Shown in pieces: positions 1-28,177 of a DNA stretch of 28,177 nt (the first letter of the stretch is position 1; each line of letters opens with the position of its first letter). Source of the DNA: a virus; the IMG/VR virus record IMGVR_UViG_3300035070_003445, positions 1-28,177 of that record; one strand, 5' to 3'. A program made the position numbers and the translations under genes. The notes beneath the pieces were generated by a model. That model saw nothing but the letters and a program-made list of their open reading frames with translations. It was not told the DNA's origin and did not search any database.

Positions 1-80
1 CTACTTACGACCACCACTTTTTCTCTCGCTCCTTAAAAACCAAACGTTAAAACAACCCCACCAAACCAAAGAACCAATCC
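1..80. other. CA-rich leader upstream of first gene
   Basis: No gene is visible. The stretch is rich in C and A and poor in G near the start codon at 81, with no Shine-Dalgarno sequence. The 12-mer CCAAACCAAAGA at 61-72 recurs in the leader of the scaffold gene (about 4294-4305), which suggests a shared style of unstructured leader. If the genome is circular, this follows the nuclease gene that ends at 28162. Confidence 0.4.
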
Positions 81-821
81 ATGAACACAAAACAAAAACA
101 TATTATCGCGCTATCTGGTGGAAAAGATTCCACAGCCATGGCGCTTAGATTAAAAGAATTGTACCCATCCAAAGAATTTATTTTCTTTTGTACCCCCACA
201 GGAAACGAACTCCCAGAAATGAAAAAACATTGGGAAAACTTAGAATCTCTTTTGAATCAAAAAATTGTATACATCACAAATAAAACTTTGTCCTTTTGGA
301 TAGAACATTTTGGAGCGCTTCCAAATTGGAGACAAAGATGGTGTACAAGACTTTTGAAAATAGAACCCTGTTTGGCTTTTGTGAAATCCTTTTCAGAGAA
401 ACCAATATTGTATGTAGGACTAAGAGCAGATGAAAAAGAGAGAAAGGGGATATATAGCGAAAATGTAGAAACCAAATTTCCACTTAGGGAATGGAACTGG
501 GGAATCAAAGAAGTAACCAATTATTTAGAAACAAAAAAAGTGAAAATCCCCAGAAGAACAGATTGTTCTTTTTGCTATGCTCAAAAAGTAAGTGAATGGT
601 TTTATCTTTGGAGGGATAATAGACCCCTATTTATGGAAGCCATTAAAAAAGAAAATAAAACAAAACACACATTTCGCAATCCTAGAAATACGAAGTGGGG
701 AAAAAATCTTTTTGAAATGAAACAAAAATTTGAAGAGGGTTATTTGCCTTTTGGAGCAACCAATCAAATTCCACTTTTTGAAGATGAAGAAACAAAACCA
801 TGCCGAGTATGTACATTATGA
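81..821 (+). CDS. PP-loop ATP pyrophosphatase, PAPS reductase-like phage protein
   Basis: 246 residues. An N-terminal PP-loop SGGKDS lies at residues 12-17 after a short hydrophobic strand, the signature of the adenine-nucleotide alpha-hydrolase fold shared by PAPS reductases, TtcA/TilS, QueC and DndC. Further family-like features are a WRQRWCTR segment in the middle, a DCSFC pair, and a C-terminal CRVC pair, so five or more cysteines could bind a metal or Fe-S cluster. The family activates a substrate with ATP to add sulfur or amine; the substrate here is not known. Phages often carry such genes. It overlaps the next gene by an ATGA (818-821), so it is co-translated with the terminase genes. 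No Shine-Dalgarno precedes the ATG. The fold assignment is solid; a role in nucleic-acid or cysteine metabolism is inference. Confidence 0.85.
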   Translation: MNTKQKHIIALSGGKDSTAMALRLKELYPSKEFIFFCTPTGNELPEMKKHWENLESLLNQKIVYITNKTLSFWIEHFGALPNWRQRWCTRLLKIEPCLAFVKSFSEKPILYVGLRADEKERKGIYSENVETKFPLREWNWGIKEVTNYLETKKVKIPRRTDCSFCYAQKVSEWFYLWRDNRPLFMEAIKKENKTKHTFRNPRNTKWGKNLFEMKQKFEEGYLPFGATNQIPLFEDEETKPCRVCTL

Positions 822-1357
822 CCAAGAAGACCAAAGCCAAATCCACAAATAAAAAACTCACCCAAGCCCAAAGGGAAGAAGTCGTTCGTCTATCTGTTGA
901 AGATGGATTGACCTATACGAAGATAGCGGAAAAGATGGGGTGTTCGATTCCCAATGTTTCCTATCTGATGAAGAAGCATCGTAACAAAGCCCAGGATAAC
1001 AAGAAGAAAGAAGAGGCACGAACAAAAGCCAAGATGAAGGCCAACCCATTTGAATACCCAACCGACCCAATCACTTTTCGAGTGGGGAAACTTCTGGAAA
1101 TAGAAGGAGATATACAATATGCACGGGAAGAGAAGGTGATACATACATTGGGTTCTCTTCATAAACTCCATCTTTCTCTTCATGATGAACTCCGTACATT
1201 TGTAGAGGCATCAAAAGAAACCCATGGTTCAACCGCCCAACAACTGAAGATTGAAATTGTGGACGCCATCCAATCTCTTCCCCCACTTCTCAAGAAACAG
1301 GTGATGGATGAACTACTAACGGATACTTCCAACATTGTGAGATTGGCCACAAAATGA
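818..1357 (+). CDS. terS: Terminase small subunit (HTH, probable)
   Basis: 179 residues from the ATG at 818, chosen over an in-frame ATG at 800 because it makes a tight ATGA overlap with the upstream stop. The N-terminus is basic and is followed by a helix-turn-helix (about residues 15-55, including TYTKIAEKMGCSIPNVSYL), then a basic linker and a mainly helical C-terminal half suited to oligomerisation. Terminase small subunits bind the packaging site of phage DNA through such an HTH and form a ring that recruits the large subunit. Its place directly before the large subunit, with a 4-base overlap at 1354-1357, is the strongest support. The sequence alone would only say HTH protein. Confidence 0.8.
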   Translation: MTKKTKAKSTNKKLTQAQREEVVRLSVEDGLTYTKIAEKMGCSIPNVSYLMKKHRNKAQDNKKKEEARTKAKMKANPFEYPTDPITFRVGKLLEIEGDIQYAREEKVIHTLGSLHKLHLSLHDELRTFVEASKETHGSTAQQLKIEIVDAIQSLPPLLKKQVMDELLTDTSNIVRLATK

Positions 1358-2814
1358 TTTCTCTTTTGAAGCTAGCCAAGAAGACCAAGGAGTTAAAAGA
1401 TTTGGTGGATGAATGCCCCCTAGATTTTTTTAGGCCGTCCATCCCCCAAAAGCGAGTATTGGAATCAGAAGAAAACATTACTTTATTTCGAGCGGGAAAC
1501 CAGCTTGGGAAAACCTATGTGGGAAGCGCTGAGTGTTTATATATGATGAAGGGATATAGCCCATACAAAGATTTATCCCATATCAAGCCCCCCATAATCG
1601 TTTGGGCTATCGTCCACTCTTGGGAACAGTCCAAGATTATCCAAGCCAAGATTCATAGCTTGATTGGAAAAAATGAATATGCTGATGACTCCCCAGATTT
1701 CCAAGAAGGGCGCGGGTATCGTGCCAAGAATCCATGGTTCAAGTTGAAAAATGGAAGCATGTTATTTTTCAAAACTACCAACCAAGGAACTTTGGGCGTG
1801 GCATCTGGAACAATTAATTTTTGCTGGATTGATGAACCTTGCCCCCAAGCGCTTTTTGGGGAACTTGTTCCAAGATTATTACGGAACAGAGGAAGAATGC
1901 TTATGACCATGACCCCTATTGGTGGGGGTGATTTAACGTGGTTAAAAAAATTGACAGAAACCAAACCGCCAAGAGTAAAAGACATTCATGCCCCGTTATC
2001 AGTGGAGAACACAACCCCCATAGATTTGGACGGAAGCCCATTGGAAGCTCTCTTGCTACAAGAAGACGTGGATAGAATCGCCGATACATATCTTTCAATA
2101 GATAGAAGCGCAAGATTGGAAGGTAGTTGGGATGTGGGGGTTCCCATGGATGGACGTATATTTGAACATTTCGGAGAAGCCCACATATCAGATACTCCAT
2201 GTCCTGTAGGTTCATATAAGTTTTCTATAGGTATTGACCACGGCCATACACCAAGCGCCCAATGTGCTATACTTGTGGCGATATCAGATGACGATAAAAC
2301 AATCCATGTTCTGGATGAATACTTTGCCAGTGGTGGAGAGAAGGAACAAGGAACAGCACGAAGACACGCGCGGGCAATTATAGCAATGATTAGAAGAAAT
2401 GGGTTGGAACCCTTACAAATAAATAGATGGACTGGAGACCGCCCCCATGGTGGTGGAAAGCATGGTGGGAGAATGTCCAATTCTCTTCTTCGTTCAGCCT
2501 TGGAACATGTCTTGGATTATCCTGCTAACTCTTGCCCATTCCGAATTCACACGGCCCATAAACCAAGATGGTCTGTATATTATGGATGCCAACTTATACA
2601 TGAAGCCATGGTACAAGGAAGATTTATTGTACACCCCAAATGTAAAAGATTAATTCGTTCTCTTTCTTCATGGACGTTAAAAAAATCGGGTGCAATGGAC
2701 CGTCTTTCTGAGTGGAAACATGCCATAGATAGCCTAAGATATGCAGTCGTACCCATCCTTGATTCTAAGTATAGCGCCCCCAAATTTTCAAAAATACCGA
2801 TTCATCGAAAATAG
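1354..2814 (+). CDS. terL: Terminase large subunit
   Basis: 486 residues, a usual length for the family. The N-terminal ATPase has Walker A AGNQLGKT at residues 47-54 and Walker B CWIDEP with D160 and E161. The C-terminal RNase H-like nuclease shows D295 in SIGIDHGHT, E322 in VLDEY and D459 in HAIDSLRYAV, which would be the metal-binding acidic triad. The enzyme pumps DNA into the prohead and cuts the concatemer. The start overlaps the small subunit gene by ATGA, indicating translational coupling. All catalytic residues appear intact. Whether packaging is headful (pac) or cos cannot be told from the window. Confidence 0.96.
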   Translation: MISLLKLAKKTKELKDLVDECPLDFFRPSIPQKRVLESEENITLFRAGNQLGKTYVGSAECLYMMKGYSPYKDLSHIKPPIIVWAIVHSWEQSKIIQAKIHSLIGKNEYADDSPDFQEGRGYRAKNPWFKLKNGSMLFFKTTNQGTLGVASGTINFCWIDEPCPQALFGELVPRLLRNRGRMLMTMTPIGGGDLTWLKKLTETKPPRVKDIHAPLSVENTTPIDLDGSPLEALLLQEDVDRIADTYLSIDRSARLEGSWDVGVPMDGRIFEHFGEAHISDTPCPVGSYKFSIGIDHGHTPSAQCAILVAISDDDKTIHVLDEYFASGGEKEQGTARRHARAIIAMIRRNGLEPLQINRWTGDRPHGGGKHGGRMSNSLLRSALEHVLDYPANSCPFRIHTAHKPRWSVYYGCQLIHEAMVQGRFIVHPKCKRLIRSLSSWTLKKSGAMDRLSEWKHAIDSLRYAVVPILDSKYSAPKFSKIPIHRK

Positions 2815-2823
2815 GATTTTAAT

Positions 2824-4275
2824 ATGTTGACATTACCCGCCAAGCCCATCTTTCCTGATAAGGCATCCAACGATAGAGCAGAAACCACGGCCAGAAGAAG
2901 AAGACTTTTGGAAGGAAATTGGGGTTCCGATTTGGAAGACTTTATAACTGACACAGTAGCCTTGGACAGAAGAGCTATTTGGGGTTCTTTGGATACCTCT
3001 TCCAACGTGTTCAAAACAGGATGTGAAGCCTTAGCGGTTTTGTATAGCAGAAAGCCTTCAGTGGGAATACGTAGAGAAAGCGCGGATGAAGCGCGGGATT
3101 TTATTGGCCCCCATGGTGCTTTGGATAAAAGTCATTATTTTGAGATGATGTCCAGCGTACAAATGAAAACTATTGGTCTTCGTGAAATGTTGATGAGAGT
3201 CGATATCAGCGATTCCAACCAAATCATGTTCCGACCGGTTACCCCTGATATGGTTTTTGCAATGGCCCCCGCTGGCGACCCGATGAAGGCGGATTATCTT
3301 TTTGAACAACGACTACGAAGAAACGATTCCACGGGTGAAATGTTTTGGACGGCGGATGTCTATGATTTGAGAGACAAAAATAATCCATTGTATACGGTTC
3401 ATCACGTGGAAGCAGATGGGAAACTTGGCGAAGAAATGACCAAAGAGTTTTTGGGTGGAGATATGAGTGGGGATAATTATCCTTATCGAGATGCCCAGGG
3501 GAATCCATTCCTTCCATGGGTTTTCTATCATGCTTCTATAGATGGAAGCCTATTTTCTCCCTATGAACTATCGGAAGTAGTGGCGGGTTCTATGGTGGCA
3601 TCAACATATTATACGTACTTGAAACATCTAATGTTTGATGCTTCATTCCCACAACGCTATGTGGCTTCGCTACAATTGGCGGGATTGAACACGATGGACA
3701 CCAATATGGCATCCCAAAGAATGAGTGTATCTACAGACCCTTCTAGTATTCTTTGTTTCACTGGTGACCCTGACAGCTCCACTCAACCTTTGATAGGTCA
3801 ATTCCAAGCGGGAATGTCCGACCCCGCCACAATGTTGGGCGCTATTACTACCTATGAGAGAAGATTGGCTACCCAGATGGGCATAGACCCAGCAAGTGTT
3901 CAGAAGGTATCAAGCGACCCAAGAAGCGGTTATTCTATCGCAATGAGTAAAGAGTCTATGCGGGATGCCCAACAACGTTTTCAACCTACATTTTCAGTTT
4001 CTGACATTGAAGCCATTGAAAAAAGCGCGATGATATCCAATAGATTATTGGGTACAAATTACCCAGAAAGTGGATATGTGATTTCGTATGAATCAATAGA
4101 GTTATCAGAAGGTGAACAGAAAGCCCAAAGAGAAAATATAATTGCTCTTCTCGATAAGGGTTTATTTTCACCAGTAGATGCAATGTTCAAGCTATATCCA
4201 GAACTTACCACGGAAGAACAAGCGATGGAAAAACTTAGGCTTATCCGTCAACAAAAAATCGAATTTGGAACATAA
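2824..4275 (+). CDS. Portal protein
   Basis: 483 residues, right size and position (directly after the large terminase) for a phage portal. The ATG follows an AGGA element about 7 bases upstream. The protein is mixed alpha/beta, with early acidic and helical segments, a central beta-rich part and a long helical C-terminal third. The segment RRLATQMGIDPASVQKVSSD, followed by a Ser/Gly-rich turn (SGYSIAMSKESM), is similar in layout to portals of several siphoviruses. The portal forms the dodecameric ring at one vertex through which DNA enters and to which the tail connects. The call rests mainly on synteny and size; there are no catalytic motifs to check. Confidence 0.85.
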   Translation: MLTLPAKPIFPDKASNDRAETTARRRRLLEGNWGSDLEDFITDTVALDRRAIWGSLDTSSNVFKTGCEALAVLYSRKPSVGIRRESADEARDFIGPHGALDKSHYFEMMSSVQMKTIGLREMLMRVDISDSNQIMFRPVTPDMVFAMAPAGDPMKADYLFEQRLRRNDSTGEMFWTADVYDLRDKNNPLYTVHHVEADGKLGEEMTKEFLGGDMSGDNYPYRDAQGNPFLPWVFYHASIDGSLFSPYELSEVVAGSMVASTYYTYLKHLMFDASFPQRYVASLQLAGLNTMDTNMASQRMSVSTDPSSILCFTGDPDSSTQPLIGQFQAGMSDPATMLGAITTYERRLATQMGIDPASVQKVSSDPRSGYSIAMSKESMRDAQQRFQPTFSVSDIEAIEKSAMISNRLLGTNYPESGYVISYESIELSEGEQKAQRENIIALLDKGLFSPVDAMFKLYPELTTEEQAMEKLRLIRQQKIEFGT

Positions 4276-4311
4276 CCCAACCCCAATAACCCCCAAACCA
4301 AAGAGAAAACC

Positions 4312-4992
4312 ATGAAAACAATTACGCATGAAGGCCAAGAATATATTTTGAAAACAGAAGTGGATGGAATCGTTCGTGAACGTCTATCCAAAGTAACAGA
4401 GAACAAGAGAAGCGCAGAGAAACGGGTTTCAGAACTAGAAGCCACGTTGGAAGAAATGGGTTCCAAAGTAAAAGGAGCGGAGGCCATGGCTTCCCAGCTT
4501 GCAAACCTCCAGGATGAACTAGCCGTTTCCAACCAAAGATATGAACGTCATCAAGCGATAGCCAGCCAAGGAATAACAGACCCAGAAGTTAGGGATTTGG
4601 TAGAGTGGCAATACAACAAAGCCATGGATTCCAAAGCCAAGAAGGATAGAATCCCCATGGGTGAATGGATGGTGGGAATGAAAGAGGGTGGAGAAGTCCC
4701 AACAGTTTTGAAGCCATACTTCCAAGCCCCACAAGAAAGCTCCACTCCTTCCCAAATCCAAGAGTTAGGGGAAAGATTGGAACACACCCAATCCACTCCA
4801 CAAATGGCCACGGCATCCACCCAACCCGCGCCCCGTCCTTCCACCAATCAAGGAGTGACACAAACCCAAGACCATGCCACAAATGGCGATATGTGGAAAA
4901 AAGCGAGTGGAGATTTCGAATTTTATCAAAAAAATCGTGAACAACTGAAGAAGCAGTACTACCAAAGAAGAAATAATCGTTTTAAAATATGA
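4312..4992 (+). CDS. Scaffold-like head morphogenesis protein
   Basis: 226 residues. A short N-terminal beta segment is followed by a strongly heptad-like, charged coiled coil (about residues 25-95, rich in Glu, Lys, Leu and Ala), a helical section, a Gln/Pro/Thr-rich low-complexity stretch (about 140-190) and a basic C-terminus ending in RRNNRFKI. Acidic coiled coil plus basic helix-turn C-terminus is the pattern of phage scaffolding proteins, which fill the procapsid and bind the capsid protein through the basic tail. The place after the portal agrees. The leader is CA-rich with no Shine-Dalgarno. No protease signature is visible, so it is unclear whether scaffold is cleaved or simply exits. 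Confidence 0.7.
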   Translation: MKTITHEGQEYILKTEVDGIVRERLSKVTENKRSAEKRVSELEATLEEMGSKVKGAEAMASQLANLQDELAVSNQRYERHQAIASQGITDPEVRDLVEWQYNKAMDSKAKKDRIPMGEWMVGMKEGGEVPTVLKPYFQAPQESSTPSQIQELGERLEHTQSTPQMATASTQPAPRPSTNQGVTQTQDHATNGDMWKKASGDFEFYQKNREQLKKQYYQRRNNRFKI

Positions 4993-5186
4993 TAAGAAAC
5001 ATTACAGCATATCAAATAAATGGGGAGTATTATCTTCATGAGGGGAAGCCCAATGGCAACACGAAAAAAAAAATCCAGCGTATTATCAAAGAGAAAAAAG
5101 CTAAAATCCATAGCTACAGTTTTGTCAATGGCTGGCAAGAAGAAAAAAACAACAAAGCCCAAACGGGGCATGAGAACAAAAACTAA
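4989..5186 (+). CDS. Small ORF overlapping the scaffold stop (uncertain)
   Basis: 65 codons starting at an ATGA overlap with the scaffold gene. The first half (ITAYQINGEYYLHEGKP) looks like natural beta-forming protein; the rest is lysine-rich. It shares DNA with the basic ORF 5053-5202 in the +1 frame, and both run through an uninterrupted A10 tract at 5064-5073. Either this frame, the other, or a slippage product joining the N-terminus of this one to the basic tail of the other could be real. There is no good Shine-Dalgarno, so coupling to the scaffold stop would be needed. Confidence 0.35.
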   Translation: MIRNITAYQINGEYYLHEGKPNGNTKKKIQRIIKEKKAKIHSYSFVNGWQEEKNNKAQTGHENKN

Positions 5187-5202
5187 TAAACGTAAAAAAT
5201 AG
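5053..5202 (+). CDS. Small, very basic protein
   Basis: 49 residues from an ATG preceded by GAGGGG about 8 bases upstream. About half the residues are Lys or Arg (starts MATRKKKSS, ends TKTNKRKK), with a central short hydrophobic piece. Its stop codon overlaps the AGGAG of the next gene's ribosome binding site, which supports this frame. Its place among head genes and its charge suggest nucleic-acid binding or interaction with an acidic scaffold, but no family is recognised. It overlaps the ORF 4989-5186 in another frame. Confidence 0.55.
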   Translation: MATRKKKSSVLSKRKKLKSIATVLSMAGKKKKTTKPKRGMRTKTNKRKK

Positions 5203-5211
5203 GAGAATAAA

Positions 5212-5517
5212 ATGGCTACAGATTTAACAACCTTGAATTGGTCCAATGGTGGAGCAATGAAAAAAGTAACAACAATTACCACAACTGTGTTAGAAGTCAA
5301 GATTCCCAAATGGTGTAAGCTTGTAACGGTCAAACCAGAAGCCCAAGCAATCGTATTTTCTTACGATGGAACTGATGGGGGTAGCAAGACAGGAAATGAA
5401 TTCCCCCATCCCGTGGATGCTATTATTCAATACAATCCCCAACAAACCGCAGAGCAAAGAAGTATTTTTGTAGCTTCCCCAACAGGAACAGCCACAATAT
5501 ATTTTATTTTTGAATAG
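5212..5517 (+). CDS. Small beta-rich structural protein
   Basis: 101 residues, good ribosome binding site (AGGAG, 6 bases before the ATG). Predicted all-beta: alternating hydrophobic strands, a Gly/Asp turn region (SYDGTDGGSKTG) and a C-terminal strand TATIYFIFE. One Cys. The pattern resembles small phage decoration or fibre-associated proteins and is similar in style, not clearly in sequence, to the 109-residue protein at 9963. It lies between the scaffold and fibre genes. Likely virion protein on context; the exact role is not known. Confidence 0.7.
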   Translation: MATDLTTLNWSNGGAMKKVTTITTTVLEVKIPKWCKLVTVKPEAQAIVFSYDGTDGGSKTGNEFPHPVDAIIQYNPQQTAEQRSIFVASPTGTATIYFIFE

Positions 5518-5534
5518 CCCAACCGGATAGAACC

Positions 5535-5756
5535 ATGGCCATACCAATATATTCCCCAGGAACGGGAACAAGTGAAACCGTAACAAGTTTTACAAATCAA
5601 TCCAGTGTATCAATTTCACACTCTTTTAGCTTCAAACCGCGTGTTCTGATAGTGGATACGAGTGGGAATCAGATAATGGGTGATATACTTTTTTCGTCTA
5701 ATTCAATCACAATTACATTTGTGAGTTCCATCTCTGGAACTGTTTATCTAAGCTAG
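5535..5756 (+). CDS. Free-standing fibre C-terminal-type domain
   Basis: 73 residues, all-beta. From about residue 28 it matches the widespread phage fibre end module with the pattern H-x-F...RVLIVD-x-SGN-x-I-x-x-D...SS-x-S...SGTVYLS. The last ~55 residues of the fibre at 5810-7480 have the same order of conserved positions (H, SGN, I, D, SS, S, V), so the two look like paralogues or a split module. No separate fibre shaft is attached here. It might cap or trimerise a fibre, or bind the capsid. The start at 5535 sits in an AACCATGG context with GGATAG 11 bases upstream. Confidence 0.7.
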   Translation: MAIPIYSPGTGTSETVTSFTNQSSVSISHSFSFKPRVLIVDTSGNQIMGDILFSSNSITITFVSSISGTVYLS

Positions 5757-5762
5757 AATGAG

Positions 5763-5786
5763 ACGATTCTTACAACGATTCTTACA
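5763..5786 (+). repeat. Tandem 12-bp repeat
   Basis: ACGATTCTTACA occurs twice, head to tail, in the 53-base gap before the fibre gene. It may be a recent slippage duplication or two half-sites for a protein; nothing else decides between these. Confidence 0.7.
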
Positions 5787-5809
5787 ACCCCCAATGGAGT
5801 AAAACACCC

Positions 5810-7480
5810 ATGAATTTCTATAATCCCGAAGTTATTTTTAAAGGTGGCGTTAAATGTGAAAGCGCCCCTTCCGCAGATGCAGACCTAACCAGAAAGCAAG
5901 ACATCGCCGGTCTTTCTTTTATCTCCGGAATTGCTTCCGGTTCTTCCTCGATGCTTTCCGTAGCTGATGGAGAACTCAGTATCAATAGTCTGGCTATTAC
6001 TGATGTACATGTTGATAATACACAAACTTCTTTGGCTAACTTTATTCTCAATGAATCATCAACCGCTTCTTCATTGAAAGAAGGTGATGTTCTTATTCTT
6101 ACCGCTCCAAGCGATGGAACAGAAACATTTATGGTTTCGGGTGCGAATGGTTCAACCGCTGGAAACTATACCCAAATCGAAAGCCCATTAACCGCTTCTG
6201 AAGTTGGAAGTGTTCTTGTGGCTGGAGAGGGTATTTCTGTTAATGCTGGAACTGCTCAAATAAGCGCTAATGTAGCCGTTGGAAGTGGACTTTCCAAATC
6301 TGTTAATGGCGGTCAAATTACATTCGCTTTTAATGGAAATAGTGACATTGTAGCGGAAGGAAGTTCAAACCTTTACTTCACCCAAGCGCGCGCGCGAACC
6401 AGCATCCAAGCGGATGCCGGCGCTGGAAACCTTCTTACATATGCCAGCGGAAGCGGTGATTTGATGGTTTCCACTTCTTCCGTTCGTGGTGTCTTTTCTG
6501 CTGGAACTGGGCTTTCCTTTTCCGGTGGCCAATTCGCATTTAATGGAGATAGTGACATCGTAGGGGAAGGAAGTTCAAACCTATACTTCACAGATGCGCG
6601 CGCTCGTGGCGCTCTTTCCGCTGGAAATGGTATTGCTTACAATAGCGCAACCGGTGCAATTTCCATCAATCTTGTGGGTGGAACTGCTATTGATGTAACA
6701 AATAACACCATCGCTTTCAATGGTTCAACTTCTGACGTATCCGAAGGTTCAAACCTTTACTATACAGATGCTCGTTCCAGATTGGCCATATCTCCAGATT
6801 CTGGAGCTGGAAACCTTCTTACATACGTAAGCGGAACCGGAAAAATGGCCGTTTCCACATCTTCGGTTCGTAGTGTCTTTTCTGCTGGAACTGCCATGGA
6901 TGTTTCAAATGGTGTTATTGCTTTTGTTGGTAGTACATCAAATGTTTCCGAAGGAACAAACCAATACTTCACCCAAGCGCGCGCGCGAACAAGTATCCAA
7001 GCTGATTCAGCTACTGGAAACCTTCTTAGCTATGCCAATGCTTCTGGTGATTTGCTCGTTTCCACTTCTTCGGTTCGTAGTGTCTTTTCTGCTGGAACTG
7101 CCATGGATGTTTCAAATGGTGTTATTGCTTTTGTTGGTAGTACATCAAATGTTTCCGAAGGAACAAACCAGTACTTCACCCAAGCGCGCGCGCGTAGCTC
7201 CGTAACTGTCGGAAGTGAATCGGATGAACTTCTGAATTATGATGGTTCGAATGGTGCGTTTTCTCTACGTCTTCAAGACCTACGAAAAGAGTTCTCTATC
7301 ACTCTTTCCGCGAATACTCCCGCCACATTAACCCACGAACTTTCCAAGCGTCTTGTTCATGTGTCAGCAATGGACGCAAGTGGTAACAAAATCGAATTGG
7401 ATGTGGTCTATAGTTCCACTTCTGCTTTGACTGTCGAAAGTGCTGTTGGTATTAGCGTAACAGTAGCCGTTTCTGTCTAA
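5810..7480 (+). CDS. Repetitive fibre protein (tail- or head-fibre type)
   Basis: 556 residues, Ser/Gly/Ala/Asn/Thr-rich, low in charge, predicted beta throughout. Five copies of the motif EG[S/T]..N.Y[F/Y]T.AR.R occur (near nt 6356, 6566, 6742, 6949 and 7156), the NLYFTDARAR motif well known from phage fibres and fibre-like viral proteins. The spacing is near 69 residues in the last copies. The C-terminal ~55 residues form a separate module shared with the 73-residue protein just upstream. The motif is typical of trimeric fibre shafts. Its place is odd: among head genes, before the capsid gene and far from the tail-tip genes, so a capsid-attached fibre is possible. The gene is followed by a strong terminator. 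Confidence 0.85.
   Translation: MNFYNPEVIFKGGVKCESAPSADADLTRKQDIAGLSFISGIASGSSSMLSVADGELSINSLAITDVHVDNTQTSLANFILNESSTASSLKEGDVLILTAPSDGTETFMVSGANGSTAGNYTQIESPLTASEVGSVLVAGEGISVNAGTAQISANVAVGSGLSKSVNGGQITFAFNGNSDIVAEGSSNLYFTQARARTSIQADAGAGNLLTYASGSGDLMVSTSSVRGVFSAGTGLSFSGGQFAFNGDSDIVGEGSSNLYFTDARARGALSAGNGIAYNSATGAISINLVGGTAIDVTNNTIAFNGSTSDVSEGSNLYYTDARSRLAISPDSGAGNLLTYVSGTGKMAVSTSSVRSVFSAGTAMDVSNGVIAFVGSTSNVSEGTNQYFTQARARTSIQADSATGNLLSYANASGDLLVSTSSVRSVFSAGTAMDVSNGVIAFVGSTSNVSEGTNQYFTQARARSSVTVGSESDELLNYDGSNGAFSLRLQDLRKEFSITLSANTPATLTHELSKRLVHVSAMDASGNKIELDVVYSSTSALTVESAVGISVTVAVSV
6861..7194 (+). repeat. 127-bp near-perfect direct repeat, 207-bp period
   Basis: Positions 6861-6987 recur at 7068-7194 with one difference (A6964 versus G7171). 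The period of 207 bp equals 69 codons, so it keeps frame within the fibre gene. Each copy ends in an 11-base alternating GC run (6977-6987 and 7184-7194); a third such run lies at 6386-6396. The near identity suggests recent duplication or gene conversion that can change fibre length. Confidence 0.95.
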
Positions 7481-7498
7481 TCCTCCATAATACTCCAA

Positions 7499-7535
7499 GG
7501 GGATAGGGTATCTTCTACTCTATCCCCTTTTTTTT
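7499..7535 (+). terminator. Intrinsic terminator after fibre gene
   Basis: A 12-bp stem (7499-7510 with 7516-7527; one G-U wobble) encloses a TCTTC loop and is followed directly by eight T (7528-7535). It is the clearest terminator in the window and separates the fibre block from the next gene and the capsid gene. Confidence 0.95.
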
Positions 7536-7555
7536 ACTCTTCCCCTAGGTGAATT

Positions 7556-7936
7556 ATGATTGAAATTATTGGTTATCTTATTGGTGGGGCTATCGTTGGT
7601 GGGTCCTTGACATTTGGACTTATGAACGGCACAAAAGAAGCCCCCATTCCCATAGTTGTTCCACAAGATGAAGTGGCCAAGGAGCTGGGGAAGTTGGATG
7701 TGGTTTCCCCTATATGTTCCCCCGATTTTATCGAGAAACAAGGGGATGGGCTTTGTAGGGAACTTATGTGTATGACCCAAACGAATAGCGCCACTGGAGA
7801 AGTGAGTGGGACGACATGCGACAACATCACCAATCTACGAAACAAGAAAGCGCTTATCTCTTTTTGTACGTCCAAGGAAAGAACGGAAGAAGGGATAACA
7901 AAATGTATAGACTTATTCCAAAGAAGGGGTATATAA
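7556..7936 (+). CDS. Membrane-anchored Cys-rich protein
   Basis: 126 residues. The N-terminus is one hydrophobic segment (about residues 3-22, Gly-rich: GYLIGGAIVGGSLTFGL) with no clear cleavage site, so a signal anchor. The remaining ~100 residues hold at least six cysteines (in ICSPD, LCRELMC, TCDN, FCTSK and KCID), which suggests an exported disulfide-bonded domain. No family recognised. It stands alone after a terminator and before the capsid promoter region, as a possible late accessory (moron-like) gene. A superinfection or host-surface role, or a lysis accessory, are only guesses. There is no strong Shine-Dalgarno (AGGTGA lies close to the ATG). Confidence 0.7.
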   Translation: MIEIIGYLIGGAIVGGSLTFGLMNGTKEAPIPIVVPQDEVAKELGKLDVVSPICSPDFIEKQGDGLCRELMCMTQTNSATGEVSGTTCDNITNLRNKKALISFCTSKERTEEGITKCIDLFQRRGI

Positions 7937-8028
7937 AAAGTTATACACAGGTTATACACAGCCTATGAATAACTTATGAAAAAAGTTATACACAAGTTAT
8001 ACACAGCCTATGAATAACTTGTGTATAA
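7936..8028 (+). repeat. Two 45-bp-spaced repeats with DnaA-box-like sites
   Basis: A block of about 40 bp is present twice, offset 45 bp (7936-7975 and 7981-8020). Each block holds two direct TTATACACA sites 11 bp apart (7941-7949, 7952-7960; 7986-7994, 7997-8005). A fifth, inverted site lies at 8020-8028. The sites fit the bacterial DnaA box consensus TTATNCACA. Sites one helical turn apart would place bound proteins on one face of the DNA. The array may be an operator for the capsid promoter, a DnaA titration site or a replication origin. Confidence 0.9.
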
Positions 8029-8029
8029 T
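8000..8029 (+). promoter_or_regulatory. Likely promoter of the capsid gene
   Basis: A perfect -10 TATAAT lies at 8024-8029. The best -35 is TACACA at 8000-8005 (4 of 6), 18 bp upstream. The -35 overlaps the fourth TTATACACA site and the -10 overlaps the inverted fifth site, so a protein on these sites would compete with RNA polymerase. The upstream terminator at 7499 makes an internal promoter here or before 7556 necessary. Confidence 0.55.
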
Positions 8030-8037
8030 GAAAATGT

Positions 8038-8073
8038 GTGGTTAGGGTCGTTCCCGTCAATAACGAAAACCAC
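8038..8073 (+). promoter_or_regulatory. Hairpin in capsid mRNA leader
   Basis: GTGGTT (8038-8043) pairs with AACCAC (8068-8073), and inside it CGTT (8049-8052) pairs with AACG (8062-8065). There is no T-run after it, so it is not a terminator. Lying near the predicted 5' end of the capsid transcript, it could protect the message from decay. Confidence 0.5.
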
Positions 8074-8109
8074 GGAACAAAAAAAACTCTAACTTAACAG
8101 GAAAATAAA

Positions 8110-9033
8110 ATGGCTACTATAGCATATTCAACTTTACAAACTGCCGGACTTCGTCTTGATGCGATGATTGAAAACGAAGTACGCGCTCTTCTTCACGATT
8201 CGGCTTCTATTCGCAATTCTGGCGCTCTTCTCTTTGCTGGGGATGTGGCTGGAATCGGTTCTGATGCCATCACTCTACGTTATGCCGGTCTTGACGGATA
8301 CGAGGCGATGAATACAACCGCTGACGGTACAGAAATCACTTCTTCCAACCTTACTACAGCAACCGCAGATATTACAGTGGGACGTATTGGTTTACGTTAT
8401 GACCTTACAGATTTGGCATCTCTCACAAAATTGGGAAATGACATTGATGTTTTCCGACTTGCTGAAAGCATGGCTGGAGCATTTGAAGCGCGCTTCATGG
8501 AAATGGTTTGTGCTACATTCACATCGTTCTCTTCTAGTGCTGGAAGTGCTGGTGTAGATATGTCAGTGGATGATTTTATGGACTCGCTGTATTTGCTCGA
8601 AATCGCAGATAACCCATCTCAGCTCTTTGCAGTCCTCCACCCACGGCAAATTGCGGATTTGCAATCCAGTATTAGGTCAGAAACCGCAAATGCTATAGCA
8701 TTCAACCCAGCGCACCACGATTTATTAAAAAGTCTTGGCCAAGGATATGTTGGTGATTTTATGGGTGTACAAATCCACAAATCTTCATATTGTCCATTGA
8801 ATGGTGGCGACCGTGAAGGCGCTATGTTTTCTGCTGGCGCTATTGCTTATGCTTTGGGTACTCCAATGCCTTTAGCTACTCCAAGCGGTGAAATCCGCCC
8901 CGCTGGAACTCCAATTTTGGTTGAGACGGAACGTGATTCAGCGTATTCCCTTACTAAAGTAGTTGGAACAGCGTACACTGGTAGTGCGATTGTAGAGCAG
9001 GCACGTGGCGTTCTCATCTCCACAGATGCATAA
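8110..9033 (+). CDS. Major capsid protein
   Basis: 307 residues, the usual size for an HK97-fold capsid protein without a long delta domain. The N-terminus is helical and charged (LRLDAMIENEVRALLHD), then a beta-rich middle, a long helix (FRLAESMAGAFEARFMEMVCATF, about residues 118-140) as in the HK97 spine helix, the A-domain strand FAVLHPRQIADL, and VGDFMGVQIHKSS, a pattern common in the capsid axial domain. The gene has its own leader with repeats, promoter and hairpin, and a good ribosome binding site (AGGA, 8 bases before ATG), fitting a highly expressed product. Order after portal and scaffold agrees, though fibre genes intervene. Confidence 0.9.
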   Translation: MATIAYSTLQTAGLRLDAMIENEVRALLHDSASIRNSGALLFAGDVAGIGSDAITLRYAGLDGYEAMNTTADGTEITSSNLTTATADITVGRIGLRYDLTDLASLTKLGNDIDVFRLAESMAGAFEARFMEMVCATFTSFSSSAGSAGVDMSVDDFMDSLYLLEIADNPSQLFAVLHPRQIADLQSSIRSETANAIAFNPAHHDLLKSLGQGYVGDFMGVQIHKSSYCPLNGGDREGAMFSAGAIAYALGTPMPLATPSGEIRPAGTPILVETERDSAYSLTKVVGTAYTGSAIVEQARGVLISTDA

Positions 9034-9049
9034 AATACCTTGATTGGGT

Positions 9050-9118
9050 GGCTTTGGGGCTATTTTCATGGTTCTAGGCCCCCAAGCCTTTGGGGGGAGA
9101 AATCCCCCACCATTTTTT
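9050..9118 (+). promoter_or_regulatory. Terminator with competing hairpins (attenuator-like)
   Basis: Four segments can pair in two ways. Segment 1 (9050-9060) pairs with 2 (9078-9088), ten pairs with one mismatch. Segment 2 (9079-9085) can instead pair with 3 (9090-9096), seven pairs with a GCCT loop. Segment 3 (9091-9096) pairs with 4 (9104-9109), six pairs, then T6 at 9113-9118. Thus 1:2 permits the terminator 3:4 and 2:3 prevents it. It would reduce read-through from the capsid gene into the connector genes. G and C runs make chance pairing easy, so regulation is inferred. Confidence 0.5.
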
Positions 9119-9136
9119 AACCATAACAAACCATGA
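9068..9136 (+). CDS. Possible 22-residue leader peptide with PPP
   Basis: The ORF starts at ATG 9068, 8 bases after a GGGG element, and covers hairpin segments 2-4 of the attenuator-like region. It encodes MVLGPQAFGGRNPPPFFN and four more residues. Three consecutive Pro codons at 9104-9112 fall on the terminator stem; PPP is a known ribosome pause motif relieved by EF-P. Its TGA overlaps the ATG of a second short ORF. No homology can be claimed for so short a peptide. Confidence 0.3.
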   Translation: MVLGPQAFGGRNPPPFFNHNKP

Positions 9137-9165
9137 AAAACCATGAACCTAGGACAAAACCATGA
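9133..9165 (+). CDS. Possible 10-residue leader peptide
   Basis: The ORF MKNHEPRTKP begins in an ATGA overlap with the 22-residue ORF and ends in an ATGA overlap with the gene at 9162. Two such overlaps in a row would pass ribosomes stepwise from 9068 to 9162. The local repeat AACCATGA, present three times, produces these overlaps and may be the simpler reason. Confidence 0.22.
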   Translation: MKNHEPRTKP

Positions 9166-9803
9166 TAAATCAACCTTGGACAGGCGCAGATGTAACAAGA
9201 AACAACGCGCTCCCAATCAAACCAAATCAACCTTTTTGGTATATGCACCATCCCAATACATGTTGGGATTTTGTACAACATAGAGAGAAATGGCTTTTTC
9301 TCCCATCTTTCCGCCGGCTCTTTGAACTTGCTGGGGTGAATGGTGTGCGTATGATTCCACGTGGTGGAACTGATAGCCAGATGGCAAGAGTCCGAATGAT
9401 GGATGATGGATTTGAAGTACTCGAATGGGATTTGGGCTATCAAACCCGCCACCAAACCCGAAATGGGGGATGGTATTATTCATCGATTTGGGAAGTTCCC
9501 AAGGTAGTAGCGAATAGAGTAGTCTGGAAACATGACAAAGATTCTTTCAATGATTGGAAAGAGTCTCTTATGGAAGAAGGAGTGATTGAAAAACCGGATT
9601 TGGATATACTCTCTTTCTTCATAGATATGCAAGAAAAACGAGTACAACGAAATGAAGGGAAAAACATGACCCCAAGAATCAAGAAACTCTATGAAGCGGA
9701 TGTTTTGAAGCTTGATATGATGAGAAAATATATCGAATTGGAAGGGCCGGTTTCTCTAGATGGAGAAGCCCCCAAGAAGAAGAAGGTGAAAAGAAATGTC
9801 TAG
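9162..9803 (+). CDS. Unknown phage structural-region protein
   Basis: 213 residues, not recognised. It is rich in Trp and Arg in the first 130 residues (for example WYMHHPNTCWDF, EVLEWDLGYQTR, WYYSSIWEVP), then helical and charged, with a strongly basic C-terminus (APKKKKVKRNV). No membrane segment or enzyme motif is visible. It lies between the capsid and connector genes, so a head or connector accessory, or a head-maturation factor, is possible. The start follows an AACCATG leader without a Shine-Dalgarno. It overlaps the next small gene by 8 bases. Confidence 0.75.
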   Translation: MINQPWTGADVTRNNALPIKPNQPFWYMHHPNTCWDFVQHREKWLFLPSFRRLFELAGVNGVRMIPRGGTDSQMARVRMMDDGFEVLEWDLGYQTRHQTRNGGWYYSSIWEVPKVVANRVVWKHDKDSFNDWKESLMEEGVIEKPDLDILSFFIDMQEKRVQRNEGKNMTPRIKKLYEADVLKLDMMRKYIELEGPVSLDGEAPKKKKVKRNV

Positions 9804-9939
9804 AGAAACATTTGAACGAATGACGAAAAGAATAATTGAGCATAATAAGAAAACAGGTGGTAAGATGACAGAGAGAGAAGCGCGTAAAATTGCGTCTTCT
9901 GTCGCTATTCGCCACGACCGCAAAAATAGCGGGAAATAA
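9796..9939 (+). CDS. Small basic protein, 47 residues
   Basis: Begins MSRETFERMTKRIIEHN and ends RHDRKNSGK. Predicted mostly helical and basic, with two helices around KMTEREARKIASSVAIRHD. The start overlaps the end of the 213-residue gene by 8 bases, with the upstream AGAAGGTG region as ribosome binding site. The compact packing and clean stop before the next ribosome binding site (AAGGATTT) support it as a gene. The function is not recognised. Confidence 0.6.
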   Translation: MSRETFERMTKRIIEHNKKTGGKMTEREARKIASSVAIRHDRKNSGK

Positions 9940-9962
9940 CCCATAAAAAAAAGGATTTCGAA

Positions 9963-10292
9963 ATGGCTAATTACAATGGAAAATCACGTTTTGTTCTACC
10001 AAGAGCGCTACAACTAAAAAATGGTGTGAATGTCGAAACAATTACTACTGTTCGAGTAATCGATAATCTTGATTCACAAATGCAAGTTCTCACAAATGAT
10101 AGTGGTAGTGCTATTGATGTAAAACTTCCACTTCCCAAAGATGGAGCTTTTTATTGTTTCCAAAGCGCTGGAGCAAACGAGATACATATCCGTGATGCTG
10201 GGACTACTGTTACATATGCAGTATTGGCATCGACACAAGGATGTTTAATCGCTTCTGATGGAAGTGATTGGTATATAGTTATCAAAGCATAA
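9963..10292 (+). CDS. Small beta-rich virion protein (decoration-like)
   Basis: 109 residues with AAGGA 7-11 bases upstream. All-beta pattern with the ending LIASDGSDWYIVIKA, a variant of the SDGTNWY-type strand common at the ends of phage fibre, decoration and baseplate-associated domains. The middle GAFYCFQSAGANEIHIRDAG also fits that fold type. It lies between head and connector genes, so a capsid decoration or capsid-surface protein is the best guess. It resembles in style the 101-residue protein at 5212. Confidence 0.65.
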   Translation: MANYNGKSRFVLPRALQLKNGVNVETITTVRVIDNLDSQMQVLTNDSGSAIDVKLPLPKDGAFYCFQSAGANEIHIRDAGTTVTYAVLASTQGCLIASDGSDWYIVIKA

Positions 10293-10304
10293 TAGAGGAT
10301 AATC

Positions 10305-11081
10305 ATGGCGCTTTTGGATACATATTACGCACCACGTATACGAGTTCCCCAAATGATTCAACGGGCAAAAACCCAAATTGTTGAACTCATCGTGTACCGC
10401 AATGGGGCGGAAGTGACTCCAACAAGCGCCACATATCAGCTACTCAATGAAGATGGTACGGAAATCATATCCACCACCACGGCCAATATTGTAGGAAACA
10501 AAATCCAATACAGTATTGCTTCTTCTCTTGTACCAGAAACGATGTCTCTCACAGATGGACTTTTTGAACTTTGGGAAGTTGAAATTGGTGGCTTGGATTA
10601 TACATTTCAACGGCCCGCATATCTTTGTAGACGGCCATTGTATCCATGCATTTCTGACATTGATTTGGAATCCAGCTATTCTGATTTGGCCAATCTTCTA
10701 CCGGCCAGCTATACCGATGGCTGGCAACGATACATAGATGAAGCATGGGTACGTATTATTGAACGTCTTAGACAACTTGGAAATCTTCCATACTTGATAA
10801 CAGAACCCCAAGCGCTTCGTTCTTCCCATCTTGAATTGGCTTTGGCTTTGATATGGCGAAATATGCACTCTTCCCTTGGACAATCGAATGGAAGATACCT
10901 TGATTTATACAAAGAGCATATCAAAACATACGAATTCCAGTTTAAACAAATATCCTTCCGCTATGATATGGATGAAGATGGAATGGCTGATGATGTGGAT
11001 AAGAGGAAAGCGGGCTTCCCCATGATTTCCACTACCAACCCACCATCCCGATACAATCGAATACGATATAGGCGGTATTGA
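10305..11081 (+). CDS. Head-tail connector candidate with calcium-binding loop
   Basis: 258 residues. The N-terminal ~105 residues look like an Ig-type beta domain (ELIVYRNGAEVTPTSATYQL to TFQRPAYLCRRP). The middle (about 115-210) is helical (SDLANLLP, WQRYIDEAWVRIIERLRQLG, LELALALIWRNM), resembling gp6/Ad1-type connector proteins. The C-terminus has DMDEDGMADDVD at residues 221-232, which matches DxDxDGxxDxxD, a calcium-loop pattern known from thrombospondin type-3 repeats. Ribosome binding site GAGGATAATC just before ATG. The end overlaps the following ATG (TGATG). The connector role is inferred from position between head genes and major tail protein. Confidence 0.65.
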   Translation: MALLDTYYAPRIRVPQMIQRAKTQIVELIVYRNGAEVTPTSATYQLLNEDGTEIISTTTANIVGNKIQYSIASSLVPETMSLTDGLFELWEVEIGGLDYTFQRPAYLCRRPLYPCISDIDLESSYSDLANLLPASYTDGWQRYIDEAWVRIIERLRQLGNLPYLITEPQALRSSHLELALALIWRNMHSSLGQSNGRYLDLYKEHIKTYEFQFKQISFRYDMDEDGMADDVDKRKAGFPMISTTNPPSRYNRIRYRRY

Positions 11082-11530
11082 TGGCTACCATCAAACTATC
11101 AGTAATTCGGAAACGTGTAGCGGTAGCACTTGAAGGGATAAGTGGGGCGGGACTTCGTGAAAGCCCACTCCCATTCCAAGCGTTTGGGAGAACTCCCAAC
11201 TCCATAGCACACAAAGCCTTTTCTGTTGGTATTGGTGGCTCTAACGCTTCCGATGATAGACAACGACCTACAGAAGGGGCAATGTTACAAACTGACTTGG
11301 ATATAACCTTTGCTTTCCGTATTCGACCCCTTGACCAACTTACAGACATCGACCTACAAATGGATATGGAAAACACGATTATTACGGCTTTACTTGATAG
11401 GTCTAATGCGGTATTATATCCCAATCTACACATAAAACTTATTTCATCAACAAGGCTTTTAACTGATAGTGGGGAGTATGTTCTTTCTACTTTGTCATTT
11501 GAAGCCCTTCATTTTATACCCCTACAATAA
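11081..11530 (+). CDS. Tail terminator / tail completion protein candidate
   Basis: 149 residues from ATG 11081; an in-frame TTG at 11078 is also possible, but the ATG forms a TGATG junction with the upstream stop. Alpha/beta pattern: basic N-terminal helix (SVIRKRVAVALEG), a beta strand region TDLDITFAFRIRPL, a helix (IDLQMDMENTIITALLD), then beta strands and LSTLSFEALHF. Size, fold pattern and place just before the major tail protein match tail terminator proteins (gpU-like), which cap the tail tube where it meets the head. No catalytic motifs are expected. Confidence 0.6.
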   Translation: MATIKLSVIRKRVAVALEGISGAGLRESPLPFQAFGRTPNSIAHKAFSVGIGGSNASDDRQRPTEGAMLQTDLDITFAFRIRPLDQLTDIDLQMDMENTIITALLDRSNAVLYPNLHIKLISSTRLLTDSGEYVLSTLSFEALHFIPLQ

Positions 11531-11551
11531 CTTAACCTAACAGGAGAAATC

Positions 11552-12034
11552 ATGGCTGAAACTACCGTGGTCGCCGTTCCAAGAGATGGCACAATTTCAA
11601 TAACAAATGGAGATGCGACCGTGTACGCGGTAGCTTATGAGGCTGGAGATTTTTCGATGAATCTCGATAAAGCAGAAAGAATTGTCATATATGACAGAGC
11701 CACAATCGTGGGACTAAGGGCAGGTTCAGACCCTGTTCCTTCAATTTCTTTTTCTGTCCATCTTCGTGAACTTGCAGATTCAACAGAAAATACAATCTTG
11801 GATTTTATTTACAAAACTGGCGCTTCTGCTTCTGCGACTTCTACCGGTGGAACAGGATTTGAACAATTTTTGTGTACTGTCGAATTCCAAGCCAATATGA
11901 GCGCTTTGGGTGGTTCAAATACAAAAGCAACATTCAACAAAGTACTTCTAACTGCCAGCGTGGCAGAAGGAAACCCAGATACGATTTCCATAACTGGAGA
12001 AGTATATGGTGCTATTACTCGTGTTGAAGTGTAA
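11552..12034 (+). CDS. Major tail (tube) protein
   Basis: 160 residues with a strong ribosome binding site (AGGAG, 7 bases before ATG). Nearly all-beta, low charge, with alternating strands such as VPSISFSVHLREL, FEQFLCTVEFQAN, KATFNKVLLTASVAEG and DTISITGEVYGAI, typical of the tail-tube beta-sandwich that stacks into hexameric rings. It lies immediately before the tail assembly chaperone pair and tape measure, the standard siphovirus order. Confidence 0.85.
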   Translation: MAETTVVAVPRDGTISITNGDATVYAVAYEAGDFSMNLDKAERIVIYDRATIVGLRAGSDPVPSISFSVHLRELADSTENTILDFIYKTGASASATSTGGTGFEQFLCTVEFQANMSALGGSNTKATFNKVLLTASVAEGNPDTISITGEVYGAITRVEV

Positions 12035-12036
12035 CA

Positions 12037-12414
12037 ATGGAAAACAGAACCATGAAAAAATCCATTGGAAAACTTGAATGTGTTTTTGGTATGCCCAAAT
12101 CTATGTCCACAGTATGGGATGTGTTCTACATGATTTCCACCAATCCCAACCGCGCCCAACTTGGTCGTCTTTTTGCGGGATTGGTGGGGGTTACAATTCA
12201 GAACCAACCCACATGTCCAAAGTATAGTATCTCAGATTGTGATTTAATGGCCTATGGTGGGCGCGTCCAAGAATGGATAGCCGGCCACAAGGGGAACCCC
12301 ATAGAAATCCTTGAAGTGGGAACAGAACTCTTTCAAATGATGAGTGAACACATATCCACAGATAAGGAGGTTGAAAGCGCCGAAAATTTTTCTTCAGACC
12401 CGCCGGTGGAATAG
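12037..12414 (+). CDS. Tail assembly chaperone, short form (gpG-like)
   Basis: 125 residues from ATG 12037; an ATG at 12052 (MKKSIGKLE) is an alternative. Mixed N-terminal part, helical middle (RAQLGRLFAGLVG, DLMAYGGRVQEWIAGH) and an acidic C-terminal tail. It sits between the major tail protein and the tape measure, where siphoviruses carry the G/GT chaperones that hold the tape measure during tail assembly. The zero-frame stop at 12412 is bypassed by a -1 frameshift at 12384-12390 to give a longer product. Confidence 0.85.
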   Translation: MENRTMKKSIGKLECVFGMPKSMSTVWDVFYMISTNPNRAQLGRLFAGLVGVTIQNQPTCPKYSISDCDLMAYGGRVQEWIAGHKGNPIEILEVGTELFQMMSEHISTDKEVESAENFSSDPPVE

Positions 12415-12626
12415 TTCGGACGGGTTTTATCATCTCCAGATTTTGGAATCAAGAACCCACTTGGTTTTTTCAACAACCCAAAGAACTCCAAGCGGAACTG
12501 ATAGCAGATTATAAGCTATCCAATACCAAACCGGAAGATGTGAAGAAGAAGAAGAAGCGTTCTCAACTCGATAATCTACAACGAACACACGAAAGATATA
12601 AGAGAAGGGGCGCGGAAGATGGCTAG
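12037..12626 (+). CDS. Tail assembly chaperone, -1 frameshift product (gpGT-like)
   Basis: About 196 residues if ribosomes slip back one base at A-AAT-TTT (12384-12390). The -1 frame is open from 12375 to a TAG at 12624-12626, so all of the otherwise gene-free gap is coding. The extension (about 78 residues) contains FWNQEPTWFFQQPKELQAEL, then a lysine run and a helical basic end (NLQRTHERYKRRGAEDG), similar in composition to gpT-type extensions that bind the tape measure. Its stop overlaps the next gene's start at 12619, as expected for packed phage genes. In known phages a few percent of translation gives this form; the rate here is unknown. Confidence 0.85.
12364..12427 (+). promoter_or_regulatory. 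Programmed -1 frameshift signal
   Basis: Three elements are in line. A Shine-Dalgarno-like AAGGAGG (12364-12370) ends 13 bases before the slippery heptamer A-AAT-TTT (12384-12390, in register X-XXY-YYZ). After a 5-base spacer, a hairpin pairs 12396-12402 with 12421-12427 (one G-U) and 12403-12405 with 12417-12419 around a bulged A. The order matches the dnaX frameshift signal of Escherichia coli. The Shine-Dalgarno has no start codon at proper distance, so a stimulatory role fits better than initiation. Confidence 0.85.
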
Positions 12627-13116
12627 AAGAATACGATACGGAAAAGGAAAATCTTCCATCGAAATAACCGGCCCCCAAAGAGAGCTTTTTGAACAAGCCC
12701 TTCGGGAAGTCGCTGGTTCCACCATGAAAGTCCTAGAAGATGAGATAGATGAACGGGTAGAATTTGCCCGTTCTAACTGGAATGTCCGATATGGGAAACC
12801 TGTAACGAACAAACGAACAGGAAAAACCACCATCAGAAAAGAAAAATCCGCTCGTTCGGTGGATAAGTTCACCGATGGAATCCGTATCCTCCAAGGAGGA
12901 AAAGCCATAGAAGGATTCTTTCGGAATGATGCTCCGTACGCGTATGCCATCAAATCAGCATCCTACTCCAAGAGAGATAACGGAAGCGCTTCCACGGTAG
13001 CAGAAGGGAAGCGGGTGGCAGAAGAAACAATGTGGAAACCAGCAAAAAAGAACGTGAATAAATTGGTAAAAAAATTGGCTGATGCCTATGTAAAAGACCA
13101 GAAGAAAAAGGTGTAA
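12619..13116 (+). CDS. HK97 gp10-like tail/neck protein
   Basis: 165 residues, basic. An N-terminal strand (SSIEITGPQ) leads into a long helix (RELFEQALREVAGSTMKVLEDEIDERVEFAR), then a strand and loop WNVRYGKPVTNKRTGKTTI, then the segment NDAPYAYAIKSASY, which fits the APYA.Y pattern of HK97-gp10-like proteins, and a helical lysine-rich C-terminus. Such proteins act at the head-tail joint or in tail completion. In many phages this gene precedes the major tail gene; here it follows the chaperones. The ATG overlaps the frameshift product's stop. Confidence 0.65.
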   Translation: MARRIRYGKGKSSIEITGPQRELFEQALREVAGSTMKVLEDEIDERVEFARSNWNVRYGKPVTNKRTGKTTIRKEKSARSVDKFTDGIRILQGGKAIEGFFRNDAPYAYAIKSASYSKRDNGSASTVAEGKRVAEETMWKPAKKNVNKLVKKLADAYVKDQKKKV

Positions 13117-13118
13117 AA

Positions 13119-15305
13119 ATGTCAGATGTCAATAAAAGTATCAGTATATCGTATCGTGCCGATGTTCAAAATCTTGTCAATGGGCTAAAAAAGGTTGGGA
13201 ATCTTTCAGAGAAGGAATCAAAACGACTGGTGAAAGAGCTGGACAAAGCATATACAAAAGCCTCCAAAGCCAGCGAAAAGAGCGCAAGGAAACAAGAACA
13301 AGCGCTGAAAAAGGTGGGGAAGACTGCCAAGGGAGTGGGGAAGGGAATCCAAACTTCCTTCACAAATGTTTCTTTGGCCGTTGCTGGGGCTGGTGTTGCT
13401 GTTCTTGCCTTTGGTCAACACATCGCGAATATGTCCAATCAACTTGTGGACGCAAGTACAAAAACCGGTGTTTCTGTCGATACTTTGAACGGGCTAAGAT
13501 TGGCATCCCAAGGGGCTGGGGTATCGTTTGAAGAACTGGAAGTGGGATTGGTAAAACTTCCCCAATTGATGCAGAAAGCCAGCGATGGAAGCAAAACAGC
13601 ACAAAAAGCTTTTGAATCTCTTGGAGTACAAACCACAAAAACCGTGGATGGATTCCAACAATTGAGAAGCGCAGATGCAGTTTTAAAAGATGTATTTGAA
13701 TCTTTGCAAGCCATAGAAAGCGCAGAAGAAAAAGTGGCCCGTGCTTCTGAGATTTTTGGAAGAACCGCCGGCCCCAAATTCGTCCAATCGGGCGCTATAG
13801 ATAATCTTGAAGCCTTTGTGGGCTTGGCCAATGAATTTGGGGTGAACAGTGGCCCACGGATGCAGGACCAAATGGCGCAATTTCAACGAGTTAGCGCCAC
13901 GGCCACCAATGTAATAACAGGGGAGTTTTTACGCTTTCTTGATGTTGTAGCCGGTGGGGAAGCCGGCGCGGGTGGTGGGATAACTGATTTGATAATGGGA
14001 GCAACCCAAGCCTTTATTGTATTCGGGGAAATCGCTGGAAATACACTAAAGGGACTACAAGATTCTTTTGGGATAATCTTGGCTGGGTTGAATGTGGCCG
14101 TTGTTGGTATCACTGGAACAGCGGATGAATTAGAGCGCGCCCAAATCGTATTTGATGAGATAGGGAATGAGATAGCCCAACATGGGGAAAAGTTCTTTTC
14201 TCCTTTTGATACTGCATCAGAGAAATTGGATGATTTTAATTCCAAATTCAAAAAAACTTTGCAATCTACCCAAAGCGCTGGGGGTGGTAGGGGAGCGCCA
14301 AGAACAGGTGGTGGAGCTGGAGCAACAAAACAAACCACAAAAGCCGTGGATGAATTGGCAGAGTCTACAAAGCTACTTGAAAAGATAGACCAAGAAATCT
14401 TGGACACCATGACAAAGATTCGAGATGAACGAGTTTCAGCTTTAACCGGTGAAGAGAAAATAATAGCGCTTCGAGATATAGCGCTTCAAAAAGTCCATGA
14501 AGAGAAGATGGCTTTGGACTTATCCATTCAAAGCCAAATCGAAAAACTGAAACTATTGGAGCAGACACAAGAAGTCCAAGACCAAATAGCAGACCTTGAA
14601 TTTGTACAAGCTGATAGAATGGAACAATTGGACAAAGAAAGAAGGGACATTATCCAGGAAGCATTTGATGCACAGAAAGACAATATCCTCGAAGAAGGAG
14701 AACTGAAAATACAAATTGCGGGTGAAGTTACAGAAGCTCAACTTGAAAATGACGACAAATTGAAAAAAAGCGCTCGTGAAGTATTCGATGAATACACTCA
14801 AGGATTTGGAATGGTTTCCCAAGGATTTGGGGTCGTTGCTGATTTAATTGAACAAAACAGTTTAAAAAACAAGAAAAATGCAGAACTGGTTTTTAATCTC
14901 AGAAAAGCAAGTGCCATAGCAGAAATAGCAATTGCAACCGCCACAAATGTGGTGGAAGTGTTCCCCAATCCCGCGCTTATGATAGGGGCTACTGCTTTGG
15001 GTATTGCCCAAGGTGCTTTGGTGGCCAGCGAACAACCCAAATTTCATATGGGTGGGATGATTGGAAGTTCTTCCCCACTTGCCCCAGATGAAACGATGGT
15101 ACGCGCGAAAAGTGGAGAAGCGATACTTTCCACAAGTGCCGTTAGTAGAATAGGTGAAGAAGGGGTGAGAGCTTTGGAAAATGGAAGTGGTATCACACCC
15201 CAAATAATAGTCATGAATCCTTTCAAACATTATGATAGATTTATTCGTGGACGGGATGCGCTTGGCATGAGTGGAACCATAGGAACCGGAAGAAGAGGAT
15301 ACTAA
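13119..15305 (+). CDS. Tape measure protein
   Basis: 728 residues. Charged helical N-terminus rich in Lys and Ala, a hydrophobic segment near residues 85-105 (SLAVAGAGVAVLAF), a helical central part with hydrophobic stretches around LIMGATQAFIVFGEIAG and FGIILAGLNVAVVG, a long coiled-coil region (about 400-560), another hydrophobic segment (PALMIGATALGIAQGALVA), and the end HMGGMIGSSSPLAPDETMVR, a pattern very common at tape-measure C-termini. It sets tail length and is ejected into the cell envelope at infection. Follows the chaperones as usual; two bases separate it from the gp10-like gene. Confidence 0.92.
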   Translation: MSDVNKSISISYRADVQNLVNGLKKVGNLSEKESKRLVKELDKAYTKASKASEKSARKQEQALKKVGKTAKGVGKGIQTSFTNVSLAVAGAGVAVLAFGQHIANMSNQLVDASTKTGVSVDTLNGLRLASQGAGVSFEELEVGLVKLPQLMQKASDGSKTAQKAFESLGVQTTKTVDGFQQLRSADAVLKDVFESLQAIESAEEKVARASEIFGRTAGPKFVQSGAIDNLEAFVGLANEFGVNSGPRMQDQMAQFQRVSATATNVITGEFLRFLDVVAGGEAGAGGGITDLIMGATQAFIVFGEIAGNTLKGLQDSFGIILAGLNVAVVGITGTADELERAQIVFDEIGNEIAQHGEKFFSPFDTASEKLDDFNSKFKKTLQSTQSAGGGRGAPRTGGGAGATKQTTKAVDELAESTKLLEKIDQEILDTMTKIRDERVSALTGEEKIIALRDIALQKVHEEKMALDLSIQSQIEKLKLLEQTQEVQDQIADLEFVQADRMEQLDKERRDIIQEAFDAQKDNILEEGELKIQIAGEVTEAQLENDDKLKKSAREVFDEYTQGFGMVSQGFGVVADLIEQNSLKNKKNAELVFNLRKASAIAEIAIATATNVVEVFPNPALMIGATALGIAQGALVASEQPKFHMGGMIGSSSPLAPDETMVRAKSGEAILSTSAVSRIGEEGVRALENGSGITPQIIVMNPFKHYDRFIRGRDALGMSGTIGTGRRGY

Positions 15306-15306
15306 A

Positions 15307-18300
15307 ATGGGAAACAACGTAACACCAGACTTTCTTAGAGGTTTCATCATTCCAATGGAGTTGGGAAGCGCCAATATATGGCAAAGTGAAACCACAATAA
15401 CCCAACAAAATCCAAGCGCCGGCGACCCAGTCCCACAACAAACTTCCAAGATGAGAGTCCTTTCTAATGGTGTACAAAGTGACACAGGAAATCTTTCTAT
15501 TGTTACAAGAAAAGCGGGAAGCGCTGGTTTTGGTTCTCGGTTCACCTTCAAGGAAAATGTATCATCCACTACGGTGGAATATGGCCGTGATTCATACAAT
15601 GCCATATCAGGTTTTGAGTACAAATTAACGGGAAGCCTAACAACAAATTACAGACTACCCACAGCACTTGTAACCAAAGCCAATACACTGATAATAGCCT
15701 ACGAAGAAATAACCGCTTTAACCACCGAATTAAAAGTTCTGAGAATCGACAAAGATGGAACAGAAAGCACCACCACAGAATATACGGTTTTAACCGCTCT
15801 AACCACTACCCAAAGACTTCATCCAACTATTACAGAACTTGAAGACGGCGCTATCATGTTGGGGCATCTCTTGGAAGATGATGGGAAAGCCAATTTTCGA
15901 GTGTTGAGAAGTGAAGACGATGGTGTTTCTTTCGACTTGGTATCAAGAGAGGGATGGAATGAAGCGCTCGCAGTTGGAACCGCTACTGGGGCCGGTGTTG
16001 CTACCTTTGACATAATACGGATGAGAATGGCCAGCGTTAGCGGGTCTACTGTTCTTCTGGTGGAAACAGAATCCAACAATACAAGCGTAACAAAGAGAAA
16101 TCAAGTTTTCCAATATGTGTCTATAGATGGATGTGGAACATTCACCAAGATTTCCACGGCTTCCAACCTTACAAGCAATTCATATCGAAAAATCAACCTA
16201 TCCACCAGATTCGGAAGGTTCGTTTTTTCCTACATTGCCACCACTGGAACCCTTCAATATATGGAACTCCCAAATCCATTTTCTAATATCCATCTTTTGA
16301 GGGAAGCCGGCGCGGTGATTCCACTTCTTTCCGTTCCAAATGCTTCCACGGGAACAAATGATTACATGACGGGTGGAGATACTGCCATGGTAGTGGATGA
16401 AGACGGCGGTGTTTATGTATATGCTTATAACGGAGGAACAAACGATTTTATTGTTTCCCAATACTACGATGGTGTACAGTTCAGATATACAAATGGGAGC
16501 GAAACAGTAGCGCAGGGGAGTACCCTGAATTGTGATGATGCTCTAACCAGATTGAGAGATATATTTGTGGTTCATTGGCTCGGAAGGGGATTCATGGTTT
16601 CCAACATGGATTCCAGTACATCTTTGGATAACTCCATATTGTTCACGTATTTGGGCGGTTATTCCAATCAAAATCTTCCCAAGACAGCTTATGGAGATGT
16701 GGAAGCAGATTGGACAAGAGCGGGATTTATAAGAAATTATCTTCCTTTGGATGAACCTTCGAACATAACCGGACTGAATGAAACAGGTTTGGGGAATGAT
16801 GTTATCAGTGGTGGGGCTTTGGTTATCACAAGTTCCCCATCATACCCCAGCAATAGATTTTACACATGGAATAACCTTCCAACGTCTCTAATAAATACCG
16901 ACTACACAGACCAAGGAATCATTGTACGCTCTTCATGTATTGCCACAGATGGAGGAGGAACAACGGCCAATCAAAGAGGTTTCACTCTTGAAATGGATAA
17001 CGGTACAAACCGATACAAAATAGCCATATACATCACTGAAACTTCCATTCTTTTGAGAGATATAATTGGTTCTTCTGACATCGCCACAAATGCCCATGAT
17101 AATACCCAAGGGGTGGACATTATTTGCTCCATTGGAAAGGGGAACAAAGTAAGCGCATGGTTCAGAACGGCTTCAAATACATCTCTTCGGAACTATAGCA
17201 ACATAGCCACAAACCAAACCATAACAAGCGCCGGTAGCACTTCCGCCGGTCACAGAATAGAATGGGGTCATCTCACATATACAAGCGGGACATTTAAAAC
17301 GAATTGGAAAGAGTTCCATGTTTCGACTTTGGGCGCTACTGGGATTGGGTTGGCTAATGGTTTTGATAATCCCAATGATTTGGCATCTCGGCCATATCCA
17401 CCACTATCACAATGGGCCTATGTTTATGATGGGGTTTCCATTTCGACCACGGACGGCCCAACATATGAGGGAGAACAGTTCCAAATTACTCCCCAATATG
17501 ATTATCCAGTGGAGAACATATTTTTCGACATTGCCCCAAGTCCAAGGATTCAATGGAGAACGGCCAAGGTAACAGGTTTTTCCAATGTTCCATCCCAAAC
17601 CCTATCCATAAAACTGAATTCAGACACGGCCACAAGTATCATCGAATCACTACCAAATGATTTAATGGGCTTCCATTTCAGTGGTGTGAACTGGCGACTT
17701 GGGGACATATATTATCATAATGGGACTACATGGGTACAATTGGCATCCATAGCCAACCAAATCAGAAGTTCTTGTGTGATTACGGGTAGAAGTGTACGTG
17801 GTGCGGTTGGGCTAACAGAACCATATTTTACACTCAATGAATTGGCCGGATGGACGGCTTATTTTGTCGTAGGTTTAGACCAAGTGTATAGAAAAGTTGT
17901 ATCCAATACAGAAGGGAAATTTGGAGGAACTGCCACGGGAACAAAACAGTGTACAGTTCAGTTTCTCACCAATCCCCCACAAGGGGCGGGAACTGTTTAT
18001 TTTATCCCACCCATGTTTTCCGTTGTTGTTTCGATGAATGGCATCCAAGCCAGCGCGTTTCAGATTCGCACGGATGCCCAAAGAACTTATGATAATGACA
18101 TACGTATTGGAGAAGTTATTATTGGGCCGGTTATTCTGGCGGGTCGTCAATATGGAAGGGGAAGAACCATCTCCATCGAAAGCGGAACGACTACAATAGA
18201 AACCCAAGATGGGATACGTTATTCAAGAGAAATCAAGCCTCCAACTCGTTCTTTTAATGTAGCATGGACTGATGGAATAGATATATCCCAGCTCCAAGGA

Positions 18301-18621
18301 AGCCAACCTGATATAGATTATTGGATGGCATCCAACCAAACAGGAGCGCAACCCATAGCCGTCAATAATGAAGCCCCCGATTTGATGATGGGTTTTCTTC
18401 GATATGTCCAAGGGGCGAAAAAACATTTTGTGTATCTTCCCAATATATCCAAATCCACTTCTGCTTCTGAAGATAAACGGTACTTGGGTAGAGAAAACCA
18501 ACAAGCGCTTGTTACATTGGTGGGAGATGTACAGATTGAACATGTTGTGGGCGATGAACTCCAATCCCAAAGTGGTGAGGTTTTCCGAATAGCCACCATC
18601 ACGATGAAGGAAGTTAAATAA
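15307..18621 (+). CDS. Large tail-tip protein with beta-propeller and lectin-like parts
   Basis: 1104 residues, the largest gene. The N-terminal ~90 residues resemble a virion-attachment domain. Residues about 100-420 show beta-propeller features with two Asp-box-like motifs (SEDDGVSF, 202-209; SIDGCGTF, 272-279) and a VVDEDGGVYVYAYNGG repeat, as in sialidase-type propellers. Residues about 519-670 look like a laminin-G/concanavalin-type sandwich (KIAIYITETSILLRD, KVSAWFRTAS). The C-terminal ~200 residues are beta-rich. Its place after the tape measure fits a distal tail or receptor-binding role, with carbohydrate binding inferred from the domains. No catalytic Tyr/Glu set of an active sialidase could be assigned. 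Confidence 0.75.
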   Translation: MGNNVTPDFLRGFIIPMELGSANIWQSETTITQQNPSAGDPVPQQTSKMRVLSNGVQSDTGNLSIVTRKAGSAGFGSRFTFKENVSSTTVEYGRDSYNAISGFEYKLTGSLTTNYRLPTALVTKANTLIIAYEEITALTTELKVLRIDKDGTESTTTEYTVLTALTTTQRLHPTITELEDGAIMLGHLLEDDGKANFRVLRSEDDGVSFDLVSREGWNEALAVGTATGAGVATFDIIRMRMASVSGSTVLLVETESNNTSVTKRNQVFQYVSIDGCGTFTKISTASNLTSNSYRKINLSTRFGRFVFSYIATTGTLQYMELPNPFSNIHLLREAGAVIPLLSVPNASTGTNDYMTGGDTAMVVDEDGGVYVYAYNGGTNDFIVSQYYDGVQFRYTNGSETVAQGSTLNCDDALTRLRDIFVVHWLGRGFMVSNMDSSTSLDNSILFTYLGGYSNQNLPKTAYGDVEADWTRAGFIRNYLPLDEPSNITGLNETGLGNDVISGGALVITSSPSYPSNRFYTWNNLPTSLINTDYTDQGIIVRSSCIATDGGGTTANQRGFTLEMDNGTNRYKIAIYITETSILLRDIIGSSDIATNAHDNTQGVDIICSIGKGNKVSAWFRTASNTSLRNYSNIATNQTITSAGSTSAGHRIEWGHLTYTSGTFKTNWKEFHVSTLGATGIGLANGFDNPNDLASRPYPPLSQWAYVYDGVSISTTDGPTYEGEQFQITPQYDYPVENIFFDIAPSPRIQWRTAKVTGFSNVPSQTLSIKLNSDTATSIIESLPNDLMGFHFSGVNWRLGDIYYHNGTTWVQLASIANQIRSSCVITGRSVRGAVGLTEPYFTLNELAGWTAYFVVGLDQVYRKVVSNTEGKFGGTATGTKQCTVQFLTNPPQGAGTVYFIPPMFSVVVSMNGIQASAFQIRTDAQRTYDNDIRIGEVIIGPVILAGRQYGRGRTISIESGTTTIETQDGIRYSREIKPPTRSFNVAWTDGIDISQLQGSQPDIDYWMASNQTGAQPIAVNNEAPDLMMGFLRYVQGAKKHFVYLPNISKSTSASEDKRYLGRENQQALVTLVGDVQIEHVVGDELQSQSGEVFRIATITMKEVK

Positions 18622-20355
18622 ATGTATTACGGATATGGAGCAAGAACAGATTGGGAAGAAGTGAACATAATATGGACGCTAGAAATTTCGTATCTTGGGG
18701 ATGATTATCGTTTTGCTTCCATCACGATTGATTTGGTGGATGAAGATGGGAAAACATATCCATATGTTGGAGGGTTGGAAGATGTTGTTATTTCCACATC
18801 TCTTCAGAGTGTTGGAGATATAAAAGCGGAAAGTGATTCTGTATCCATGGCCATAACCTTTCCAAATCGGAATATAGCCATTGACCAAATGAACGGGAAG
18901 TTTCTGGAAGGTTCCACGGCCAAGATTGGATATGTTCTTATTAAAAATGGACAAGTTGAAACCCAATATGATAACCGGCCAATTGTGTTCCGTGGAATCA
19001 TAACTGGCCCAGTGTATGGGCATCCCAATAGAGATAGCGGATATGTAGAGTTCTCAATCGAGAACCAAGCCATGATTTCTTCCCAAGGACTTCTTTCCAC
19101 GGTATTGGGTTCCAATATGTATATTGAAGATGTTTCATGTTCCAATGCTTTCTATGTTTCTCCAGAATGGCCACAAGACAGAGGATTAACGGAAGTCCAA
19201 GACATTCACAGAGGAAAAGTAATCCCATGGGTATTTGGGCATTTGATGGGGGTTCAACATTCAAATGGTGATAATGCTTCCATTCCCATTACCCCAGCGT
19301 ATGCCATCGCGTACGACCCAAGCGCGGGCCACAAACCCGTATATTATCTTTGTTGTGGACATGTCACAAATGCCAATACAGTCAACCTATATTCGAACAC
19401 TGGGGAAGTAGACAGTGCTAGTATCTCCACATTTGTGAACATAGATAATCGTACATTGACGTATTTTTCTCTTCCAAATAGTTCACCCATTCCCCAAAGT
19501 GTCGCTTCTAATGATGATAGACAGGTTTGGATAGAATGGGATGATGGGGGAGCATATCCCAACCCCGTTGGAAGTGGAGATTTACAAGGTGGTGGAGATA
19601 TATGTCTCTGGCTTTTGTCGGAACTCACCACGGATGTGGATTATGAGGCATGGAACGCGCTAAGGCCATTCTTGAATCAATACGAGTTCGCCGGTTATGT
19701 CAATGATGATAAAATAACTGTTTTCCAGTGGCTACAGAAAAATATCATTGCTTATCTTCCCATTCATGTCATAAATGGTCCCAATGGTTTGAAACCCGTT
19801 CTTGATATGTTTCAAGGGATGGTATCCATCAGAGAACGATTATCCATAACAGCGGGAACAGACTTTGAACGTGTTGGACCTGTCGTATCACTCAATACCC
19901 CAGAAGATGTTTCCAACGTTATCACGGTTCGTTATGCCGTGAATGGGGTAGTAGATGATTATTCCACATTTGTACAAATATCCAACCGCATCCCAGCCAG
20001 TGGAAATCTTTCTTCCATCTCTTATGTAGCCCATCCCAAATCCATGGTTTCCATCCAAAGATATGGGGAGAAGAAGAAGGTGGTGGAGCTTGATTATTGT
20101 TACTCGAATCTTACAGCACAACGAATAGCCCAAGACATTTTAGAGCGGGAAGCGCTTCCCACAAAATCCGTTCAATATAGTGTATCACTTCGATATGGAT
20201 ACCTAATTTTGGGTGATATAGTAGAAATCACAGATGAAGAAATAGGACTGAATCAACAAAAAGCCCAAATCATATCCAAGATTTTCGAAGAAGGAAGATG
20301 GTTATTGGATATGAAAATAGACGAAAACCCAATGAGATATAACCGAAATGTATAA
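18622..20355 (+). CDS. Tail hub / baseplate-like protein
   Basis: 577 residues, starting immediately after the previous stop. N-terminal part is beta-rich (TLEISYLGDDYRFASITIDLVD, then SDSVSMAITFPN and RPIVFRGIITGPVYG), the alternation seen in gp27/tail-hub proteins. The middle has Cys-rich strands (PVYYLCCGHVT) and WLLSELTTDVDYE; the last third (DVSNVITVRYAVNGVV, LTAQRIAQDILEREALP, YGYLILGDIVEITDEEIG) matches the usual ending of tail-hub or gpJ-like N-terminal regions, where a strand-helix-strand repeat closes the ring. Role inferred from position between the tail-tip protein and lysis genes. Confidence 0.7.
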   Translation: MYYGYGARTDWEEVNIIWTLEISYLGDDYRFASITIDLVDEDGKTYPYVGGLEDVVISTSLQSVGDIKAESDSVSMAITFPNRNIAIDQMNGKFLEGSTAKIGYVLIKNGQVETQYDNRPIVFRGIITGPVYGHPNRDSGYVEFSIENQAMISSQGLLSTVLGSNMYIEDVSCSNAFYVSPEWPQDRGLTEVQDIHRGKVIPWVFGHLMGVQHSNGDNASIPITPAYAIAYDPSAGHKPVYYLCCGHVTNANTVNLYSNTGEVDSASISTFVNIDNRTLTYFSLPNSSPIPQSVASNDDRQVWIEWDDGGAYPNPVGSGDLQGGGDICLWLLSELTTDVDYEAWNALRPFLNQYEFAGYVNDDKITVFQWLQKNIIAYLPIHVINGPNGLKPVLDMFQGMVSIRERLSITAGTDFERVGPVVSLNTPEDVSNVITVRYAVNGVVDDYSTFVQISNRIPASGNLSSISYVAHPKSMVSIQRYGEKKKVVELDYCYSNLTAQRIAQDILEREALPTKSVQYSVSLRYGYLILGDIVEITDEEIGLNQQKAQIISKIFEEGRWLLDMKIDENPMRYNRNV

Positions 20356-21211
20356 TCAAGATAGCGCTAGAAAATACGGATGGAAACCCCAATGGTTTGG
20401 TGTTGATGGATTTGGGAAAATCTTGGAACTTGCAATTATAGATTTTCAAAAAGAACATGGATTGGAAGAAGATGGGCTGGTAGGACCTTCAACATATAGA
20501 CGTCTTTTTCTTGCTAGGGAAAAAGAAATCTCTCATTGGGAAGAAGAAGAAATACAAGAAGGGAAAAAATCTATTGTATACAATGGGAATCTTTTTTCTA
20601 TTGATTGGGAAAGAGTTATTCTTTGGGATGAAGATAAGGGATACAAAGCCAAAAACTTCAAAAAAATGATAGGAAAGCCCCGCGAACCTCTTATTTTTAT
20701 TAACCATTGGGATGTGTGTCTCTCTTCAAAATCATGTCAAAAAGTTTTAGACAATAGGGGTCTTTCTGTACATTTCCTTATTGATAATGATGGCACAATT
20801 TATCAGACGATGGATATTCAACACATAGCTTTTCACGCGGGAAGACATAATTCTATGTCGATTGGGGTTGAGATTTCCAACGCATATTATCCAAAGTATC
20901 AAGATTGGTATGTAAAAAATGGATTTGGAGAACGTCCCATTTGGAAAGAAACAGTTCGTGGAAAACCACTTGAAGAACACCTTGGTTTTTATGATGTACA
21001 AATAAAAGCATGCCAAGCGCTTTGGAAAGCTGTTTCTATCGCTTGCGATATACCACAAAGATGTCCACTAGAAAATGGAAAAATGATGGATAGACTTCAT
21101 CAACCTAGTTTTGATGAAAAATGGAAAGGGTTTATTCATCATTTCCATGTATCAAATAAAAAAATAGATTGCGGTGGATTTGACCTACAAAAATATCTTG
21201 GGAAGAAATAA
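20348..21211 (+). CDS. Endolysin: N-acetylmuramoyl-L-alanine amidase
   Basis: 287 residues, overlapping the previous gene by 8 bases. Residues about 1-55 form a peptidoglycan-binding type 1 domain (FGKILELAIIDFQKEHGLEE then DGLVGPSTYRRLF). After a charged linker, an Amidase_2 domain begins near residue 115: INHWD with H120, VHFLID with H142, AFHAG with H163, and near the C-terminus FIHHFHVSNKKIDCGGFD with H264-H267 and D274. H120, a His of the 264-267 group and D274 would bind zinc. The enzyme cuts the amide between lactyl and peptide. A substrate-binding domain at the N-terminus is more common in phages of Gram-negative bacteria. No signal peptide; release by the holin next door is expected. 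Confidence 0.9.
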   Translation: MYNQDSARKYGWKPQWFGVDGFGKILELAIIDFQKEHGLEEDGLVGPSTYRRLFLAREKEISHWEEEEIQEGKKSIVYNGNLFSIDWERVILWDEDKGYKAKNFKKMIGKPREPLIFINHWDVCLSSKSCQKVLDNRGLSVHFLIDNDGTIYQTMDIQHIAFHAGRHNSMSIGVEISNAYYPKYQDWYVKNGFGERPIWKETVRGKPLEEHLGFYDVQIKACQALWKAVSIACDIPQRCPLENGKMMDRLHQPSFDEKWKGFIHHFHVSNKKIDCGGFDLQKYLGKK

Positions 21212-21212
21212 A

Positions 21213-21584
21213 ATGGACGTAACCACATACAACGATATATGGGTGAACCTTGCCACCAATTCCCCTTTCCTTGGGTGGATGATTTATAGCTATATACAAA
21301 CCAATAAACTCTTGGAAAAAACCCGTGAAGAATCAAAAGCGGAAGCCAAAGAGATAAGACTTGAAGCCAAAGCGGAAGAACAAAGAGTGAGGGATAGATT
21401 TGAAAAAGTTATTATAGACCTAAACAAAGATAGAACCCAACTGGTGGAAGGGTTCTCTTCGCGAATCTCATCTTTGGAACGTGGGCAAAAAAAAATCTTC
21501 CATCTCCTTGGGGAACTCTCAGAGGTAAAAGAGAAGATTACCAAGATAGAGATGAAAGAAGAACTCAAGAAGGAGATTGGATAA
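21213..21584 (+). CDS. Holin, BhlA/UviB-like
   Basis: 123 residues from ATG 21213, preferred over an upstream ATG at 21174 because it starts two bases after the endolysin stop. One hydrophobic segment near the N-terminus (about residues 15-30, NSPFLGWMIYSYIQTNKLL) is followed by a long charged helix or coiled coil (EKTREESKAEAKEIRLEAKAE onward). Short N-terminal membrane helix plus charged coiled coil is the layout of BhlA/UviB-type holins, though longer than typical UviB. Position after the amidase supports a lysis role. It converges on the minus-strand SWIM gene with a 20-base overlap. Confidence 0.7.
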   Translation: MDVTTYNDIWVNLATNSPFLGWMIYSYIQTNKLLEKTREESKAEAKEIRLEAKAEEQRVRDRFEKVIIDLNKDRTQLVEGFSSRISSLERGQKKIFHLLGELSEVKEKITKIEMKEELKKEIG

Positions 21585-21795
21585 CATCAAAACAATGTTG
21601 TAAATGTTTACATTTCTTTCTGAAGTACCATCCAGAACATTGGCATGTTCCCCACATCCCACCATTGGGTTTTTGTCTCACAAATACTTTGTATGTATTG
21701 ACCACAAAACAAAAATAAATGTATTTTTTCCCGTTGATGGTACATATCCTTTTTGATACCTCCCTAGATGTAATGGGTAATGTCTGTTTCATCAT
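21565..21795 (-). CDS. SWIM-type zinc-finger miniprotein
   Basis: 76 residues from ATG 21795 (neighbouring ATG at 21792 and a GTG at 21831 are alternatives). Starts MMKQTLPITSREVSKR; contains beta strands KKYIYFCFVVNTYKVFV, then GTCQCSGWYFRKKCKHLQH, i.e. CxC-(8)-CxH, the SWIM zinc-finger pattern. SWIM fingers usually occur inside larger proteins and bind DNA or partner proteins; here the finger makes up most of the protein. It is the last gene of the leftward operon. Overlaps the upstream gene's end by about 30 bases and the holin's end by 20. Confidence 0.65.
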   Translation of the reverse strand: MMKQTLPITSREVSKRICTINGKKYIYFCFVVNTYKVFVRQKPNGGMWGTCQCSGWYFRKKCKHLQHCFDVIQSPS

Positions 21796-22114
21796 AACCA
21801 TCCACATCTTGGGGAGTTGGGAACGCTTCACATCTTATATAGTGCGTTCCATGCTCCACTCTATAGTCATGTACACAAGTGATGCCAAATAGCATGGCCC
21901 GTATCTCTTCGAAGTCATGTTCAAGATATACGGGTTCTTCTTGCTTCATTTCCATTCTGGTGATTTGGGTGGTTTTGTTGCCTTCTTTCCATAGATTCAT
22001 GGGGGAGAAGGTGACAATGTTTTGGATGTTTATTCCAATCGGTTCAATTACTCTTTTTGTTCCAGTTCTGGCATAGGTGGAAAAGTCTTTTATTTGGTTA
22101 CAGATGATAATCAT
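21764..22114 (-). CDS. Unknown protein, leftward operon
   Basis: 116 residues, not recognised. Alpha/beta with a basic N-terminus (KDFSTYARTGTKRVIEPIG), then IVTFSPMNLWKEG, KQEEPVYLEHDFEEIRAMLFG and HGTHYIRCEAFPTPQDVDG. No membrane segment or clear catalytic motif. It begins 4 bases after the methyltransferase stop, in a translation start region (GGATATAGAACCATGAT) identical over 17 bases to that of the methyltransferase, so the two are probably made at similar rates. Confidence 0.65.
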   Translation of the reverse strand: MIIICNQIKDFSTYARTGTKRVIEPIGINIQNIVTFSPMNLWKEGNKTTQITRMEMKQEEPVYLEHDFEEIRAMLFGITCVHDYRVEHGTHYIRCEAFPTPQDVDGYDETDITHYI

Positions 22115-22126
22115 GGTTCTATATCC
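22110..22126 (-). promoter_or_regulatory. Repeated translation start region, copy 1
   Basis: On the minus strand, GGATATAGAACCATGAT covers the start codon of the 116-residue gene (ATG at 22114). It also contains the TAG stop of the methyltransferase. Confidence 0.8.
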
Positions 22127-22757
22127 CCAATGGTAGTTTTAGTTGTTGTTGGTGTTGTTCTAATCTCTTCTTGGCTCCCAGATAATATTCTTCATCCAGC
22201 TCGTACCCATGGAACTCATATCCAAGAGTATCGCAAGCAATGGCAGAAGAACCACTTCCAAGATGGGTGTCCAGTATCTTCATTCCCTTGGTGGCATACT
22301 TTGAGAGTAGCCACATATAAAGTTTTATAGGCTTTTGGGTTGGGTGAATCGTTCCTTCTTGCGCTAATGCCCCACGATTACATACAAAGATTCTAGTGGC
22401 ACGATTAAAAGACGAAAATGCAAGTTCACAATCAGACATTGTTAATCCTTTTTGTCCTTTGTCCCATACAATCCATCCTTTAGATGAAAAGAGATAATGT
22501 GGATAGTAATTAGCGCCCCATATTATTTGATTTTTTGAAACACGAAACAATTCTTCAAAGTATTCTTTTGGTGGTGGCTTTGAATCCCATCCTTTGTGTT
22601 CAAAATACTTTCTATTATGTTTTGGTTTTTTACAATTAGATTCTTTTTGGCCATCAATGCCAATTCCATAAGGTGGGTCAACAATAGCCAAGTCAAATTC
22701 GTTATCTTTCATGGATGCCATTGCTTCCATACAGTCTTGATTATATAGGTGTATCAT
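22119..22757 (-). CDS. DNA methyltransferase, N6-adenine or N4-cytosine, beta-type order
   Basis: 212 residues from ATG 22757, chosen over an upstream in-frame start because AAGGA lies about 10 bases before it and the preceding gene stops at 22774. Motif IV DPPYGIG (D27) comes first; a target-recognition part follows; then TIHPTQKP and motif I DTHLGSGSSAIA (about 163-174), and ELDEEYY (motif II-like). That order (IV before I) with an HPTQKP segment is typical of beta-class amino-methyltransferases. It transfers a methyl group from S-adenosylmethionine to DNA. No restriction partner is beside it, so it is an orphan, perhaps for self-protection or regulation. Its target site cannot be read from sequence. 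Confidence 0.9.
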   Translation of the reverse strand: MIHLYNQDCMEAMASMKDNEFDLAIVDPPYGIGIDGQKESNCKKPKHNRKYFEHKGWDSKPPPKEYFEELFRVSKNQIIWGANYYPHYLFSSKGWIVWDKGQKGLTMSDCELAFSSFNRATRIFVCNRGALAQEGTIHPTQKPIKLYMWLLSKYATKGMKILDTHLGSGSSAIACDTLGYEFHGYELDEEYYLGAKKRLEQHQQQLKLPLGI

Positions 22758-22769
22758 GGTTCTATATCC
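22753..22769 (-). promoter_or_regulatory. Repeated translation start region, copy 2
   Basis: The same 17-mer covers the start of the methyltransferase (ATG at 22757), preceded by CAA to give AAGGA. This supports the shorter start for that gene. Confidence 0.8.
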
Positions 22770-22773
22770 TTGT

Positions 22774-23094
22774 TTATTGTTTTGTATAGGGTTGGTTTGC
22801 TTCATATGCTTCTTTCAAAAGCTGTTCTTTGTCAGCTCCGGATAGCTGGGAAATCAGTTCACAAAAGTGGTGGATTGTTTTGTTCTTGGGTCTATGGATA
22901 CCCTTTCTGAGAGAATGTATAATTTGTTCTCTCATTCCTTTTTGATTGAGTTGGTAATTACGAACCCCCAAAGAAGCCATGGTGTAACGTACCCATGAAG
23001 ATAATCTTTCTGGATTCCAATCCTCACTTGGTGGTTTCCAGTGGGGCGGGGGCCATGATGTAATTAATACTTTTTCGTCAATGTTTCTTCTCAC
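22774..23094 (-). CDS. Small DNA-binding-like protein (HTH, probable)
   Basis: 106 residues with a GTG start that overlaps the upstream stop (GTGA). The first 25 residues are Pro/Trp-rich (TSWPPPHWKPPSEDW); then helices RLSSWVRYTMASLG, REQIIHSLRKGIHRP and TIHHFCELISQLSG and KEQLLKEAYEA. The helix spacing and the SLRKGIHRPKNKT loop look like a divergent XRE/Cro fold. It sits between another HTH gene and the methyltransferase. Function inferred from pattern only. Confidence 0.6.
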   Translation of the reverse strand: MRRNIDEKVLITSWPPPHWKPPSEDWNPERLSSWVRYTMASLGVRNYQLNQKGMREQIIHSLRKGIHRPKNKTIHHFCELISQLSGADKEQLLKEAYEANQPYTKQ

Positions 23095-23357
23095 TTCTTC
23101 TTCTCCTTTGTGTCTTTACGGATGGCATCCATCCCTAAAATAATAATGTTGTTGGTTGGTTGGTTCGTGTATTTGGCTATGTATTCACACAATACATAGT
23201 ATTTCATGATTTGGGGATGGGCACGGCCACAGGCATAACTATCGATACATTGCGATGTTACACCAATGTAGCCGGCCATATCCTTCCATCTAAACTTGTA
23301 CTTCCTCTTCATGGAACATAGCCAGAAGGAAAAGTGGGGCGCTCTTATTTTCTCCAT
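23091..23357 (-). CDS. XRE-like HTH regulator candidate
   Basis: 88 residues from ATG 23357; a GTG at 23369 is possible. The core KFRWKDMAGYIGVTSQCIDS and the following YACGRAHPQIMKYYVLCEYI have the helix spacing of an XRE-type HTH. The C-terminus is lysine-rich. The start lies inside the end of the exonuclease gene (overlap 13 bases). May regulate the divergent promoters at 24080-24132, but this is inference. Confidence 0.65.
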   Translation of the reverse strand: MEKIRAPHFSFWLCSMKRKYKFRWKDMAGYIGVTSQCIDSYACGRAHPQIMKYYVLCEYIAKYTNQPTNNIIILGMDAIRKDTKEKKK

Positions 23358-23917
23358 TTTCGTACCCACAAACGAAAATACAATGCCAATCTTTTAGGGG
23401 TGGAGGTTAGAGTATTGTATAGCCGTTCCACATCCTTGGTATCTTGGAGCGCTTCATGGGTGGGGTATACCTTCCACCCTAGGAATCTACGAATAGAATC
23501 CATGGATAGAGATGGAAGCCCATAAGGAACAAGATACAAATATGATAGCGTGGTGGTATCAATGGCGCGTGGGTCAATGTACGTTTTTATTTTGTATCTC
23601 CACAAAAGATTTCTAATGAACTCTATATCAAAACGTGGGTTATGTCCTACAATGATATAATCTTTCAAGAGAATCCCAATGTGGTGGGCTAACTCTTCTT
23701 GTGATATGGCATCCATCCACGCGCTTGGTGTGTAGCCATTGACGGCCACGGCTTTGGGGTCAATGTGGCTTGGCCATTCTGGCTTGGCTTTGAATGTCCA
23801 TGTCTTCCCATCGTTCCTTCGTATAATACAGACAGAGATTATTTCGTGATAATCGCTATCCAATCCAGTGGTTTCACAATCTAGAAAGATGATTTCTTTT
23901 TTTTGAAGTAGTATCAT
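23345..23917 (-). CDS. DnaQ-like 3'-5' exonuclease (DEDD family)
   Basis: 190 residues from ATG 23917, which has AAGGA about 9 bases upstream and forms TAATG with the stop of the previous gene. Exo I is FLDCETTG (with D and E), Exo II is VGHNPRFDIEF (D), Exo III is HEALQDTKDVERLY (H and D), so a complete DEDDh set. Length is close to bare epsilon-type exonuclease domains. It degrades single strands from the 3' end, for proofreading, mutagenic-end removal or RNA trimming. There is no phage DNA polymerase in the window, so it may assist host polymerase or act in nucleic-acid degradation. Confidence 0.92.
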   Translation of the reverse strand: MILLQKKEIIFLDCETTGLDSDYHEIISVCIIRRNDGKTWTFKAKPEWPSHIDPKAVAVNGYTPSAWMDAISQEELAHHIGILLKDYIIVGHNPRFDIEFIRNLLWRYKIKTYIDPRAIDTTTLSYLYLVPYGLPSLSMDSIRRFLGWKVYPTHEALQDTKDVERLYNTLTSTPKRLALYFRLWVRKWRK

Positions 23918-24051
23918 TATTTGTTTCCTTCGGTATAGCTCCACACCATATATAGCACAAAACAAGCGATTCCAAGCGGGATAGAAGCGCCAATAATGTA
24001 GGGTTTCAGGGATGCCATAAATAGATGAAGTTCGAGTATTGAAATGAACAT
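23917..24051 (-). CDS. 44-residue single-span membrane peptide
   Basis: Starts MFISILELHLFMASL, with a hydrophobic segment PYIIGASIPLGIACFVLYMVW near the C-terminus and a short tail SYTEGNK. Strong ribosome binding site AAGGAG about 9 bases before ATG on the minus strand. First gene of the leftward operon, 50-60 bases from its predicted promoter. Such early membrane peptides can act in superinfection exclusion or lysis control; no family is recognised. Confidence 0.65.
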   Translation of the reverse strand: MFISILELHLFMASLKPYIIGASIPLGIACFVLYMVWSYTEGNK

Positions 24052-24079
24052 GGTTTTGTTCTCCTTGTAAAAAAAAAGT

Positions 24080-24108
24080 TTGACTCGTTGGAAAGTCTTA
24101 GCTATTAT
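24080..24108 (+). promoter_or_regulatory. Rightward promoter
   Basis: -35 TTGACT (24080-24085), a 17-bp spacer, -10 TATTAT (24103-24108). It would drive the 52-residue gene, the XRE regulator and the replication genes. A TTGACA at 24121 has no good -10 at 17 bp. Confidence 0.7.
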
Positions 24109-24132
24109 AAACTTGCCTTCTTGACAAGGCAA
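24104..24132 (-). promoter_or_regulatory. Leftward promoter
   Basis: Reading the minus strand, -35 TTGCCT (24132-24127), a 17-bp spacer and -10 TATAAT (24109-24104). Its -10 overlaps that of the rightward promoter, so the two cannot be used at once on one molecule. Confidence 0.7.
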
Positions 24133-24133
24133 G
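24112..24133. promoter_or_regulatory. Palindromic operator candidate
   Basis: Perfect 8-bp inverted repeat CTTGCCTT / AAGGCAAG with a 6-base spacer. It covers the -35 and spacer of the leftward promoter and lies just after the -10 (transcription start region) of the rightward one, so one bound dimer could affect both. As RNA it would be a short hairpin followed by A, not T, on the plus strand. Confidence 0.65.
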
Positions 24134-24161
24134 AAAAAAACAACCAATAAAGGAAAAAAAC

Positions 24162-24320
24162 ATGACAAGTCAAGATTATAGAAAATATAGAGAACTCATC
24201 AAAAAGCATGGAAAAGTGAAGGGGTTGGAACTCTACAACGAATCATTGAAAGAAACCCCAGCTTATAAGCAATGGAAAAAAAACATGGATAAAAACAATG
24301 GGGGAAAAGATGTTTCCTAG
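24162..24320 (+). CDS. Small basic protein, 52 residues
   Basis: Starts MTSQDYRKYRELIKKHGKVK and ends KNNGGKDVS; helical, rich in Lys and Tyr. AAAGGA lies 7-12 bases before ATG. First gene of the rightward operon. It overlaps the start of the XRE gene by 23 bases. Function unknown; small early proteins of this type are often host-takeover or regulatory factors, which is only a guess here. Confidence 0.6.
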   Translation: MTSQDYRKYRELIKKHGKVKGLELYNESLKETPAYKQWKKNMDKNNGGKDVS

Positions 24321-24519
24321 ATGGATAAGTAAGCAACTTGTAAAAAATGACATGAGCCAAAGAGAGCTATCCGAACAATTGGGCATCCATGAATCTTTGG
24401 TTTCTCGATGGATGAAGGGGGAGCGCGTCCCAACTCTTCCGCGTATTATCAAGCTATCTTCCATCTTTGGGGTGGGAGTGGAAGAGATACTGAAGAAGAT
24501 GGGGAAGCTAGATGTATAA
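24298..24519 (+). CDS. XRE/Cro-type HTH regulator
   Basis: 73 residues (ATG 24310 is an alternative start). Clear HTH: LVKNDMSQRELSEQLGIHES followed by LVSRWMKGERVPTLPRIIKL and SSIFGVGVEEILKK, the complete five-helix XRE fold with nothing else, so Cro-like in size. The palindrome at 24112-24133 is the natural candidate operator. It may set the balance between the two divergent operons. Overlaps the next gene start by 8 bases. Confidence 0.88.
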   Translation: MGEKMFPRWISKQLVKNDMSQRELSEQLGIHESLVSRWMKGERVPTLPRIIKLSSIFGVGVEEILKKMGKLDV

Positions 24520-25099
24520 GCTTAGCCAATACATCAAAAGTCTATCTGAAGAGTTTCCAGAAGTCATCAAAGCCACCACAAAGCCTTTGTGGAAAAAGTG
24601 GATAACAGGACGACAAAAACCAACACATAAGCAGATGGATAAGTTTTTGAATCTCATCCCAGAAAGAGCGGGCCACAAGAAACACTTCCAAGCCCAAGCG
24701 TTTCTTCTGTCGAAACATGTCCAAGAGAATGGGGGTTTTGAACACTCGTTTCCTGTTCTTCCCATGGCATGCCCACGGCCAAGATTCACGAAGTTCGGAC
24801 GGCCATATATGCCCAAGAAATATATGGATTGGAAGAAGAACTTGGCCAAGATGATGGAATCTCTTCCCCTAGATGGATTGGATGGGCCGGTTAAAATAAC
24901 GCTAGAATTCCATTTTTTCAGCGAGAACAAACCATGGGGAATCCATCAACAAAAACCCGATGTAGACAACTTGATAAAAGCCGTTCTTGATAGCGCCCAA
25001 GATAGCGGGCTAATACTAGATGATGACCATGTTTATAGTGTGACGGCATCCAAGTATTGGGGCCATGAACCCAAGATTACCATGAAAATACAGTACTAA
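24512..25099 (+). CDS. rusA: RusA-type Holliday junction resolvase with N-terminal extension
   Basis: 195 residues. The RusA core is the C-terminal ~115 residues: ACPRPRFTKFGRPYMPKKY, then PVKITLEFHF, KPDVDNLIKAVLDSAQDSG and LILDDDHVYSVTASKYWG. D150, D152 and D171 correspond to the acidic cluster that binds metal in RusA. E. coli RusA is ~120 residues; the extra ~80 N-terminal residues contain a helical unit (LSQYIKSLSEEFPEVIKATT, LWKKWITGRQKPTHKQMDKF) that resembles an HTH. It would cut four-way junctions in replicated or recombined DNA before packaging. The extension may be the remnant of a fused regulator or a DNA-binding aid. Confidence 0.9.
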   Translation: MYKLSQYIKSLSEEFPEVIKATTKPLWKKWITGRQKPTHKQMDKFLNLIPERAGHKKHFQAQAFLLSKHVQENGGFEHSFPVLPMACPRPRFTKFGRPYMPKKYMDWKKNLAKMMESLPLDGLDGPVKITLEFHFFSENKPWGIHQQKPDVDNLIKAVLDSAQDSGLILDDDHVYSVTASKYWGHEPKITMKIQY

Positions 25100-25106
25100 A
25101 TAAATG

Positions 25107-25126
25107 GGGGCCGGAAAACCAGCCCC
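25107..25126 (+). promoter_or_regulatory. mRNA hairpin before primase gene
   Basis: GGGGCCGG pairs with CCAGCCCC around an AAAA loop, with one C-A mismatch. No T-run follows, so it is not an intrinsic terminator. It may separate or stabilise the mRNA between resolvase and primase genes. Confidence 0.5.
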
Positions 25127-25168
25127 ACACAACCAACGTATCAACACAAAACAAGGAGAAGATACACA

Positions 25169-26056
25169 ATGAAAATAACAGCTTTAGAGAAAATATACAA
25201 CCCTAGCAAGCCAATAAAACTAGATTATGATTTTGAATCTTTGGGGAAGTTCATTTGTAAAAAGAGAAATATCAGCAAGAAGGAAGAAGTTCCATGTTGG
25301 AGTCCTGCCACGTTCTCCAAGATACCACTGAAAAACGACAATGTTGTCGAGGTATCATGTGCCGTTTTCGATATAGATGATGGGGCGAAATGGATAACAC
25401 ATCTACTTTTTAGCAAGTTCCAATACATAGCCCATACATCATTTTCTCATACTGGATTTAACCACAAATGGAGATTGGTGATACCTTTTACCAAACCAGT
25501 TCCATCCCATCTTTGGGAAGGGGCTTGGATGCAGTGTAAGAGATTATTCTTTGAAACCACTGGGAAAGCCATAGATGAAAAATGTAAGGATGCCCGAAGA
25601 TTCTATTTCTTGGGAAATGAAACAACCCAATCACTTTTTAAACATACAATTAACAAAAAAGGAATGACCTTTTCGATAGATTTTGACAAGTGCGTAAAGT
25701 ACAAAGAAGAGATAAAAAAGCGGGAAAAGGAGAAATTGGAGCGATTGAAAAAACGGTATAACGCTATTCAGAATCTTCCCCAATATGCACAAGACCCCAA
25801 AGAAAGCTTATCTTTGAAACTGTCCACAGATGCCACATATCGAGAGTCTTTGGGAAGAAAGATTGGTGGAAGAAATAGTGGTGGAGCAAATCCAAGAATG
25901 ATTGGGTGGAATTGTCCATCATGTGGGAGAAGTGACGCAACGTATTATTATGTTGAACCGCTGGGAAACAAAACAACCGCCCAATGTGGACATATGAACT
26001 CATGTGGCCAGTGGTGGACATTGTTCCAGCTCGGCCGTTCTTTTGGGGTGTGCTAA
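25169..26056 (+). CDS. AEP-type primase with C-terminal zinc ribbon
   Basis: 295 residues, strong ribosome binding site (AAGGAG, 10-11 bases before ATG). FDIDDG with D68 and D70 gives the DxD metal motif; HTSFSHTGFNHKWRLVIPF with H94 and the downstream Arg matches the sxH and R-V-P strand of archaeo-eukaryotic primases of plasmid and phage type; DARRFYFLG fits the third conserved element. A charged helical linker follows (about 175-205), then WNCPSCGRSD and AQCGHMNSCGQWW, a zinc ribbon likely used to bind DNA. It would make primers for phage DNA and acts with the helicase encoded next, starting one base after its stop. Confidence 0.85.
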   Translation: MKITALEKIYNPSKPIKLDYDFESLGKFICKKRNISKKEEVPCWSPATFSKIPLKNDNVVEVSCAVFDIDDGAKWITHLLFSKFQYIAHTSFSHTGFNHKWRLVIPFTKPVPSHLWEGAWMQCKRLFFETTGKAIDEKCKDARRFYFLGNETTQSLFKHTINKKGMTFSIDFDKCVKYKEEIKKREKEKLERLKKRYNAIQNLPQYAQDPKESLSLKLSTDATYRESLGRKIGGRNSGGANPRMIGWNCPSCGRSDATYYYVEPLGNKTTAQCGHMNSCGQWWTLFQLGRSFGVC

Positions 26057-26057
26057 A

Positions 26058-27347
26058 ATGAAAGAATTTAATACAGCAAAAACAACATATATAGAACCCC
26101 AAGAAATGGGGCTGAAGACCACCATAAAAGTGGTCAGTGGGAACATTATCGAGACGGTCAGAAATAGCCGTTTCAATGTGGTGGTACTTCTCACAAAACA
26201 CCCATATTTTGGGGATTTGGGTTTGAACGAGTTTAACCGCTTGGTGTACTGGAATGGGAAGCCCATAGATGATAATCAGCTCTCCAGAATGTCCACATGG
26301 ATGGAAGCCGTTTATGATGTGCGTCCATCTGTACAACTTATGTTGGAGTGTTGCAACCAAGTTGCAGAAGACAAGAAATACAACCCATTAGCCCAATACT
26401 TTGAAGGGAAAAGATGGGATGAAGTGAAGAGATTGGAATTTCTTTTGGAAGACTATTTTGGAGCGCAACCCAGCACAATAAATAGAGCATATTCTAAGAA
26501 GTTCTTCATTGGAGCGATTAGAAGAGCGCTATTTTCCACCATGGAGAAGCCAGTGAAACATGATAGTGTTCTGGTACTCTTCGGGAAACAGGGACTGAAA
26601 AAGAGTACGTCCATAGAAATCTTGGCTTTATGCCAAGAGTGGTTTGGGGATACTCCTTTGGACATCACCAACAAAGATTATGTTCTTCATCTCAATGGGA
26701 GATTATTGTATGAAATGAAGGAGATGGCCAAGAGAGCAAAAGACAAGAAATTGGAGAAAGCATTTCTTGACCAGAAAATAGATTCTCTACGTCTTCCATA
26801 TGGACGGATTAGAATAGACATCCCCAGGAGAACTTCTTTTATAGCAACCACAAACCGCTTGGACATCTTGAACGATGCCACGGGAAGCCGTAGGTGGTGG
26901 CCGGTTATGTGTGGCTATTATTGGGATAAGAATGGAGATATGGAAGCATGGGAAAAGAAGAAGAGAATAGACATCCAAGGGTTGAAGAAAATCAAAGACC
27001 AAATTTGGCTTGAAGCACTTCACTATTCCAAGAATGAAGAAGAAATACATTGGCTAACAGATGAAGAGGAAGCTAGCCGAGAAGATGGAAGAGAAGCCTT
27101 TACAAGCCATCACCCACAAACCCCCATTGTGATGGGAATCGTTAGAGATATGGCCAGCCAAGGGAAGAAACACTTTCTCCCAGAAGAGATAATTGACCGT
27201 ATGGATATACCAACAAATCAACGTGATTTTATTGTAAAGAACACGATAGAGAGCATTTTATTAGAAAAAGGGTATAGTAAAAAGAAACAACGTGTTCGTA
27301 CTCATGCGGGAACGTCACACCCAATATGGAGATGGTCACATGGATAA
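26058..27347 (+). CDS. VirE/D5-like replicative helicase (P-loop ATPase)
   Basis: 429 residues from ATG 26058, one base after the primase stop, rather than an in-frame ATG at 26004. N-terminal ~120 residues precede an AAA+/SF3-like core: Walker A region LFGKQGLKKST (176-184; Lys182, Ser183), LNGRLLYEMKEMAKRAKDKK as the Walker B-like segment, LRLPYGRIRIDIPRRTSFIA then TTNRLDILNDATGSRRWWPV, which match the family signature (sensor Asn, arginine finger). The C-terminus carries a winged-helix-like part. It unwinds DNA with the adjacent primase. The usual Gly before the Walker Lys is Lys181. Confidence 0.88.
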   Translation: MKEFNTAKTTYIEPQEMGLKTTIKVVSGNIIETVRNSRFNVVVLLTKHPYFGDLGLNEFNRLVYWNGKPIDDNQLSRMSTWMEAVYDVRPSVQLMLECCNQVAEDKKYNPLAQYFEGKRWDEVKRLEFLLEDYFGAQPSTINRAYSKKFFIGAIRRALFSTMEKPVKHDSVLVLFGKQGLKKSTSIEILALCQEWFGDTPLDITNKDYVLHLNGRLLYEMKEMAKRAKDKKLEKAFLDQKIDSLRLPYGRIRIDIPRRTSFIATTNRLDILNDATGSRRWWPVMCGYYWDKNGDMEAWEKKKRIDIQGLKKIKDQIWLEALHYSKNEEEIHWLTDEEEASREDGREAFTSHHPQTPIVMGIVRDMASQGKKHFLPEEIIDRMDIPTNQRDFIVKNTIESILLEKGYSKKKQRVRTHAGTSHPIWRWSHG

Positions 27348-27585
27348 TGAACGAATGACAGAAGACGACAGTGTTTTCCAGCTATTGGACGTGGCATATT
27401 GCTTATTGGGAGATGGTGAGAATCCAATGAAGGTTATCCGAATGGCCATGTTTATAGCCATCTTGGAAAGTCACCACCAAGGGAAAACACCCGAAGAAGT
27501 GAAGGCTATGTTTTATGTCATGATGCGGAAATTTGAAAAACAATATCCTCGTTATGATACCCATATAGACTTTGGGGAAGAGTAG
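27340..27585 (+). CDS. Small acidic helical protein
   Basis: 81 residues from ATG 27340, overlapping the helicase stop by 8 bases; ATG 27355 is a possible later start. Helices DSVFQLLDVAYCLLGDG, VIRMAMFIAILESHHQGK and PEEVKAMFYVMMRKFEKQYP. Acidic, no membrane segment, not recognised. Located between helicase and nuclease genes, so a replication accessory factor is plausible. Confidence 0.65.
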   Translation: MDNERMTEDDSVFQLLDVAYCLLGDGENPMKVIRMAMFIAILESHHQGKTPEEVKAMFYVMMRKFEKQYPRYDTHIDFGEE

Positions 27586-27586
27586 A

Positions 27587-28162
27587 ATGGAGGAAAGCCC
27601 CCAAGAGCGCTTCCAAAGAATGGCCAAGGAAGCCCATGAAAGTGAAGATTTGGTATATCATTATCTAACCGTGAAACATGATATGGGTTTTTATCTCACT
27701 TCCCAAGATAAGCAAAAAGAAGGAATAAAGAAGGGCTGGCATGTTCCCGATATACAAAGCCATAAACGCACCCAAACCACCATAGAAGTGAAAGAAGACA
27801 TACGATGTGGGAAGACTGGGAATTTGGCTTTTGAAAGTGATTGCTTGGAACGTCTGAAGGCTTGGAGTGTAGCCCATTCCAAGCCCAATATGTTCTTGGC
27901 TTATATCAACCACAAAGATTTTCATGTGGACTTTTTCCAATGTAGTCACGATGTGGATAGGCTAAGGAAAGAACTGGAATGGCTTTGTGTGCTTCGTCCT
28001 GATTGCAAAGAAGTACAAGGTGGTGACCAAGGAATCAAGCTTTGGATTATCCCTTTGGCCGTGGCTCGTTCCATGGTGTCTTGTGTCACTTCCTCCATTA
28101 TGTCCCATGCTGATAATGTAGGGTTCTCGATTATTGCAAAAATAAAATTACAAAAGAAATAG
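27587..28162 (+). CDS. PD-(D/E)XK nuclease
   Basis: 191 residues from ATG 27587 (two bases after the previous stop, GGGGAAGAG upstream). The motif is VPDIQ with D55, then TTIEVKED with E67 and K69, then GKTGNLAFESD, the D-(x)n-E-x-K and TGN..E arrangement of a common phage PD-(D/E)XK family. The second half has strands FLAYINHKDFHVDFF and helices. Likely acts on DNA ends, flaps or junctions during replication or recombination. Last gene before the right edge. Confidence 0.8.
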   Translation: MEESPQERFQRMAKEAHESEDLVYHYLTVKHDMGFYLTSQDKQKEGIKKGWHVPDIQSHKRTQTTIEVKEDIRCGKTGNLAFESDCLERLKAWSVAHSKPNMFLAYINHKDFHVDFFQCSHDVDRLRKELEWLCVLRPDCKEVQGGDQGIKLWIIPLAVARSMVSCVTSSIMSHADNVGFSIIAKIKLQKK

Positions 28163-28177
28163 CCGTGTAGATACCAA

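Follow-up and report, generated by a model that had tools for sequence, protein, structure and literature searches.

Sites, promoter and leader at the capsid locus

The window, which is the whole stretch of 28,177 nucleotides analysed here (IMG/VR record IMGVR_UViG_3300035070_003445), carries a major capsid protein gene that is preceded by a predicted promoter, a leader RNA and an array of short sites. The sites fit TTWTNCACA, the DnaA consensus, which is degenerate at positions 3 and 5. The features of the locus are as follows:

7941 to 7949, + strand: DnaA box 1, perfect TTATACACA, first half of double box A
7952 to 7960, + strand: DnaA box 2, perfect TTATACACA, second half of double box A, 2 bp past box 1
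7964 to 7972, - strand: weak inverted box TTATTCATA, one mismatch, kept among relatives
7975 to 7983, - strand: weak inverted box TTTTTCATA, one mismatch; several relatives have a perfect box there
7986 to 7994, + strand: DnaA box 3, perfect TTATACACA, first half of double box B, about -50 to -42
7997 to 8005, + strand: DnaA box 4, perfect TTATACACA; its 3' six bases TACACA (8000-8005) lie at the -35 place
8009 to 8017, - strand: weak inverted box TTATTCATA, one mismatch
8020 to 8028, - strand: DnaA box 5, inverted perfect TTATACACA, overlaps the -10
8024 to 8029, + strand: -10 TATAAT of the predicted capsid promoter (TACACA-18-TATAAT, 10 of 12 matches); predicted start about 8036, inferred
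8037 to 8074, + strand: pseudoknotted leader RNA (P1 8037-8043/8068-8074, P2 8045-8047/8053-8055, pseudoknot 8049-8051/8063-8065)
8110 to 9033, + strand: major capsid protein gene (PHROG 544 major head protein, E = 1.3e-7)

The initial annotation had described five DnaA-box-like sites at the capsid promoter, and exact matching placed five perfect TTATACACA sites there, within 7941-8028; the fifth, said to be inverted over the -10, covers most of the TATAAT. The repeats with direct site pairs spaced by 11 bp were also recovered, as two 45-bp repeats (7930-7974 and 7975-8019) that are 93% identical and hold the perfect boxes. The array is, in addition, larger than those five sites and comprises eight when the weak ones are included. 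When one mismatch was allowed, eight consecutive sites followed each other at steps of 11, 12, 11, 11, 11, 12 and 11 bp in the order ++--++--, a continuous lattice because three one-mismatch inverted sites (7964, 7975 and 8009) close the gaps. TTATNCACA was found six times in the window compared to 1.3 expected, a count that was reached in 1 of 100 shuffles, and five of the six copies sit within 88 bp. Furthermore, the double box TTWTNCACA-NN-TTWTNCACA occurs twice in the window and was absent from 100 shuffles. Rfam matches to the array were rejected, as they scored far under the gathering cut-offs of miRNA hairpin families and arose from the inverted repeats of the array.

No TTGACA was found ahead of the perfect -10 of the capsid promoter, and the 3' six bases of box 4 match TTGACA at four of six positions. 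The TATAAT is kept in most close relatives, and the final forward box ends 16-18 bp ahead of it, so the proximal box stands in for the -35. The promoter consensus match alone is not significant, with about two such sites in shuffles, and its significance comes from conservation. Assuming a start near 8036, the proximal double box would be centred at about -40, which would be compatible with occlusion of RNA polymerase or with class-II-type activation alike. One relative (L241) is an exception in which the -10 is shifted off the array. Judged from the sequences, the boxes stand in a fixed relation to the predicted promoter in most close relatives, L241 and subfamily B (see below) excepted.

Between promoter and capsid start, a leader RNA was found in all clades (e.g. 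L003-L021, L155-L215, L070 and L109), formed by a closing stem, a hairpin and a pseudoknot that pairs the loop with a downstream triplet. Among 61 distinct leader sequences the pseudoknot triplets covary (CAC/GTG in 18, CGC/GCG in 16, CGT/ACG in 9), while one pair is lost in the 14 with CGC/GCA; the closing stem changes widely in sequence and keeps its pairing. The pair counts were not taken from the MAFFT alignment of trimmed leaders, which misaligns the variable linkers. RNAfold did not return the conserved fold for the leader of the window; this program does not model pseudoknots, and the evidence for the structure is covariation. The two members tested had no Rfam match. Since the leader occurs with or without the DnaA array it is a separate element, possibly an autoregulatory or mRNA-protecting one. 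Elsewhere in the window, a PAPS-reductase-domain gene (81-821) adjoins the terminase genes and had no homologue in the relatives examined.

Conservation of the array in the phage family

Relatives were collected by scanning IMG/VR with the capsid protein, which gave 19, and with an alignment, which gave 80, and the members L240 and L241 were included. Conservation in relatives had been named in the initial annotation as a check on the boxes, and it came out in their favour: of the 25 records with about 66-98% capsid identity, the window counted in, 22 have an array immediately before the capsid gene, and the exceptions are L008, L010 and L157. At 41-57% capsid identity (58 loci, L021 included), no double box was seen within the locus examined. 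In 16 of the 19 relatives found first, 48 double boxes were detected, all upstream of the capsid gene and none elsewhere on the contigs, and a reversed control pattern gave no double box on the contigs of the same relatives. L008 and L010 represent a near-complete natural deletion of the array, in which one degenerate pair remains 18 bp before the TATAAT. Promoter and leader are intact in both, which argues that the array is dispensable for some relatives. Among array-less relatives (L021, L159-L208), a TGACA...TGTCA palindrome and a divergent gene are often present upstream of the capsid start; the palindrome is perhaps the operator of another regulator.

We also searched 2.9 million viral contigs for the 33-bp array unit TTATNCACA-NG-TTATNCACA-GN(C/T)TATGAATAAC. 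The search returned 30 matches, and all of them fall at the capsid locus of the present family. In 27 of them the capsid gene lies at most about 0.85 kb downstream, and in the other three the contig stops before the capsid gene, but the upstream gene of the family is present. Copies of the unit repeat every 45 bp (++--) or every 34 bp (++-). L240 has a perfect inverted box as the fourth site in all of its units, and the one in the last unit doubles as the -10. Subfamily B (L070, L109 and others) is among the matches, with a capsid about 34% identical to that of the window. Here the units are found 0.2-0.8 kb upstream of the capsid gene and off its promoter, with about 0.1-0.7 kb or an extra gene between the array and the capsid promoter. 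The array is thus not just a -35/-10 operator, as subfamily B has kept the units without contact to the capsid promoter. Relatives of the capsid or terminase of the window were not found in the genome contigs searched, nor was a capsid match found among the named phages searched. These comparisons collectively identify a real and conserved lattice of sites of predicted DnaA type at the capsid locus.

Probable recognition by host DnaA and proposed control of the capsid promoter

To identify the reader of the sites, 122 boxes were compared in register. Positions 1, 2, 7 and 9 are invariant and the variation falls mostly at positions 3 (A or T, rarely C) and 5 (any base). When eight orthologous boxes were compared column by column, seven vary at position 3 and all eight at position 5, whereas only 5 of the remaining 56 columns of the orthologous boxes are variable (hypergeometric P ~2e-10, in which kinship makes the independence overstated). 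The steps between sites are 11 bp in 152 of 244 cases and 12 bp in 68 of 244, arrays reach 16 sites, and in the regular lattices the 12-bp step falls between a forward and an inverted site. In E. coli, DnaA depends at most of its targets on two boxes separated by 2-3 bp (Stringer et al., 2024, PMC11317965); the predicted double boxes of the array have this spacing, a rule that comes from E. coli. A DnaA C-terminal domain was not found in 12 records of the family, while most control genomes scored. The reading of the sites as DnaA consensus in the initial annotation gains from all three observations, namely variation at the positions where DnaA tolerates it, pairs spaced by 2 bp and no phage DnaA found, and it is very probably the host DnaA that reads and binds the array.

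An alternative reader would be a phage-encoded regulator whose operator resembles the DnaA consensus by chance. A small XRE-type regulator gene is present at 24298-24519, and the array-less relatives carry the TGACA...TGTCA palindrome in the corresponding region. However, the degeneracy at positions 3 and 5 is that of DnaA, the sites are 11-bp direct repeats rather than palindromes, unrelated phages have the same double boxes, and a DnaA-like phage protein was not found. We regard a phage operator as highly improbable.

We propose that the array is a binding lattice for host DnaA and would control the capsid transcription unit in cis. Binding to the double boxes spaced by 2 bp would be cooperative, and DnaA would then spread onto the weaker inverted sites. 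In the clade of the window, DnaA on the double box that replaces the -35 and on the inverted box that covers the -10 would exclude RNA polymerase, as expected from the position of these two elements. As the phage genome multiplies, the ~4-9 strong boxes on each copy would soak up free DnaA, and once DnaA is depleted the capsid promoter would be freed and capsid would be made. The geometry suggests, on balance, that the array regulates the capsid promoter in the clade of the window. Repression relieved by titration, rather than activation, is the leading mechanism, its sign being inferred from biological logic only. The explanation as a whole, with a DnaA lattice as cis-control of capsid transcription and relief by titration, is put forward tentatively and may well prove wrong in part. 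A link between late expression and replication or DnaA titration had been suggested in the initial annotation; it stands as plausible and as the best available reading.

Both signs have precedents. DnaA is known as an activator and as a repressor, and extra boxes carried on a plasmid titrate DnaA and derepress the dnaA promoter (PMC8203912). At nrdAB, DnaA bound to high-affinity boxes can activate by stabilising RNA polymerase, with an effect that depends on the DnaA level (PMC8203912). This precedent, together with the perfect -10, the lack of TTGACA and a direct double repeat of 20 bp whose centre is near -40, would fit a capsid promoter that DnaA activates in a class-II-like manner, the double box taking the place of the missing -35. 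We consider activation distinctly unlikely: host DnaA is there from the start of infection and would be diluted by phage replication, opposite to what a late gene needs, the box already ends in a hexamer that matches TTGACA at 4 of 6 positions, and the -10 lies under an inverted box in several relatives. Alternatively, the array might act on the host, as a DnaA sink or as a datA- or DARS-like modulator of the nucleotide state of DnaA, and its nearness to the capsid promoter would be secondary. Strong boxes would be at high copy during infection, subfamily B keeps the array without promoter contact, and in many unrelated phages double-box arrays stand beside other genes. Such a sink would leave unexplained the constant 16-18 bp to the TATAAT in most close relatives, and appears very unlikely as the main function.

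The array might also be the DnaA-dependent origin of the phage, where the lattice would melt the DNA for loading of the phage primase/VapE helicase or of host DnaB. It is the sole dense cluster of DnaA sites in the genome, its spacing is like that of double-box binding at oriC, and its genomic place is constant across subfamilies, even off the capsid promoter. In addition, the replication module (21-28 kb) showed neither an iteron cluster nor any other clustered repeats, so the origin reading keeps some room. On the other hand, the GC skew check that the initial annotation had suggested for an origin gave no switch at the array. The third-position skew to the left and right of the array did not separate array-bearing from array-less phages, and the third-position skew shift was also seen in one array-less relative. 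No DnaA-trio was detected (longest YTR run 1-2, longest YTD run 1-2; motif from PMC8235120) and there is no marked AT-rich unwinding region (peak AT per 50 bp 0.74-0.86). Relatives with the same primase and VapE genes had no double box in contigs of up to ~30 kb, which lowers the origin reading, although these records may be incomplete. With no skew signal, no DnaA-trio and the array absent from relatives with the same primase/VapE module, the origin idea of the initial annotation found no support, and we view it as unlikely.

DnaA arrays in other phages and in bacteria

Scanning IMG/VR for two neighbouring double boxes returned at least 119 stretches. Among the matches listed, 80 loci were examined: a terminase large-subunit-like gene is nearby in 41 of the 80 (translations were inspected, not HMM matches), many arrays lie in a divergent region beside a small terminase gene, and in seven of the 80 the array is upstream of the present capsid family. 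A sigma-54-like TGGCAC-N5-TTGCW motif occurs within 300 bp in 11 of 73 loci (from L036-L115, e.g. L064, L075, L098 and L110), again among the matches listed. The double-box array query also matched non-coding DNA in Escherichia phage P483 (L251), phiEap-1 (L252), Shigella phage A7 (L255) and microvirus 309 (L253); the matches in T7-like phages are near the genome end or beside a packaging gene, and the microvirus match is intergenic. Since arrays occur in unrelated, T7-like phages and in a microvirus, phage DnaA arrays are not tied to one gene.

Compared to known systems, the array resembles the E. coli DnaA regulon in its TTATNCACA-type pairs 2-3 bp apart, some of which lie upstream of regulated genes (PMC11317965), but here two to four or more pairs, with weak inverted sites between them, stand at a phage capsid promoter. 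The dnaA and nrdAB promoters are alike in the proposed reading, with boxes at the promoter, dependence on free DnaA and, for dnaA, derepression by titration (PMC8203912); those promoters are bacterial and have fewer boxes, whereas the phage array brings its own titrating copies. In lambda, DnaA sites are found near the pO promoter and DnaA stimulates origin transcription (PMC3985674), and the theta-to-sigma switch is considered to depend mainly on DnaA (PMC5499656). The pR/pO region of lambda is similar in that host DnaA binds phage DNA close to a promoter and is believed to control a stage of the phage cycle (PMC3985674; PMC5499656). However, its sites lie in the early and replication region and serve origin transcription, not a capsid promoter. 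Bacterial oriC arrays likewise have several closely spaced DnaA boxes, weak ones included, but no DnaA-trio, strongly AT-rich unwinding region or skew change was found at the phage array. The literature searched contained no account of DnaA boxes at phage late promoters.

The timing of late genes in small phages that have no obvious late activator is often not known, and a host-initiator array on a capsid promoter would make late timing directly testable. It is conceivable, though doubtful, that the phage gauges its own copy number through the free DnaA of its host: the lattice would silence the capsid promoter until titration, as a late switch that is coupled to replication and needs no phage late regulator. 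If true, phages would be reading, at a structural gene, the signal by which the host starts replication. Unrelated phages also carry double-box arrays, which suggests that capture of DnaA by phage DNA could be common yet largely overlooked, and a marine phage might time capsid production by sensing the use-up of DnaA by its own replication.
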